Below, one piece after another: positions 1 through 64,000 of a stretch of DNA of 64,000 nucleotides (its first letter is position 1; every line of letters starts with the position of its first letter). The DNA lies in NCBI GenBank assembly GCA_028817895.1, contig JAPPOQ010000032.1:1-64000 (forward strand). Reading direction: 5' to 3'. This stretch comes from Ahrensia sp. GTDB lineage: Bacteria; Pseudomonadota; Alphaproteobacteria; Rhizobiales; Rhizobiaceae. A model generated the notes under the pieces. The model worked only from the letters and a program-made list of their open reading frames with translations, was not told the origin of the DNA and did not search any database. The position numbers and the translations under genes are program-made.

Positions 1-243
1 ACCGCAGAGCGATGCTGGGCATCGCACGAGGATTTCGACGCCGCCAGAGCGGAAAGGACACCCAAGCCATCGATTCAAAAGGCTGTTAGAGTGAAGCTCA
101 GTCAGAAATCATTTGAGCTGGGTTCTTTGCGCCCTGACTGTGTTGCGCACGAACTTGTGGTGCCCGCACCACGGCGTCGCACGCGCCTTGTCAGGTCACA
201 AATTCCCTGCGCTCAAACGATTCAATTTGGGCGAGATTTGCTC
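1..243. repeat. Truncated MITE copy with IS630-type end
   Basis: The window opens inside this element. Read on the + strand it matches, along its whole visible length, the reverse complement of the repeat at 57719-58026, with scattered substitutions. Its right end reads (reverse complement) GAGCAAATCTCGCCCAAATT and is followed by TA at 244-245, the expected target duplication. It contains a nested palindrome: AATCATTTGAGC (about 108-119) against GCTCAAACGATT (211-222), GCCCTGAC (131-138) against GTCAGG (190-195), and a central hairpin GTGGTGC/GCACCAC at 157-172. It carries no credible gene. It ends 56 bases before argS. Confidence 0.85.
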
Positions 244-299
244 TAAGGCCGAGCGCCCGTTGCCAAAGCAACGATATTTTCCTCTCGAGTGCCACAACC

Positions 300-2075
300 A
301 TGTCCAACATCTTCAAGATGTTTGAGCAACGCATCCAAAAACGGGTGCAAGAGATTGATATTCAAGGTGTTGATGCCGCTACATGTGAGCGCATCGCGGT
401 TGAATTGCCGCGCGATGCAGCCCATGGCGACATCGCCACCAATGCCGCCATGGTGTTGGCAAAGCCCGCACGGAAGAACCCGCGCGAGATTGCCGCTCGA
501 CTGGCAGAAGCGCTTGCGCAGGACGCTGACATCGCTTCGGCCGACGTCGCAGGTCCCGGCTTCATCAATATGCGCCTGACGGATGGGTTCTGGCACAACC
601 ATCTTGCGCAATTGCTTGATGCCGGGTCGCGCTATGGCGGAGGTTCCACTCGGTCGGGGGAAAAGGTCAATGTCGAATATGTGTCGGCAAACCCCACGGG
701 GCCGATGCATGTCGGGCATTGTCGCGGCGCCGTTGTGGGCGACGTTCTTGCCCGATTGCTGGCATTTGCCGGATATGACGTCACCAAGGAATATTACATA
801 AACGACGCTGGTGGGCAGATCGACGTGCTCGCCAGGTCAGCCTTTCTGCGCTACCGGGAGGCGTTGGGGGAAGAGATCGGCGCCATTCCCGAAGGGCTCT
901 ATCCGGGTGATTATCTGGTGCCTGTGGGCCAAGAGCTTGCTCGCAAACACGGCGATGCCCTTCTGTCCATGCCGGACGAGCAATGGCTCCCCACGGTCAA
1001 GTCAGCGGCCATCGATGCGATGATGGACCTGATCAAGCGTGATCTGGCCGCATTGGGGGTTGAGCACGAGGTGTTTTTCTCCGAACGCGACCTGCACAAG
1101 GATACCAATGACCATAGTGGCGGCGGCAGCGCTATCTCGCGCGCCATCGCTGGGTTGACCGAAGCTGGCCTTGTCTACATCGGCACCCTGCCGCCACCGA
1201 AAGGCGCCAAGGATGATGACTGGGAGGATCGCGAACAGTTGTTGTTCCGGTCCACGGATGTCGGCGACGACATGGACAGGGCGCTGAAGAAGTCAAACGG
1301 CGACTACACATATTTTGCCGCCGATGTGGGCTATTTCCAGGACAAGTTCGACCGCGGCTTCAAGGAGATGATCTTCATTCTCGGCGCCGATCATGGCGGC
1401 TACGTCAAGCGCATGGAGGCGCTTGGCCGCGCCATTTCCGGCGGCACTGCGCGCGTCACCATTCGATTGACGCAGCTGGTAAAGCTGTTTCGCGATGGCG
1501 AGCCGGTGAAAATGTCGAAACGTTCAGGCGATTTTGTCACGCTGCGCGATGTCGTCGATGAAGTCGGGCGGGACGCTGTGCGTTTCATGATGCTCTACCG
1601 AAAGAACGATGCGCCACTGGACTTCGACTTCGCAAAGGTGACCGAGCAGTCGCGCGACAATCCGGTCTTTTACGTTCAGTATGCTCATGCCCGCTGCAAA
1701 AGCGTCATGCGACAGGCGGCTGCGGAGATGCCTTCGCTGGATGTGTCGCCTTCGTCATTGCGCTCGGCGCGATTTGATCTGCTCACTGATGTCGGTGAGC
1801 GTGACCTGATCCGCAAGCTGGCAGAATTTCCCCGCATCATCGACACCGCAGCGCGCACGCATGAACCACACAGACTTGCCTTCTATCTCTATGATCTGGC
1901 GAGCGAATTGCACGGACACTGGAATGCGGGTCGCGAGCGACCCGATTTACGCTTTATTCACCAAGACAATGCAGGCTTGACGCACGCTCGTCTTGCACTC
2001 GTGCACGCTGTTGCGTCCGTGTTGGCCTCCGGGCTTTCTATTGTCGGCGCTCAAGCCCCCGAGGAAATGCGCTGA
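300..2075 (+). CDS. argS: Arginyl-tRNA synthetase
   Basis: Class I aminoacyl-tRNA synthetase that charges tRNA-Arg in the cytoplasm. It is complete at 591 residues. An N-terminal Add domain (about 1-95) precedes the Rossmann core, with the HIGH-type signature HVGH at 137-140 after ANPTGPM and the KMSKR loop at 404-408. A helical DALR-type anticodon-binding domain forms the C terminus. The ATG gives [11 protein letters not shown], a usual family start, but no good Shine-Dalgarno sequence is visible. Because a mobile repeat ends just upstream, the promoter must lie in the short gap or within the repeat. The SPOR gene follows, the order usual in Hyphomicrobiales. Confidence 0.97.
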
Positions 2076-2144
2076 AGCGGTTCTGGCCGCTATTTTGGCC
2101 GCATTTCCAGTGCAACTCTGCCAGGCGAGTGGCCAATCTGCGCA

Positions 2145-4490
2145 TTGCGGATTGAGGGCAACAATGGATGCGCGGTGGGGCCCGCCGGATCGACAGGACG
2201 GGTGTCTGATACAGTGCACGAGTTCAATGACAGTTTCCTCATGGGGGGCGTGGCGAGCGACGAACCGCCACGGCTCATCGTCCATTGCTCCATCGAGCGG
2301 GACAATACGGATGACCTTCATGAGCTTGCCCGTCTCGTCGGAGAGCGCAACAAGCTGGAGGAGCAGGCGAACCGAGACGATGTTCCATCCTGGACGCGTG
2401 TCACCCAGGATTCAGAAGCCCCACGCCTTGAATTTGATCTGGAAGATGAACTGAAGCGCGCGCTTGAGGGCAGCCAAAGTGCCACACAAGATGCCGACAC
2501 CAATTCTCCCAGTCGCTCGACACCGGCGGATGATTACTCAGATCCGTTTGCATCCTCGCCGGAGCTGGAAGACTCCGCATTGAACTCGCTGGTTTCGGAG
2601 GAGTTGGAGAAGGCGCTGCAGGATTTTGACGCAGATGGTTTGGCGGATATGCGCCCAACCGAAGCTTCGACAATCGACATTCCAACCACTGCCGCTCCAG
2701 ACATGCAGGAGGGTCCCTCCGAGGACTCGCTTGAAACATTTTCCAAGGAGCTCGCCCAACTGATGGGCGAACCGGACCCGGTCGATGACCCGATCGGAGC
2801 TACCAGCAGCGCGCAAAGTTCTGCGGCCGCCCAATCCGTATCGGATGCGGCGGCATCCTCTGAAGCTCCCATGCCGACTGAAGCGGTCATGCCATGGGAA
2901 GCGCCCGAAATCATCCAGTCCTCCATGGATCGCGCCGAAACTGATGCAGTCGGCGGGGTTCGTGAGGTCGAGTTCGCACTGGATTCAGAATTTGCAAAAC
3001 ATGAGGCGGGTCTCGCTCGTTCGCTCGACTTGCCGCATGACGACGCATCTGCGGCAGATGGTTCAGCGGACAGACTTCGGGACAGGTTGCCGCATATTGC
3101 CGTCGCTGGCGCAGTTGCAGGTGCCAGCGCCATGCAGAAATCAGGCGGGCGGCAAACCGATATTGGCGCTGCCGGCACCCAAAATGCGTTGGAAGCTGAT
3201 CTTGAGGCTGCCCTCTCTCGGGAACTGGACGCAGAACTGACCGTCGTCGCAGATGAAGCGGGTGCGATCGATGCGTCGACTGATGGCGAGTTCTCAACCT
3301 CTGACGATGAAGAAAAGACAGGGTTCCCGAAAAGATACGCCATCGCTGCCGCGGCGCTGCTGGTCATCGGCGTGGGTGGATATTTTGCCTGGAGTGGATT
3401 TTCGTCCCAGACGGGTGAGCCGGTCACGATTTTGGCGTCACAGGAGCCTGTTAAGGTAGAGCCCGAAGACAGTGGCGGTCGGGTTGTGCCCAATCAGGAT
3501 CAAAGTGTTTACGAGGCCGTCGATGGCGAAGACGAGACGCCGCCGCAACAGACAGCATTGAACGAGAGCACCGAAGAACCCATTGCGGTCACCACAACGC
3601 CATCTGTGGATGAACAGGCAGCCACAGATGCTCAGGCCGGTTCCGACAGCACTGAGCGATCAGCCGCTAGACAGGGTGGTCCCGGACCGATCGTGGCACC
3701 GCGTCGGGTCAGAACGGTCGTCGTGCGACCGGATGGAACGATCATCGCCCGTGCTCCGACTGATCAGCCAGCCGACCCGCAGCAGAACAACCAGACTGAA
3801 CTGGCCTTGGCAACGTCCAACAATGCCCCGGAACCGATTGCAGTGCCCACCACAAGCATTCCCGCGACCGACGCCCCGGCGGCAAGCATTCCCCAGCAAA
3901 CTCAGGGACAGCCCGCCGACGCCGCTACCGATACCGATAACAGAGTCAATGGTGGGTCCGATCAGACGTCCACGACTGACGCTACCGCAACGGCTGAGGC
4001 CGAGAGTCAAACAAACGCTGCGGAGCAGACTGCCGCCGTCTCTGCCGAAGGGCAGGACACACAGGCACAGGCTCCGCAAACTGCGGCGCCATTGCCCAAT
4101 GTGACGATACCGAAACGGCGTCCGGCGAATGCGCCTGTGCGTGTGTCTCGGGTGCAGCCGTCTGAGTCGCCTTCTCAGCGCACCACGCGTCAGGCAGCCG
4201 CGGCAAGAACGTCCGGTGCAAGCGATCCGTTGGCCCCGTCCGCAGCCGCCTCACCGTTCAGGGTACAGGTATCGTCGCGTCGATCTGCCGAGGCCGCTCA
4301 ACAGGCCTACAATTCGCTCGTTGCACGCTATGGAGGCATAATTGGCGGTCGCGGTGTCGATATTCAAAGATCCACCGTCAATGGAGTCAATTTCTTCCGG
4401 GTTCGGATACCAGCCTCGTCGCGCCAGGAGGCACAAACCATGTGCAACCGGCTCAAGGCGCAGGGGGGCGACTGTTTCGTGACACGCTAA
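2145..4490 (+). CDS. SPOR-domain cell-envelope protein
   Basis: Bitopic inner-membrane protein ending in a SPOR domain, a module that binds denuded glycan strands of septal peptidoglycan. Up to 781 residues: a long acidic, Ala/Ser/Asp-rich cytoplasmic part (to about 395), one transmembrane helix near 398-416 (following FPKRY), a low-complexity Thr/Gln/Pro/Ala periplasmic linker, and the SPOR domain over the last 80 residues (starts SPFRVQVSS, ends DCFVTR). The start is uncertain: the longest frame opens with TTG at 2145; GTG 2214 has AGGACG about 12 bases upstream, and an ATG lies at 2241. It sits between argS and scpA. Only the membrane anchor and SPOR end are well conserved in this family. 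Confidence 0.85.
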   Translation: MRIEGNNGCAVGPAGSTGRVSDTVHEFNDSFLMGGVASDEPPRLIVHCSIERDNTDDLHELARLVGERNKLEEQANRDDVPSWTRVTQDSEAPRLEFDLEDELKRALEGSQSATQDADTNSPSRSTPADDYSDPFASSPELEDSALNSLVSEELEKALQDFDADGLADMRPTEASTIDIPTTAAPDMQEGPSEDSLETFSKELAQLMGEPDPVDDPIGATSSAQSSAAAQSVSDAAASSEAPMPTEAVMPWEAPEIIQSSMDRAETDAVGGVREVEFALDSEFAKHEAGLARSLDLPHDDASAADGSADRLRDRLPHIAVAGAVAGASAMQKSGGRQTDIGAAGTQNALEADLEAALSRELDAELTVVADEAGAIDASTDGEFSTSDDEEKTGFPKRYAIAAAALLVIGVGGYFAWSGFSSQTGEPVTILASQEPVKVEPEDSGGRVVPNQDQSVYEAVDGEDETPPQQTALNESTEEPIAVTTTPSVDEQAATDAQAGSDSTERSAARQGGPGPIVAPRRVRTVVVRPDGTIIARAPTDQPADPQQNNQTELALATSNNAPEPIAVPTTSIPATDAPAASIPQQTQGQPADAATDTDNRVNGGSDQTSTTDATATAEAESQTNAAEQTAAVSAEGQDTQAQAPQTAAPLPNVTIPKRRPANAPVRVSRVQPSESPSQRTTRQAAAARTSGASDPLAPSAAASPFRVQVSSRRSAEAAQQAYNSLVARYGGIIGGRGVDIQRSTVNGVNFFRVRIPASSRQEAQTMCNRLKAQGGDCFVTR

Positions 4491-4710
4491 CGCGCGCGGT
4501 GCCTCTGCGAAGGGGTGTATCAAGCGCTCTTCGCCCCAAACTCAACGCCAAACTGGTTTTCAGATCCCCATCAGCACTTAGCTGGGGATTGACGCGTCAC
4601 CGACATGACCACGCGATAGCATGCTGCCATGAGATGGAAGCCCGGTGCATGCGTGTGTGATATGCTTCCTCGACAGTCCCGGCGAAATTCGAATCGGGTG
4701 AAGAGGTAGA

Positions 4711-5511
4711 ATGAGCAATTTGTGGGACGCAATCGCTGTCGAACGCACGGCCTCCGATCCGGAGTTCACCGTCGATGTGGCCGGATATGAGGGCCCGCTC
4801 GATTTGTTGCTGACCATGGCTCGCAATCAGAAGGTCGATCTAAGCAAAATTTCGATCCTCGATCTCGCGCGGCAATATCTTTCATTCGTCGAACAAGCCC
4901 GAAAGCTTCGCCTTGAACTTGCGGCAGACTATCTCGTGATGGCCGCATGGCTGGCCTATCTGAAGTCGCGCTTATTGTTGCCGGACGATGCCGAAGAGGA
5001 TGAACCGTCAGGCGAAGAATTGGCAGCGCTGCTGAGTTTTCGTCTTCAGCGGCTCAATGCGATGCGAGAGGCGTCGGCGCGACTTATGGGCAGGCAGCAG
5101 CTTGGGCGCGATGTCTTCGCGCGCGGTGCCCCAGAACCGGTGGTGGTCAACCGTTCCAAGCGCTTTGATGCGAGTTTGCATGATCTGCTGAGTGCCTATG
5201 TGACCCGCCGACAGGTTGATGTTTCCAGCAATGTGACGATTGAGCCGCGGTCCGTCTGGAGCCTGGCCGAAGCGCGAGATATCCTCTTTTCGATGCTGGG
5301 TCGCCTCGATGACTGGACCCGGCTGGACAGTTTCCTGGTTGACTATCTGGTGGATAGGGAAGAGCGGCCTGGCGTTATCGCAGCGTCTTTTGCGGCCTCG
5401 CTGGAAATGGTGCGCGAGGGCAGTTTGGAGATGCGGCAGGCGGGAAATTTCGCGCCGCTGCATTTGCGTCGAACAGGTGTGGCTGCTGGCGCACCGCAAT
5501 CGCTGGAATAA
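4711..5511 (+). CDS. scpA: Segregation and condensation protein A
   Basis: Kleisin subunit of the Smc-ScpA-ScpB condensin that compacts and segregates the chromosome. 266 residues. The N-terminal helical domain carries the signature EGPLDLLL at 27-34, followed by the helices that contact the SMC neck; the C-terminal winged helix binds the SMC cap. ATG 4711 has GAGGT 7 bases upstream. The smc gene is not in the window. The 220-bp gap to the SPOR gene holds no gene; in many relatives nagZ occupies this position. scpB follows 12 bases after the stop codon, so the two are surely cotranscribed. Confidence 0.95.
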   Translation: MSNLWDAIAVERTASDPEFTVDVAGYEGPLDLLLTMARNQKVDLSKISILDLARQYLSFVEQARKLRLELAADYLVMAAWLAYLKSRLLLPDDAEEDEPSGEELAALLSFRLQRLNAMREASARLMGRQQLGRDVFARGAPEPVVVNRSKRFDASLHDLLSAYVTRRQVDVSSNVTIEPRSVWSLAEARDILFSMLGRLDDWTRLDSFLVDYLVDREERPGVIAASFAASLEMVREGSLEMRQAGNFAPLHLRRTGVAAGAPQSLE

Positions 5512-5523
5512 GGAGAGACAATC

Positions 5524-6246
5524 GTGAGCAATGCCGTGGAAACCAATGTTCTGCCATTTCCCCATCTTCTGGAGCCAGGCGATGATGTTGAGACCCAGCT
5601 CGACACGGTCAAGTTGCTGCGCATGGTTGAGGCGATGATATTTGCATCGGCAGAACCGGTCGCGGAATCAGCGCTTTTGCAACATCTGCCGGAGGAGGCA
5701 GACCTTTCCAGCCTTCTTGAACAAGTCAAGGCGGCCTATTCGGATCGCGGTGTCAATCTTGTCCGGGTCGGTGACGCCTGGGCGTTTCGCACCGCGGATG
5801 ATCTGTCTTTCCTCTTGCAGAAGCACGCCGTTGAAACGCGCCGCCTGTCAAAGGCGGCCCTTGAAGTGCTTGCAATCATTGCATATCACCAACCCGCCAC
5901 GAGAGCGGAGATCGAAGAAGTTCGAGGCGTTGTCACATCAAAGGGTACGCTTGATGTCCTGCTTGAAACCGGGTGGGTGCGTTTGCGTGGCCGCAGAAGA
6001 ACTCCCGGCCGACCCGTGACCTATGGCACCACCCGGGATTTTCTGGATCATTTCGGCCTTGAAGACATTCGTGATCTTCCGGGGTTGGACGAGTTAAAGG
6101 GGGCAGGGCTTTTGCAGGGCAATGTGCCGGCGGCATTCGTGGTTCCGATGCCCGATGATTCGGACGTTCTTGATGCCGACGAAGATGCTTTCACGCTTGA
6201 AGATGTCGAAGAACTCGGCCTGTTGCCGCCCAGTGGCGCACAATAG
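5524..6246 (+). CDS. scpB: Segregation and condensation protein B
   Basis: Dimeric winged-helix partner (KITE protein) of ScpA in the SMC condensin. 240 residues. The paired winged-helix core lies at about 35-200, with LEVLAIIAYHQPATRAEIEEVRG-type conserved sequence in the second helix-turn-helix (recognisable pieces: IIAYHQP, EEVRGV) and the GRPVTYGTT strand near its end. It starts with GTG at 5524, supported by AGGAGAGA 6-12 bases upstream. The acidic C-terminal tail (DADEDAF) is typical of alphaproteobacterial members. A 2-oxoglutarate oxygenase gene follows almost immediately, where tatA is found in many relatives. Confidence 0.95.
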   Translation: MSNAVETNVLPFPHLLEPGDDVETQLDTVKLLRMVEAMIFASAEPVAESALLQHLPEEADLSSLLEQVKAAYSDRGVNLVRVGDAWAFRTADDLSFLLQKHAVETRRLSKAALEVLAIIAYHQPATRAEIEEVRGVVTSKGTLDVLLETGWVRLRGRRRTPGRPVTYGTTRDFLDHFGLEDIRDLPGLDELKGAGLLQGNVPAAFVVPMPDDSDVLDADEDAFTLEDVEELGLLPPSGAQ

Positions 6247-6259
6247 GGCTGCGAGTTCA

Positions 6260-7033
6260 GTGGTCTCGATCGCGCAAATCACGGACCTGCCGCTGGCTGA
6301 TCCGAAGTTCACGAAACAATGCGGTGCAACGCTTGATCGAGACGGTGTTCTGGCGTTGAGCGGGTTTTTGACCCCGCACGCCTTGTCCCAACTGCAAGCC
6401 GAGGCGGCAGCTGGAATGGACAAGGCCTATTTCTGCACACAAAGCCATTCGGTCTATCTGTCGCCATCTGATCCCGACCTTGCGGATGACCACCCGCGCA
6501 ATCGCCAAGTGATCTCGTCGAAGGGCTGCATTTGCGATGATGATGTCGCGGCTGATTCCGTATTGCGCCAGCTTTATGACAACCAACAGTTTCGAGACTT
6601 CATCATGGCGGTGACCGGCGAGGATCAACTCCATCCCTATGCTGACCCGCTGTCTTCGATCAACATTCACTATGCGAGACGCGGGCAGGAGCTTGGCTGG
6701 CATTTCGACAATTCGTCCTTCGCAATCACATTGCTGATCGAGAAGCCCGGAGCCGGTTCGCATTTCGAATATGTGAAAAACATGCGAAACGCGGATGCGG
6801 GCGAAATGAATTATGAAGGCGTCGAAAGACTATTGGACGGCAAGATGCCGGCAGACCGACTGCACTTCGATCCAGGCACTTTGGTGCTGTTTCGCGGACG
6901 CAATGCGATCCATCGTGTTTCGCCCAATGAGAGCGACGATGTTCGCATGCTGGCGGTGCTCGCTTATAACAACCAGCCCGGCGTCGAATTGTCACCCAAT
7001 GCCCGGATGACGTTCTACGGACGCCTGAACTAA
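6260..7033 (+). CDS. Fe(II)/2-oxoglutarate oxygenase, ArpA/HalD-like
   Basis: Non-heme iron, 2-oxoglutarate-dependent oxygenase of the family often labelled ArpA or HalD/BesD. 257 residues from GTG 6260, chosen because the frame upstream lies inside scpB and conservation starts at AQITDLPL. The double-stranded beta-helix iron site is visible as HFD (H148, D150) in GWHFDNSS and the distal histidine H218 in NAIHRVSP, with a downstream Arg (DDVRML) to bind 2-oxoglutarate. Radical halogenases of this family have HxG in place of HxD so that chloride can bind iron. Here Asp is present, so hydroxylation is the inference. The substrate is unknown; the best-studied relatives act on free amino acids. 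It may be cotranscribed with scpAB (13-bp gap). Confidence 0.8.
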   Translation: MVSIAQITDLPLADPKFTKQCGATLDRDGVLALSGFLTPHALSQLQAEAAAGMDKAYFCTQSHSVYLSPSDPDLADDHPRNRQVISSKGCICDDDVAADSVLRQLYDNQQFRDFIMAVTGEDQLHPYADPLSSINIHYARRGQELGWHFDNSSFAITLLIEKPGAGSHFEYVKNMRNADAGEMNYEGVERLLDGKMPADRLHFDPGTLVLFRGRNAIHRVSPNESDDVRMLAVLAYNNQPGVELSPNARMTFYGRLN

Positions 7034-7052
7034 GGTTGACGAGGGTTAACAG

Positions 7053-7316
7053 CTAGGCTGCTTCGCCTTCGATCAGGCAGCCAGCTGGTTCGCTTTGCGT
7101 CGCTGACAGATTCGCTTCGTACACATAGAGCGTGGAGCAATAGGGGCAGACCTTCTCCGTCTCGTCGCCCATGTCCAGAAAGACGTGGGGATGATCATAA
7201 GGGGCGCGTGCACCAACGCACATGAACTCCTTCACACCGATCTTGATTTGAGGAACTCCGGCATCGTTGTGAAAATGGGGTACGACTGCATGAGCCATGG
7301 CGAGCGCTCGCAACAT
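7053..7316 (-). CDS. Small zinc-finger protein (NDUFS6-like CHCC)
   Basis: 87 residues. A single zf-CHCC domain is seen in EFMCVGARAPYDHPHVF and VCPYCSTLY: one Cys, one His and a CPYC pair as metal ligands. This is the fold of the mitochondrial complex I accessory subunit NDUFS6 and its alphaproteobacterial relatives, so a role with respiratory complex I is possible but not shown here. The start at 7316 has AGGA close upstream; the second Met at position 7 (MAHAVVPHF) matches the usual family N terminus and is an alternative. It is transcribed against both flanking genes. Confidence 0.82.
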   Translation of the reverse strand: MLRALAMAHAVVPHFHNDAGVPQIKIGVKEFMCVGARAPYDHPHVFLDMGDETEKVCPYCSTLYVYEANLSATQSEPAGCLIEGEAA

Positions 7317-7441
7317 TCATCCTGTTGGCACGGGTTTAACCTTTCGGTTCCACATTGCAAAGCCATTCCGGCGCACCATGTTGCACTTGCGCAGCCTCCT
7401 GCGATGGGCAAAAGAACGCCAAAGCCTGCCAGAGCAGAATC

Positions 7442-8215
7442 ATGACCGTTGAACCACAGCTCGCCGCTTTGGGCGATCTCGATGTCTTCTATTTCGACAT
7501 TCCCGGTGAAATTGCTGAAGCGCCGCCGATCGTGCTCATTCACGGCTTCGCCTCGACAGCGCAAGTCAACTGGCTTGGCACGGGCTGGGTGAAAATGCTT
7601 TCGGCGGTGACGAGCCGTGTCATTGCCTTTGATAATCGCGGCCATGGGGGAAGCACGAAATTCTATCGCGCCGAAGAGTACGGACCGGATATCTTCGCCG
7701 CCGATACGGTGGCCCTGATGGATCATCTGGGCATCCAGCAGGCCGATATCATGGGATATTCCATGGGCGCTCGCATCACGGCCTATTTGAGCTATTGGGC
7801 GCCCGAGCGAGTGCGCAGGGCCGTGTTCGGTGGCATGGGGATCAACATATTCGGCAATAAGGGCGGGTACGAGCCGGTTGCGGAGGCACTGGAGGCCGAC
7901 GATCCATCCACGATCAGCGATCAGCGAGGCTTTGGATTTCGCGCCTTCGCGGACCGTGTCGGCGCTGACCGTCTGGCGCTAGCCGCCTGTATTCGCAAAT
8001 CGCAGGTGCAGATTACCGCGCAGATCGTCAGCAGCATCACGACACCGGTTCTCATCGCTGTCGGTACGGACGATGAGATTGCCGGATCGCCGCATGAACT
8101 GGCGGAATTGATGCCCAATGCCGCGGGGTTTGACATAGACGGTGCTGACCACATGAAAGCCACCGGCGCGCCTACCTACAAAGCCCGCGTAATTGAGTTT
8201 TTGAGGCAGGAATGA
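7442..8215 (+). CDS. Alpha/beta hydrolase (first of a pair)
   Basis: Cytoplasmic alpha/beta-fold hydrolase of 257 residues from ATG 7442. HGFAST forms the oxyanion loop. GYSMGA carries the nucleophile serine, the Asp is in GTDDEIAG and the His in GADHMKAT, so the triad is complete. The sequence N-terminal to MTVEPQL in the same frame is not family-like and was left out. The stop codon overlaps the ATG of a second alpha/beta hydrolase (ATGA), so the two are translationally coupled. The substrate cannot be told from sequence. No secretion signal is seen. Confidence 0.85.
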   Translation: MTVEPQLAALGDLDVFYFDIPGEIAEAPPIVLIHGFASTAQVNWLGTGWVKMLSAVTSRVIAFDNRGHGGSTKFYRAEEYGPDIFAADTVALMDHLGIQQADIMGYSMGARITAYLSYWAPERVRRAVFGGMGINIFGNKGGYEPVAEALEADDPSTISDQRGFGFRAFADRVGADRLALAACIRKSQVQITAQIVSSITTPVLIAVGTDDEIAGSPHELAELMPNAAGFDIDGADHMKATGAPTYKARVIEFLRQE

Positions 8216-9132
8216 GCGAACGAAAGCGTGCGGAATTTCGCGGAAGTGCAGACAACCGTCTGATCGCCGACGATTTTTGTCCTGATAACAAGAGTGCCAT
8301 GAACCGCCCGGCAGCCTTGTTCATGCATGGAGGCGGGCAGACACGACATTCCTGGCGCGGCGCCGCCCAGCAGTTCACGGCGCTGGGCATGAGAGCCCTA
8401 AGTCTCGACGCGAGAGGCCATGGCGATAGCGACTGGGTAGAAGACAAGAACTACAGCGCCTTTGCCTTTCGCGATGATTTGCGCGTGGTCGCGGACGAAC
8501 TGACACAGCAGCATGCCGGGCAGGCGCCGATATTGATCGGCGCGTCCATGGGTGGGATCTCGGCGATGTTGGCGCAAGTGGACGGGAATGGGCGAACCGG
8601 AAAGCCGTGGTTCACAGCCATCATTCTGGTCGATATCACACCACGCATGACCTCAACCGGCGTGGACAAAATTCTCGGCTTCATGACCCGCAATGTCGAG
8701 AAAGGGTTTGCGAGTGTGGAAGAGGCGGCGGATGTGATCGCGGCCTATCTGCCCAACCGACCCAGACCCAGGAACAATGAGGGTTTACGCAAAAATCTGC
8801 GTCAGCGCGATGATGGCCGCTGGTACTGGCATTGGGATCCGGCCTTCGTGAACGGCAAGCGCGCCATCGAAACCAGCGCCGAAGAGCGTCAGCGAAGACT
8901 GCTCGATGCCACCGCGCGAATTGACGTTCCCACCTTGCTGGTTCGCGGTTCGAAGTCGGAATTGGTCTCGCAAGAGGCTGTAGAGGAGTTTCAGACACTC
9001 GTACCGCATGCGAAATTCGTCGATGTGACGGATGCCGGTCACATGGTGGCCGGGGACAAGAACGATGTTTTTGCCAGCGCGGTCATGCAATTCCTGACCG
9101 AAAATGTGCTGAGAGCCGTCAGCGCCCGGTGA
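8212..9132 (+). CDS. Alpha/beta hydrolase (second of a pair)
   Basis: 306-residue alpha/beta hydrolase coupled to the preceding one by a 4-base ATGA overlap, with a strong GAGGCAGGA ribosome site. Motifs: HGGGQTRHSW oxyanion region, GASMGG nucleophile elbow, DAGHMVAG catalytic His. The acid after strand 7 appears as RGSKSELVS, with Glu where Asp is usual. The family resembles epoxide-hydrolase/peroxidase-like hydrolases. The 3' end overlaps the convergent crotonase gene by 14 bp. The pairing suggests two steps on related substrates, but this is inference only. Confidence 0.85.
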   Translation: MSERKRAEFRGSADNRLIADDFCPDNKSAMNRPAALFMHGGGQTRHSWRGAAQQFTALGMRALSLDARGHGDSDWVEDKNYSAFAFRDDLRVVADELTQQHAGQAPILIGASMGGISAMLAQVDGNGRTGKPWFTAIILVDITPRMTSTGVDKILGFMTRNVEKGFASVEEAADVIAAYLPNRPRPRNNEGLRKNLRQRDDGRWYWHWDPAFVNGKRAIETSAEERQRRLLDATARIDVPTLLVRGSKSELVSQEAVEEFQTLVPHAKFVDVTDAGHMVAGDKNDVFASAVMQFLTENVLRAVSAR

Positions 9133-9889
9133 ATCGGGGCTTTCGCTTTTCTCGAAAGGCGGCGCGGCCCTCGGCATAGTCCGATGAATCGAATGTGTCC
9201 GCGCCGAGGCGTTCCGCACGCGCAATATCTCCGCCGAGTGCAGCCGCAATCGCGGCCTTGGTGGCGCGATGGGTGAGGGGGGCAAGATCGGCAATCCGTG
9301 TGACTAGGTCCATGACCACTTCTTCAAGCCTTTCCGCGGTCACCACCTGATTGAGAAATCCCATATCCGCCATCTGCTCGGCGTTGAAACGCTCTGCCGT
9401 GAACAGAAGATGCTTCGCATTTTGCGCGCCAACCGAAGCGACAATGTCGGCCATGGCTTCAACAGGATAAGCAAGACCAAGCCTGGCGGCTGGTACGCTG
9501 AAGCGGGCATTTTCAGCCGCGATCCTGAGATCGCAGGCCGCGGCGAGGCCAAAACCGCCGCCAAAACAGATGCCTTGGACCTTCGCGATCACCGGAAGGG
9601 GGCAGTTGCGAAGCGCCGCAAAGGCAGCATCATTTGCGGCCTCGTAAAGCCGTGCCGTTTCAGGATCGGCCCGCAGCGTGTCGAATTCCCCGATATCGGC
9701 GCCCGCGCAGAAATTTTTGCCGTCTCCGGTGACGATCAGCACCCGCGCATCGCTGTTTACCGCTTCGGCCACGCGTCGAGGGATCGCCTCCCACAAATTT
9801 TGCGACAATGCGTTCAGCTTTTGAGGATTGCGCAGCGTCAGTGTCGCGACCGCACCGGATTTAACCAAATGGACGCCGATTTCTTTCAT
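9119..9889 (-). CDS. Crotonase-fold enzyme (enoyl-CoA hydratase family)
   Basis: 256 residues, single crotonase domain. The CoA-thioester oxyanion hole is visible in NFCAGADIGEF and GICFGGGFGLA. The two catalytic glutamates of rat crotonase do not align: VPAARLGL stands where the first (QPEILLG) would be, and the region of the second has no Glu. The usual label enoyl-CoA hydratase is therefore unsafe; another crotonase reaction is as likely. It is convergent with the alpha/beta hydrolase and overlaps its last 14 bp. Start ATG 9889. Confidence 0.85.
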   Translation of the reverse strand: MKEIGVHLVKSGAVATLTLRNPQKLNALSQNLWEAIPRRVAEAVNSDARVLIVTGDGKNFCAGADIGEFDTLRADPETARLYEAANDAAFAALRNCPLPVIAKVQGICFGGGFGLAAACDLRIAAENARFSVPAARLGLAYPVEAMADIVASVGAQNAKHLLFTAERFNAEQMADMGFLNQVVTAERLEEVVMDLVTRIADLAPLTHRATKAAIAAALGGDIARAERLGADTFDSSDYAEGRAAFREKRKPRFTGR

Positions 9890-10006
9890 TAAGGGGCCTG
9901 CAGGCAGAAAGTACTGATGGTGTGATTGTGCAGCGGTGGCTTTATCCTATCTAATATGCCACCACTTGAATGCGCAAATTGCCTCAATATCGGCAGGGAG
10001 CAGACC

Positions 10007-10849
10007 ATGGCCGCCAAAACAAGCAGTTCGGATGCCGGCTCGAAAACATCCGAAATCGTTGAGCTGAACCCTGTTTGGGAAGCCGTGCGCAACGAGGCAA
10101 GAGCGATCATCGATAACGACCCCGCCATGAGTGGATTCGTTTTCGGCAATGTGCTCAATCACAAATCGCTTGAAGAGGCGATCATCCACCGCATTTGCGA
10201 GCGGCTGCATCTGCCGGAAATGTCTGCCGACATGATCCGCGGCGTGTTTCGTGAAATGCGCAATGCCGATCCCGAATGGTCGGACATTGTTCGTGCCGAT
10301 ATCGCGGCGGTTTACGACCGGGACCCCGCCTGTACCCGGTTGATCGAGCCAATTCTGTATTTCAAGGGGTTTCATGCAATCCAGACGCATCGGCTTGCGC
10401 ATTGGTGCTGGAACAATGGCCGCAAGGATTTTGCGCTCTATTTGCAGAGCCGTGCCAGCCAGACATTTCAGGTCGACATCAACCCGAATGCGAAATTCGG
10501 TCGCGGCATATTCATCGATCACGCCACGGGTGTCGTTGTTGGGGCCACTGCGGTGATCGGCGACGATGTGTCTATCATGCAGGGCGTGACGCTTGGCGGG
10601 ACGGGCAAGGAAGGCGGTGATCGTCACCCCAAGGTCCGCAATGGCGTTTTGATCGGCGCCGGTGCGAAAATTCTTGGCAACATCGAGATCGGCAAGTGCT
10701 CCCGTGTTGCGTCCGGCGCGATGGTTTTGAAGGCGGTTCCGGAGAAGAGCACGGTGGCCGGCGTTCCGGCCCGTGTGGTTGGTGTCGCCGGATGCGCCCA
10801 GCCTTCGCGCAGCATGGATCAGATTCTAACGGACGAAAATTACGTTTGA
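10007..10849 (+). CDS. cysE: Serine O-acetyltransferase
   Basis: Makes O-acetylserine from serine and acetyl-CoA, the first committed step of cysteine synthesis. 280 residues from ATG 10007, which has GGGAG 6-10 bases upstream. An N-terminal helical domain precedes the left-handed beta-helix of hexapeptide repeats. IDHATGVVVGATAVIGDDVSI (short piece DHATGVVVG) and TLGGTGKEGGDRHPK contain the His and Asp of the active site and the acetyl-CoA loop. The C terminus is extended, as in feedback-inhibited enzymes. A DUF3126 gene follows after 33 bp, a common pairing in Hyphomicrobiales. Confidence 0.95.
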   Translation: MAAKTSSSDAGSKTSEIVELNPVWEAVRNEARAIIDNDPAMSGFVFGNVLNHKSLEEAIIHRICERLHLPEMSADMIRGVFREMRNADPEWSDIVRADIAAVYDRDPACTRLIEPILYFKGFHAIQTHRLAHWCWNNGRKDFALYLQSRASQTFQVDINPNAKFGRGIFIDHATGVVVGATAVIGDDVSIMQGVTLGGTGKEGGDRHPKVRNGVLIGAGAKILGNIEIGKCSRVASGAMVLKAVPEKSTVAGVPARVVGVAGCAQPSRSMDQILTDENYV

Positions 10850-10882
10850 GGCGCTTCCTCCGGCCCTGATTGGACTACAAGA

Positions 10883-11290
10883 ATGCAATCGACCGAAATT
10901 GAACGGCTGACCGCTTACCTCTCCCGGCTCTTCAACTCCCCTGACATGGTTGTGCTCCAGCACCCGGAGGAGGAAGATCAGGCCCTTGTTGTCGTCGGTC
11001 GAGAGTTTTTTGCGCGCATCGACAGGGACGACGATGAGGGTGAGTTGTCCTACAGTCTGTGCAAGGAGATTCCAGACGCCCCTCATGAAGAGTTGGACGA
11101 GGCCATCAAGACCATGTTCAACTCGAAAGGCGTGGAACTTCGCAAGAGACCGACGAAAAAAGACAGCGCCGAAGTCTATAAGGGCGATGAGTTTCTTGGC
11201 GTTCTTTACGATGATGATGAAGAAGCTGAGGGCATGCAAATTTTCAACATGGCCATTCTGGACATCGATCTCGAGCCGGAAGCCGACTGA
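10883..11290 (+). CDS. DUF3126 protein with apparent tandem duplication
   Basis: 135 residues. The second half (about 68-131) is a clear DUF3126 domain: KRPTKKDSAEVYKGDEF, LGVLYDDDEE, FNMAILDIDL. DUF3126 proteins are usually about 70 residues. The first half follows the same plan in diverged form: YLSRLFNSPDMVV parallels IKTMFNSKGVEL, GREFFARIDRDDDEGE parallels GDEFLGVLYDDDEEAE, and LSYSLCKEI parallels QIFNMAIL. This suggests internal duplication. The function is unknown. It lies 33 bp after cysE and is probably cotranscribed with it. Confidence 0.8.
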   Translation: MQSTEIERLTAYLSRLFNSPDMVVLQHPEEEDQALVVVGREFFARIDRDDDEGELSYSLCKEIPDAPHEELDEAIKTMFNSKGVELRKRPTKKDSAEVYKGDEFLGVLYDDDEEAEGMQIFNMAILDIDLEPEAD

Positions 11291-11317
11291 GCTGCGATTC
11301 CTTGGTTTGAGCTTTCA

Positions 11318-11977
11318 TCACGGCTTCAAAAATGTGGTGAGCCGGGCGCGTACCAATGCTTCGATATCGCGCCAATTCGACAACAAGTGATTGGCGAAAC
11401 GGTATCTGACGACCAGTGTTTGGCCAGCATGAATATCGCGCAGACAGGTTGCGGCCTTCCCCGGCAGTTCGATCTGGCATCGGGCGACCCAACTCTTGTC
11501 CTGTGAAACCACGATCACTTCATCATCATAACCGCTGCCGCGTTGAATTTGGCGTATGAGGAGATCAGACCCCGCCTCGTGCGGCTCGCCGACGAACAGT
11601 GCCTGATACACGCTGTCGAGCCTTTGCGTCATATCAAGCTCCATCTCGCGCCGCGCTACCGTCATAAAGATGAGATCAGAGGTCGCGCTGTCCTCCAGAA
11701 AGCGGTCTGCATTGTCAGCCGAATAGCCTGTTCCTGCGGGCCAGAGCATAGCGAGATCGAGAGTTTCCGCAGTGACCGCATCGCGTTGTTCGGGCCGTCG
11801 GATGTAATTGGCCGGGATCTCCAGAATGTCGTTCCCAACCACGATCCGCCGCAGTGCCTGTTCCTTGGTGAAGCCTGACTTGTTGGCTTGGCCCTCAAGC
11901 CATGCCGTTGCGCCCCAAATGGCGGCTGCGGTGAGCGCCAGAAGCACAAGCAGGGGAATCGCGATTTTGCCGATCAT
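11318..11977 (-). CDS. Membrane-anchored protein of unknown function
   Basis: 219 residues from ATG 11977 (MIGKIAIPL); a TTG 12 codons upstream would lengthen it. One N-terminal transmembrane helix (about 4-24, IPLLVLLALTAAAIWG) is followed by a soluble, probably periplasmic region with no recognised motif. The C-terminal half contains CQIELPGKAATCLRDI, with two cysteines that could form a disulphide. I do not recognise the family beyond similarity in style to conserved rhizobial single-pass proteins. It is convergent with the DUF3126 gene, with a 27-bp gap. Confidence 0.7.
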   Translation of the reverse strand: MIGKIAIPLLVLLALTAAAIWGATAWLEGQANKSGFTKEQALRRIVVGNDILEIPANYIRRPEQRDAVTAETLDLAMLWPAGTGYSADNADRFLEDSATSDLIFMTVARREMELDMTQRLDSVYQALFVGEPHEAGSDLLIRQIQRGSGYDDEVIVVSQDKSWVARCQIELPGKAATCLRDIHAGQTLVVRYRFANHLLSNWRDIEALVRARLTTFLKP

Positions 11978-12027
11978 GTTGGGCTGTTTGGCGAAGCGAT
12001 GGTGAGATGGCAACTATCTGAAGACAT

Positions 12028-12063
12028 CAAAAAGGCCGGTCCGCTGGAGAACGAACCGGCCTT
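12028..12063 (-). terminator. Intrinsic terminator of the LapG-like protease gene
   Basis: On the minus strand, AAGGCCGGT and ACCGGCCTT form a 9-bp stem around a 14-base loop, and the stem runs into TTTTTGATG. It lies about 95 bases after the stop codon of the BTLCP gene (12159). Confidence 0.8.
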
Positions 12064-12158
12064 CGGCGCCTGGTCGGGGGACGGGGAGTGGGATGACCAG
12101 GACATTCGGTGCTGAGGGTGCGTGTTCCAGATGAGCTTCGCCCTCAATTTGGTCCCAA

Positions 12159-12755
12159 TTAATAACTCGCCACTTGGCGTCTGTTGTCGTAGATGCGTGC
12201 CCACTTTCCGGTGTGTTGATCCGACTGACGCTTCAGGAAGCGGTAACGGGTCTTGTTCCAGGGCAGAATCTTGGTCTGGAGGTTGTCCAGCACATAATCT
12301 GCCCGGCTGGTGCGGACTGTTAGGACAGCATGGCCGTCGCCATTTGGCTGCTTTACGACAGTGATCAGCAGGCTCGACTCAGGCCAGCCGCGTTGCAGCA
12401 GCATGAAGCGCTTCAGCAAGACATAGTCTTCACAGTCGCCGAAGGTTCTGGGGTAGGTCCAGTGTTCTTCGACACCGTAGCCTTCCTGGTCTGTGACAGG
12501 CTCGATCGTGAAGTTGGCGAAGTTGTTGACTTCAACCAGATCGTTCCAGCGTTCGCGGGTGAGTTTGGGGGCTTTCGAGGAAGCGCTGCGGACGCTGCAT
12601 TCCTGTGGCAGTTGCTGGCAGAACATCGCATGTCCGATGGGCTGCGACGTGATGCTGCCAGTTTTCATGTGGCTGATGCCTTGGGCCGCACTCGGTGTTG
12701 CCATACAGGCAACGGCAAATGCGGCGGCGATCAGCGTGGATTTCGTCGATGACAT
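12159..12755 (-). CDS. Transglutaminase-like cysteine protease, LapG type (BTLCP)
   Basis: 198 residues with a cleavable signal peptide (about 1-25, ends ATPSAAQG), so periplasmic. The BTLCP triad is visible: C108 in FGDCEDYVLL, H142 in GDGHAVLTV and D157 in YVLDNL. The best-known member, LapG, cleaves a surface adhesin and is held inactive by the c-di-GMP receptor LapD. No LapD is seen here, but a PilZ gene lies immediately upstream on the same strand. Start ATG 12755 is supported by GGGAG 8 bases away. The adhesin substrate is not in the window. Confidence 0.85.
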   Translation of the reverse strand: MSSTKSTLIAAAFAVACMATPSAAQGISHMKTGSITSQPIGHAMFCQQLPQECSVRSASSKAPKLTRERWNDLVEVNNFANFTIEPVTDQEGYGVEEHWTYPRTFGDCEDYVLLKRFMLLQRGWPESSLLITVVKQPNGDGHAVLTVRTSRADYVLDNLQTKILPWNKTRYRFLKRQSDQHTGKWARIYDNRRQVASY

Positions 12756-12899
12756 ACAAGCAACTCCCAATCATTGGGAGGCAATGTGTCACGGACGATT
12801 TTACATCGGCTGAGAAATAAGCCGATGATTTGAAACGAATTTTAGCGATTATTGCAAGACTTTGTTAGCCATGCGCTGTCTGGGAGGTCGCGTTTTTTT

Positions 12900-13520
12900 C
12901 TACGCTGCCGATGCAGTGGACTGGCTTCCATCCTTGAACAGGGAATGGCGCTTGCGCTGAGAATGGAACTCAATTGCGATACCTTCGGCAAAGTGGCGCA
13001 CAACCTTACCCTTCATGCCGGCAAGATCTACAACCGCGCCAATTTTGGGCTTTACGGGCGTCGACAGGGCTGCACCGGAGATGGAAATGTCGATGATCTC
13101 GACCGGATAGTTGCGCTTGTCTTCAAGCGACATGACCGAATTTTTGTTCTTCGGCTCGATGCGCTGATGAGCGCGTGCGTCTTCAACACCGAAATGCTCG
13201 TGCGCCCTCAGCCAGTCTATGCGGGACGCCAGGCGCTCACGCTTTCGCATTGTTGCATCAATGTCCATCGCGAAACCATTGCCTGCGATATCCCTTGCGT
13301 GGCCTTCCAGGCGGCCAACATGGTCAACATAGACGATAATATGCTCGCCGCGATCGGGCTGGCTGGCGGAGAACATTTTCAGATTGTAGGGGGAAATCTG
13401 GGTGATCTGGCACGGCAACTCCAGCCCACCGGGCAGCAGACAGCGTCCGAACAGGGCGACGGTCACGCTGCTATCCGACTCTTCGACGGGGGGGCTGTGA
13501 ACTTCCTCGGCCGCAATCAT
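12900..13520 (-). CDS. PilZ-domain protein, probable c-di-GMP receptor
   Basis: 206 residues, probably two PilZ-like domains. The C-terminal one has the canonical ligand motifs RxxxR (RAHQR, 116-120) and DxSxxG (DISISG, 144-149), which clamp a c-di-GMP dimer in known PilZ proteins. The N-terminal domain (about 20-95, GRCLLPGGLELPCQI) has the beta-barrel style but not the motifs. No membrane segment. ATG 13520 is preceded by GGAG at a 5-base spacing; an ATG 15 bases upstream is less well placed. It lies upstream of the LapG-like protease gene on the same strand, with a 144-bp gap. Confidence 0.85.
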   Translation of the reverse strand: MIAAEEVHSPPVEESDSSVTVALFGRCLLPGGLELPCQITQISPYNLKMFSASQPDRGEHIIVYVDHVGRLEGHARDIAGNGFAMDIDATMRKRERLASRIDWLRAHEHFGVEDARAHQRIEPKNKNSVMSLEDKRNYPVEIIDISISGAALSTPVKPKIGAVVDLAGMKGKVVRHFAEGIAIEFHSQRKRHSLFKDGSQSTASAA

Positions 13521-13620
13521 GTTAACTCCAATCACCCCAAGAGCTGATACCTACCGGATGATTGATACGCGAAACAGTGTTAATTTACCGTCACCGCGAG
13601 CGTTGAAATTGGCAGATCAT

Positions 13621-14334
13621 TTACGATTTTGATCGACCGCCCTGATAAACGCGCAAATGCTGCACCTGTCGGGGCTGATCTGCGCCGTCTTCGAGTGGCG
13701 TGATCATCGATGGCGGTCTGGTTTGGCTCAATAGCATTTGAAGATCGGCGTGCGATTGAAATCCGCTGGTGGCTCTGGACCGTTGGGAATCCGCCGAACC
13801 AATCGACTTGCTTTGCCAGGGCCGCAGCGTGCGAACGCTCGTGACATTTTGCGGTCCAATCGACTCCTGCCGGGTTCGCATGCGGCGGTCGCAGTCAACG
13901 GTGAGCCCGAGAATGCGGTTGGCTTGATCGCTGTTGCTGGCGAGAGGCAGCAAGATTGTTTCCATTGCATGGGGCCGCTCAACACTGTCCAAAGCGGCGC
14001 TCGACATGATTGCGATGTAGCCTTCAATGCCTGTGCGAATAGCCCAGTTTTTGGCTGAAATCCGGTCTTCAGAATGGATCGGATCGGTAAATTCCAACCC
14101 CTTCAGTTCCCGACCGTGCAATGCGCACAGCCTGGTTCCGGCCAGCCGATAAATCAAACGATCGTCGACAATCTCCAGAATGAACATGTCTCCCAGCAGA
14201 CTTCTGCATTGTGAGGGGTGCACGCTTCGGCGCTGCGGCCAGATGGGTTGACCGATCATGCCGGGCTGGTTTCCGGTTTCCCAGAACAGCCGCATCCAGT
14301 AATCGTATAGTTGCTTTGTTTCTTTCTGACGCAT
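13621..14334 (-). CDS. PAS-domain protein (PAS_5 family)
   Basis: 237 residues. The first about 150 form a PAS_5 domain, recognisable from YDYWMRLFWETG near the start, MFILEIVDDRLIYRLAGTRLC, and RELKGLEFTDP. The remainder (from about 155) is a low-complexity Arg/Ser/Gln-rich tail. There is no output kinase or cyclase domain, so it probably acts as a stand-alone sensor or adaptor; relatives of the MopJ type do this in Caulobacter. It is transcribed in the same direction as the PilZ and LapG-like genes, with about 100 bp between. Start ATG 14334. Confidence 0.8.
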   Translation of the reverse strand: MRQKETKQLYDYWMRLFWETGNQPGMIGQPIWPQRRSVHPSQCRSLLGDMFILEIVDDRLIYRLAGTRLCALHGRELKGLEFTDPIHSEDRISAKNWAIRTGIEGYIAIMSSAALDSVERPHAMETILLPLASNSDQANRILGLTVDCDRRMRTRQESIGPQNVTSVRTLRPWQSKSIGSADSQRSRATSGFQSHADLQMLLSQTRPPSMITPLEDGADQPRQVQHLRVYQGGRSKS

Positions 14335-14519
14335 GATCGCTCTGCTCGGAAACGAAAGCAGAGCGCCTCACCAGAACTGGTCCCGTTCTGGCACATGCAC
14401 ATCCACTTCCCGACATATCCCAAGAGGTGATGCAGCCTGTATGCCAGAAACAGGATCGCCTTAATGATAATTGCAAAGAAGTGGTTAACCCTACCGTCCA
14501 GTCATGATTGCTAATGAGC

Positions 14520-14703
14520 GCTTAATGTGGCACTTTGCTTTTGTTCCAATTGTTTGGAGCCCGATCTCCAGCGAGCGCAATCTCAAGCGGGGTTTGCTCA
14601 GAATTCGGGTTGCAGCGATATAAGGGTGAGGCAAATCCGTCGGGGGACGGGAAAGTGGCACCAATTTTCTAGCCCGGTATCTTCGCGATACCGGGTTTTT
14701 TTT
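14520..14703 (+). ncRNA. Candidate structured RNA or leader upstream of the rhomboid gene
   Basis: No gene is visible in the 376 bases 14335-14710. The second half has several stems on the + strand: TGGAG/CTCCA at 14555-14570, CCGTC/GACGG at 14637-14650, and the perfect terminator at 14673-14703. This looks like a small RNA of roughly 150-180 nt, or an attenuated 5' leader of the rhomboid gene. It matches no RNA family that I can name. The 5' end is a guess. Confidence 0.45.
14673..14703 (+). terminator. Strong intrinsic terminator just before the rhomboid start
   Basis: CCCGGTATC and GATACCGGG form a perfect 9-bp stem with loop TTCGC, followed by eight T. It ends 7 bases before the rhomboid ATG, so it ends an upstream small transcript or attenuates the gene. 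Confidence 0.9.
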
Positions 14704-14710
14704 GTGGAGA

Positions 14711-15457
14711 ATGCGGCCCGCGTCTGGCACACCGAGTTGTCTCTTTCCCGATGCGCGACCCAGGCCGTTGCAAGACATAGTTCCCGACAATCCGCCCGCT
14801 TTCAACGTTCCAGGGATCATCGTTGGCTTGGGTGCCATTCTGGTCTCCATCCACGCCATCATGTCTTGGGCATCGGATGCACTCTATCGCGATATCCTTC
14901 TGACTTTCTCTTTCATTCCAATCTCCTACACGATTTCTGCTGATCAGCTCGTCACCGCCGGATCACGCTTTTGGAGCCCGCTCACTTACGCATTCTTGCA
15001 TGGAGACTGGGTGCATCTTCTCGTCAATTCGATCTGGCTGCTGGCCTTTGGGAGCGCCGTTGCCCGCCGCTTCGGTGCCTTGCGGTTTGCGGCTCTGTTC
15101 GTCTTTGGCGCGATTGCCGGCGCTGCGTTTCACTATCTCTTTCACCCTGTGGGCAATGTTCCCGTGGTGGGCGCTTCTGCCGCCGTCTCCGCTTGCATGG
15201 GCGCGGCTGTTCGTTTCGCTTTCAGGCCGGGTGGTGTTGCGCCCGATGTGGAAACAGCACCCGCGTTCTCGCTTCTTGAGTCTCTGAAAAACCGCAACAT
15301 CATGACATTCGTGGTCATGTGGTTTGCGATCAACTGGCTTTTCGGCACGGGTTGGTTGACGCCCGGGGAGGCGGGAATCGCTTGGGAAGCCCATATGGGC
15401 GGGTTTCTTTTGGGTTGGCTTGGATTTTCTGCATTTGATCGCAGAAGCTCGTCCTGA
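14711..15457 (+). CDS. Rhomboid-family intramembrane serine protease
   Basis: 248 residues, about six membrane helices. The catalytic serine lies in VGASAAVSACMG (GxSx motif) and the catalytic histidine in WEAHMGGFLLGW. The conserved LTYAFLHGDWVHLLVN in the first loop and helix is typical of alphaproteobacterial rhomboids. The start is uncertain: ATG 14711 has GGAG only 2 bases away and lies 7 bases after the terminator's T-run. Downstream starts are possible, since family similarity begins at FNVPGII. The stop abuts the convergent patatin gene. Substrates are unknown. Confidence 0.85.
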   Translation: MRPASGTPSCLFPDARPRPLQDIVPDNPPAFNVPGIIVGLGAILVSIHAIMSWASDALYRDILLTFSFIPISYTISADQLVTAGSRFWSPLTYAFLHGDWVHLLVNSIWLLAFGSAVARRFGALRFAALFVFGAIAGAAFHYLFHPVGNVPVVGASAAVSACMGAAVRFAFRPGGVAPDVETAPAFSLLESLKNRNIMTFVVMWFAINWLFGTGWLTPGEAGIAWEAHMGGFLLGWLGFSAFDRRSSS

Positions 15458-16450
15458 TCAAACCAGGCTGCGCGGAGATTTCACCAGTTCTTTCAGCCTT
15501 GGCAATTCGCGTTGCACAGCGCTGTAACCGAGCTCAATTGCCTCACCGGCGCGGTGAAAGTCCGCGAGACCGATATTGCCGACAGCCGGGCGAATGGAAA
15601 TATCCGGCGGATCACCAGCCAAGCGGGAGCGCGCAATGCGGTCCTGAATGATGTTAAAGGCTTCTATCATGACACCAGTGACGCCCAGCGCCTTGTCGAT
15701 CGCATTTTTGGGAGATTTGCCCTTGCGTTTTGATGCGCTGTGTCCGGTTTCAGGTCGATCCTCGGACCCAAAGTCGTGCACGACCGTGCCGCGGCCATAA
15801 ACATCCGATGACAGATTGACCGCCACGACCGCATCCGCCTCAAAAGCGCGGCACACTGATACGGGAACCGGGTTTACAAGCGCTCCGTCAACCAGAACGC
15901 GCTGCCCAATCGTGACAGGCTCGAAAATGCCGGGCAGGGCGTAGGAGGCCCTTATCGCATCAATGATCGGGCCTTTACGCAACCAGATTTCGTGGCCGGT
16001 GTCGATCTGTGTTGCCACGCAGACCATGGGTCGTGCGAGATGCTCCACACGCACATCACCCAGATGTTGCGCCATGCGCTCGGCCAATTTGTAGCCGGAG
16101 ATGAGCCCGGTTCCGCGCAGGCTGATGTCCAGAAAGCCCAGAATGCGCCGCGGCGTCAGAGAACGAGCGAACTCCTCAAGTTCCGTCAGCTTTCCAGCCA
16201 AATAGCAGGCGCCGACCAATGCACCGATCGAAGTCCCCGCAATCATTTTGATGGGCAGTCCCGCCTCATCAAAGGCCTGCAAGACACCGATGTGAGACCA
16301 GCCCCGCGCTACGCCACCGCCCAATGCAAGTGCAATCCCGCGCTCCGTAGGTGTTTCGGGCTCGATCTCGATGGGAGGATCATCGTTGGCCGCCTGCTGT
16401 GTAACGCCTGCGCCTCGAGCGTCGGCCATGTGGGACATTGAAAACAACAT
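15458..16450 (-). CDS. Patatin-like phospholipase, RssA/NTE type
   Basis: 330-residue lipid acyl hydrolase with a Ser-Asp dyad. The glycine-rich oxyanion motif is LGGGVARG, the nucleophile elbow GTSIG and the catalytic Asp is in VDGALVN. These match bacterial RssA/NTE-like patatins. A short N-terminal extension (to about 38) is disordered-looking. There is no signal peptide. ATG 16450 is preferred to the in-frame TTG two codons upstream. It is convergent with the rhomboid gene with no gap. Confidence 0.88.
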   Translation of the reverse strand: MLFSMSHMADARGAGVTQQAANDDPPIEIEPETPTERGIALALGGGVARGWSHIGVLQAFDEAGLPIKMIAGTSIGALVGACYLAGKLTELEEFARSLTPRRILGFLDISLRGTGLISGYKLAERMAQHLGDVRVEHLARPMVCVATQIDTGHEIWLRKGPIIDAIRASYALPGIFEPVTIGQRVLVDGALVNPVPVSVCRAFEADAVVAVNLSSDVYGRGTVVHDFGSEDRPETGHSASKRKGKSPKNAIDKALGVTGVMIEAFNIIQDRIARSRLAGDPPDISIRPAVGNIGLADFHRAGEAIELGYSAVQRELPRLKELVKSPRSLV

Positions 16451-16538
16451 GATCAACAGTGTGCGGCCGTATGGTTAAGGCGGCCTTACGTTGAGGGGCA
16501 CGAGGCAAAAATTTGGTCTATCTGTGGGGAGAGACCTT

Positions 16539-16943
16539 CTACAGCTGAGAGTCGATGGGCGGCGAGAGAGAGATGGTCCCGGTTTCGTCGCGCAGCATGT
16601 CGCGATAAAAGCAGGATTTACGCCCAGTGTGGCAGGCCGTGCCGTCTCCCTGCACCGTTACGGTCATCCAGACCGCATCCTGGTCACAATCGGTGCGGAT
16701 TGTATCGATCACCAACACATTTCCGGACGTTGCGCCCTTGTGCCAAAGTTCCTGGCGCGAACGGCTCCAGAAATGCGCCTGGCCCGTTTTGAGGGTCATC
16801 TCCAGTGCATCTGCATTCATGTGAGCAACCATCAGCGGCAGGCCGGTGCCTGTTTCGGACACAACTGCCGTCAGTAGTCCGTCAGTTGAAAATTTTGGCC
16901 GGAAGTCCGTGGATTCCTCGCCAGCGTGATCGTGATTGGACAT
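16539..16943 (-). CDS. hisI: Phosphoribosyl-AMP cyclohydrolase
   Basis: Third step of histidine synthesis: opens the adenine ring of phosphoribosyl-AMP. 134 residues from ATG 16943 (MSNHDHAGEES). The frame upstream of this Met is not family-like. Conserved metal motifs are present: DCDQDA and the zinc cysteines of CHTGRKSCFYR. FWSRSRQELWHKG is the classic active-site segment. There is no HisE domain, so this is the monofunctional type. It lies 44 bp after folE on the same strand, a pairing also found in other Hyphomicrobiales. Confidence 0.94.
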   Translation of the reverse strand: MSNHDHAGEESTDFRPKFSTDGLLTAVVSETGTGLPLMVAHMNADALEMTLKTGQAHFWSRSRQELWHKGATSGNVLVIDTIRTDCDQDAVWMTVTVQGDGTACHTGRKSCFYRDMLRDETGTISLSPPIDSQL

Positions 16944-16987
16944 GGCCCCGACAGCCGATCTGGTAGCTGGCGCCGCCGCGTGCGGCC

Positions 16988-17626
16988 TCAGCTGTTCTGA
17001 TTGCGAATATAGGTCTGAAACTGCGCCTGCTGTTCGGGGTCGTCCTTGAACTCGCCCGTATAGGTGCTGGTCAGCGTTGTTGAACCCTGCTTGCGGATGC
17101 CACGCATTGCCATGCACATATGTTCGGCTTCAATGAGCACAGCAACGCCACGTGGCTGCAATTGGTCCTGAATTGTGTGCGCGACCTGAGCGGTGATGCT
17201 CTCCTGCGTCTGCAAGCGACGGGCGAACATCTCCACCACGCGTGCAATCTTCGACAAGCCAAGTACGCGACCGTCGGGCAGATAACCAACATGTGCCTTG
17301 CCGATGATCGGCACCATATGGTGCTCGCAGTGAGAATGGAACGCTATGTCGCGAACAACGACCATGTCGTTGTAGCCCGCAACCTCTTCGAAGGTTCTGC
17401 CAAGAATGGCGCTTTCATCGTCCCAGTAACCTGAAAACAACTCGCCATAGGCTTTGGCGACGCGGGCAGGGGTGTCGAGAAGCCCTTCGCGTTCGGGATC
17501 TTCGCCGGCCCAACGCAGGAGAGTGCGCACGGCTTCTTCCGCTTCCTTGCGCGAAGGGCGTTTGTCGATCGTGCGCAGCATCTTTTTGGTGTCGGCGAGA
17601 GGAGAATTGTCGAGTGTATCGCTCAT
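16988..17626 (-). CDS. folE: GTP cyclohydrolase I
   Basis: Converts GTP to dihydroneopterin triphosphate at the head of folate synthesis. 212 residues from ATG 17626 (MSDTLDNSP). Zinc ligands are visible in FHSHCEHHM and [20 protein letters not shown]-like sequence ([12 protein letters not shown]) and [10 protein letters not shown] complete the family pattern. It is the canonical FolE (type IA), not FolE2. The Shine-Dalgarno is weak (GGAAAA). Forty extra codons of open frame upstream are not conserved-looking and were excluded. Confidence 0.96.
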
Positions 17627-17876
17627 GCAGTATTTTCCAGTGCTTGCGGTCGGTTTCGAGAACCGTCGAACCAGCCAAGCCTTTGGTTCTACACGAACGC
17701 GGATCGGGCGCTGCGGCTTGAAATGGGTTCCGGGGCCTTGCGGCACGGTGACCGTTTAGAGTTTCAGCATATGTCCTTGTTGGAACTGCGCCCGAGACTG
17801 CACTATATAGGCGCTGATGTTCCGCTGCCAAGCCGCAGGGCTGTGGCAATTTGGACGAGACTCAGGACCAGGCCGC

Positions 17877-18326
17877 ATGAGCATCGACGCCATCTATAAC
17901 AGCAAAATTCTGGACTATGCCGGTAATATTGGCGGCATTGGCAGGCTCGGTTCGCCAGATGGGTCGGCCAAGGCGCATTCAAAACTGTGCGGATCGACCG
18001 TGATCGTTGATGTTGTTATGAATGGCGACAAGGTGGAAGACTTTGCACAGGACGTGAAGGCTTGCGCCTTGGGACAGGCCTCGGCGTCCATCCTTGCGGC
18101 CAATGTTGTTGGAGCGGATGTCGAGGAGCTGCGCACTGCACGTCAGCAATTGCGATCCATGTTGAAGGACAATGGCCCGGCACCAACGGGACGCTTTGAA
18201 GAGCTGAAATTTCTGGAGCCGGTTCGAGACTATCGCCCCAGACACGCTTCCACCATGCTTGCCTTTGATGCTGTTGTCGAAGCGGCGGAACAGGCTCTCG
18301 CGACATCAAGGCCAAGCGTTGCCTGA
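17877..18326 (+). CDS. IscU/SufU-like Fe-S scaffold-family protein
   Basis: 149 residues from ATG 17877 (MSIDAIYNSKILDYA). NifU_N fold. The first two scaffold cysteines are present in SKLCGSTV and KACALGQASAS. At the third position, where IscU has HCS, this protein has RHAST, so one cluster ligand is missing. I recall this two-cysteine variant as common in rhizobia, usually near yidD or hisI-folE. It may bind or transfer clusters differently from IscU. The yidD frame overlaps its stop codon. Confidence 0.82.
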   Translation: MSIDAIYNSKILDYAGNIGGIGRLGSPDGSAKAHSKLCGSTVIVDVVMNGDKVEDFAQDVKACALGQASASILAANVVGADVEELRTARQQLRSMLKDNGPAPTGRFEELKFLEPVRDYRPRHASTMLAFDAVVEAAEQALATSRPSVA

Positions 18327-18606
18327 GAAACGGGCCGTGCGGCGGACCCGAAACTATGAAGGGCCATGGCCGCGCACTCCGCCGCGGCTCCTCGGAACAG
18401 CGCTGATCCGCCTGTACCAGCTCACGCTTTCCGGCTTTATCGGCCACGGTTGCAGGCACATCCCCACCTGCTCGGAATATGCCTATGAAGCGATCGCTCG
18501 ACACGGGCTTTTGCGCGGCAGTTGGCTGGGAGCAAAGCGCATCGCTCGCTGCGGCCCCTTCAAACGACTGGGTGCGACCAGCGGTCACGACCCGGTTCCG
18601 GATTGA
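18319..18606 (+). CDS. yidD: Membrane protein insertion efficiency factor YidD
   Basis: Small amphipathic protein that assists YidC-dependent membrane insertion. About 95 residues if TTG 18319 is the start; GTG 18337 is an alternative. The family core is clear: LIRLYQLTLSGFIG, CRHIPTCSEYAYEAI, GLLRGSWLGAKRIARCGPF, ending GHDPVP. The three conserved cysteines are all present. It overlaps the stop of the IscU-like gene by 8 bases. yidC, rnpA and rpmH are not in the window, the usual state of affairs in rhizobia. Confidence 0.88.
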   Translation: MPEKRAVRRTRNYEGPWPRTPPRLLGTALIRLYQLTLSGFIGHGCRHIPTCSEYAYEAIARHGLLRGSWLGAKRIARCGPFKRLGATSGHDPVPD

Positions 18607-18769
18607 GCATGCGCGGCGTTGCGATAGCCGTTTACCAAACAAGCATTTCTGAACCCGCATTTGCCTTATCAATGCTATGGAGTTTTTGGCGTGGAGAGTA
18701 TTGGGTGCAATTCCAAACGAATTTCACAAGTAAAGTCTCCCGTATCGATCTGATACAGCGGGGGAATAT

Positions 18770-20326
18770 ATGTGGAAGTCGACAGCAATACAGTGCCTGA
18801 TCGGCACATTTTCGCTGATATTGGCCGGGTCGGCCGATGCCAACCCCACCCCGAAGCCTGACGTTTCCGTGGCCACGCAGACCGCTCAGGCGGCTCCTGC
18901 AATGGCTGCCACAGGTGAAACCCGCCACATATCCATCGTTATGGTCGGTGATACGGGCTATGCGCCGCACGGTTTTGCGCCCAAGCCGAATGGCGTCGCA
19001 AAACATGGTCGTTGGCTGAGTTGGGAGCAGACAACCCGGCACATTGCGCCGCATATCAATGGCGACATCAATTTCGCCAATATGGAATCCGTCATCTCTG
19101 CAAATGTTCGGCTTAGGCGCGTTCCCAAGGCTTTCAACTTTGTCACCCATCCAAACGGTGCCCGGCATCTGGTGAATGTCGGGTTCAATCTGTTTTCGAT
19201 GGCCAACAACCATTCCTTCGACTTTGGAGCCCAGGGCATTCGCGATTCCGTCCGTCACGCGAATGAGTTGACGCGGCACGGCCTGCTTGCCCATGCGGGT
19301 ATCGGGCATGATCGTTGGCAGGCGGCGCACGCGCCCACATTCGAGGTCGAAGGTACGAAGTTTGCCTTTGGGGCCATCGGCATTGGCGCGTCCTATGGCG
19401 GGCCACCGCGTGCTTCGACCAAGCGACCAGGCCAATTGGGCATCAATCACAATGAAGATGTTTCGTTGCTGATGCATAATCTCAAAACCGCAAAGGCTGA
19501 TTATCGCATTCTGTCCGTCCATCGCGGGCCGGAGCGCTACATCCGCACGGGAGCGGGTGAGATCAAGGCGATCCGCTCAACCATGTTGAAGCAAGGGGAT
19601 GTGGATCTGGTAATTGGCCACCATGCGCATGTCACGCGCGGGGTGGAGATCAATGATGGGCGGCTGATCCTCTACGGTCTGGGCAACTTTCTGCATCAGG
19701 GCACGGCCAATATGGCTGGCAAGGGCGGTTGTCGCGACTACAGCATCATTGCGCGGGCGCATCTCGTTGCAGATGGCCATGAGAGGCCGAAGCTGGCAGC
19801 GCTGGAAATCGTGCCCATCACCGCGACCCATGTTCAAACGAGGGTCATGAAGCCGCGCGCCGCGGCCAAGCGCATGGCTATTCTCAACGGGCTTGCGGCG
19901 CAGTTTGATGATGACCGTCATGGGGCGGAAGGTGTGCGGTTCTCGATCCGTGGTGACGGGACGGGGTTGTATTGCACCGCAGCAGCCTGGGATCATGCCG
20001 TTACAAAATCCATTTGCCTCGACTACATGCCGGTGCAGCCGAGCCAGCTTTCCACCTATCGCAAGGCGCTCAAAAGTTGCGGTCGCTCTTACCAGCCGCT
20101 CGTGGCGGCAAGCCGCTCTGAACCGGCCATACGAAAGTCCCGGCGCAAGGCCAAGGCGATGGTTGTCGCTGCGGCACCAGCGCGTCCTACACAGACGCCT
20201 AAGAAACGCGCAAAACTTGCAAAGCCAAGCGTGGAACCTGCCGCCGCAAAAGCGGAGATCCCGGTCGCATCGGGCAAAAAAAAATCTACGATCATGGGCT
20301 TTTGCGGCCTGATTTCAGCCGCATGA
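18770..20326 (+). CDS. CapA-like metallophosphatase protein, frame broken at A9
   Basis: 518 residues in the intact frame. Signal peptide (about 1-24, ends GSADA), then a PGA_cap/CapA metallophosphatase-like domain (about 50-350): MVGDTGYAP, INFANMESVIS, MANNHSFDFG, VDLVIGHHAHV and LYGLGNFLHQG are the conserved blocks of CapA proteins. A basic linker (KSRRKAKAM...KKRAKLAKP) follows. At a run of nine A (20276-20284) the frame runs on for 14 codons of unrelated residues and stops. A -1 shift in the run gives IYDHGLLRPDF... and continues to 20772. The intact product would be about 667 residues, exported. Confidence 0.85.
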   Translation: MWKSTAIQCLIGTFSLILAGSADANPTPKPDVSVATQTAQAAPAMAATGETRHISIVMVGDTGYAPHGFAPKPNGVAKHGRWLSWEQTTRHIAPHINGDINFANMESVISANVRLRRVPKAFNFVTHPNGARHLVNVGFNLFSMANNHSFDFGAQGIRDSVRHANELTRHGLLAHAGIGHDRWQAAHAPTFEVEGTKFAFGAIGIGASYGGPPRASTKRPGQLGINHNEDVSLLMHNLKTAKADYRILSVHRGPERYIRTGAGEIKAIRSTMLKQGDVDLVIGHHAHVTRGVEINDGRLILYGLGNFLHQGTANMAGKGGCRDYSIIARAHLVADGHERPKLAALEIVPITATHVQTRVMKPRAAAKRMAILNGLAAQFDDDRHGAEGVRFSIRGDGTGLYCTAAAWDHAVTKSICLDYMPVQPSQLSTYRKALKSCGRSYQPLVAASRSEPAIRKSRRKAKAMVVAAAPARPTQTPKKRAKLAKPSVEPAAAKAEIPVASGKKKSTIMGFCGLISAA

Positions 20327-20772
20327 GCCGCAAACAGCAGGACGCCTACTGGCGCCGTGTCTGGTATGCGAAGCGTGGGCAGGTGCCGCCTGAAGAGCGC
20401 GGCAAAGCGAAGGTGCAAAAGGCACAAGTCCGCATTGCCAAGGCTGCTGTCGCTGATCCCGTGGTCAAGGCTCCACCGGTTGAGAAAGCCGACGCGCCCA
20501 CGCGCAAAGAGCCAGCCGCGAAACCGAAGAGTTCTCCTTCCGAAACGTCTGCGAAACCGGTGAAAACGAAGGTCAAAACCGAAGCCAAAACGGCCCCACC
20601 GGCAAAGCACGAAACCGAAATCCGTGAACCCGGTGCGATCTATGATGCCGGCTTGAAACGGCCGGATTTCAGCCGCATGACAAAGCGGGAGATCAAGGCC
20701 TATTGGACCCGTGTCTGGTATGCAAAGCGTGATCTGAGGCGCGCCAAACGCTCTGGCAAGAGCTCAGGGTAG
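20284..20772 (+). CDS. C-terminal part of the CapA-like protein: two 31-residue repeats
   Basis: Continues the CapA gene in the -1 frame. It has two copies of a motif: IYDxGLxRPDFSRM followed by six variable residues and AYWxRVWYAKR, at 20284-20376 and 20638-20730. An 87-codon Lys/Ala/Pro-rich linker separates them. A separate start is unlikely: the first repeat begins upstream of any good ribosome site and would be truncated. I know no domain name for the repeat. Aromatic and basic residues (YW, WYAKR) suggest binding to polymer or envelope. Expression requires slippage at A9 or an unbroken gene in the true genome. Confidence 0.7.
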   Translation: MYDHGLLRPDFSRMSRKQQDAYWRRVWYAKRGQVPPEERGKAKVQKAQVRIAKAAVADPVVKAPPVEKADAPTRKEPAAKPKSSPSETSAKPVKTKVKTEAKTAPPAKHETEIREPGAIYDAGLKRPDFSRMTKREIKAYWTRVWYAKRDLRRAKRSGKSSG

Positions 20773-20791
20773 CGTCAATCTTGGCTCAAAC

Positions 20792-21361
20792 TCACGCTGC
20801 GGCAGGTTGTTGAGGCTGTTCAGCCGCTGCTTTGGGCGCCATGGCCTCATCGACGCTTTGAATCGCCCATTGCTTGATCTTCTCTTCAAGCAATTCGTTG
20901 CGCTCCTTTAAGCTGTCCATTTCAGCCATCACTTTGTCGCGTTCTGCCTGTTCGATGGCTTCCAACTGTTCTTTCAGCTGCTGGTTTTCTGCCAGCAGCG
21001 TGTCGCGATCCTGGCCACTCAGGCCATCAACGGCGCCCTGCAGATTGGAGATGCGCGTGCCCAGCTTGGTCCGCACATCCTCGATCTTGGCCGTGATGTC
21101 GTCTCCGGCATCAGACGCAACAGCGGCCGCACCACCGCCACTCAGAAAAATGTGTGCAAGCGACCCAACCACGAAAAGCAGCAAAGGAATCGCTGCCAGG
21201 ATTCCCAGCGTGTCGCCAAGGCCGAGACCGGCAAGATCAACGGCCGCAGCGAACAGAACCGCCGCACTTACAACAGCCAGGCTGGCCAGTATTTTCGCGA
21301 CAAGCTGCATCATCCGCTTTGCTTTCTCGGTTCTTGAGCACTTTGCCTCAATCTCGCGCAT
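20792..21361 (-). CDS. Membrane protein with cytoplasmic coiled coil, unknown function
   Basis: 189 residues. Two membrane helices near the N terminus (about 18-42 and 50-72) are followed by a coiled coil of about 80 residues rich in Gln/Glu/Leu (LLAENQQLKEQLEAIEQ), then an Ala/Gln/Pro tail (QPQQPAAA). The real start may be one of the two Met at 17-18 (MMQLVAKIL), just before the first helix. Family not recognised. It is divergent from thrS and convergent with the CapA region, with a 19-bp gap. Confidence 0.65.
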   Translation of the reverse strand: MREIEAKCSRTEKAKRMMQLVAKILASLAVVSAAVLFAAAVDLAGLGLGDTLGILAAIPLLLFVVGSLAHIFLSGGGAAAVASDAGDDITAKIEDVRTKLGTRISNLQGAVDGLSGQDRDTLLAENQQLKEQLEAIEQAERDKVMAEMDSLKERNELLEEKIKQWAIQSVDEAMAPKAAAEQPQQPAAA

Positions 21362-21508
21362 CGCGCTTAAAATGCCGTAAATGATGCAGCCGGTCGCTTT
21401 CGGTCGCTGACGCGCCTGGCGGGTTTGACGCCAGAAAGCCGTTCACCTAAATGGCGAACTAGAAACGACCCACCCGCTTGGTTTGCGGGACTGGATAGGA
21501 GAATCGCC

Positions 21509-23488
21509 ATGGCCGAAGCCGCCCCCCAGAATGTTGAACTATCGTTTCCAGATGGCAGCGTGCGCGCGGTCGCATCCGGCACGACCGGGGCAGAGATTGC
21601 GCAAGGCATCTCGAAGTCGCTGGCCAAGAAGGCCATGGCTTATGCGCTTGATGGCGAGTTGTGCGATCTTGCCGACCCGATTTCGCGATCAGGTTCCGTC
21701 GAAATCGTAACGCGGGACGATGAGCGCGCATTGGAACTCATTCGTCACGACTGCGCACATGTGATGGCGGAGGCAGTGCAGGACATCTGGCCGGACACGA
21801 AAGTGACGATCGGACCGGTCATCGAGAACGGCTTCTACTACGATTTTGACCGCGCCGAACCCTTCACGCCGGAAGATCTGGAGGCGATCGAAAAGAAGAT
21901 GCGCCAGATCATCGCGCGCAATGATCCCTTCACGAAGGAGTTGTGGTCGCGCGAGGAGGCCAAGGCGCATTTCTCGCATATCGGCGAGGACTACAAGCTG
22001 GAACTGATTGATGCGATTCCCGAAGGCGATGATCTGAAAATCTACAAGCAGGGCGAGTGGCTCGATCTGTGCCGTGGCCCCCATGGCGCCTCAACGGGTC
22101 AGATTGGCAGCGCGTTCAAGCTGATGAATGTGGCCGGAGCCTATTGGCGTGGCGACAGCGAAAACGCGATGCTGTCCCGCATATATGGTACGGCATGGGC
22201 TGACGAAAAACAGCTGAAGGCCTATCTCACGCGGCTTGAAGAGGCGCAGAAGCGCGATCACCGCAAGCTTGGGCGCGAGATGGACCTGTTCCATTTTCAG
22301 GAAGAGGGTCCGGGTGTTGTCTTCTGGCACGCCAAGGGCTGGAAGGTCTTTCAACAGCTCGTTTCCTATATGCGCCGCCGCATTGAAGAGCATGGCTATG
22401 ACGAGGTGAACGCGCCGCAAATCCTCGACAAGGCCTTGTGGGAACAGTCCGGCCATTGGGGCTGGTATCGCGAAAATATGTTTACCACCGTGACGGAGGA
22501 TGAGCGGCAATTTGCGATCAAGCCCATGAATTGCCCTGGCCATGTCCAGATCTTCAAAAATGGGTTGAGGTCTTACCGGGAACTGCCAGTAAAAATGGCA
22601 GAATTTGGAAACGTACATCGCTATGAACCGTCGGGCGCATTGCATGGCTTGATGCGCGTGCGCGGCTTTACGCAGGATGATGCCCATGTTTTCTGCACGC
22701 CGGAGCAGCTTGAAGCGGAATGCCTGCGCATCAACGATCTAATCCTGACGACCTATTCCGATTTCGGTTTCGGCGACATCGTCGTAAAACTCTCGACACG
22801 GCCCGAAAAACGCGTTGGCAGCGAAGAGGGCTGGGATCGGGCGGAGGCGATCATGTCGAACGTTCTGGACAAGATCGAACAAGAATCGGAAGGCCGCATT
22901 CGCACCGAGATCAATCCGGGCGAGGGCGCCTTTTACGGGCCGAAGTTCGAATATGTTCTGCGCGATGCGATTGGGCGCGACTGGCAATGCGGAACTACGC
23001 AGGTGGATTTCGCACTGCCGGAGCGGTTCGGCGCGTTCTACATTGATGCAAACTCGGACAAGCAGGAACCGGTCATGGTGCATCGCGCCATTTGCGGGTC
23101 CATGGAGCGGTTTCTGGGCATCCTGATCGAGAGTTATGCTGGCCACTTCCCGCTGTGGATGGCGCCGGTGCAGGCGGTCGTTGCGACGATCACCAGCGAG
23201 GCCGACCCTTATGGCGAAAAGGTTGCAGCGGCGCTGAAATCAGCCGGGCTGCGCGTCGAAACCGATTTTCGCAATGAGAAGATCAATTACAAGGTGCGTG
23301 AGCATTCCCTGACCAAAGTACCAGCCATCATTGCGGTTGGCGCGCGCGAGGCTGAGGAAGGGACGGTGAGCATTCGCCGCCTTGGCTCAAAACATCAAAA
23401 GGTGATGTCATTGCAGGAAGCCATCGAAAGCCTCACCGATGAGGCTGTGCCGCCGGATATGCGTCGCCGTATGGCAAAGGCGGCCTGA
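21509..23488 (+). CDS. thrS: Threonyl-tRNA synthetase
   Basis: Class II synthetase for tRNA-Thr with its own editing site. 659 residues from ATG 21509, which has AGGAG 8 bases upstream; 28 codons of open frame before it are not conserved. Domains: TGS (about 1-65), editing domain with HDCAH at 80-84 and LCRGPH, catalytic core with the zinc cysteine in KPMNCPGH and [14 protein letters not shown] motif 2, and the anticodon-binding domain at the end. The hairpin at 23500-23526 is a likely terminator. Nothing unusual. Confidence 0.97.
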
Positions 23489-23498
23489 TAGCGGTGGT

Positions 23499-23960
23499 TC
23501 AGGGAGCGTTTGACCAACGCTCCCTGGCTTTGTCATCGGCCTCTTTGGCCTCTACCCAGCCAGCATCGGTGCCATCGACACGACGTTCCTTTTTCCAGAA
23601 AGGCGCGTCGGTTTTCAGAAAGTCCATCACATAGCGTGCGCCATCAAAGGCAGCATCGCGATGGCGGCTTGCAGCGATGACCAGCACGATCTGCTCGCCC
23701 GGCTCAATGCGTCCATGGCGGTGAATGATGGTCATGCCGTCTATCGGCCAACGCTCCATCGCGGCCTTTGCGGCGGTTTCGATTTGTTTGGCCGCCATGC
23801 CTGGGTAGTGCTCCAGTTCCAATGCCGAAAGCGTTTCGCCCTCGCCGCGACAAAGGCCGGTGAATGTCGCAACCGCACCGATGTCGGTGCGCCCATGGGT
23901 GAGTGCGGCAACTTCGGTTGTGGTGTCGAAGTCGTCCTCCTGAACGCGAACCTTCAGCAC
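23499..23960 (-). CDS. moaE: Molybdopterin synthase, catalytic subunit
   Basis: Large subunit of molybdopterin synthase, which adds dithiolene sulphur to precursor Z. 153 residues. Active-site lysines K116 and K123 lie in LKTDAPFWKKE; the HRHGRI block (80-85) is conserved. It follows moaD after an 8-bp gap, in the order pgsA-moaD-moaE common in rhizobia. Its last codons share the strong hairpin that follows thrS. Its product is needed by the molybdopterin oxidoreductase at 30345. Confidence 0.95.
   Translation of the reverse strand: MLKVRVQEDDFDTTTEVAALTHGRTDIGAVATFTGLCRGEGETLSALELEHYPGMAAKQIETAAKAAMERWPIDGMTIIHRHGRIEPGEQIVLVIAASRHRDAAFDGARYVMDFLKTDAPFWKKERRVDGTDAGWVEAKEADDKARERWSNAP
23500..23526 (+). 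terminator. Hairpin after thrS, overlapping the 3' end of moaE
   Basis: CAGGGAGCGTT and AACGCTCCCTG form a perfect 11-bp stem around TGACC, 12 bases after the thrS stop. The following GCTTTGTC is only weakly T-rich. The hairpin includes the moaE stop codon on the other strand. Confidence 0.6.
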
Positions 23961-23968
23961 GGCACGCC

Positions 23969-24241
23969 TTATCCGCCCGTCATGGGCGGAAAAATCGCGA
24001 TTTCGCGCGCATCGCCAATCAGATCATCGTGGTCGGCATGGTCCTGATCCAGCGCAACGCGGATGACGTTGGAGAACTCGAATGCGTGTGCGAACTCTTC
24101 TCCGCGCCCTTTCAGCCAATCCAAAAGGTCGCTGACCGTCGAAACCGAACCGGGCAGCGCTACATATTCCTGCTCGATGCCCACTCGTTCACGAATCCAG
24201 GCGAAATAGAGCAGCTTTCTCTCAATCGGCGCGTCTGCCAC
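23969..24241 (-). CDS. moaD: Molybdopterin synthase, sulphur carrier subunit
   Basis: 90-residue ubiquitin-like protein ending in the diagnostic Gly-Gly (FPPMTGG), whose C-terminal thiocarboxylate donates sulphur in molybdopterin synthesis. LLYFAWIRERVG at the N terminus is family-typical. It follows pgsA by 3 bp and precedes moaE by 8 bp, so the three genes form one transcript. moaA, moaB, moaC and moeB are not in the window. Confidence 0.94.
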   Translation of the reverse strand: MADAPIERKLLYFAWIRERVGIEQEYVALPGSVSTVSDLLDWLKGRGEEFAHAFEFSNVIRVALDQDHADHDDLIGDAREIAIFPPMTGG

Positions 24242-24244
24242 GGG

Positions 24245-24850
24245 CTAGACCTCCATGTGCTTGATGCCGGCGCGAAAGTAATCCCACCCTGTGATCATGG
24301 TTATGACGGCGGCGATCCACAGCAGAACCAGCCCAAGATCGGTGCAATATGGAAAAACCTGATCGCCCGCAGGGCCGGCGAGCAGAAAGCCGATCGCCAC
24401 CATTTGCACCGCCGTCTTCCATTTGGACAATTGTGTCACGGGCACTGCGACTTTCAACTCAGCCAGATATTCACGCAGGCCTGACACCAGAATCTCGCGA
24501 CTCAAAATAACGATTGCGGCCCAAATGGACCAACCCGCAATGGTGCCATCAGCTGCGAGCAACAGCAGACATGCTGAGACGAGAAGTTTGTCGGCAATCG
24601 GGTCGAGCATTCGGCCAAGCGAAGATGTTTGCTGCCATGCACGGGCGAAATAGCCGTCGAAGAAGTCCGTAATACTGGCGAAGATAAAAAGACCGAGCGC
24701 AGACCAGCGTGCGAGATCAGTCGACTTTCCCCGTTCTTCCAGATCGAAACACAACACCACCAGCGGAACGACCAGAATGCGCACATAGGTGAGCAGATTG
24801 GGCAGGCTCCATGGCCCCGCGTTGCGTTTGGGTTTGGTGGCGTCGCTCAT
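24245..24850 (-). CDS. pgsA: CDP-diacylglycerol-glycerol-3-phosphate phosphatidyltransferase
   Basis: Commits CDP-diacylglycerol to phosphatidylglycerol synthesis in the inner membrane. 201 residues from ATG 24850; a TTG four codons upstream is also open. The CDP-alcohol phosphotransferase signature is intact: D62, D65-G66, A69-R70, G79, D83 and D87 (DFFDGYFAR, GRMLDPIAD). About five membrane helices. It heads the pgsA-moaD-moaE transcript. In related genomes uvrC is usually directly upstream; here dgkA on the opposite strand has come between. Confidence 0.94.
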   Translation of the reverse strand: MSDATKPKRNAGPWSLPNLLTYVRILVVPLVVLCFDLEERGKSTDLARWSALGLFIFASITDFFDGYFARAWQQTSSLGRMLDPIADKLLVSACLLLLAADGTIAGWSIWAAIVILSREILVSGLREYLAELKVAVPVTQLSKWKTAVQMVAIGFLLAGPAGDQVFPYCTDLGLVLLWIAAVITMITGWDYFRAGIKHMEV

Positions 24851-24952
24851 GCTTCCACTCAAACCCTATCCCTTCGCTTGATTCAACAGGTCTGCCTTGC
24901 GAAACGTAACTGAAACGCGTTGTTGCGACGTTTTGGTGCTTGGAGCCGTCCA

Positions 24953-25339
24953 ATGGAACCTCTGGAAAAGGAAGGTATGGAAGAAAAGGGGCTGGCCCAT
25001 GTCGTCGCGGCTTTCGGATATTCCATGGCCGGATTGCGATTTTTGCTCAAAGAAGAGGCAGCGCGGCTCGAGATCGTACTCTTTCTGGCTGCTGTGGCCC
25101 TGTTTGCAGTCTGCGGCGTGGCCTTCTGGCAATGGGCTGTTCTGGTTGGCCTTTTTGTGTGGCTTCTCATGGTGGAGGCTATCAATACGGCCATTGAACT
25201 GATCGTTGATCGGACGTCTCCGGAAATCAGTGCCTTTGGCAAGCACACCAAGGATCTCGGGTCATTCGCCGTGTTCTGCTCGCTGGTGATTTTTTGCGGC
25301 TACACGCTTGTCACAGCCGGTTTGGTACTGACGGGATAG
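24953..25339 (+). CDS. dgkA: Diacylglycerol kinase
   Basis: Small integral-membrane kinase that returns diacylglycerol to phosphatidic acid. 128 residues from ATG 24953. Three membrane helices. The catalytic signature is complete: E75, N78, E82 and D86 in VEAINTAIELIVDR, with KHTKDLGSFAVF after it. It lies between pgsA and uvrC but on the other strand, interrupting a gene order that is otherwise conserved. It is also a lipid-head-group gene, so its position beside pgsA may be functional. Confidence 0.92.
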   Translation: MEPLEKEGMEEKGLAHVVAAFGYSMAGLRFLLKEEAARLEIVLFLAAVALFAVCGVAFWQWAVLVGLFVWLLMVEAINTAIELIVDRTSPEISAFGKHTKDLGSFAVFCSLVIFCGYTLVTAGLVLTG

Positions 25340-25348
25340 GATCAGGTC

Positions 25349-27337
25349 TCAACTCTTCTGGAAATGATCATAGATGGTTTGCGCCATGGCGTCGGACACG
25401 CCTTCGACCTTTTTCAAATCTTCCACTGCGGCGCGGCTGGTCGCCTTGGCTGAGCCAAAATGGTGCAGAATGGCGCGCTTTCGCGTCGGACCAATGCCGG
25501 GAATCTCATCCAGCGGGCTCTTGGCCATGGATTTCTTGCGCTTGCTGCGATGTGTGCCGATTGCAAAGCGATGCGCCTCGTCGCGCAGCCTTTGCAAAAA
25601 GTAGAGCGTGGGGTCGCGTGCGGGCAAGGAAAAGTCTTTCCGGCCCACCATGTGGAACCGCTCGCGCCCGGCGTCGCGCTCAACGCCTTTCGCGACACCG
25701 ACCAACGTCACCTCGTCTTCGATGTTCAACTCCGCCATGATCTGACGCACTGCGGACAATTGCCCGGCGCCGCCGTCGATCAAGACGAGATCCGGCCAGG
25801 GCGGCATGGCATCATGGTCACCGATATCCTCGGGCCGTGAACCATGCTCTTTCTTGAGCCGGGAGAAGCGGCGGGTGAACACTTCTTTCATCATGCCGAA
25901 GTCGTCGCCCGGCGTTATGTCGCTACTCTTGATGTTGAATTTGCGATACTGGTTCTTGGCGAAGCCCTCCGGCCCGGCAACGATCATGGCGCCGACGGCA
26001 TCTGACCCCATAATGTGGGAGTTGTCATAGACCTCGATGCGTCGGGGAGGGGCGTCGAGATCAAAGACCTCCTGAACGCCTCTAAGCAGCTTTGTCTGGG
26101 TGGCGCTTTCTGCAAGACGACGCCCAAGGGCTTCTCGGGCGTTTCTGGAAACTTCCGCGACGATGTCGCGCTTCTCGCCGCGCTGCGGTCGGTTGATCTC
26201 AACCTTTCGGCCGGCCTTTGCGGAAAGCGCTTCACCCAAAAGCACAGCCTGCGCGATTGCATGCGACAAGAGGACCAGCTTTGGAATAGGTTTGTCGTCA
26301 TAAAACTGGGAGACGAAGGCCTCCAGAACTTCCGCTTCATCAAAACTCTTGTCGGCGCGCGGAAAATAGGCGCGATTGCCCCAGTTTTGCCCGGTGCGAA
26401 AGAAGAACACCTGAATGCAGAATTGCCCGCCTTCGCTGTGAACGGCAAACACGTCAGCTTCCAGAAATGTCTGGGGATTGATGCCCTGATGGCTTTGAAC
26501 ATGCGACAGGGCGGAAAGCCGGTCACGGTACAAGGCGGCGGTTTCGAAATCGAGGTCCTGCGATGCTTCCTGCATGCGCTGGGAATAGTGCGCTTTCAAC
26601 TCGCTGGACTTTCCAGACAGGAAGTCGCGGGCCTGTTTGACAAGATCGCCATAGGCTTGCGGAGAGACTTCGCCGGTGCAGGGGCCGGCGCATCGCTTGA
26701 TCTGGTGCAGCAGGCAGGGGCGCGTCCGGTTTGCAAAGAAGCTATCGGTGCAGGTTCGGACTTGAAAGATACGTTGCAAGGCGTTGATTGTTGTGTTGAC
26801 GGCGCCTGCCGACGCAAACGGTCCGAAATAGGCGCCCTTTCGCGAGCGAGCACCGCGATGTTTGAATAGGCCGGGCGCCTCGTGATCAGTGGTCAGAAGG
26901 ATGTAGGGGAACGATTTATCATCGCGCATCAGCACGTTGAAGCGCGGGCGCAACCGCTTGATGAGATTGGCCTCCAGCAGCAGCGCTTCCATCTCTGTAT
27001 GGGTGACCACGAACTCCATATGGGCCGTTTCGACGATCATGCGCGCCGTACGATTGCCGCCATGGCCGACACCACGCGCGTAATTTTGTACGCGGTTCTT
27101 CAGGTTTTTGGCTTTGCCGACATACAGGACGTCACCGGCACGGTTCATCATGCGGTAAACGCCGGGTTTGCTTGGCAGTCGGCGCGCCAGATCGGCGATC
27201 AGCTCGGCCCCGATCTTTCCGGCCGAGTCCGGCTTGTGAGCCTCGGTGATGTCTTCCCACATCACATCGCCGGAATCGCGCGGTTTGGCGCGCTCCGGCT
27301 TGTCTTCGACAGCCTGCTTTTCGGGTGAATCGCTCAT
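25349..27337 (-). CDS. uvrC: UvrABC excinuclease subunit C
   Basis: Makes both incisions in nucleotide excision repair. 662 residues from ATG 27337 (MSDSPEKQ). An N-terminal extension of about 50 residues precedes the GIY-YIG nuclease ([19 protein letters not shown]). Then come a Cys-rich segment ([15 protein letters not shown]), the UVR helix pair ([12 protein letters not shown]), the RNase H-like nuclease with the DGG motif ([11 protein letters not shown]), and the helix-hairpin-helix end ([14 protein letters not shown]). It follows an SDR gene at 32 bp, the usual rhizobial neighbour. uvrA is at 49-52 kb in this window. Confidence 0.96.
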
Positions 27338-27369
27338 GGCTCCATTATAGGAGCCGTTGCGTCGCGGTT

Positions 27370-28128
27370 CTATTCTTGGGCCAGATGATCGGGTGTTTCC
27401 CAAGCCAAATGTTGCCCGGAATCGAGCGCAATCATCTGCCCGGTTACGGATCGTGCTTCAGCGAAATACAGGATCGTTTTGGCGAATTCGCCGAGATCGG
27501 GCGTTCGCTTCAGGATCGTTGCATCAACCTGCTGCTGAAAACTCTCCTGGCTTTGACGGGAGCTCGGCAAAGTGGGGCCGGGGCCGATGGCATTGACCCG
27601 CAATTTGGGCCCGAAGGCCTGCGCCATGGTGCGGGTGGCTGTCCACAACGCGCTTTTTGACAGCGTGTAAGAGGGAAATTTCGGCGTCACCTTCAAAACA
27701 CGCTGATCGATGATGTTGACGACCAGACCTTCTGCATCATCCGGCAATTGCTCGTACAGAGCGGACGTCAGTACGGCGGGTGACTTCACGTGAACGGCAA
27801 AATGTGTGTCCCATTTGGCTTCATCGGACACATCAAATCCATCATCTACGAAAGTCGAAGCATTGTTGACGAGAATGCCGATGGTCCCAAGTGCGTCTGT
27901 GGCCTTGCCCATTAGTGCGCGCACGGCTTCGGTATTGGCCAGATTGGCCCCGACAGAGGCGGCGCGGCCGCCATTGGCATCAATCTGCGCCACCAGTTCG
28001 TCTGCGGCTCCTTGCGAGGAATTGAAGTGCACGGCAACGGCGTAGCCTGCTTCGGCCATGGCAAGGCAAATGGAACGTCCGACGCGTTGTGCACCGCCGG
28101 TAACAAGTACGGTTTTGGGAAGGCCCAT
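27370..28128 (-). CDS. SDR-family oxidoreductase, pteridine-reductase-like
   Basis: 252-residue short-chain dehydrogenase. Cofactor motif [15 protein letters not shown] (LVNNAST) and the catalytic YTLSK (YxxxK) are present. The GAQRVG form and the early VHFNSS are typical of pteridine and dihydromonapterin reductases (PTR1, FolM) rather than of ordinary SDRs, so an activity on pterins is the best guess. folE is 10 kb away on the same strand but not in the same operon. It lies 9 bp after the exchanger gene and 32 bp before uvrC. Confidence 0.85.
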
Positions 28129-28137
28129 GGGTAGTCT

Positions 28138-29082
28138 CTACATGGCAACGGTCGCGACGACATAGCACAGATAGGCGGTCGTCAGAAGCAGACCCAGCAA
28201 GCGTCCAATGGTCACGCCCGCAAGGACCACAATGAGAAGGAACCCGGTCACCGCAGCCATGACCCACATGTCGAAACTGACAATGTGAGAACCGGCTTCA
28301 ACGGTCGCGACGAGCGTGGTGATGCCCATAATGGCTGCAATGTTGAACAGGTTTGAGCCGATCACATTGCCGATTGCCACGGAGGATGACTGATTGCGCG
28401 TTGCCATGATGCCTGTCGCAAGCTCCGGCAATGAAGTGCCGATGGCGACGACGGTGAGACCGATAACGTCTTCGGACACCGACCATTTCTTGGCGATCTC
28501 AACAGCGGCATCAACCGTTACCTGGGCGCCGATGGGCAAGGCGATCAAACCACCGATCATCAGGGCCGCAATCATCGAGCCGCGGGTCGGCACGTTGTCG
28601 ACTTCTTCCTCGAACGCTTCGGCCGTGCCGCGTTTGGCGATCTGGATTTTGTAGTATTGCAAGCCCAGAAAGGCGACGAGACAAGTAACCAGTGCAAGCC
28701 CGTCCATCCAGTCGATGGGGCCATTCCACATCATCACCATGAACATGGCGGTCAATCCGACCAAAAAAAAGGATGTGGTCTTGACATCGTTCTTGGGGCT
28801 GACGATGGGTGCGATCATGGCGGGAATGCCCAGAACCAGCAGAACATTGGCAATGTTGGAACCGACAACGTTGCCGACGGCGAGTCCGCCAAAGCCCTGC
28901 CATGCGGCATCTATCGAAATGACCAACTCAGGTGCGGACGTGCCCAGCGCAACGATAGTGAGCCCGATGATGATTGCAGGAATTGCAAGCTTGTCGGCTA
29001 GACCAACGGCCCCACGGACCAGCCAGTCCCCGCCCAAAAAGAGCAGGCCGAGGCCACCGGCCAAGAGAAAGTAGACCGCCAT
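28138..29082 (-). CDS. Calcium/sodium antiporter, CaCA family
   Basis: 314-residue inner-membrane exchanger of the YrbG/NCX type, about ten helices. The two inverted alpha-repeats are obvious: IGLTIVALGTSAPEL with GNVVGSNIANVL, and IGLTVVAIGTSLPEL with GNVIGSNLFNIA. The acidic ion-binding residues (the Glu of SAPEL and SLPEL) are kept. A charged cytoplasmic loop (EEEVDNVPTRG) joins the halves. It heads a transcript with the SDR gene and uvrC. Confidence 0.93.
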   Translation of the reverse strand: MAVYFLLAGGLGLLFLGGDWLVRGAVGLADKLAIPAIIIGLTIVALGTSAPELVISIDAAWQGFGGLAVGNVVGSNIANVLLVLGIPAMIAPIVSPKNDVKTTSFFLVGLTAMFMVMMWNGPIDWMDGLALVTCLVAFLGLQYYKIQIAKRGTAEAFEEEVDNVPTRGSMIAALMIGGLIALPIGAQVTVDAAVEIAKKWSVSEDVIGLTVVAIGTSLPELATGIMATRNQSSSVAIGNVIGSNLFNIAAIMGITTLVATVEAGSHIVSFDMWVMAAVTGFLLIVVLAGVTIGRLLGLLLTTAYLCYVVATVAM

Positions 29083-29138
29083 TCAACGTGTTGTCCCGCA
29101 GAGCATTGCCACCCCATGTGGAGCGGCGTGGCATGAAG

Positions 29139-29735
29139 TCAAGCGCGCGGCAACAGTTCTGCTAGTTCCGGATGCGCTTTGGCGAAGTCAGCAGCGAAAC
29201 TGACGAGACGATCGCGCCCGTTCTCCCATTTTCCGGCAAATCTCAATTCAAGATAGCCCAGCGTTGCGGCGAGCGCGATAGAACCCGCATGGAGGTCGGC
29301 GCCCAATGGAGGCAGGTCAGATGCGGCTTCGTCGAGACCGCGTTCAGCTTTGCCCCAAAGCCTGTCGATCCAGGGCTGGTGCACGATGTCACCCGGGCGG
29401 AAACGACCCTCATACATGATGCCCACAGCACAATCGCAGATCCCGTCACTCAGGGCCTCCATGCGCTCCGCAATCATGCGGTCAGGATCTGGAACCGGGA
29501 ACAGCTTGCCGCCGGAAATCCGGTCACCGTAGCGGGTGATGGAGCGGCTGTCGAACAGACCTGTTCCGTCATCAAGAACCAGACAGGGAATCTTCGACAG
29601 AGGATTGGCTTCGTCGAGCGCCGGATCGCCATTGGTTGCATCAACGCTGACAATCTGAAAGTCGAGCCCGGCAAAGCGAAGCGCCATGGCCGCTTTCGCG
29701 ACAAAAGGGGATGCGGCCGCGGACAGCAGCTTCAT
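29139..29735 (-). CDS. Glutathione S-transferase family protein
   Basis: 198 residues from ATG 29735 (MKLLSAAASPFVAK), with AGGAGA at ideal spacing. Thioredoxin-like N-terminal domain (about 1-80: SPFVAKAAMAL, NPLSKIPCLVL, LFDSRSITRY) and an all-helical C-terminal domain. The Ser at SPF is the likely glutathione-activating residue. The CxxC of glutaredoxins is absent. The long open frame upstream of the chosen start runs through an intergenic stretch and is not conserved-looking. The substrate is unknown. Confidence 0.88.
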   Translation of the reverse strand: MKLLSAAASPFVAKAAMALRFAGLDFQIVSVDATNGDPALDEANPLSKIPCLVLDDGTGLFDSRSITRYGDRISGGKLFPVPDPDRMIAERMEALSDGICDCAVGIMYEGRFRPGDIVHQPWIDRLWGKAERGLDEAASDLPPLGADLHAGSIALAATLGYLELRFAGKWENGRDRLVSFAADFAKAHPELAELLPRA

Positions 29736-29763
29736 GGGAGTTCTCCTCTTGAATGGTGAGGTT

Positions 29764-30240
29764 TCAGTAGTTGATGGCGCGGCAAGACCCGTCAAATTCC
29801 CGCCATCTGTCGTAGCCAGCGAGGCAAAACTCAACATTGTAGCTGGTTCCTGCCAGCCCTTGGCCGCCCTCGATAAGATAAAACAGCGTGGGATGCTTGC
29901 CATTGGTGAGAATGGCGTGCCCCCGGCAATAGCGGCGCGGAATGAGTCGCTCACTCATCGGCGTGTCGAAATAGTCGTCCGTGACGTGGCGTTCAGCAAA
30001 GTCGCTTTCGCCCAAAACGGTGCGTTCCCGCGCGCGCCGGATCTCGGTCAGATGAAAACCACGCTTCCAGGTTTCATCTTCTGCCCAGTTGAAGCGTTTG
30101 ATGACCTGTTTCAGCACTTTCGCATCATGGCACTGGGGAAAGGATGGAAAGCGGATAAGCGGGTCGATCAACGCAGCAGATGCTTTCGCCACGATCAGCG
30201 AGGCGAGAGACGCAAAAAAGAGCGCCACAACAGTCTTCAT
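29764..30240 (-). CDS. Secreted protein of unknown function
   Basis: 158 residues from ATG 30240 (MKTVVALFFASLASLIVAKASA is a clear signal peptide, cleavage after AKASA). The mature part has four cysteines and a Phe/Arg-rich middle (FNWAEDETWKRGFHL). The final part, RYCRGHAILTNGKHPTLFYLI, looks like a strand-rich fold with a catalytic-looking CxGH, but I cannot assign a family. Similar small exported proteins occur in many rhizobia. It is divergent from the molybdopterin oxidoreductase. Confidence 0.75.
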   Translation of the reverse strand: MKTVVALFFASLASLIVAKASAALIDPLIRFPSFPQCHDAKVLKQVIKRFNWAEDETWKRGFHLTEIRRARERTVLGESDFAERHVTDDYFDTPMSERLIPRRYCRGHAILTNGKHPTLFYLIEGGQGLAGTSYNVEFCLAGYDRWREFDGSCRAINY

Positions 30241-30344
30241 TACGGCCTGCGACATTTGACTGAACCCGAAACCTCAATGTGTGTATATCATTGCGCCACC
30301 CGTCATGGCGGGTCAATATTGCGCAGGCATTCTGACCGTTTGGG

Positions 30345-32459
30345 ATGGTGGATGAGTTGAACAAAGCCGTACAAATTGACTGGCAATCGAGTGCTTGTCC
30401 GCATGACTGCCCATCCACCTGCGCGTTGGAAGTGCAGGTGATCGAGGGTGGCGCCATCGGGAAAGTGCGGGGCGCAAGGGCCAACAGCTACACAGATGGC
30501 GTGATTTGCGCGAAGGTCGCCCGCTATGCAGAGCGCGTGAACCATCCCGAGCGGCTTCTGCACCCCAAGGTGCGACGCGGAGCGAAGGGCGAAGGGGAAT
30601 GGGCTTCCATTTCATGGGACGCAGCGCTCGACCTGGCCGCCGAGAAACTGCTCGCAGCGGAGGCGGAATTCGGCTCCGAAACGATCTGGCCCTATTTCTA
30701 TGCCGGAACGATGGGGCTGGTGCAGCGCGATTCCATTCACCGATTGCGCCATGCGAAGCGCTATTCGAACCAGTTTGACACGATCTGCGTGTCGCCAGCC
30801 TATGCGGGGTATGCTGCCGGAACGGGCGCTTTGCGCGGCCCGGACCCGCGCGAGATGGCGGTGTCTGACTGCGTGGTGATCTGGGGCACGAACGCCGTTG
30901 CCACCCAAGTCAATGTGATGACCCATGCCGTGAAGGCGCGCAAGAACCGCGGTGCCAAGATTGTGGTCATCGATATCTATGAGAACGACACGATGAAGCA
31001 GGCTGATCTCGGCCTGTGTCTGAGGCCCGGCACAGACGGTGCGTTGGCTTGCGCTGTGATGCATTGCCTGTTTCGCGATGGTGCTGCGGATCGGGACTAT
31101 CTGGAGAAGTTCACCGATGACCCCGCCGGGCTCGAAGACCATCTTGAGACGCGCGCCCCGCAATGGGCTGCGCAGATAACAGGGCTTTCGATCGATCAGA
31201 TTGAAGCCTTCGCGGCTCTGTTGTGGGAAAGGCCGCGCAGCTTTTTTCGGCTTGGCTATGGCTTCACGCGCAGCCGCAACGGGGCGACCAACATGCATGC
31301 GGCAAGCTGCATCGCAGCTGTGCTCGGAGCCTGGCAATATGAAGGCGGCGGCGCCTTTCACACCAATTCGCAGATTTTTGCTCTCGATGGCAGTACGATT
31401 CAGGGTGCGCATCTGGCGGATGAGCGCGTGCGCTGGCTCGATCAGTCGAAGATCGGCAGGGTGCTGACAGGTGACCGGGAAGCTTTGCAGCATGGGCCAC
31501 CGGTAACCGCGTTGTTTGTCCAAAACACCAATCCGGTCTGTATCGCGCCGGAACAGACGTTGGTGAAGCGAGGTTTTGGGCGTGATGATCTGTTCACGAT
31601 CGTGCATGAGCAATTCATGACCGAAACGGCAGAACTGGCCGATCTGCTGCTTCCAGCCACCATGTTCGTGGAGCATGACGATATCTATCGCGGCGGCGGC
31701 CACCAGCACATCATGCTGGGGCCAAAACTGGTTGAGGGGCCGGGGGAAACGCGCCCCAATCATTTTGTGATTGAGGAGTTGGCAAAGCGTTTGGGCGTTG
31801 CCGACCAGCCCGGCTTTGGAATGAGCGAGAATGATCTAATCGATGACATGCTGCGCAGGAGCGGTCGGGGCACTTTGGAGAAATTGCGCGACAACCGCTG
31901 GATCGATTGCCAACCAGACTTTGAAACCAGCCACTATGTGGACGGATTTGCGCATGCGGATGGCAAGTTTCATTTCCGTGCCGATTGGACGGCGGGATGG
32001 GCCGTGCGTCCGCCGGACTCGGTCGGGTTGCTTGGCCCACACGCTTCGGCTCCAACTTTTCCCGATCACTGGCAGGTGATCGAGGAAGCGGATGAGCAAC
32101 ATCCTTACCGCCTTGCGACTTCGCCCTCGCGGTCTTTTCTGAATTCCACCTTCAACCGCCAGCCTGGTTCCATGAGGCGGGAAGGGCGTCCGACCGTCAA
32201 AATGCATCCGAGCGATGCGCGAACCGAAGGCATAAAACAGGATGACAAAGTTGCCCTTTCAAACGAACGTGGCCGTGTAATCCTTCACGTGACCCTGTTT
32301 GATGGTGTGCAACCTGGCGTGCTGATTGCGGAAGGTCTTCATCGCAATGATGCCCATGAGAATGGCTGTGGCATCAACACTTTAACGAGTGCTGACAGTG
32401 TTGCACCCCATGGTGGCGCCGCTTTGCATGACACCAGGGTGGCCATCGAGAGGCTGTGA
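30345..32459 (+). CDS. Molybdopterin oxidoreductase (formate dehydrogenase/nitrate reductase superfamily)
   Basis: 704-residue bis-MGD enzyme of the DMSO reductase superfamily. The N-terminal [4Fe-4S] site is complete: CPHDCPSTC at 18-26 and a fourth Cys at about 55 (VICAKVARY). Middle domains carry the MGD-binding pieces WGTNAVATQ and YGFTRSRNG; the molydop-binding domain is C-terminal. There is no Tat signal, so it is cytoplasmic. The Mo ligand is not obvious; DTICVSPAYAGY is the relevant region. No small Fe-S or membrane subunit is adjacent, so its redox partner and substrate are unknown. Confidence 0.88.
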   Translation: MVDELNKAVQIDWQSSACPHDCPSTCALEVQVIEGGAIGKVRGARANSYTDGVICAKVARYAERVNHPERLLHPKVRRGAKGEGEWASISWDAALDLAAEKLLAAEAEFGSETIWPYFYAGTMGLVQRDSIHRLRHAKRYSNQFDTICVSPAYAGYAAGTGALRGPDPREMAVSDCVVIWGTNAVATQVNVMTHAVKARKNRGAKIVVIDIYENDTMKQADLGLCLRPGTDGALACAVMHCLFRDGAADRDYLEKFTDDPAGLEDHLETRAPQWAAQITGLSIDQIEAFAALLWERPRSFFRLGYGFTRSRNGATNMHAASCIAAVLGAWQYEGGGAFHTNSQIFALDGSTIQGAHLADERVRWLDQSKIGRVLTGDREALQHGPPVTALFVQNTNPVCIAPEQTLVKRGFGRDDLFTIVHEQFMTETAELADLLLPATMFVEHDDIYRGGGHQHIMLGPKLVEGPGETRPNHFVIEELAKRLGVADQPGFGMSENDLIDDMLRRSGRGTLEKLRDNRWIDCQPDFETSHYVDGFAHADGKFHFRADWTAGWAVRPPDSVGLLGPHASAPTFPDHWQVIEEADEQHPYRLATSPSRSFLNSTFNRQPGSMRREGRPTVKMHPSDARTEGIKQDDKVALSNERGRVILHVTLFDGVQPGVLIAEGLHRNDAHENGCGINTLTSADSVAPHGGAALHDTRVAIERL

Positions 32460-32528
32460 CCCTGTTTCGCGCGGCGCTGCTGCCAGTTGCGATTGACCGA
32501 ACCGGCGATGTGGTTACAAGGACCGCCG

Positions 32529-33656
32529 ATGAGCGATGCTGCCCTCAAAATCAAGAATGACGAAGACTGGGGAACGCCCAATACGGCGGGCGTGTCCATT
32601 GCGTCCGATCTGACCTTTGAGGAAGTCGGCTTTAAGGTGGGTGACGCCGAAATTGTCAAAGGCGTGTCGATCTTTGCCCCTTCCGGTTCGGTAACCTGTT
32701 TGCTCGGTCCCTCCGGTTCGGGAAAATCGACCCTGCTGCGCATCGCGGCGGGGATGGAGCGGCCCAGTGAAGGACGTGTGCTGAAAGACAGCAAAGAGCT
32801 TTGCGGGCCGTCACGATTTGTTCAGCCGGAGCATCGGGGCATCGGGATCGTTTTTCAGGATTATGCTCTGTTTCCGCATCTGACTATCGGGCAGAATGCA
32901 GCGTTTGGTCTTGCGCATTTGAGACGGGCGCAGAGACTCCCGCATGCAAGACATATGTTGCAGCGGGTGGGGCTTGATCATCGCTTCGATTCCTATCCGC
33001 ATCAGCTATCGGGCGGCGAGCAGCAGCGCGTCGCTCTGGCCCGCGCATTGGCGCCGCGTCCGGGCGTGTTGCTGATGGATGAACCCTTTTCAGGCCTCGA
33101 CTCTCGGTTGCGAGACACGATGCGCGAGCAGACGCTTGGCATTCTGCGCGAAACGCGAGCCACCTCCATCATTGTCACCCATGATGCCGAGGAAGCCTTG
33201 CGGATGGGGGACCAGATCGTTTTGCTGCGCGATGGCAAGGTTGAGCAAGCCGGTACGGGTCGCGATCTTTATTTCCGGCCCAAAACACTGTTCGCAGCCG
33301 GGTTTTTCTCCGAACTGAACCGTTTCGAAGGCAAAGTTGAAGCGGGCAGGGTGGTCACTCCGCTCGGGCCGGTGCCGATCAATGGGGTTTCAAGCGGTGC
33401 GCCTGCAGTGGCGGCCATTCGTGTGAATGCGATTTCGATTTCCGCTGAACTCGACAAGCAGGCGCGCGCAACAGGTCGTGTGCTCTCAGCCCGTTTCGCG
33501 GGGGATCACGATATTCTCCAGATTGGCGTTCACGGCCATGAGATGCCCATTCGCGTGCGAATTCCGGCCGGAAGTCTTGGAAGCGAGGCTTTGAATGGCC
33601 AATGCGATGTGTTCCTGAACCCAAAGCTCAATGGCAGCTTCGCCTTTGCAGCCTAA
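32529..33656 (+). CDS. Orphan ABC transporter ATPase, FbpC/PotA type
   Basis: 375-residue ABC ATPase from ATG 32529. Walker A LLGPSGSGKST, Q-loop FQDYALFPH, signature LSGGEQQRVALARAL, Walker B LLMDEPFSGLD, H-loop IIVTHDAEEAL. The last about 100 residues form TOBE-like domains, as in iron(III), molybdate or polyamine importers of the CUT1/FbpC class. No permease or binding-protein gene is near, so it must partner proteins encoded elsewhere. It follows the molybdopterin enzyme by about 70 bp and may be cotranscribed. Confidence 0.88.
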   Translation: MSDAALKIKNDEDWGTPNTAGVSIASDLTFEEVGFKVGDAEIVKGVSIFAPSGSVTCLLGPSGSGKSTLLRIAAGMERPSEGRVLKDSKELCGPSRFVQPEHRGIGIVFQDYALFPHLTIGQNAAFGLAHLRRAQRLPHARHMLQRVGLDHRFDSYPHQLSGGEQQRVALARALAPRPGVLLMDEPFSGLDSRLRDTMREQTLGILRETRATSIIVTHDAEEALRMGDQIVLLRDGKVEQAGTGRDLYFRPKTLFAAGFFSELNRFEGKVEAGRVVTPLGPVPINGVSSGAPAVAAIRVNAISISAELDKQARATGRVLSARFAGDHDILQIGVHGHEMPIRVRIPAGSLGSEALNGQCDVFLNPKLNGSFAFAA

Positions 33657-33739
33657 GTACGAGCTTCGGCGTGTTGCGCCTTCCACAATAAAGCCACGCT
33701 TGTCGCGTTAACCATTGTCACGGCGCGACGAAAGGTGTG

Positions 33740-33768
33740 TTGCGGGCGCGCAAAACAATGGGCTAGAT
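33740..33768 (+). promoter_or_regulatory. Possible sigma-70 promoter of the tat operon
   Basis: TTGCGG (33740-33745), a 17-base spacer, then CTAGAT (33763-33768), 54 bases before the tatA start. Half-consensus only. Confidence 0.35.
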
Positions 33769-33822
33769 TAGCTTTAACTTATCAAGGCATTTCCGCCTGC
33801 GGGCGGACAGGGAGCACGCGTT

Positions 33823-34044
33823 ATGGGACAGATCGGTATTTGGCAGATCTTGATCGTGGCTGTCGTCGTTATTCTTCTATTCGGTCGTGGCAAAATTTCC
33901 GACCTAATGGGTGATGTTGCCAAGGGCATCACGTCGTTCAAGAAGGGCTTGAACGACAAGGAAGAAGATGCGGCAAAGATCGACGACAAAAGCGATAAGG
34001 TGGTGGATTCCACCATTCACGAAAAGTCGAAAACGACATCCTGA
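33823..34044 (+). CDS. tatA: Twin-arginine translocase subunit TatA
   Basis: 73 residues. One N-terminal membrane helix (about 6-21), then the [16 protein letters not shown] hinge and amphipathic helix that define TatA, then a charged tail ([14 protein letters not shown]). TatA oligomerises to form the transport path for folded proteins recognised by TatBC. GGGAG lies upstream at good spacing. It leads a tatA-tatB-tatC operon. Confidence 0.95.
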
Positions 34045-34123
34045 TCGCAGACTATCGCCAGCAGGCAGCGCGCTCATGCGCGTAGCGTGACGCTCATTCA
34101 ATACGTGCCATCGGAGTTTGGCC

Positions 34124-34885
34124 TTGTTCGATATCGGCTGGACCGAAATGATGGTGGTTGCCGTGGTCGCCATATTGTTTGTCGGCCCCAAGGAACTGCC
34201 GGGGATGCTGCGCACATTTGGACGCAGCGTCAAAAAGCTGCGCGCGATGGCAGGCGATTTTCAGCGCCAGTTTGATGACGCACTTAAAGAGGCTGAGCTT
34301 GATGGTGTGAAAGACACCATCAATGAAGTGCGCAACCTCAACCCCGCCAACAAGATCAAAGATCATCTCAACCCGATCAAACAGGATCTGACAGACGCGA
34401 AGGAGCTTGTCGAAGAGGCCGCTGATTTCGATCCGCACTCTTTTTCGGACAGCTATCCATCAAAGGCCGCTTCGAGCAAATCAGACGCTCCAAAGCCCAC
34501 GGCGAATGGCAAATCATCGGATTCGCAGGCCGCCACAAAGGTTGAAAAACCCGCGCCGGCCAAGAAAAGTGCAACCAAAAGAATCGCCGGGAAGCCCACC
34601 GCCAAGAAGGCGTCGGCGACCAAGAGTGCCGCTGCAAAAAGCAAGGCCAAAACAGCCAGCAAATCGAACTCCACCGCCAGGAGCACTGCGTCATCCGCGA
34701 AGTCTGCAACGTCTACCGGTCGGTCTGCGAAGTCCAAGACAACGCCTGCCAAGACTGCACAAGCCAAGGCAAGCACGGCAAAAGCGCCCAAATCCACAAA
34801 GACCGGCACGACCGCGAGAACCAGCGCGAGCGGTGCGCGCAAATCTCGGGCGACAGCCAAAACGGCTGAGAAGGCAGACGGATGA
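34124..34885 (+). CDS. tatB: Twin-arginine translocase subunit TatB, TTG start
   Basis: 253 residues. I choose TTG 34124 because it gives MFDIGWTEMM, the classic TatB N terminus, with CGGAG 7 bases upstream; a TTG two codons earlier would add residues and place the ribosome site too close. Membrane helix (about 6-22, VVAVVAILFVGPKELP), amphipathic helix to about 100, then a tail of about 130 residues almost wholly Ala, Lys, Ser and Thr, resembling histone H1 tails. TatB binds Tat signal peptides with TatC. It overlaps tatC by 4 bases (ATGA). Confidence 0.92.
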   Translation: MFDIGWTEMMVVAVVAILFVGPKELPGMLRTFGRSVKKLRAMAGDFQRQFDDALKEAELDGVKDTINEVRNLNPANKIKDHLNPIKQDLTDAKELVEEAADFDPHSFSDSYPSKAASSKSDAPKPTANGKSSDSQAATKVEKPAPAKKSATKRIAGKPTAKKASATKSAAAKSKAKTASKSNSTARSTASSAKSATSTGRSAKSKTTPAKTAQAKASTAKAPKSTKTGTTARTSASGARKSRATAKTAEKADG

Positions 34886-35661
34886 GCCAGGACGATATCG
34901 ATGGCAGTGCCGCGCCGCTTGTCGATCACCTGATCGAACTGCGCCAACGGCTGATCAAGGCCCTGATCGCCGTCGCGATCGTGTTCGTTATCGCCTTCAT
35001 CTTTGCGGACCGGATCTTTCAGATCCTTGTCATCCCCTATGAACGTGCCGCCGGGGAAGACCAGAACCTGAAGCTCATCTTCACCGCTCCGCAGGAATAT
35101 TTCTTCGCGCAGTTGAAGATCGCGCTGTTCACGGCCTTGTTCGTGGCATTCCCGGTGATCGCCTCGCAGATCTACAAATTTGTGGCTCCAGGGCTCTACA
35201 GAAATGAGCGGCAGGCCTTCTTGCCGTTTCTCGTTGCAACGCCGATCCTGTTTTTCCTCGGCGCATCGCTGGTCTTTTTCGTGGTGATGCCGCTGGCCAT
35301 GACCTTCTTCCTGTCGATGCAGCAGACGGGAAGCGAGGTGACGACGATCGAACTTCTGCCGAAGGTTTCTGAGTATCTCGGCCTGATCATGACGCTGATC
35401 TTCGCCTTTGGGCTCGTCTTCCAGATGCCGGTCGTGATCTCGCTGCTCGCCCGCGCCGGGCTGGTTTCCGAGGCCGGGCTGAAGAGCAAACGCAAATATG
35501 CAGTCGTTTTGACCTTCATCGCCGCCGCCGTGCTCACGCCGCCCGATCCAGTCAGTCAGATCGGTTTGGCGGTGCCGACCTTGCTTCTCTACGAATTGTC
35601 GATATATGCGACCCGGTTGATCGAGCGAAAACGACAGGAACGGGAAGCGGCGACTGCTTGA
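34882..35661 (+). CDS. tatC: Twin-arginine translocase subunit TatC
   Basis: 259-residue inner-membrane protein with six helices; binds the twin-arginine motif. HLIELRQRLIKALIAV near the N terminus carries the conserved Glu and Arg of the signal-binding site, and FEMPVV-like sequence (FQMPVVISLLA) the loop Glu region. The start overlaps the tatB stop. The three Tat genes are followed by serS at 54 bp, the usual rhizobial arrangement. Confidence 0.96.
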   Translation: MSQDDIDGSAAPLVDHLIELRQRLIKALIAVAIVFVIAFIFADRIFQILVIPYERAAGEDQNLKLIFTAPQEYFFAQLKIALFTALFVAFPVIASQIYKFVAPGLYRNERQAFLPFLVATPILFFLGASLVFFVVMPLAMTFFLSMQQTGSEVTTIELLPKVSEYLGLIMTLIFAFGLVFQMPVVISLLARAGLVSEAGLKSKRKYAVVLTFIAAAVLTPPDPVSQIGLAVPTLLLYELSIYATRLIERKRQEREAATA

Positions 35662-35715
35662 CGACACGGGCTCCTTCTGCGGACCCGTTATCCGGCGGGT
35701 CGGTCCTTGGCATAA

Positions 35716-36996
35716 ATGTTCGATATCAGATGGATACGAGAGAACCCCGACAGATTCGATGAGGGCATGGCGGCGCGCGGGCTGGATCCGCAGGCTGCCC
35801 GATTGGTCGCACTCGATGAAGAGCGGCGAAGCCATATCGGCGAGTTGCAGGCAGCGCAGGAAAAGCGCAACCAGGCATCAAAGGCCATCGGCAAGGCCAA
35901 GGCCTCCGGCGACGAGGCCGCTGCGCAGGCGGCAATCGATGAAGTCGCAAAGCTCAAGAGCTTTCTTCAAAACGGCGAGGAACGCGGCCGCGAATTGGAT
36001 TCTGCGCTGCGCAGAGCGTTGGCGGAGCTTCCCAATCTGCCAGCCGAAGACGTGCCCGCCGGAGCGGATGAATCCGATAATGTCGAGTTGCGCGTGGTGG
36101 GTGAGAAGCCCGATTTCTCGTTTGAACCGAAGGAGCATTACGATCTGGGCGAAGCGCTCGGTCAGATGGACTTCGAGACTGCGGCAAAGCTGTCTGGCAG
36201 CCGCTTCGTGCTGCTCAATCGTGACCTTGCGCGTCTCGAACGTGCGCTTGGCCAATTCATGCTCAATTTGCACACGCAAGAGCATGACTATCACGAGGTC
36301 AATCCGCCCGTCCTGGTTCGCGAGGAGATCCTTTTTGGCACCGGGAACCTACCGAAGTTTGCCGATGATCTGTTTCACACGGATGATGATCGCTGGTTGA
36401 TCCCAACTGCTGAAGCGCCGCTCACCAATCTTGTGCGGGAGAGCATCCTCACTCATGACTATTTGCCCCGCAGATACACGGCGTTGACCAATTGTTTCCG
36501 GGCCGAAGCCGGTTCGGCCGGTCGCGACACACGTGGCATGCTGCGCCAGCACCAGTTTTCCAAGGTCGAACTCGTTTCCATCACCGATGAGGAAAGTTCG
36601 AATGCCGAGCATGATCGCATGCTCGCCTGCGCTGAAGAGGTTCTGAAGCGGTTGGGCCTGCATTACCGAGTCGTCACTTTGTGCAGTGGCGATATGGGGT
36701 TTTCGGCACGCAAGACCTATGACATCGAGGTCTGGTTGCCGGGACAGAATGCCTATCGCGAGATATCCAGCTGCTCCAATTGCGGAGACTTTCAGGCGCG
36801 GCGCATGGATGCGCGCTACCGTCTCGAGAGCGAGAAACAAACGCGCTTTGTCCACACATTGAACGGATCCGGCATTGCGGTCGGACGGGCCTTGATCGCG
36901 GTGATGGAAAACTATCAAAATGCAGATGGATCGATCCGCATTCCGCAAGCGCTGACCACGTTGATGGGTGGACAAACGGTGATTCAATCTCGCTGA
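35716..36996 (+). CDS. serS: Seryl-tRNA synthetase
   Basis: Class II synthetase for tRNA-Ser. 426 residues. The N-terminal antiparallel coiled-coil arm (about 30-100) that reads the long variable arm of tRNA-Ser is seen as Glu/Ala/Lys-rich sequence. Motif 2 is [17 protein letters not shown] with HQFSKVE; motif 3 is [18 protein letters not shown]. Also charges selenocysteine tRNA where present. The stop overlaps the surE start (TGATG). Confidence 0.97.
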
Positions 36997-37772
36997 TGCG
37001 TATTTTGCTCACCAATGATGATGGCATTCACGCTCGTGGTCTGGAGGTGCTGCAAGAGATTGCGCGCACTCTTTCTGATGATGTGTGGACGGTTGCGCCG
37101 GAAACAGATCAGTCGGGTCTCGCCCATTCGCTGACGCTGAGCCACCCTTTGCGGGCCCGGAAGGCGGGTGAGAAGAGTTTCGCCGTCACCGGCACACCTA
37201 CGGATTGCGTGATCATGGGCGTGCGTGAACTCGTTGACGGACCTGTCGACCTGGTTCTGTCGGGTGTCAATGCCGGCCAGAATATCGGGGACTACATCAC
37301 CTATTCGGGAACGGTTGCCGGGGCGATGGAGGGGTGTCTGCTCGGCATTCCGTCCATCGCGCTGTCACAACAGTTCTCCTACACGGACACACGGATAATC
37401 CCGTGGGAAACCGCACGCAGCCTCGCACCATCGCTTCTGCAACAATTGGTCAAAGCCAAACCTCCCCGCGATACTTTGCTCAATGTGAATTTTCCCAACT
37501 GTCCACCAGACGAAGTTGCCGGGGTGAGCGTGGTCGCGCAGGGCAAGTTCGAGCATGGTCTGGGCGTGGGAAGGCGGGCTGACGGCCGAGGCCTCCCCTA
37601 TTACTGGCTTGAATTTATTGGTGAACCTCCAAAGCACCAGCCGGGAACCGATATTGAGGCGCTCAACGACAATCGCATAGCGGTGACGCCTGTTCGCATG
37701 GATATGACCGATCACACCTATCTGGGCGCGCTGGACAAACAGCTTGGCCAGGGTCGAGACGGCGATGGCTGA
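36996..37772 (+). CDS. surE: 5'/3'-nucleotidase SurE
   Basis: Metal-dependent nucleoside-monophosphate phosphatase. 258 residues from ATG 36996 ([10 protein letters not shown]). The metal site residues N7, D8 and D9 are at the start, and [10 protein letters not shown] and [11 protein letters not shown] complete the active site. Translationally coupled to serS and, through an overlap, to pcm. The serS-surE-pcm trio is conserved in the order. Confidence 0.95.
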
Positions 37773-38421
37773 CCGAGCCGCACGAGCGTCGGAGGAGCTG
37801 GCGGCTCTGCTGCTCAGTGTGCGCAAATTTGCACTTGACCGTCCGGATCTGGTGGAAGCGTTGGAGAAGCTTCCGCGGGAAAAATTTCTGCCGACGGATC
37901 AGATCTCGGTCGGGTGGCGACCAATTTCCGTCCCCATCGCTTGTGGCCAACGCATGCACGACCCCGAACTCACGCTGCGCCTGATCCATTCGCTCGATCC
38001 ACACACTTCGCTAGCGACGCTGGAAGTTGGAACGGGAAGCGGCTTTCAAACAGCAATACTCGCTCGCATGTCGAAAAAGGTGCATTCGATCGACCGCTAT
38101 CGCACCCTGCTCGAACGGGCGCGGTCCAAGCTTCAGGATATCGGTGTCACGAATGTAACGCTGGCACAGGCCGATGCACGCCGCGACGGGGGAGATAGCG
38201 GGACTTATGATCGCATCATCGTCGACTCGTGTTTTGAGGAAATGCCGCGTCACTTGCTCGACCGCCTCGCACCGGGTGGCATTGTTGTCACGGCCATTGG
38301 CGGAGCTGACGCGGAGCAGGTTGCCGTGAAGCTGACCAAGATCGGCAATCGCTTTGATCGGCAGGACCTGTTCCCTGTCCGGTTTTCGCCGTTGGAGCAC
38401 GGTGTCGCAGCTGCACTTTGA
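37765..38421 (+). CDS. pcm: Protein-L-isoaspartate O-methyltransferase
   Basis: Repairs isoaspartyl damage in proteins using S-adenosylmethionine. 218 residues from ATG 37765, which overlaps the surE stop by 8 bases. SAM motif I is [23 protein letters not shown] is the substrate loop and [14 protein letters not shown] follows motif II. The N-terminal 50 residues form the helical cap usual in rhizobial members. Confidence 0.93.
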
Positions 38422-38519
38422 AGCGAATTTGGCTGGCCCGGGCCGCCCTGACTTAACCGGCAATTAAGGTTGATATGGCGTAATTGCATGCTTCAACGTC
38501 CAGCAGTCCGGGAATTGTC

Positions 38520-39950
38520 ATGCGTCCGCCCGCCCACGCCAGCCGTCTTGCAAATTTCAATCGCGCTGGAGCCATCCTGGCCATCGCGGTTCTTACAGCT
38601 TGCAGCTCGGATGCGATGCGGTTTGAGGATCAACTCACCACAGCGACAACGCTGACTCCCAATCAGCAGGCGATCATAAAGAGCCAACAGCGCAGTGCAC
38701 AGCCCTATCCGGCCGATGTCGTGCGCCAGCAGGTCTCGCAGCCAATCGCCACCCAGCCTGCTCTTGCTCGCCAGCCATTGCCCGCTGCCAATGCCCCGAT
38801 TCGTCAGCCGCAGCAGCTCAATACAGTTGCCGCTCAGCCACAGGCCACGCCTCCGCCCGCGCGCAGCGTGACGTATGCGCCCGCCGCTAATGGCGGTATC
38901 GTGCTTAGCCCAGCTCCTGCTCAGCAGCCCACATTGCGTATGGCGGGTGTTGACCCGGCCAGTACTGGATCAGTTGCTCAAGCTGCACCGCAAGCATCGG
39001 TTCCTCAGCCGCAACAGCAGCAGCTGACCACGATTGTGCAACAGGCTCAGGAAAGCCTTTCCCAAAATTCGGAACCGCAAAAGCGTGGCTGGACCAAAAC
39101 CGGCGGCACCTGGGTAACGATCGGGCAAGGCGAGACCTTGTACAATTTGTCGCGCCGCTACGGAGTGCCGGTCAAGGCGATTGCTGAGGCCAACAACATT
39201 GCCGATCCAAAGTCCGTTGCGATGGGCAAGAGGGTCATCATCCCAACCTACAATTTCGCATCCGGCGTGCCGGTTTCAGCTCCCGACAGCGACCCAAAAA
39301 CCAAGGCCAGCCGGGCCTCTCGCGGTTATCAGGGGCAGTTGCGTGACGGTGGTCGCATTGCACGCCCGACAACGCGGACCGCACGTGCCGTTCCCACAGT
39401 GCCGCAGCCAGTTCAAAAGCCAGGCCGGAATGTCGATCCCACGACAACCGCAAGCGTTCCCACCAAGCCGACCCACGCGCGACGTACGGTTCGTGAGGCG
39501 GTGGACAATTCGCCGCGTACTTTGACCGCGAAGGCTCAGGAAGCTGTAGAAACGCCCAAAAAGACGTCTGTTGGCTCCTTCCGCTGGCCAGCCGACGGGC
39601 GTGTGATCTCCAAATTCGGCGAACGCAAGCCAGACGGCACCAATGACGGTATCGATATTTCGGTTCCGGTCGGCACGCCCATCCGGGCGAGCGAGAACGG
39701 CACGGTGATTTATTCGGGATCGGAGCTGGAGCAGTTCGGCGACTTGATCCTCGTCAGCCATGCCAATGGATGGGTGACCGCCTATGCCAATGCGAGCTCA
39801 CGTCTGGTCAAGCGCGGCGACAAGGTCCAGCGCGGCCAAGTGATTGCAAAATCTGGTAAAACCGGGAATGCCACGGTTCCGCAGGTGCATTTCGAACTGC
39901 GCAAGGATTCCCGCCCAGTCGATCCGCTCAAGCATCTGTCGCGCAGCTAA
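38520..39950 (+). CDS. LysM/degenerate LytM lipoprotein, NlpD/DipM-like
   Basis: 476 residues from ATG 38520, with GGGA upstream. Lipoprotein signal with lipobox LTAC (ILAIAVLTACSS). A long Gln/Pro/Ala-rich linker leads to a LysM domain (GTWVTIGQGETLYNLSRRYG, ending VIIPTYN), another linker, and a C-terminal M23/LytM domain. The zinc and catalytic residues are degraded: the HxxxD motif reads NDGID (N375, D379), YxH reads YAN, and HxH reads QVH. It is therefore probably an amidase activator, like NlpD/EnvC, not a protease or peptidase. pcm lies directly upstream, as in relatives. Confidence 0.88.
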   Translation: MRPPAHASRLANFNRAGAILAIAVLTACSSDAMRFEDQLTTATTLTPNQQAIIKSQQRSAQPYPADVVRQQVSQPIATQPALARQPLPAANAPIRQPQQLNTVAAQPQATPPPARSVTYAPAANGGIVLSPAPAQQPTLRMAGVDPASTGSVAQAAPQASVPQPQQQQLTTIVQQAQESLSQNSEPQKRGWTKTGGTWVTIGQGETLYNLSRRYGVPVKAIAEANNIADPKSVAMGKRVIIPTYNFASGVPVSAPDSDPKTKASRASRGYQGQLRDGGRIARPTTRTARAVPTVPQPVQKPGRNVDPTTTASVPTKPTHARRTVREAVDNSPRTLTAKAQEAVETPKKTSVGSFRWPADGRVISKFGERKPDGTNDGIDISVPVGTPIRASENGTVIYSGSELEQFGDLILVSHANGWVTAYANASSRLVKRGDKVQRGQVIAKSGKTGNATVPQVHFELRKDSRPVDPLKHLSRS

Positions 39951-40819
39951 ACGGATACACCCTTTCGCCCCGCAAGGTCGGTGACATATTGCCAGGCGAC
40001 ACGCCCGGACCGACTGCCACGTGTGACGGACCATTCCAGCGCTTCGGCGCGGATGTCATCCATCGCAATATCGAGATTGAGGTGCTGCACATAGCCTTCG
40101 ATCATGGAGAGATAGTCGTCCTGCGTACAATTGTGGAAGCCGAGCCACAGTCCAAAGCGGTCTGACAGGGACACTTTTTCCTCGACCGCCTCCGATGGCG
40201 AAATCGAGGTTGAGCGTTCGTTCTCGATCATGTCGCGCGGCATGAGATGGCGTCGATTGGATGTCGCATAGAAAATGACATTGGCCGGTCGGCCTTCCAC
40301 GCCGCCGTCAAGAGCGGCCTTGAGTGCCTTGTAGCTCGTATCGTCGTGGTCGAACGACAAATCATCGCAAAACAGAATGAAGCGATGATCGTCTTCGCGC
40401 AACAAGGCGAGCAGCTGGGGAAGGCTGTCGATGTCTTCGCGATGAATTTCAATGAGTTTGAGAGGCTTCCCGCCCTCAGCAAGCTTTGCATGGACCGCCT
40501 TGACAAGGGAGCTTTTGCCCATGCCCCGCGCGCCCCAGAGCAGCGCGTTGTTTGCCGCAAAACCATTGGCGAAGCGCTGTGTGTTGTCGAACAGAATGTC
40601 GCGAACGTGATCAATACCCTTGAGCAGTTCGAGATCAACGCGATTGACGTGCCGCACAGATGCAAGCGCGTTGTGAGCGGGGTTCCAGACAAAGGCTTCG
40701 GCCCGGCCCGCATCAAGCGCCTTTGGCGCTGGTGGCGCCGAGCGTTCCACTAGTTCGATCAGGCGATCAAATCGCTCCACCAGCCTCTCGACTCCGTCCT
40801 TCAACTCTTGCTGCGACAT
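39947..40819 (-). CDS. P-loop ATPase of the DUF815 family
   Basis: 290 residues. AAA-like ATPase with Walker A WGARGMGKSSL, Walker B LFCDDLSFD (the acidic pair after FILF) and an arginine-rich sensor region NRRHLMPRDM. DUF815 proteins are widespread in proteobacteria; function is not established. The 3' end overlaps the lipoprotein gene by 4 bases (convergent). It is divergent from yajC; the 180-bp gap must carry both promoters. Confidence 0.9.
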   Translation of the reverse strand: MSQQELKDGVERLVERFDRLIELVERSAPPAPKALDAGRAEAFVWNPAHNALASVRHVNRVDLELLKGIDHVRDILFDNTQRFANGFAANNALLWGARGMGKSSLVKAVHAKLAEGGKPLKLIEIHREDIDSLPQLLALLREDDHRFILFCDDLSFDHDDTSYKALKAALDGGVEGRPANVIFYATSNRRHLMPRDMIENERSTSISPSEAVEEKVSLSDRFGLWLGFHNCTQDDYLSMIEGYVQHLNLDIAMDDIRAEALEWSVTRGSRSGRVAWQYVTDLAGRKGVSV

Positions 40820-40999
40820 TGCTGGAACGAAACCTCACTCACCAGGCACCTGCCAGCCAGCTAACACGGTGCGTGCGCTTGTGAAAGCGAAGTCGAAACC
40901 GGGCTGATCGCGTTGCATTGGGCCGTGCGATCTCTATATTCCCCCAAACTTTGAATCGGCGCCCTGCGTCGGCCTTCACGCGAACTATCGGAGCGCTTC

Positions 41000-41410
41000 A
41001 TGTTCATCACTCCGGCCTATGCGCAAAGCGCGGGCGGCGCCGGCGGCGGCATTCTCGAACTGCTTTTTCCGCTCATTCTTGTGGGCGTTATCATGTGGTT
41101 TCTGGTCATTCGTCCGCAACGCCAGCAGGCCAAGGCACGCGAGGAGATGCTTGGTGCGGTCAAACGCAACGACACCATTGTCACCGGCGGCGGTGTGGTC
41201 GGCAAAGTGACGAAGGTTGTTGATGACAGCGAAGTCGAAGTGCAAATCGCGCCCGATGTCAAAGTGCGCGTGCTGCGGTCGATGATCGCCGATGTGCGTG
41301 TGAAGGGCGATGTTGCCAAGGCAGAACCGGCGGCAAAGGGCGGTGGCGAAGCCAAACCCACTCGCGGACGCAAGAAGAAGGCCAAGGCCACCGACGAAAC
41401 GACCGAATAG
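41000..41410 (+). CDS. yajC: Preprotein translocase subunit YajC
   Basis: 136 residues. One membrane helix (about 18-36, LLFPLILVGVIMWFLVI) followed by the conserved RPQRQQAKAREEML and the small beta-domain DTIVTGGGVVGKV. A Lys/Thr/Ala-rich tail ends the protein (GRKKKAKATDETTE). YajC associates with SecDF-YidC. secDF follows after 52 bp. Confidence 0.94.
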   Translation: MFITPAYAQSAGGAGGGILELLFPLILVGVIMWFLVIRPQRQQAKAREEMLGAVKRNDTIVTGGGVVGKVTKVVDDSEVEVQIAPDVKVRVLRSMIADVRVKGDVAKAEPAAKGGGEAKPTRGRKKKAKATDETTE

Positions 41411-41462
41411 GCTTGGTGGCTGAAGTGGCCACACGGCAAAATCGGCGTAGGAAAGACAACTG

Positions 41463-44042
41463 ATGCTGCATTTCTCCCGTTGGAAAATGATCGCAATCCT
41501 GCTGGCGGTTACGCTTGGCGTGTTGCTGGCCGTACCCAATGTCCTTTCGGAAAATGCCCGTCAGACGCTGGCCTCAATGGGTTTGCCATCCAGTGCGGTA
41601 TCGCTTGGCCTGGACCTTCAGGGCGGTGTGCATCTTCAGGTGAAGATCGATCGGGAAGATATTGTCGAGGAGCGATTGGAAACGCTGGTCGGCGACATTC
41701 GCTCTTTGATGCGAGATCGCGAGCAGGGTCAGATCGGATATGCCGGTATCAGCGGTCAGGAAGATACGGTAACTCTGCGCCTTTTGGGCGAGGGGGACAA
41801 TGAGCGGGCGCGTGAACGCTTGTCGAGCCTGCTGGAGCCTGTCACGTCGACCGGGACCCTTCTGGGTGGTCTTGGTGTCGTCGAGGTTTCCGAAACCCAG
41901 GTTTCGCCCACGGTTTTGCGCTACCAGCTGACACCTGATGGCGTCGATGAGCGCCTGCGCTCCGCCGTGTCACAATCGATCGAGGTCATCCGCCGTCGCG
42001 TGGACGAATTGGGCACGACCGAGCCGGTGATCCAACGCCAGGGCGTTGACCGCATCATCGTTCAGGTGCCGGGTTACAACGATCCAGAGCGACTGAAGGA
42101 ATTGATCGGCAAGACCGCGAAGCTCAACTTCCATATGGTGGACGAGGCGATGAGTGCGCAGGACGCGCTCGCCAACCGTCCGCCCGTCGGTTCCGAAGTC
42201 ATTCCGACCAATGAGCCGGAATCGGGCGAACCCAATATCCTGATCGAAAAGCGGGTGCGCATTCCTGGCGGTGATCTCAACGATGCGCAGCAGGGCTTTG
42301 ACAGCCGGACAAACGAACCGATCGTCACCTTCCGCTTCAATAACAAGGCCTCGCAGATTTTCTGTCGGCTTTCCTCCGCCAATATTGGCAGCCGCTTTGC
42401 GATCGTTCTGGATGATGTCTCGATTTCCGCGCCTGTCATCCGCGATGCGATTTGCGGTGGGTCTGGCCAGATTTCAGGCAATTTCACCGCACAATCCGCA
42501 GCTGATCTCGCCGTTTTGATGCGGGCAGGGGCCTTGCCGGCTGATATTTCCTTCACCGAAGAGCGCACTGTTGGCCCTGGACTTGGTGCGGATTCGATTG
42601 AAGCGGGTCAAAATGCGTCCATCGTTGCCGCGATCCTGGTCGTCATCTTCATGCTGCTGGCCTATGGCAAGCTTGGCATCATCGCCAATATCGCTCTTGC
42701 GGCCAATATCGTCATCATTATCGGGCTTCTGTCGCTGATTGGCGCGACACTCACTCTTCCGGGTATTGCAGGTATCGTGCTGACGATGGGCATGGCGGTG
42801 GATGCCAATGTGCTCATCTATGAGCGCATCCGGGAAGAACGACGAAACGGGCGATCGCTGGTTCAGGCGATCGACAGCGGCTTCCGTCAGGCCATGGCGA
42901 CCATTCTTGACGCCAACATCACCACGCTGATTGCGGCCTTCATCCTTTTCTATCTCGGCTCCGGTCCAATTCGTGGCTTTGCCGTCACGTTGGCTATCGG
43001 GATTTTGACCTCGGTCTTCACAGCTTTCACGGTGACCCGGCTTATGGTCGCGCTGTGGCTGCGCTGGCAGAAACCAAAGGAACTGCCCGGCTCGATCATC
43101 CGGCTTGTGCCGGCTGTCACCAATTGGCGGTTCATGATTTTCCGCCGTCTGTCGTTTCCGCTATCGGCTGCGCTGCTCATGGGGTCTTTGGCCACCTTCG
43201 TGGTCGCCAATCTCAATTACGGCATTGATTTCCGTGGCGGCACCATCGTTGAGTATCAAACCAAGCAGGGCAATGCGGATCTGGCCGACATTCGGGGCCG
43301 GTTGTCCGAACTGAACCTCGGCGATGTGCAGGTTCAGGAATTCGGCGCGCCCAACGAAATTCTCATTCGAATTGAAAGCCAGGGTGCTGGTGACAATGCC
43401 GAACAAAGTGCGCTTGCCAAGGTGCGCGCCGCTATGGACGATGACCACACGTTCCGTCGTCAGGAGGTTGTGGGTCCAACCGTTTCCGGCGAATTGGCGC
43501 GTGCGGGCACCATTGCCGTTCTCGTCTCGCTTTTGGCCATCATGGTCTATATCTGGTTCCGCTTTGAGTGGCAGTTTGCCATCGGCGCGGTGCTGGCTAC
43601 CATGCATGATGTCATCTTGACCATCGGCATGTTTGCGGTGTTGCAAATCGAGTTCTCATTATCGTCCATTGCAGCCATTTTGACGATTGTCGGCTATTCG
43701 CTGAACGATACGGTGGTGGTCTATGATCGAATCCGTGAAAATTTGCGAAAATTCAAGAAGTTGCCGATCCGTGATCTGCTCGACAAGTCGATCAACGACA
43801 CACTGTCGCGAACAGTCATGACCTCGGTTACCACCTTGCTGGCGCTGTTCGCGCTGTACTTCCTGGGCGGAGAGGTTCTGTCGGGCTTCGTGTTTGCAAT
43901 GATCTTCGGTGTTATCGTTGGCACCTACTCGTCAGTCTTCATAGCGGCGCCGGTGCTCATCCTGTTCCGCCTACGTCAGGGTGCGATGGATCGCAATGAT
44001 CCGTCGCCCTACACCGGTCAGGAAGCGCAGGAAGTCGGCTGA
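41463..44042 (+). CDS. secDF: Fused protein-export subunit SecDF
   Basis: 859 residues: SecD and SecF in one chain, the form found across Hyphomicrobiales. SecD half: first helix, then periplasmic P1 domain with GLDLQGGVHLQV (D1 motif) and VDELGTTEPVIQRQG, five helices with GMAVDANVLIYERIREE. SecF half starts near 560: GIDFRGGTIVEYQTK, then helices with YSLNDTVVVYDRIRENL. The two DxxN/DRIR proton-relay blocks are intact. SecDF uses the proton gradient to pull proteins out of SecYEG. Confidence 0.97.
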   Translation: MLHFSRWKMIAILLAVTLGVLLAVPNVLSENARQTLASMGLPSSAVSLGLDLQGGVHLQVKIDREDIVEERLETLVGDIRSLMRDREQGQIGYAGISGQEDTVTLRLLGEGDNERARERLSSLLEPVTSTGTLLGGLGVVEVSETQVSPTVLRYQLTPDGVDERLRSAVSQSIEVIRRRVDELGTTEPVIQRQGVDRIIVQVPGYNDPERLKELIGKTAKLNFHMVDEAMSAQDALANRPPVGSEVIPTNEPESGEPNILIEKRVRIPGGDLNDAQQGFDSRTNEPIVTFRFNNKASQIFCRLSSANIGSRFAIVLDDVSISAPVIRDAICGGSGQISGNFTAQSAADLAVLMRAGALPADISFTEERTVGPGLGADSIEAGQNASIVAAILVVIFMLLAYGKLGIIANIALAANIVIIIGLLSLIGATLTLPGIAGIVLTMGMAVDANVLIYERIREERRNGRSLVQAIDSGFRQAMATILDANITTLIAAFILFYLGSGPIRGFAVTLAIGILTSVFTAFTVTRLMVALWLRWQKPKELPGSIIRLVPAVTNWRFMIFRRLSFPLSAALLMGSLATFVVANLNYGIDFRGGTIVEYQTKQGNADLADIRGRLSELNLGDVQVQEFGAPNEILIRIESQGAGDNAEQSALAKVRAAMDDDHTFRRQEVVGPTVSGELARAGTIAVLVSLLAIMVYIWFRFEWQFAIGAVLATMHDVILTIGMFAVLQIEFSLSSIAAILTIVGYSLNDTVVVYDRIRENLRKFKKLPIRDLLDKSINDTLSRTVMTSVTTLLALFALYFLGGEVLSGFVFAMIFGVIVGTYSSVFIAAPVLILFRLRQGAMDRNDPSPYTGQEAQEVG

Positions 44043-44043
44043 G

Positions 44044-44460
44044 TTGAGCGAAACGGAAGATCGCGCAACGCGGGCCGAGCATGGCATCCAGCTGAAGCCT
44101 GCGCATTTTCCAGGCCGCGCACCGATCGATTCCTATGGTGATGGCGGGTTTCGCTTTGCGGAGATGTCTCATCGCGGAAGCATCTTATGTTTGCCGTCCG
44201 GCATTTACGCCTGGGCACCGCAGACGCCCGCCGACCTTGAACCGTCCAGCTTTGAAACGGTTCTGGACGAGGATGGGATCGAGCTGCTTCTCATCGGAAC
44301 AGGTGTTGATCTGGTGCCTCTTCAACCTGCGTCTCGTGAAAGGCTCGAGGCCCGCGGTATGCGTGTTGAAATGATGGGGACTGGGGCCGCGGCCCGCACC
44401 TTCAATGTGCTGCTGGCGGAGGGCAGGGCGGTTGCCGCTGCACTTCTTGCCATTAAGTGA
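44044..44460 (+). CDS. Mth938-like domain protein
   Basis: 138 residues from TTG 44044, the first usable start after the secDF stop; the open frame before it lies inside secDF. Domain of the Mth938/NDUFAF3 family: IDSYGDGGFRFAE, GSILCLPSGIYAW, LLLIGTGVDLVPL and ARTFNVLLAEGR. The mitochondrial relative NDUFAF3 helps assemble complex I. The next gene is NDUFAF6-like, so the two may act together in respiratory-complex assembly. The stop overlaps that gene's GTG. Confidence 0.88.
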   Translation: MSETEDRATRAEHGIQLKPAHFPGRAPIDSYGDGGFRFAEMSHRGSILCLPSGIYAWAPQTPADLEPSSFETVLDEDGIELLLIGTGVDLVPLQPASRERLEARGMRVEMMGTGAAARTFNVLLAEGRAVAAALLAIK

Positions 44461-45311
44461 GTGTGATGGAGCGGTTCAGCACAGTTTCGAGGGACGATCT
44501 CACCTTTTGTCTCCAACAGCTGCGCATTCAGGCGCGTGACGGCTATCTTGCAAGCCTGCTCGTGCCCGACCCGCACCGCGATGCCGTGACCGTGCTTCAA
44601 GCGCTTCACGCGGAGATTGTCGGGATCGCACTTGCCGCACCCGAACCGCTTGCGGGTGAGATCCGTTTGCAATGGTGGATCGAGGTGTTGGAACGAAAAC
44701 GTGACGACGAGGCCGCCCAGAACCCGCTGGCTCGTGCTCTTTTGAGCGTTCTGACAAAGGCTGAACTGCCGGCCAAGCCGCTGATTTCGAAATGCGAAGC
44801 GCATATTTTCGACCTCTACAGCGATCCGATGCGCGAAACGTCCGTTCTCGAAGCCTATTTCGGCGAGACCCGCTCCGTGCTGTTCCAACTGTCCTGCATG
44901 GCGGTGGACGAGGCGTCGGCAACAAAGGCGAGCGATGCAAGCGGTCATGCGGGCGTCGCGACGGGATGCGTTGCTTTGCTGGAGCATCTGGCTCGACATC
45001 GCGTGCAACAACGGCTCTTCATACCGTCCGATATTCTCCAACATCGCGGCTTGTCGCGAGATGCTTTTTTTGAAGACGTTGGAGAGGCGCAGGCCTCTGC
45101 GGTTCAGGATATTGCCAATATGGCTTTGGAGCATCATGGCCGCGCGGCCTCAGCGCTTGATGCACTTCCTTCGGTGCTGAAACCGATTTTCGCGCCGCTC
45201 GCCCTGGTTCCGCTTTATGCAAAGCGTGCGGCCAAACATCCGCAAGACACTCTCGCCGGCCTACCAGACATGCCGCAGTGGCGAGTCCAATGGGCCCTGT
45301 TCCGCTGGTAA
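44457..45311 (+). CDS. Squalene/phytoene-synthase-like protein, NDUFAF6-like
   Basis: 284 residues from GTG 44457; ATG 44466 is an alternative. All-helical trans-prenyltransferase fold. One acidic motif is recognisable (FDLYSDPM), the second is degenerate (HVQQRLFIP-type region), so real prenyl condensation is doubtful. In alphaproteobacteria this protein regularly follows the Mth938 gene and resembles NDUFAF6, a complex I assembly factor. It overlaps the Mth938 gene by 4 bases. Convergent with trmFO with a 9-bp gap. Confidence 0.82.
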   Translation: MSVMERFSTVSRDDLTFCLQQLRIQARDGYLASLLVPDPHRDAVTVLQALHAEIVGIALAAPEPLAGEIRLQWWIEVLERKRDDEAAQNPLARALLSVLTKAELPAKPLISKCEAHIFDLYSDPMRETSVLEAYFGETRSVLFQLSCMAVDEASATKASDASGHAGVATGCVALLEHLARHRVQQRLFIPSDILQHRGLSRDAFFEDVGEAQASAVQDIANMALEHHGRAASALDALPSVLKPIFAPLALVPLYAKRAAKHPQDTLAGLPDMPQWRVQWALFRW

Positions 45312-45320
45312 GACTTTGCC

Positions 45321-46733
45321 TTATCGAGCGGCGACCAGCGCGGTCTCCGCTCCTATCCAACGCTCGACATCCGCCAAGGCTCGCGACGTGACGGCGTGTT
45401 TCTTGGCGGCCGCCTTTTCCTTTCCCCGCCATCTACCCTCATGACCGTCGGGCTTGGCGATCTCAACTGGCGGAAACAGCCCGAAATTGACATTCATCGG
45501 CTGGAAGGATTTGCGCCCGCGATCTTCCTCATAGGCGATGTGGCCTTTGGTGATGTGGTTGAGCAGCGCGCCAAACGCCGTTGTCTCGGGCGGCAACACC
45601 GGCGCATGGCCCGCCAGTTCCTCACTGACAAAACGCCCCGTCAGCAAACCAATCGCTGCAGATTCCACATAACCCTCACAACCGGTGATCTGCCCGGCAA
45701 AGCGAATGTGCGGATGCGATTTCAAGCGCAACGTTTCGTCCAGCAGGTCCGGCGAGTTGAGATACGTGTTACGGTGCAGACCTCCCAATCGGGCAAATTC
45801 TGCCTTCTCCAGCCCAGGAATCATGCGAAAAATATCGGCTTGAGCGCCATGTTTCAGCTTCGTCTGGAAGCCGACCATGTTGTAGAGCGTGCCGAGCGCG
45901 TTGTCTTGTCTGAGCTGAACGACCGCATAAGGTTTGACATCCGGCTGGTGCGCGTTGGTGAGACCCATCGGCTTGAGCGGACCATGGCGCAAGGTCTCGC
46001 AGCCGCGCTCGGCCATCACCTCGATCGGCAGGCAACCATCGAAGTACGGAACATCCTCCCACTCCTTAAAGGCGGTCTTTTCGCCCGCAAGCAGGGCATC
46101 AATGAAGGCCTCATACCCGTCACGATCCAGCGGGCAGTTGATATAGTCCTTGCCGTTACCGCCGGGGCCGATCTTGTCGTAGCGCGACTGGAACCAGGCT
46201 TTGTCGAAGTCGATCGTGTCGAAATGAATGATGGGCGCAATCGCATCGAAGAAGGAAAGCGCCTCTTCGCCAGTGGCATTGGCAATCGCGTCAGCAAGGG
46301 CGCTGCCTGTGAGCGGGCCGGTCGCGATGATGCACGGTCCCCAATCCTGCGGAGGCAGCTCTGAAACCTCGCTGCGTGAGAGCGTGATATTGACGTCGGC
46401 CTCGATAGCTTGGGTCACCGCGTTCGAAAAACCATCACGGTCCACCGCAAGCGCTGATCCGGCCGGGACTTTGTGTGCGTCGGCGCAGCGCATGATCAGC
46501 GATCCGGCGCGCCGCATTTCCTCATGCAGCAATCCAACCGCATTGGCCGTGTGGTCGTCGGAGCGGAACGAATTGGAGCAGACCAATTCGGCCAGACCGT
46601 CCGTTTGATGGGCTGCCGTGCCGGTCTCGGGGCGCATTTCGTGCAGCACAACGCTGTTGCCGCGCTGGGCGATCTGCCAGGCTGCCTCGCTGCCCGCCAA
46701 GCCACCACCGATAACGTGAACTGGTTTGCTCAT
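45321..46733 (-). CDS. trmFO: Folate-dependent tRNA U54 methyltransferase TrmFO
   Basis: Makes ribothymidine 54 in the T-loop of tRNAs with methylene-tetrahydrofolate and FAD. 470 residues. FAD-binding signature [16 protein letters not shown] at the N terminus; [11 protein letters not shown] and the catalytic-cysteine segment of the family are present, and DLDQTERGK-like C-terminal helix. Start ATG 46733. It is convergent with the prenyl-synthase-like gene. Enzymes with FAD replace SAM-dependent TrmA in this lineage. Confidence 0.95.
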
Positions 46734-46877
46734 GAACTATGCGTCGATCCCTGTTGGTCTTCATGTCCCCGTGCCAGATATCACGAATGCACCTGGAAAG
46801 CAGCGGTCACACGCTTGTTGGTTTTCTTTTGGCAGGCAGATGTTAAACCGTATGTCTGATTGACCCGGAGACCATCC

Positions 46878-47474
46878 GTGCCCCGTTTCGCCCTTCTGAT
46901 TTTTGGATCGATTCTGCTTTCAGGCTGCAATGCAACCGTAAGCACGACGTCGACTCATGGCTTGGCAGTCGAAACACTGAAAGTCTGCTCAGGCTATGGA
47001 TGCAAAATCAGCGACACGTTTCAGCCCAGCGAAGAAGACGTTGAGCGCTTAGTCGCCATTATGAAAGACGGCGCAGCGTCGCCGGAAGCGGAAAGGACCG
47101 CCATCAAGCGTGCGATTGCCGAGTTTGAGACGACCGCACGTCGCCATCTTCGCTATCAGCCTGATGTCAAAAAGGCGTATCAGAAACATCTGGGCAAGCG
47201 CGGGCAGATGGATTGTGTCGATGAATCGCTCAACACGACCGGATATCTGGCCTTTATGGCGCATCGCGGCCTGTTGAAGCACCACCGCGTGCGCAAGCAC
47301 TATGCCGAGCGCGGGCTGATCGTGGACGGGCGTTACCCGCACAAATCTGCCGTGATCATCGATTCTGCCGAAACAGTCTGGACCGTCGACTCCTGGTATC
47401 ACGATGACGGTGTGGAGCCGGAAATCATGCGCCTTTCGGCTTGGCGCAAAGTGCGCGACAGCTTTTCGATCTGA
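46878..47474 (+). CDS. Lipoprotein of unknown function
   Basis: 198 residues from GTG 46878, preferred because GGAG is 8 bases upstream; the longer frame opens at TTG 46860. Lipoprotein signal with lipobox LLSGC (FGSILLSGCNAT). The mature protein has Cys pairs (VCSGYGCKI, QMDCVDES) and a conserved-looking centre YLAFMAHRGLL. Ends with a strand-rich TVWTVDSWY segment, reminiscent of the secreted rhizobial YcgN-type proteins, but no family is claimed. Confidence 0.75.
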   Translation: MPRFALLIFGSILLSGCNATVSTTSTHGLAVETLKVCSGYGCKISDTFQPSEEDVERLVAIMKDGAASPEAERTAIKRAIAEFETTARRHLRYQPDVKKAYQKHLGKRGQMDCVDESLNTTGYLAFMAHRGLLKHHRVRKHYAERGLIVDGRYPHKSAVIIDSAETVWTVDSWYHDDGVEPEIMRLSAWRKVRDSFSI

Positions 47475-47497
47475 GCACTTTCGATGTGAGCAAAGAA

Positions 47498-47533
47498 AAA
47501 CGCCTGTCGGGGGAGGAGTTCCGACAGGCGTTT
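47498..47533 (-). terminator. Intrinsic terminator of the DUF1127 transcript
   Basis: A perfect 13-bp stem with a 10-base loop is followed on the minus strand by TTTTTC. It forms the last of the three hairpins of the RNA described for 47498-47607. Confidence 0.85.
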
Positions 47534-47607
47534 CATGTTGCATTCAGCGGCTTTGGGAGGAGGATTAGCTGCTGAATGTGTTCACCGGGCTGGGAGGAGA
47601 ATGCCCG
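47498..47607 (-). ncRNA. Three-hairpin CUCCUCCC RNA at the 3' end of the DUF1127 mRNA (CcsR/cuckoo-like)
   Basis: On the minus strand three hairpins follow the DUF1127 stop in series. Stem CGGGC/GCCCG (47586-47607), stem CATTCAGC/GCTGAATG extended to about 11 bp (47541-47578), and a 13-bp stem AAACGCCTGTCGG/CCGACAGGCGTTT (47498-47533) that runs into TTTTTC, an intrinsic terminator. Each loop shows CTCCTCCC (complements at 47592-47599, 47555-47562 and 47511-47518), an anti-Shine-Dalgarno sequence. DUF1127 plus serial hairpins with this loop is the description of the CcsR/cuckoo sRNA family of alphaproteobacteria, which is processed from the mRNA 3' end and acts in stress responses. Confidence 0.8.
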
Positions 47608-47617
47608 CTGAATCTCG

Positions 47618-47764
47618 TTATTTCTTCACGGCGCGGCGAGCCACAAGCGGAATATCGCCACGTGAGATACCCAGATCGTCCAACTCACGGCTTGTGAGGC
47701 TGTAGAGTTCGTTGCGCGTTTGGCGGACGCGATTCCAGCTGCGGATGCTGTCAAAGATACCCAT
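47618..47764 (-). CDS. DUF1127 small Arg-rich protein
   Basis: 48 residues from ATG 47764, with AAGGA 9-13 bases upstream. DUF1127 signature LTSRELDDLGISRGDI near the C terminus, preceded by an Arg-rich helix (SWNRVRQTRNELY). The best-studied member, CcaF1 of Rhodobacter, is an RNA-binding protein whose mRNA is the source of CcsR sRNAs. Here the same arrangement follows in the 3' region. Net positive charge fits RNA binding. Confidence 0.92.
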   Translation of the reverse strand: MGIFDSIRSWNRVRQTRNELYSLTSRELDDLGISRGDIPLVARRAVKK

Positions 47765-48045
47765 GATCTTCGTCCTTTCGGTCTTGCCTCGGTGAGAGGC
47801 TGTTGTCTGTTTCGGAACCACCTCGTTCCGTTGAAGCCAAGATATGTTGCGCCGCACAAATTACCAGCGCAAAGCGTTCAAAAGTGATATGCATTAGCTG
47901 CATGCCTCTTTTCACGGGTCTGTAACAATTCGCTGGTAGCGCACTGATACCCGCTCGAATTTGCGCCATCGGCTTAACCGAATGTCAGGCCTGTTGTCGC
48001 ACTCTAGCGCGCATCACACCCCTCGATGCCATCGGATCGGCGCCA

Positions 48046-49035
48046 ATGCTGGAATACAAAGAGCTCAAGCTGCTTCTGGCGCTCGTGCTTTTCCTGCCTC
48101 TTCTGGCAATCTTCGTCTGGTTGGCTGTATCACCTGTTGATCTTTCCGCGGGCACGGTTCCCGCATTGGCAAAGCTGACAGTGAGCGTGGTTGTGCTGTT
48201 TGCGGTGAGTGTGTGGATCAGACATCGCTTGAGAGATGATGAAGACCGTGTTGCGATTGGACTCAAGCGTGTTTGCAAGGCCTTTCACCTCATCTGCTAC
48301 GCGACGCTGCCCTTGACGATGAGCAATTTCTACATGCTGGCGGGCAGTTATTTGGGCGCCGACTATGCGCCACCGATCATCGACCCGCTCTTGGCACATT
48401 TCAGCTTCGCGATTGGCTTTGACTGGGTCGCGACGGTCTCATGGATGAACGCCTCGCCACTGGTCGCGCAGAGTCTGACTTGGGCCTACTGGTCAACGCT
48501 GGTGCAGACACCGCTGCTGATCTTCGTCCTGGCGGCGCTTGGACGCGCAGACCGGCTGCTTGAATATATCAGCCTCTATGCGCTGACGGGATTCGTCACC
48601 GTTCTCATTGCCATTTTCTATCCGGCACTCGGAGCCTATCCGTTCTATCAACCGGACTTTTCCGTGTTCTCAAATTTTGGGGCCGGAACGGGAGTCTATC
48701 ACATGCTGGAGGTGGAAGCATTGCGCGGCCCGGGTGCGGCGCCCGTGAATCTCGTCGAGCCGAAGGGCATCGTAACCTTCCCGTCTTTCCACACGGTTCT
48801 CGCTATCATCGCAACCTGGTCCATGCGAGACATCAAATACGTCTTCAAACCGCTGCTTGTGCTGAACGTCTGGGTCATAGTCTCAACTATTCCGGTCGGC
48901 GGGCACTTTCTGGTCGATTTGCCAGCCGGGGCAGTGCTGGCGGCCGCTGCGATCTGGCTGACCGCCCGGCTCATGTCACCGAAACCTTCTGACGTGCGCA
49001 AGCCTGCTGCTGTTCCGATGCCTCAGCAGGCTTAG
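48046..49035 (+). CDS. PAP2-family phosphatase/transferase
   Basis: 329-residue membrane protein with about six to eight helices. PAP2 catalytic motifs 2 and 3 are seen as TFPSFHTVLA and GGHFLVDLPAG; motif 1 (KxxxxxxRP) is replaced by a longer loop, as in the PAP2_3 or inositolphosphorylceramide-synthase-like branch. The likely substrates are lipid phosphates or phosphoinositol lipids. It is convergent with uvrA, with a 12-bp gap. Confidence 0.85.
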   Translation: MLEYKELKLLLALVLFLPLLAIFVWLAVSPVDLSAGTVPALAKLTVSVVVLFAVSVWIRHRLRDDEDRVAIGLKRVCKAFHLICYATLPLTMSNFYMLAGSYLGADYAPPIIDPLLAHFSFAIGFDWVATVSWMNASPLVAQSLTWAYWSTLVQTPLLIFVLAALGRADRLLEYISLYALTGFVTVLIAIFYPALGAYPFYQPDFSVFSNFGAGTGVYHMLEVEALRGPGAAPVNLVEPKGIVTFPSFHTVLAIIATWSMRDIKYVFKPLLVLNVWVIVSTIPVGGHFLVDLPAGAVLAAAAIWLTARLMSPKPSDVRKPAAVPMPQQA

Positions 49036-49047
49036 CGCAAACTTGGA

Positions 49048-52035
49048 CTATTCTGCCGCTTGCAATGAGGCGCCGCCGCGACGTCCCAAAAGGTCCTTCA
49101 GAAACTGTCCTGTGTAGGATCGCGGCTCCTCGACAATGTCTTCTGGTTGCCCCTGAGCGACCACTTCGCCGCCACCATCGCCGCCTTCGGGACCAAGATC
49201 GAGGATCCAGTCAGCCGTTTTGATGACTTCCAAATTGTGCTCGATCACGGCGACGGTGTTGCCGGTATCGACAAGTTCATGCAGCACGTCGAGAAGCTTC
49301 GCGACATCATGGAAATGCAACCCGGTGGTCGGTTCATCGAGAATGTAGAGCGTGCGACCGGTTGCGCGTTTCGACAGTTCCTTTGACAGTTTCACGCGCT
49401 GTGCCTCGCCGCCCGAAAGCGTGGTCGCCTGCTGCCCGATCTTGATGTAGTCGAGGCCAACACGCTTGAGTGTCTCCATCTTGTCACGAACGGACGGAAC
49501 GGCTGCGAAAAACTCACAGCCCTCTTCGACCGTCATATCGAGCACATCGGCAATGCTTTTGCCTTTGAACTGCACTTCCAGTGTTTCGCGATTGTAGCGT
49601 TTGCCGTCGCACACTTCGCAGGTGACATAGACATCCGGCAGAAAATGCATCTCGATCTTGGTGACACCATCACCCTGGCAGGCTTCGCATCGCCCGCCTT
49701 TCACGTTGAAAGAGAAGCGCCCCGGCTGGTAGCCTCGCGCCTTGGCTTCGGGCAGTCCGGCGAACCATTCGCGGATCGGCGTGAATGCGCCGGTATAGGT
49801 GGCCGGGTTGGAGCGTGGTGTGCGCCCAATGGGCGACTGGTCGATCTCGATGATCTTGTCGAGATGCTCTAGGCCAGAAATCGCCGCATGTGGCGCGGGC
49901 AGGGCGCGCGCCTTATTGATGTGACGCGCCGCTGCCTTATACAACGTCTCGATCAGGAAGGTCGATTTGCCGCCGCCTGAGACGCCGGTCACGCAGGTAA
50001 ACGTGCCAAGCGGTATGCTGCCATCGACATGTTTTAGATTGTTGCCATGCGCGCCCTTGACCTTGATCTGCCGCATCTTGCTGATTTTGCGTCGTTCGGT
50101 GGGCAACTCTACCTGCAACGCACCGGACAGATATTGCCCCGTAAGCGATGATTTCGTAGCCATAATTTCATTTGGCGTGCCTTCAGCCACGATCTGCCCG
50201 CCGTGAATGCCGGCACGTGGGCCGATATCAACGACATGATCGGCGGTCAAAATTGCATCTTCGTCATGTTCAACGACGATGACTGTGTTGCCGAGATTGC
50301 GCAGATGCCGCAGCGTGTCGAGAAGGCGTGCATTGTCTCGCTGGTGCAGCCCGATGGAGGGCTCGTCGAGGACATACAGAACACCGGTAAGGCCTGACCC
50401 GATCTGCGAGGCGAGGCGAATGCGCTGGCTCTCGCCGCCCGACAAAGTGCCGGAATTGCGCGACAATGTGAGGTAGTCCAGTCCAACATCATCCAGAAAC
50501 CGCAAACGCTCGCGGATTTCCTTCAACACGCGAACGGCGATCTCGTTTTGACGGTCTGAGAGGCGTGAGGGAAGGTCTTCAAACCAGGCATTGGCCTGTT
50601 TGATCGACATCAATGTGATTTCGCCGATGTGAAGCTTGTCGATTTTGACCGCAAGTGCCTCTGGCTTGAGTCGGTAGCCGTTACAGTCCGGGCAGGGCAT
50701 CCGCGACATGAACTTTTCGATTTCTTCGCGCATCCAGGCGCTGTCGGTTTCCCGCCAGCGACGTTCCAGATTGCCGATCACCCCTTCGAACGGCTTGGTT
50801 GTCTTGTAGGTCCGCAGCCCGTCATCATATTGGAAGTTGATGGTTTTCTTGCCGGTTCCGAACAGCACTGCTGTTTGCGCATCAGCGGAAAGATCGTCCC
50901 ATTTGTCCGATATCTTGAAGCCGTAGACCTTGCCGAGCGCCTGCAGCGTTTGGGCATAGTAGGGCGAAGGATTGTTGGACTTCGACCAGGGCGCAATCGC
51001 ACCTTTGTTGAGCGCCAGCGACCCGTCCGGTACGACCAGATTTTCGTCGATCTTTTGTTGTGTCCCCAACCCGTCGCAGCTTGGGCAGGCACCAAACGGA
51101 TTGTTAAACGAGAACAGCCGGGGTTCGATTTCCGAGATCGTGAAGCCCGAAACCGGACAGGCGAATTTTTCGGAGAAAATCAGCCGCTCATGGGTTTCGT
51201 TTCGCCCCTTATTGGCCGCACCGCCTTCGAGAGTCTCCTCTTTCGGCAATGGCTTGTCAGCGAGTTCAGCGACGGCCATTCCGTCCGTCAGCCGCAAGGC
51301 GGTTTCCAGCGAATCCGCAAGGCGCGTTTGCATGTCTTCGCGCACGACGATGCGATCCACGACCACGTCGATATCGTGGGTGTATTTCTTGTCGAGAGCC
51401 GGAACGTCGGCGATCTCATGAAAGGAACCATCGACTTTGACGCGCTGAAACCCCATTTTCATGAGTTCGGCGAACTCCTTCCTGTATTCGCCTTTGCGAC
51501 CCCGGACGATGGGCGCCAGCAGGTAGAGCCGTGTGCCTTCTTCCAGCGCCATGACACGGTCCACCATCTGCGAAACGGTCTGGCTTTCGATGGGCAGTCC
51601 GGTTGTCGGCGAATAGGGCACGCCGACGCGAGCGAAGAGCAGGCGCAGATAGTCGTAAATTTCGGTGACTGTGCCTACAGTCGAGCGCGGGTTTTTCGAT
51701 GTCGTTTTCTGCTCAATCGAAATGGCCGGAGACAGGCCGTCAATCTGATCGACATCCGGTTTCTGCATCATCTCCAGAAACTGTCGTGCATAGGCGGACA
51801 GCGATTCCACATAGCGGCGCTGGCCCTCAGCATATATGGTGTCGAAGGCGAGAGACGACTTACCCGATCCCGACAGGCCGGTCATCACGATGAGTGAATC
51901 GCGCGGCAGGTCGATATCGATGCCCTTGAGATTGTGCTCACGCGCGCCGCGAACGCTGATCAGCTTGTCGGCATCGTTCCTTGTCGTGCTGTCCGCTGCA
52001 TTTCGGGATGTCTTACGCGTCGATGTCTTCGCCAT
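49048..52035 (-). CDS. uvrA: UvrABC excinuclease subunit A
   Basis: Damage-recognition ATPase of nucleotide excision repair. 995 residues from ATG 52035 ([10 protein letters not shown]). Two ABC modules: Walker [15 protein letters not shown] and [12 protein letters not shown], signatures [12 protein letters not shown] and [12 protein letters not shown]. The DNA-binding zinc site is visible in CEACQGDG and CEVCDGKR; another is [14 protein letters not shown]7-GAAC SOS box lies 144 bp upstream, shared with ssb. It is on the strand opposite to ssb, as usual in the order. Confidence 0.97.
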
Positions 52036-52178
52036 GAGGTCCAACTTTTACGCCCCATATCGGGTGAGGCCAGAAGCATATGTGGGACAAGCCGCAGAAC
52101 TGTCCAGTGGTTCCAGACATGCAGCTGCCAATTGTGGACAGCGACTCGCGAGCTTGTATATCTGAGTGGCATTGTTTA

Positions 52179-52193
52179 GAACAAAAAAAGAAC
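52179..52193. promoter_or_regulatory. LexA (SOS) box between uvrA and ssb
   Basis: GAAC, seven A, GAAC: exactly the alphaproteobacterial SOS operator GAAC-N7-GAAC. It lies 144 bp upstream of uvrA and 129 bp upstream of ssb, so LexA probably controls both genes divergently. Confidence 0.85.
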
Positions 52194-52321
52194 AAACAAT
52201 CAAGGCTGGTTTGAGTCAGCTGGCGGTTCGGTACATTTGTGGACAACAGCGTTTGGCGCGCGCCGAGTCTCATCGCTTGGGTTAGGACAGCTGCAATTGC
52301 ATATTGGTGGAGTGTTGAATC

Positions 52322-52813
52322 ATGGCGGGCAGCGTCAACAAGGTCATATTGGTTGGAAATCTCGGGCAGGACCCGGAAATGCGGCGCACGCAGGACGGCA
52401 AGGCGATTGGCACATTTTCGGTCGCAACGTCGGAAAGCTGGCGTGACCGCAACACCGGTGAACGGCGTGAAAAGACCGAATGGCACCGCGTCGTGTGTTT
52501 CAATGAGGGGCTGAACAAAGTCATTGAGCAATATGTGAAGAAGGGCTCGAAGGTTTACATCGAAGGACAGCTTCAGACCCGCAAATGGCAGGATCAGCAG
52601 GGGCAGGACCGTTACACAACGGAAATCGTGCTGCAGGGCTACAACAGCAATCTGACGATGCTTGACAGCCGCAATGCCGCGGGAGGCGGCGATTATGGCG
52701 GGGGCCAGTTCGGTGGCGGACAGATTGGCGGTGGCAGCAGCGCGGGTGGTCAGGGCATGAGCGGTCCTGGCGGGGGTGCAGGTGGCGATATCGATGATGA
52801 GATCCCGTTCTAG
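52322..52813 (+). CDS. ssb: Single-stranded DNA-binding protein
   Basis: 163 residues. N-terminal OB fold (about 1-110: [36 protein letters not shown]), a Gly-rich disordered linker of about 45 residues, and the acidic C-terminal tip DDEIPF that binds partner proteins. It protects single-stranded DNA and recruits repair factors. Its control with uvrA by one SOS box is typical of the lineage. Confidence 0.97.
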
Positions 52814-52839
52814 ATCGGGCTCGACCGCGGAACGCACCG

Positions 52840-53496
52840 ATGAGTTCGCTCTTTGAACGTCTGAAGCTGGACTGCGCCGAAGAATGGCGCGCCTACACGC
52901 AGCATGACTTTGTCACCGGCATGGGAAACGGATCGCTGCCCGAAGCGGCATTCCGCGATTACCTGGTGCAGGACTATCTGTTTCTGATCCAGTTCGCGCG
53001 CGCTTATGCGCTCGCGGTTTACAAGGGCCGTTCGCTCGCCGAGATGCGTCAGGCTCTTGAGGGCTTGAAGGCCATTCTGGATGTGGAGATGGATCTGCAT
53101 GTACGCCTATGCGCGCGGTGGGGCCTTTCCTCTGAAGATCTGGAAGCTGCACCGGAAAAGACGCAGACCGTTGCCTATACGCGCTTTGTGCTCGATGCGG
53201 GGCAGGCGGGTGATCTGCTCGATCTCTATGTCGCGCTGGCGCCCTGCATGATCGGCTATGCTGAAATCGGCTCGGCCTTGGCGCAGAGTGCGGGCGAGAC
53301 AAATTCTTATCGCGAATGGATCAAGGAATATGCGGGCGAAGAGTATCAACAACTCGCAGCCGCCACGATCGCCAATCTGGACGAGCTTGCCTCAGAAATG
53401 ATGACGGAACGCCGCTATCCAAGGCTCAAGGCGTTGTTTTCTGCTGCTACTCTTTTGGAAGCCGACTTCTGGCAGATGGGGCTGGAGGCGCAATGA
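52840..53496 (+). CDS. tenA: TenA-family aminopyrimidine aminohydrolase
   Basis: Helical-bundle enzyme that salvages thiamine breakdown products or hydrolyses aminopyrimidines. 218 residues. The TenA_C catalytic Cys is C136 in LAPCMIGYAEIG; the acidic D45 in VQDYLFL and the C-terminal Glu of LLEADFW complete the site, so this is the cysteine (active thiaminase II) subtype. The VOC gene overlaps its stop (ATGA), so the two are coupled. No other thi genes are nearby. Confidence 0.9.
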   Translation: MSSLFERLKLDCAEEWRAYTQHDFVTGMGNGSLPEAAFRDYLVQDYLFLIQFARAYALAVYKGRSLAEMRQALEGLKAILDVEMDLHVRLCARWGLSSEDLEAAPEKTQTVAYTRFVLDAGQAGDLLDLYVALAPCMIGYAEIGSALAQSAGETNSYREWIKEYAGEEYQQLAAATIANLDELASEMMTERRYPRLKALFSAATLLEADFWQMGLEAQ

Positions 53497-53906
53497 AGCA
53501 GGCACTCGCGCACGTGATGGTCGTCGTGAGAGATTATGATGAAGCCATCAGCTTCTATTGCGATAGGTTGGGTTTCAACCTTGTCGAAGATACATATCAG
53601 CCCGAACAGGATAAACGTTGGGTTGTGGTGAAGCCACCGGGCGCCGGCGGTTGCTCACTTGTTCTTGGTCGCGCTTCCAAGTCGGAGCAGGAGTCCTTTG
53701 TTGGCAATCAGACAGGCGGACGGGTGTTTCTGTTTCTGTCCACCGACGACTTCCAGCGAGACTACGAAAATATGAGAGAGAAAGGCGTCGAATTTGTTCG
53801 TAGTCCCTCTGTTCATGACTACGGTACGGTAGCGGTTTTCAAGGACATCTACGGAAATCTCTGGGATCTTGTACAATTCTTTGATGCAGCAAAACTGCCA
53901 TCTTGA
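53493..53906 (+). CDS. VOC-family (glyoxalase/dioxygenase-fold) protein
   Basis: 137 residues from ATG 53493. Two beta-alpha-beta-beta-beta units of the vicinal-oxygen-chelate fold: HVMVVVRDYDEAISFY and FLSTDDFQRDYENM, ending DIYGNLWDLVQ with the family Glu-position as Asp. Metal ligands at the first position (H8) and near the C terminus are partly present. Activity unknown. Coupled to tenA by overlap. Confidence 0.88.
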   Translation: MKQALAHVMVVVRDYDEAISFYCDRLGFNLVEDTYQPEQDKRWVVVKPPGAGGCSLVLGRASKSEQESFVGNQTGGRVFLFLSTDDFQRDYENMREKGVEFVRSPSVHDYGTVAVFKDIYGNLWDLVQFFDAAKLPS

Positions 53907-53982
53907 GGATTCGTGACGCGACCCATTTCAGTGTCTAACGGATGGCGACAAGAACATGAATGTTGGCGAATTGGAGAGCAAA

Positions 53983-54345
53983 ATGAAGAAACTGATGCTG
54001 GCTGCGATATTCCTGAGCGGCTTTGCGACTGCTCAAGCCGGTGAAGCTGACGTTACAAATGCGCGCGCGACCAATACAGGCGGTGATTTGTGGAACTTCT
54101 CCGTCACTGTTCAGCATGCCGATGAGGGATGGGATCACTACGCTGATAAGTGGGAGGTCGTCGCGCCGGATGGAACGGTTCTGGCGACGCGCGTTCTCGC
54201 GCATCCTCATGTCGATGAGCAGCCCTTCACGCGTTCAAAAAGCGGCATTTTGATACCACCGGGCATCGCTGAAGTCACCGTCAGAGCAGGCGACAATGTG
54301 CACGGCATTGGCGGACGCGAGATCACGATAAAGTTGGAAAAATAG
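53983..54345 (+). CDS. Small secreted protein of unknown function
   Basis: 120 residues from ATG 53983, with GGAGA 5 bases upstream. Clear signal peptide (about 1-20, ends ATAQAGEA). The mature part is a compact beta protein (NFSVTVQHADEGWDHYADKWEV, GTVLATRVLAHPHVDEQPF) with three His and several Trp, ending EITIKLEK. Such short soluble periplasmic proteins occur in many alphaproteobacteria without assigned function. It lies 76 bp after the VOC gene. Confidence 0.75.
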   Translation: MKKLMLAAIFLSGFATAQAGEADVTNARATNTGGDLWNFSVTVQHADEGWDHYADKWEVVAPDGTVLATRVLAHPHVDEQPFTRSKSGILIPPGIAEVTVRAGDNVHGIGGREITIKLEK

Positions 54346-54494
54346 GGCCAGCCCAACCCCTGCGTTCAGCTCGACTTTCGGCCATTTTCGCTGCATGGAG
54401 GCTGAAGAAAAGGCGACTTTGTGAATCGGGCTTCACAGCAGAGCATTGTTTATTGTTTTCAATTGCTTAAATCTTTTTGTTTGAACCGTCTCAT

Positions 54495-54523
54495 TTGAGG
54501 ATAAGACCTGTCTCGCGTATAAT
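54495..54523 (+). promoter_or_regulatory. Sigma-70 promoter of gyrA
   Basis: TTGAGG (54495-54500), a 17-base spacer, then a perfect TATAAT (54518-54523), 46 bases before the chosen gyrA start. It is the clearest housekeeping promoter in the window. Confidence 0.75.
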
Positions 54524-54569
54524 GCGGGTTACGTTGCGATTCTTCGCATGAGCATTGGAAGCTGCCGCT

Positions 54570-57512
54570 TTGGTTGACAACGAAACTCCCGAAAACGATC
54601 CGCGCAGGAGTGGTGAAGACAGCATCGCGAGCGCTAGCAACAATGTTGATGATGCGATTGATGGGCCAACGGAAACTGCCGATAGCAACAGTGGTTCAGG
54701 CGACGTTGGTTCAGGCGACGTTGGTTCAGGCGATGGTGGTTCGGGCGGTGGTGATGACGGTTCGGATGACGGTGCTCTAACGCCATCTGAGCATGAGCCT
54801 GTTTCCATCGTTGAGGAAATGCAACGCTCCTATCTCGATTACGCGATGAGCGTGATCGTTAGCCGTGCTCTGCCGGATGCGCGCGACGGGTTGAAGCCGG
54901 TTCACCGCCGCATTCTCTACGCCATGCACGAGATGGGCCTGGACCATTCCAAGGGCTACCGCAAATCGGCTGGTGTCGTCGGTGAGGTGATGGGCAAATA
55001 TCACCCACATGGCGACTCTTCCATTTACGATGCGTTGGTGCGCATGGCGCAGGACTTCGCCATGCGTGAGCCATTGATCGACGGGCAGGGCAATTTCGGT
55101 TCCGTCGATGGCGATAAGCCCGCAGCGATGCGCTACACGGAGTGTCGACTGGAAGAGATTTCCGGCAGCCTTTTGGAGGATATCGACAAGGAAACCGTCG
55201 ATTTTCAGGCCAATTATGATGGTCGTGAGCGCGAACCCATCGTTTTGCCGGCGCGTTTTCCAAATCTGCTCGTCAATGGTGCGGGCGGCATTGCTGTAGG
55301 CATGGCGACCAACATTCCACCGCACAATCTTGGTGAAGTGATCGATGCCTGCCTTGCATTAATCGACGATCCCGCCTGCACACTGGATGATATTTTGCAG
55401 GTGATGCCGGGGCCGGATTTCCCCACTGGCGCGACGATTCTCGGTCGCGGTGGCATTCGTTCCGCTTATGAGACCGGTCGCGGTTCCATTGTCATGCGCG
55501 GCAAAGCGGTTGTTGAGGACATCAAGAACGACCGGCAAGCCATTGTGATTTCGGAGATTCCCTACCAGGTCAACAAGGCGACTATGGTGGAAAAAATCGC
55601 GGAACTTGTGCGTGAAAAGCGCATAGAGGGCATTTCCGACATGCGCGATGAAAGCGACCGTCACGGGTATCGCGTTGTGGTGGAACTGCGCCGGGACGCC
55701 GTCGCCGATGTCGTTTTGAACCAGCTCTATCGTTTCACGCCATTGCAAACCTCTTTCGGCTGCAATCTGGTCGCGCTCAATGGCGGGCGCCCGGAATCGA
55801 TGACGCTCATTGATCTGCTGCGTGCGTTTGTCGATTTCCGTGAAGAGGTTGTCACGCGGCGCACCAAGTTTCTGCTCAACAAAGCACGCAGCCGCGCCCA
55901 TGTGCTGGTAGGACTGGCCATTGCGGTGGCCAATATCGACGAGGTCATCGCTCTCATTCGCCATGCGCCTGATCCGGCAACCGCCCGTGCGGGGCTGATG
56001 GAGCGGCGATGGCTTGCCAAGGATGTCGCGCCGCTGATTGCGCTGATTGACGATCCACGGCATCGGCTCAACGAAGACGGTACGTATAATCTGTCAGAAG
56101 AGCAGGCCCGCGCTATTCTTGATCTCAGGCTGCAACGGCTTACGGCGCTTGGTCGCGATGAAATTGCTGATGAATTGAACCGCATAGGCGAAGAAATTCG
56201 AGACTATCTGGACATTCTCGCTTCGCGCGAGCGTGTTTTGACGATCGTGCGCAACGAGTTGCACGAAATTCGGAACGCTTTCGCCTCTCCTCGTCGCACG
56301 GAAATCGTGGATGGCGGGTTCGAGCATGACGATGAAGACCTCATCGCGCGCGAAGACATGGTTGTGACGGTTTCGCATGGCGGCTACATCAAGCGCGTGC
56401 CGCTTGCGACCTATCGAGCTCAGGCCCGCGGCGGCAAGGGCCGCAGTGGCATGAGCACGAAGGACGAGGATTTCGTCACACAGATTTTCGTCGTCAACAC
56501 GCACACGCCGGTGCTGTTTTTCTCCTCACGCGGCATCGCCTACAAGTTGAAGGTGTGGAAACTGCCGCTCGCAGCCCCCCAGGCGCGCGGCAAAGCGTTG
56601 GTCAATATCCTGCCATTGCAGGCGGGTGAACGCATCACGACCATTCTGCCGCTTCCGGAAGATGAGGACAGTTGGGACACGCTCGACATCATGTTCGCGA
56701 CCACCACGGGTACGGTGCGCCGTAACAAGCTGTCGGACTTCACCAATGTGAATCGCAACGGCAAGATCGCGATGAAGCTCGACGAGGGCAGCGATATTGT
56801 GGGCGTCGATACATGCAGCGCCAGCAATGATGTGCTGCTGACCACCGCGCAGGGCCAGGCCATTCGCTTTAGCGTTGAGGATGTGCGCGTCTTTTCAAGT
56901 CGGGATTCGGTTGGGGTTCGCGGTATCAAGCTGGGCAATGGCGATGCGGTGATCTCTATGGCCATTATGCGCGGGTTCGAAGCGGCTCCGGCTGAGCGGC
57001 TGGCCTATCTGAAGCGGGCGGCCTCAGATCGTCGCGCTTTGGCGGGTGAAGGCGTGTCGGAGGAAGGTGCCGCGGACGTTGCCGACGATGAAGACGAAGG
57101 GGCTGAGGAAACCGCACTCGATGTCGAGCGCTATGCGCAGATGGGGGCCGCCGAGCAGTTTGTGCTCACCATTTCCGATCAAGGCTACGGCAAGCGTTCA
57201 TCGAGCTATGATTTTCGTGTATCCGGCCGGGGCGGCAAGGGGCTGAAAGCCACAGATCAGTCGAAACTCTCCGAAATCGGCAAACTCGTGGCCGCATTCC
57301 CTGTCGAAGATGATGACCAGGTCATGCTGGTGGCCAATTCAGGACAGCTGATCCGCGTTCCCGTGCACAATATTCGCATTGCCAGCCGTGCCAGCAAGGG
57401 TGTGATCGTCTTCAATACAGGTGAAGGCGAGTCGGTCGTGTCGGTTGAGCGTGTCCGTGAGGCGGATGATGGCGACGCAGAAATGAACGACGACGGTACC
57501 GCGCAAGATTGA
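54570..57512 (+). CDS. gyrA: DNA gyrase subunit A, TTG start, extended N terminus
   Basis: Cutting and wrapping subunit of DNA gyrase. 980 residues from TTG 54570 (MVDNETPEN), chosen because GGAAG lies 8 bases upstream; a TTG five codons earlier is less well placed. About 80 residues of acidic Ser/Gly/Asp-rich sequence, with four copies of a GSGDV-like unit, precede the usual start of the domain ([16 protein letters not shown]). The QRDR segment [13 protein letters not shown] has Ser at E. coli position 83 and Asp at 87, the wild-type residues. The GyrA box QARGGKG is present in the C-terminal beta-pinwheel. An insert of about 50 residues ([14 protein letters not shown]...) is usual in alphaproteobacteria. 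Confidence 0.95.
54693..54752 (+). repeat. 15-bp tandem repeat inside gyrA
   Basis: Four head-to-tail units of GGTTCAGGCGACGTT, the first two identical (54693-54722), the last two with a few changes (54723-54752). In frame it encodes [20 protein letters not shown] in the non-conserved N-terminal leader. Confidence 0.85.
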
Positions 57513-57534
57513 TGAGCGAAGAGTACTCCTAAAC

Positions 57535-57663
57535 CTACAACCGCTCATCCGAGTAAAGCGTGTCACGCACACCCAGTGTGGTTCTGCCGGCACGCGACGC
57601 CACCGCCACGGAGGCGACGATTGCGGTGATGACGACGATTATTCCAAAAGCCATGCTGATCAT
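57535..57663 (-). CDS. Small single-pass membrane protein
   Basis: 42 residues. GAGGAA lies 7 bases before the ATG, a strong ribosome site. One hydrophobic helix (MAFGIIVVITAIVASVAVAS) with a short basic then acidic tail (RAGRTTLGVRDTLYSDERL). The open frame continues upstream through the mobile repeat, but this is coincidence. It is convergent with gyrA, with a 22-bp gap. Function unknown; such micropeptides often modulate membrane complexes. Confidence 0.55.
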   Translation of the reverse strand: MISMAFGIIVVITAIVASVAVASRAGRTTLGVRDTLYSDERL

Positions 57664-57718
57664 TGGTCCGTTCCTCAAGCAAGTGATAGCGTGTTGGTCC
57701 GCTTTTTGATGATCACTA

Positions 57719-58026
57719 GAGCAAATCTCGTCCAGATTGAATCGTTTGAGCGCAGGGACTTTGTGGCCTGACAAGGCGTGTGCGACGCCGTGGTGCGGGC
57801 ACCACAAGTTCGTGCGCAACACAGTCAGGGCACAAAGAAACAAGCTCAAACGATTGCAGATTATTCTTCATTTTCATTGCCTTGAATGCGACTTGCTTGG
57901 GTGTCTTTTGTCGCTCTGGCAGCGTCGAAATCCTCGTGCGATGCCCAGCATCGCTCTGCGGTGTTCTCCTTGCCAGATCGAAAAATCCATCCCATCAAAC
58001 TGCTCCAATCTGGGCGAGACTTGCTC
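57719..58026. mobile_element. Complete MITE with IS630-like ends and TA duplication
   Basis: 308 bp with imperfect terminal inverted repeats of about 30 bp, GAGCAAATCTCGTCCAGATT against GAGCAAGTCTCGCCCAGATT, flanked by TA on both sides (57717-57718 and 58027-58028). The inside carries a nested palindrome of about 115 bp: AATCGTTTGAGC/GCTCAAACGATT, then TTTGTGCCCTGAC/GTCAGGCCACAAA (one mismatch), then GTGGTGC/GCACCAC. No coding potential. The inverted partner copy is at 1-243. Target TA and the GAGC end are shared with the IS630 at 61362-62384. Confidence 0.88.
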
Positions 58027-58199
58027 TAGATAGGCAATGAGCCGGGCGGAAACAGTGACTTTCATCACGCTTCGATCACGCCGAGATGAAGGCGCTTGAA
58101 CTGACCGATACAGGAATGCGTTGCCGCGATTCTCGCAAGAGACTTGAGCCAGCGCTTTTCTTCCTTTAGGCGCATGCAACCGCATTGCGAGAGCACGTT

Positions 58200-58697
58200 A
58201 TGAGCAAGCGAACTGCCCTGTATCCTGGTTCATTTGATCCGTTTACCAACGGGCATCTGGATATTCTGTTGCAGGCGCTTGCCGTTGCCGATGAAGTGAT
58301 CATCGCCATTGGCGTTCACGCTGGAAAAACTGGCTTCTTCAGCTTCGATGAGCGCCAGTCGCTCATTGCACAGTCGCTTCCCGAGGAATTGCAGGCGCGC
58401 GTGAGCGTCGTGTCCTTTGACGATCTTGTTGTGGATGCCGCACGTCGCAATGGTGCGACGCTCCTGCTTCGTGGCCTGCGAGACGGCACCGATCTTGACT
58501 ACGAAATGCAAATGGCGGGCATGAATGGTGCCATGGCAGATGACGTTCAAACGGTGTTTCTGCCGGCAAGCCCGGAAACAAGACCCATCACCGCCACATT
58601 GGTGCGCCAGATTGCAAAAATGGGCGGCGATATCTCATCTTTCGTTCCGACACAGGTTCAACAGGCCGTGGCCGAGAAGCTGGGCCACGCGACCTGA
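58200..58697 (+). CDS. coaD: Phosphopantetheine adenylyltransferase
   Basis: Fourth step of coenzyme A synthesis. 165 residues from ATG 58200. The nucleotidyltransferase signature FTNGHLD (T/HxGH) is near the N terminus, and [14 protein letters not shown] near the end is the ISSTxxR loop. It lies 170 bp after the mobile element, which sits between gyrA and coaD, neighbours in relatives. ppiA follows at 25 bp. Confidence 0.96.
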
Positions 58698-58722
58698 TTT
58701 CATCAATTTTTGGAGAGCTGAC

Positions 58723-59262
58723 ATGACCTTTGCGAGATTGATCGCAACCAGCCTGTTTTCGTTTGCCTTGCTGGTGGCAGCCCACGCAGCCGGACCCGCC
58801 GATACGTTGGTCATTGAACTGAAGGACGGCCCGGTGGAGATAGAGCTTTACCCTGACGTTGCGCCCAACCATGTGGATCGCATCAAAACGCTGGCCAATG
58901 AGGGCTTCTATGATGGCGTGAAGTTTCACCGTGTCATTGAAGGCTTTATGGCGCAGACCGGCGATCCAACCGGCACGGGTCGCGGCGGCTCTGAGCGGCC
59001 AGACTTGAATGCCGAATTTTCCAACCGCTCGTTTGAACGCGGTGTGCTGGGCATGGCGCGGGCGCAAAATCCAAACAGCGCGAACTCGCAGTTCTTCATC
59101 ATGTTCGCACCAGCCCCTCACTTGAACGGGCAATATACCGTCTTCGGCAAGGTGACGTCCGGCATGGAGGCGATCGACAAGATCAAGCGTGGCGATGGCC
59201 CCAATGGCATGGTGAGCAATCCAGATGTCATGGTCAAAGTGCGCACCAAGGACCAACTCTGA
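58723..59262 (+). CDS. ppiA: Periplasmic peptidyl-prolyl isomerase, cyclophilin type
   Basis: 179 residues with a cleavable signal peptide (about 1-22, ends AAHAAG). The cyclophilin core is intact: FHRVIEGFMAQTGDPTGTG holds the catalytic Arg and Phe, and [13 protein letters not shown] follows. ATG 58723 has GGAGAG 6 bases upstream. A cytoplasmic paralogue follows after 31 bp; the two share about 60 percent sequence by eye. Confidence 0.93.
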   Translation: MTFARLIATSLFSFALLVAAHAAGPADTLVIELKDGPVEIELYPDVAPNHVDRIKTLANEGFYDGVKFHRVIEGFMAQTGDPTGTGRGGSERPDLNAEFSNRSFERGVLGMARAQNPNSANSQFFIMFAPAPHLNGQYTVFGKVTSGMEAIDKIKRGDGPNGMVSNPDVMVKVRTKDQL

Positions 59263-59293
59263 ACAACCCGATTCAAATCGACAGGACAAGCAA

Positions 59294-59770
59294 GTGGCTG
59301 ACTACAAAGACCCCGAAAACACGCTTCTCATGGACACCAGCCAGGGGCTGGTCGTGATCGAATGCATGCCCGACAAGGCTCCGAGCCACGTCAAGCACAT
59401 CAAAGAACTGGCGCGTGAAGGCTTTTACGATGGCGTGGTCTTTCACCGTGTGATTGACGACTTCATGGCGCAGGGTGGAGACCCGACGGGCACCGGCACG
59501 GGCGGTTCAGACAAGCCTAATCTGAAAGCTGAGTTCAACGATGTGCATCATGATCGCGGCGTGTGTTCGATGGCCCGCTCACAGAACCCGGACAGCGCAA
59601 ACTCGCAATTTTTCATCTGCTTCACCGATGTCGGTTTTCTCGATGGTCAATACACGGCCTGGGGCAAGGTGATCGAAGGCATGGAGAATGTTGACAAATT
59701 TGCCCGCGGCGAGCCTGTCAGGAATCCAGACAAGATCATCACCATGACGGTGGCCGCTGACGCGGCCTGA
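59294..59770 (+). CDS. ppiB: Cytoplasmic peptidyl-prolyl isomerase, cyclophilin type
   Basis: 158 residues from GTG 59294, with AGGA 7 bases upstream. No signal peptide. [19 protein letters not shown] and [11 protein letters not shown] are the catalytic blocks. It is the cytoplasmic member of the pair and folds proline-containing proteins. The ppiA-ppiB-queA order is usual in rhizobia. Confidence 0.93.
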
Positions 59771-59796
59771 CGTTCGGTTCGGTCGGGCGGATTGCA

Positions 59797-60855
59797 ATGC
59801 GGGTTGACGCCTTCGACTTCGATCTGCCGCAGGAGCGCATCGCGCTGCGCCCCGCATCGCCGCGTGATGCCAGTCGGATGCTTCTGGTTGGCGGTGATGA
59901 AAGCGTTTCCCTTCAGGACCGCATTGTTCGAGATCTTCCTGATGTACTGCGTCCGGGCGATTTGCTGGTTTTCAACGATACGAAGGTGATTCCAGCGCGT
60001 CTGATTGGTCAACGGCATCGCGGCGGCTCTGTCGCAACCGTTGAAGCAACGTTGCACATGCGCGTGTCCGCAAGCCGCTGGAAGGCATTTGTGAAGGGCG
60101 CCAAAAAACTGGCGGTTGGGGATGAAGTCGCATTCAACGACAAGCGGATCATGGCGCGTGTCGAAGGCAAGGGGGATGCAGGGGAGGTGGAATTTTCTTT
60201 CGCGCTTTCCGGTCCCGAACTGGATGAAGCTCTTGTTCAGCACGGCAACTTGCCTTTGCCGCCCTATATTGCGGGAAAACGTGAGCAGGACGAGCAGGAC
60301 AAGCAGGATTATCAGACTATCTATGCCAATGAAGCGGGTGCTGTCGCAGCGCCGACTGCGGGTTTACACTTCACTGAAGACCTTATGCGGCGTCTGGCGT
60401 ATGCGGGCATCGACCACTGCTTCGTAACCTTGCATGTCGGCGCGGGGACCTTTCTGCCGGTCAAGGCGGAAGACACCAAAGACCACCGCATGCATCATGA
60501 GATGGGGACAATATCGGCCGCCGCTGCCCAGTCGATCAATGCTTGTCGCGATGCGGGCGGCCGGGTTGTGAGCGTTGGGACGACGAGCCTTCGCCTGTTG
60601 GAGAGCGCTGCGTCTGCGGATGGACGTGTGACCGAGTGGCGCGGTGCCACTGACATATTCATCACACCCGGTTTCCGCTTTCGGGTTGTGGACGTACTGA
60701 TGACCAATTTTCATCTGCCGCGCTCGACCTTGTTCATGCTTGTGAGCGCATTTTGCGGACTTGAGACCATGCGGGGGGCCTATGCTCACGCTGTCGAGAA
60801 ACACTATAGATTCTACTCCTACGGAGATTCGTCTCTGCTGTTTCGTTCAAAGTAG
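59797..60855 (+). CDS. queA: S-adenosylmethionine:tRNA ribosyltransferase-isomerase
   Basis: Transfers a ribosyl group from SAM to preQ1-tRNA, giving epoxyqueuosine. 352 residues. [17 protein letters not shown] at the N terminus, [25 protein letters not shown] and [14 protein letters not shown] are family blocks. tgt, the step before it, is normally directly downstream on the same strand; here it is 2 kb away on the opposite strand, beyond an IS element. No transcription terminator is visible after queA. Confidence 0.96.
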
Positions 60856-60939
60856 AGCTTGTGTCCGATTGTGCCGGTCCTGCGTTGCCACATCGTGATA
60901 CGAATGTGAATCGGACTTCATATAAATTAAACTTCGTTT

Positions 60940-61355
60940 GCTTACCGGGTGTTACGCTTTGTCAACGTAAAGCGGAGCAACGCCGGGCAACACCGTGTTC
61001 TGTTTGTCAATCCCCCAATTTGGGGTGAGGCAAAAAGCGACAGTTACGCCCTCACACCTGCCCAATAGGCTTCGCGCACTCAACTCGCCGGTCGGCAGTT
61101 GAGTGTTGGGAGGCATGGTCGGCAATGCGAGGAGAGGTATGTCGAGGATTGAAGTCTTCGCACCATGCTTCGCGAGCTGTTTGGTGGCGGACGGTCCGCA
61201 TCGGACCGTCTCGGATAGCTGGCGTTCAGAGGGCGACAGAAACGCTGGCGGGGGGCATGGTTTGTGATGCGGCAGCCATGCCCCTTCTGCGCGTCGTGTG
61301 CTTAGAATTCTGAAACTTCGCAGAATGCTGGGTCAGCTGCTTGGACAAGCTGGGC
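60940..61355. ncRNA. Candidate structured non-coding region between queA and IS630
   Basis: No gene fits in the about 500 bases between queA and the IS. Instead there are strong hairpins in series: CACTCAACT/AGTTGAGTG with an inner GCCG/CGGC at 61077-61105, GACGGTCCG/CGGACCGTC with a 3-base loop at 61191-61211, GGGGCATGG/CCATGCCCC at 61253-61285, and ATTCTG/CAGAAT near 61312-61331. A palindrome CCCCAATTTGGGG lies at 61013-61025. The strand is not known. It is not tmRNA, RNase P or SRP RNA by their conserved cores. Confidence 0.4.
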
Positions 61356-61428
61356 ATGCTAGAGCGTGTCACTTGCTGACTGAATCTGTTTCTGATTCAA
61401 GTTGAACGTCGGCATGGAGGCGGCGTTT

Positions 61429-61803
61429 ATGGTGAAAGCTTGTTCAGATGATTTGCGTCAGCGTGTTGTTGCCGCTGTTGAAGAGGGTGCTACGGTTCGC
61501 TCGGCCGCGTCGCGTTTTGGTGTTGCGGTGTCTTCGGTTGTGAAGTGGCATCAGCTTTTCCGGCGCAGCGGTTCAATTCGACCGGTCAGCACAGGCGGGC
61601 GAAGAGGTTCGGTTCTTGAAGGGGAGCGTGACTTCATTGTCGGTCGTGTTGCCGAACAATCGGATGTGACGGTGCGGGGGCTGCGTGATGAACTGGCGGC
61701 GCGCGGCGTGAATGTCTCGCATAATGCAGTCTGGTTATTCCTGCGCCGTGAGGGGATGACGCACAAAAAAAGACCTGCGGGCTCTGGAGCGCTCCAGACC
61801 TGA
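61429..61803 (+). CDS. IS630 transposase, N-terminal frame
   Basis: 124 residues from ATG 61429, with GGAGG 8 bases upstream. Helix-turn-helix DNA-binding region ([20 protein letters not shown]) followed by a second one ([18 protein letters not shown]). The frame ends soon after the run of seven A at 61765-61771, with 11 unrelated residues. A +1 shift (or -2) there joins it to the catalytic part. Confidence 0.88.
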
Positions 61804-62377
61804 CATTGCCCGCCGCCGCAAACGCTGGAGAGACTGGCAAGGCCGTTTTGATCCATCCCGCCTGGTCTTTATCGATGAAACCTGGATCAAGACCAATATG
61901 GCCCCCTTGCGCGGTTGGGGCCGCAAGGGCAAGCGTGTGCCCGCCTATGTTCCCCACGGGCACTGGCGTACCCAGACCTTTCTGGCCGCTCTGCGGGTCG
62001 ACGAATTGACCGCCCCTTGCGTCTTTGACGGCCCGATCAATGGGCAGTGCTTCCTCGCCTATGTCGAGCAGATCCTCGTTCCAACGCTACGGCCCGGTGA
62101 CATCGTAATCATGGACAACCTTGGCAGTCACAAAGGCAAGGCTGTCCGTCAGGCCATCAAAGCCGCCGGAGCAAGGCTGTGGTTCCTGCCGCCGTACTCA
62201 CCAGACCTGAACCCGATCGAACAATGCTTCTCAAAGATCAAACACTGGATGAGGCAGGCCCAAAAGCGAACCGTGACCGACACATGGAAACACATCGGCA
62301 GACTTTGCCACACAATCAAACCAAGCGAATGTGCAAACTTCTTCAAAAATGCCGGATACGCTTCAATCAATACGTGA
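61772..62377 (+). CDS. IS630 transposase, catalytic frame
   Basis: Continues in the +1 frame from the A7 run with [16 protein letters not shown]. The DDE acidic triad is complete: D in FIDETW, D in [10 protein letters not shown] and E in SPDLNPIEQ. The last residues (NAGYASINT) are within the inverted repeat. No good internal start precedes the first Asp, so the active protein needs the frameshift, as in other IS630 elements with two frames. Confidence 0.88.
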
Positions 62378-62471
62378 CGCGCTCTAAGGCTTGAAACCCA
62401 GTCTCCGTTTGAAACCCAAGTGCCGTTTGAAACGTTGCTGACATATGCCAACAAAGAGGGAGTCCAGATCC

Positions 62472-62915
62472 ATGCCGGCCTTTCATCGAACGTCACGAAT
62501 TGCGGCTGCCATCTGGGCTTTCGTTTTGATGCTGGGCGTCAACATGCCTCAAGTCTGGGCCGAAGACGCTCCAAACCCTGCTGCACAGGCGGTTATTGAC
62601 AGTCAGATCAAGAGCTTTCGATCCGGCGATCATGATGGGGCGTTCAGCCATGCTTCGCCCAATCTGCAAAGGATGTTCGGCAGCACGGACAGCTTCATCA
62701 CTATGGTCAAGCGTGGATATGGAGCGATCTACGCTGCGAAAAGCTGGGCTTTCGGTCCGTCGCGCAACGTGTCGGGCACCTACTATCAGGAAGTGCAAAT
62801 CGTCGGTCCGCAGGGGAACAGCTGGCGGGCGCTTTACACCATGCAGCAGCAAGCGGACGGAAGCTGGAAAATAACCGGTGTCCAGATGAAACGCGGTGTG
62901 GCCAAATCCACCTGA
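62472..62915 (+). CDS. DUF4864 secreted protein
   Basis: 147 residues from ATG 62472, with GGGAG 9 bases upstream; an ATG nine codons earlier lacks a ribosome site. Signal peptide ends at QVWAED. DUF4864 domain: AVIDSQIKSFRSGDHDGAFS, MVKRGYGAIYAAKSW, and WRALYTMQQQADGSWKI. NTF2-like cystatin-type fold, function unknown. It is convergent with tgt, with a 6-bp gap, and lies 87 bp after the IS. Confidence 0.88.
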   Translation: MPAFHRTSRIAAAIWAFVLMLGVNMPQVWAEDAPNPAAQAVIDSQIKSFRSGDHDGAFSHASPNLQRMFGSTDSFITMVKRGYGAIYAAKSWAFGPSRNVSGTYYQEVQIVGPQGNSWRALYTMQQQADGSWKITGVQMKRGVAKST

Positions 62916-62921
62916 CATTCG

Positions 62922-64000
62922 CTATCGTGGAGCGATATCTCCGTCTGCCCAGCCGCGCTGTGCTTCTTCCATGAAGCTCATATATCGACCTGCGTCGATC
63001 GCGCTGCGCGCTTGCGCCATAAGGCTTTGATAATAGGCGAGATTGTTCCAAGTGAGCAGCATACCGCCCAGCGCTTCATTGGCCTTCACGAGATGATGCA
63101 GATAGGCGCGGCTGTAATCGCGTGTGGCGGGGCAGTCGCTCTCCTCATCAAGCGGCCTTGGGTCTTCCGCGTGGCGAGCGTTTTTCAAATTGATCTTGCC
63201 GAAGCGCGAATAGGCGGTGGCATGGCGACCTGCCCGGGTCGGCATAACGCAATCAAACATATCAACGCCGCGTGCGATGGACTTCAGCAGATCATCCGGC
63301 GTACCAACACCCATGAGATAGCGCGGCTTTTCGTGCGGCAATGCGGGGCAGACGGCATCCAACATCGCCAGCATCACGTCCTGTGGCTCGCCAACCGCGA
63401 GACCTCCGATTGAATAACCTTTCAAATTCAATGATTTGAGTGCGCTGGCTGATTGCAGCCTCAAATCCTCGTCATCACCACCCTGAACGATACCAAACAG
63501 AGCCCGCTTTTCGTGATCGGGCTGAGTCAGGAATGCAGTCTTCGAGCGCTCCGCCCAGCGCAGTGACAGGTCCATAGCGCGTTTCATCTCATCGCGCGGC
63601 GCAGGCAGGGCGATGCACTCATCGAGCTGCATCTGGATATCGCTATCGAGCAGGCCTTGTATTTCGACAGAGCGCTCTGGGGTCAGTTCAAACTTTTGAC
63701 CATCGATATGCGATTTGAAGGTAACGCCGCTTTCATCCAGTTTTCGCAATTGCGCCAGCGACATGACCTGAAATCCGCCCGAATCCGTGAGGATTGGCCA
63801 GGGCCAGCTGGCGAAATCATGCAATCCACCCAGACGCGCCACGCGCTCTGCACCGGGCCTCAACATCAGGTGGTAGGTGTTGCCAAGAACGACGTCGGCA
63901 CCGAGGTCGCGCACCTGATCCATATACATCGCTTTGACCGTGCCTGCGGTGCCAACGGGCATGTAAGCGGGCGTGCGAATCGTGCCGCGAGAGGTGATGA
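62922..64000 (-). CDS. tgt: tRNA-guanine transglycosylase (5' end outside window)
   Basis: Exchanges guanine 34 for preQ1 in GUN-anticodon tRNAs, the step before QueA. At least 359 residues; the N terminus runs off the window (the last bases give [14 protein letters not shown]). Active-site Asp in [12 protein letters not shown]; second Asp region [15 protein letters not shown]. The C-terminal zinc loop (63120-63140) is altered: where E. coli has CDCYTC, this reads SDCPAT, so two of three zinc cysteines are missing while HHL remains. I recall the same change in other rhizobial Tgt. Confidence 0.92.

Follow-up and report, generated by a model that had tools for sequence, protein, structure and literature searches.

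The locus described here probably yields a LysR-activated DUF1127 mRNA whose 3′ UTR is an ar14-type ("cuckoo") anti-Shine-Dalgarno sRNA. It was found in a 64,000-nucleotide stretch of an Ahrensia sp. genome, referred to below as the window, where its neighbours are uvrA and trmFO. This reading was built from gene and RNA models, predicted folds, a conserved promoter site, and comparison with loci of related bacteria.

The DUF1127 gene and its 3′ RNA

The elements of the locus, in order along the minus strand, are as follows.

47889-47902, minus strand: LsrB/VtlR-type activator site TGCAGCTAATGCAT (alignment of the genus loci)
47863..47902, minus strand: activator site plus its conserved extension to GCGCTGGT (genus alignment, pattern and matrix scores)
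47837..47846, minus strand: presumed -10 region CATATCTTGG, placed by alignment with the relatives' conserved CTATTTG and weak in the window itself
47771..47778, minus strand: Shine-Dalgarno region of the DUF1127 gene, AAAGGACG (sequence)
47618..47764, minus strand: gene for a DUF1127 protein of 48 aa (Pfam PF06568, 51.5 bits, E 8e-14), with the TAA at 47618-47620
47495..47617, minus strand: ar14/cuckoo RNA of 123 nt (Rfam RF02344), its first base being the next after the DUF1127 TAA
47581..47612, minus strand: hairpin 1, octamer at 47592-47599 (predicted fold)
47541..47578, minus strand: hairpin 2, octamer at 47555-47562, with the full CCUCCUCCC (predicted fold)
47498..47533, minus strand: hairpin 3 and intrinsic terminator, octamer at 47511-47518 (predicted fold, compensatory changes)

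An earlier note on this DNA had called the coding sequence a DUF1127 gene, and the Pfam match agrees. The note had placed the RNA element at 47498-47607. The hairpins are indeed there, but the element is wider because it starts at 47617, the base after the TAA. The closest matches to the 48-aa protein in other genomes of the genus were 64-72% identical. The window genome contains three DUF1127 matches, counting one that falls short of the cut-off, and 1/3 carries an ar14 RNA.

The octamer CTCCTCCC was found three times in the window, always on the minus strand, at the three places listed above and nowhere else. The count alone is unremarkable, because 1.46 copies are expected by chance in 64 kb on both strands and 16/100 shuffles contained at least three copies anywhere. 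A rough Poisson estimate for three octamers on one strand within 100 nt is ~1e-6. The hairpin region folds at -51.8 kcal/mol (z -7.8), and 0/200 shuffles were as low. In the predicted fold CUCCUCCC lies in the loop of each of three hairpins just 3′ of the DUF1127 stop, while the full nonamer CCUCCUCCC is confined to loop 2. Hairpin 3 leads into a T-run and is a predicted terminator; a simple terminator scan that accepted only loops of 3-8 did not list it. Three consecutive hairpins with the same octamer in each loop and a terminator as the last had been claimed before. In the predicted fold all octamers are in loops and the T-run follows the third hairpin, as claimed.

The claim that the stems differ and the loops are the same was only partly right. 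The loops are alike, and the stems change among relatives, but hairpins 1 and 2 have the 5′ arm ATTCAGC in common. The 5′ arm of hairpin 1 pairs with the 3′ arm of hairpin 2 at -15.7 kcal/mol, versus -16.7 kcal/mol with its own arm. The common arm and the cross-pairing suggest that the stems of hairpins 1 and 2 are related, perhaps through duplication, and allow an alternative fold of longer range.

Assignment of the RNA to a family

The Rfam model ar14 (RF02344) matched at 79.7 bits (gathering score 58.8, E 9.8e-13) over model positions 1-123 of 123. The predicted fold has the three hairpins of ar14, with the anti-Shine-Dalgarno motif unpaired in each. The features of the Cuckoo family and the CIN1 locus are likewise present: several hairpins with a common loop motif and variable stems, judged from the predicted fold and the relatives, and an adjacent short DUF1127 gene. 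Two other families were rejected. The CcsR1 model (RF02791) scored 18.6 bits, far under its cut-off of 65.3 (E 0.064), and ar7 scored 35.6 bits versus 60.

An NfeR1-type stand-alone gene would have its own promoter directly 5′ of the RNA. In the window the DUF1127 stop directly precedes the RNA and the activator site sits beyond the gene; therefore it was classed as ar14/cuckoo and not as an NfeR1-type gene. By its model match the window RNA is a predicted ar14, from the branch of the "cuckoo" RNAs to which NfeR1 belongs. The family named in the earlier note, CcsR/cuckoo, with a covariance-model search as its check, is thus right for the cuckoo part, through ar14/NfeR1, and unlikely for the CcsR part.

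A second ar14 match in the window genome, on contig 18 (C18:51449-51575), scored 46.7 bits, and no Rfam family was above its cut-off for this RNA. Its two motif loops, its plain terminator and the LysR-family gene before it led us to read it as AbcR-like.

Conservation in relatives

Orthologous loci were collected from the window's genus, the Ahrensia group, which includes Ahrensia sp. R2A130, and beyond it. One best DUF1127 locus was taken per genome, leaving out the second copies L094 and L095. Loci L096-L105 duplicate other loci and L108 duplicates L078, and each was counted once. L109, a long protein of another kind that had matched by chance, was dropped. No DUF1127 match was found in G302 and G303, genomes that are 61% and 87% complete.

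Three motif runs were present in 14/15 distinct orthologous loci. The runs were found in 12/13 of the distinct loci parsed first, and two further loci (L078/L108 and L106) also have three, with altered motifs in L078. By genus, 13/15 loci come from the window's genus, and 12/13 of these have the RNA; the remaining two are L106 and L107. In L076 (G308, a 0.9 Mb genome) the DUF1127 gene and the promoter site are kept and the RNA hairpins are lost. Across 12 loci, 35/36 CCTCC runs are within predicted hairpin loops, the exception being hairpin 1 of L074.

The stems of the same 12 loci were subjected to an arm-swap test. Own arms beat swapped arms in 124/132, 121/132 and 122/132 swaps for hairpins 1, 2 and 3, respectively. 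Hairpin 3 was then aligned over ten loci, L068 and L107 being left out for their long insertions. In this sequence alignment 96.8% of cells are paired and 6 pairs are changed on both sides. Slid controls, a comparison that favours a structure taken from one row, gave 36.5-48.6% paired and 0-2 pairs changed on both sides. Among 500 shuffles, which do not keep relatedness, 0/500 reached the paired percentage, the doubly changed cells or the covariation score. Two of the five measures did not beat the shuffles: 70/500 reached 6 doubly changed pairs and 460/500 reached 11 further pair types.

Across the relatives, then, the predicted loops are kept while the stems drift with compensation. The earlier note had made its reading depend on loop conservation in close relatives, and this is what the 14 loci have, with stems that are changed yet paired.

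In a genus member, a second, diverged DUF1127 gene (L122, G304:C27) is followed by an ar14 RNA of 65.2 bits, in which two motif loops and a plain terminator were seen by eye.

A LysR-type site upstream of the DUF1127 gene

Alignment of eight genus loci revealed a conserved TGCA-N5-TGCATGGCT-N4-TGCA, then TTTGCGCTCGT, and in most of them CTATTTG ~17 nt later. The predicted VtlR/LsrB regulon site of the window is in the LsrB form, with TGCA-N6-GCAT exact; the Agrobacterium VtlR form GCAT-N3-TG-N3-T is only partly present, the TG missing. The extended pattern TGCA-N5-TGCA-N19-GCGCTNGT occurs exactly at two places in the window genome, the DUF1127 locus and the AbcR-like RNA, and at two more with one mismatch allowed. 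In 15 genus genomes with at most one mismatch, 35 matches were found versus 9 for the reversed control (0 in the window genome). The five exact matches in these genomes are at four DUF1127 genes and at the window genome's AbcR-like RNA. A promoter matrix was made from 12 promoters, 11 from the genus plus L107, with the window left out. It gave 28.2 for the window and 24.1 for the AbcR-like promoter; the best of 60 base-shuffled 400-nt stretches reached 0.06.

The earlier note had proposed a search for a stress-sigma promoter upstream of 47764. No RpoH-like or stress-sigma promoter was seen upstream of the DUF1127 gene by eye; what was found there is the LsrB/VtlR-type LysR site. A sigma-70 scan of 47000-48200 gave no match.

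LsrB is reported to bind TGCA-N6-GCAT on the nfeR1 promoter and to activate nfeR1 (PMC10746234). Agrobacterium VtlR is reported to activate abcR1 and the small-protein gene atu1667 directly, with the consensus GCAT-N3-TG-N3-T, and atu1667 is described as the orthologue of the VtlR-activated small proteins BAB1_0914 and BAB2_0512 (PMC7486931). These two are given as DUF1127 proteins in an account in which Brucella VtlR activates AbcR2 and three DUF1127 genes (PMC12595884). Because the site is conserved and LsrB/VtlR activation of nfeR1, abcR1 and DUF1127 genes is published, a LysR-type activator, presumed to bind here, is the best-supported regulator rather than a stress sigma factor.

A near-palindrome, TTGTGCGGCGCAACA, is present at 47845-47859, after the LysR-type site and before the -10 region, with TTGCACTGCAACA at a like place in the AbcR-like promoter. 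It resembles stretches near phasin genes and may be a PhaR-type operator.

Loci with and without the small gene

Matches to ar14 were found in 97/101 genomes sampled from the family and 63/199 sampled from the order. The best match of 58 genomes, which is not a random sample, was read with DUF1127 called by profile. A DUF1127 stop lies at most 60 nt upstream of ar14 in 20/58 loci. trmFO follows on the same strand at most 1.5 kb away in 25/58, uvrA lies at most 1.5 kb upstream in 9/58, and both are present in 6/58. Three loci of one genus (L046, L047 and L050) have the ar14 RNA between uvrA and trmFO, and no DUF1127 gene was found in them. Three of another genus (L039, L040 and L042) have DUF1127 genes and ar14-like motif triplets arrayed in tandem ahead of trmFO.

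A 26-base site matrix was applied to the 400 nt upstream of the 58 ar14 loci, with a 99% null of 7.1 and a null maximum of 15.5 (1160 shuffles). In the loci without a DUF1127 stop directly upstream, 30/38 have a site above 7.1, ending 40-177 nt before the RNA, twelve of them at 40-47; in 19/38 the site is 40-80 nt ahead. In the DUF1127-linked loci 11/20 have a site above 7.1, ending 243-348 nt before the RNA. Sites above the null maximum were found in 15/38 and 8/20 loci, respectively, and one more, L012, ties. A control stretch downstream of the RNA passes 7.1 in 15/58, which is perhaps explained by tandem copies. The greater distance between site and RNA in the DUF1127-linked loci fits the small gene. 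The promoter and the RNA would then stay the same, and the gene would lie between them in some loci and be missing from others. This suggests that NfeR1-type genes and DUF1127 mRNAs may be two states of one design.

The motif was also seen behind phasin genes. One or two anti-Shine-Dalgarno 3′ UTR hairpins follow 9/18 of the phasin genes read in the genus (L163-L166, L168-L171 and L175), and in some of these the first hairpin, by eye, overlaps the stop codon. In another genus a complete ar14 with three hairpins (82.9 bits) stands behind a phasin gene (L355, G008:C76). Such hairpins were absent from the window genome's own three phasins and from the 30 best-scoring ones read in the rest of the family. 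No paper linking phasins to the anti-Shine-Dalgarno motif was found by title among the matches listed.

A broader proposal, which we hold with about even confidence, is that LsrB/VtlR loci of Rhizobiaceae-type bacteria may follow a design in which site-RNA (NfeR1) and site-DUF1127-RNA are interchangeable. Gain or loss of the small gene would turn a stand-alone sRNA into a 3′-UTR sRNA and back. The same RNA module stands behind phasin genes, and therefore it may travel as a movable 3′ module among carbon- and stress-related mRNAs.

Candidate targets

The pattern GGGAGGA-N4-11-ATG was found at 76 sites in the window genome, versus 3 for the reversed control. Frames shorter than 60 aa were dropped before the target count (24/75 loci; 28/68 in the control AAGGAGA-N4-11-ATG). 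This left 51/75 loci with a frame of at least 60 aa, and at least 17/51 encode solute-binding proteins of the ABC, TRAP or TctC type. The control pattern gave 68 sites and 40 such frames, with at least 3 solute-binding proteins among the matches listed. The one-sided Fisher p for enrichment is 0.0026, an approximate value because only 20/51 and 10/40 proteins, chosen by eye for a likely role in transport or likely export, were scanned singly, the others being taken from tallies of the best 25 of 78 and the best 25 of 43 families. The predicted targets are most likely mainly solute-binding-protein mRNAs, an enrichment that cannot be separated from AbcR because AbcR has the same motif. The enrichment agrees with NfeR1, whose predicted targets are reported to be mostly transporters (PMC7143759).

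Proposed mechanism and alternatives

In the mechanism that we favour, an LsrB/VtlR-like LysR regulator would bind and switch on the promoter, and it would also serve the AbcR-like sRNA of the same genome. Transcription would start near 47834 and give a transcript of ~340 nt with its 3′ end at hairpin 3, from which the 48-aa DUF1127 protein would be translated. By analogy with relatives, the transcript would be cut close to the stop codon, perhaps by RNase E as with CcsR, and an RNA of ~123 nt would be released. The CUCCUCCC in its three loops would pair with GGGAGGAG-like Shine-Dalgarno sequences, chiefly of periplasmic solute-binding-protein mRNAs, and block translation, a mechanism shown for NfeR1 in Sinorhizobium. 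Under this mechanism the loops would be alike because each is a target-binding site, and the stems would drift with compensation because keeping the loops open is all that is required of them.

A CcsR-type locus like that of Rhodobacter has the same order of DUF1127 gene, anti-Shine-Dalgarno hairpins and terminator; there the mRNA is RpoH-controlled, and RNase E together with the locus's own DUF1127 protein yields separate one-hairpin sRNAs. CcsR1-4 are reported to come from the ccaF1 3′ UTR, with an RpoHI/RpoHII promoter (PMC8625941, PMC10253847). We consider such a locus unlikely in the window, where the CcsR1 model scored far under its cut-off, the upstream conservation is that of a LysR-type site with no RpoH-like promoter seen by eye, and the protein has 48 aa versus 71 aa for CcaF1 (PMC10253847).

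Still less probable is a reading in which no regulator is released and the hairpins stabilise or terminate the DUF1127 mRNA, or act as a sponge that takes up ribosomes or AbcR targets. The RNA does run from one base after the stop to the terminator, and no promoter of its own was found before it. However, the loops are conserved and not the stems alone, relatives have versions without a directly preceding DUF1127 gene, 19/38 of them with a site 40-80 nt ahead, and NfeR1 is described as an established regulator that acts in trans (PMC10746234). That the hairpins are palindromes arisen by chance around a repeated pyrimidine octamer can be practically dismissed. Two hairpins share an arm, so part of the repetition may be simple duplication, but the relatives' loci refute chance: three motif runs recur in 14/15 distinct loci, the arm-swap and pair counts favour real stems, and the Rfam E value points the same way.

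Comparison with known systems

On sequence grounds the window RNA is a predicted new member of the ar14/cuckoo RNAs in the Ahrensia group, and what is added is the promoter link. One locus would join the LysR (LsrB/VtlR) regulon, the DUF1127 proteins, whose function is disputed, and the NfeR1/cuckoo sRNAs. If other species, too, have such an RNA at the end of their VtlR-controlled DUF1127 genes, phenotypes ascribed to the small proteins could partly be those of the RNA. In the open-access literature, no paper treating both NfeR1 and DUF1127 was found.

Cuckoo RNAs of the CIN1 locus carry CCUCCUCCC-type loops on stems that vary. As early as 2011, according to PMC3927594, hairpins were described that share their loops but differ in their stems, and cuckoo-type RNAs beside DUF1127 genes are already published as the CIN1 locus (PMC10253847). 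The window resembles the Cuckoo family and the CIN1 locus in its several hairpins, CCUCCUCCC-type loops, variable stems and position next to a short DUF1127 gene, but has the full nonamer in a single loop. One DUF1127 protein, CcaF1, is reported to bind RNA, and proteins of this kind have also been described as PhoR partners (PMC12501420), so the 48-aa protein may or may not assist its own RNA.

The window RNA resembles ar14 (RF02344; NfeR1/Smr14C2 of Sinorhizobium meliloti) in its full-length model match, three hairpins, anti-Shine-Dalgarno loops, terminator and upstream LsrB-type site. NfeR1 is described as one 123-nt transcript of its own (PMC10746234), whereas the window RNA would be the 3′ end of a DUF1127 mRNA with the site beyond the gene. 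SmelA075, an RNA of the same kind, is reported in several processed forms (PMC3927594). CcsR1-4 and CcaF1 of Rhodobacter sphaeroides (RF02791 for CcsR1) also combine a DUF1127 gene and anti-Shine-Dalgarno hairpins in one transcript; they differ from the window in the longer protein and in the RNA model, and they have an RpoH promoter, whereas a LysR-type site was found in the window and no RpoH-like promoter was seen there by eye. The AbcR sRNAs (ar15) and the VtlR/LsrB regulon share with the window the anti-Shine-Dalgarno motif and the kind of promoter site, but AbcR stands alone, and in the AbcR-like RNA of the window genome there are two motif loops and the terminator is plain.
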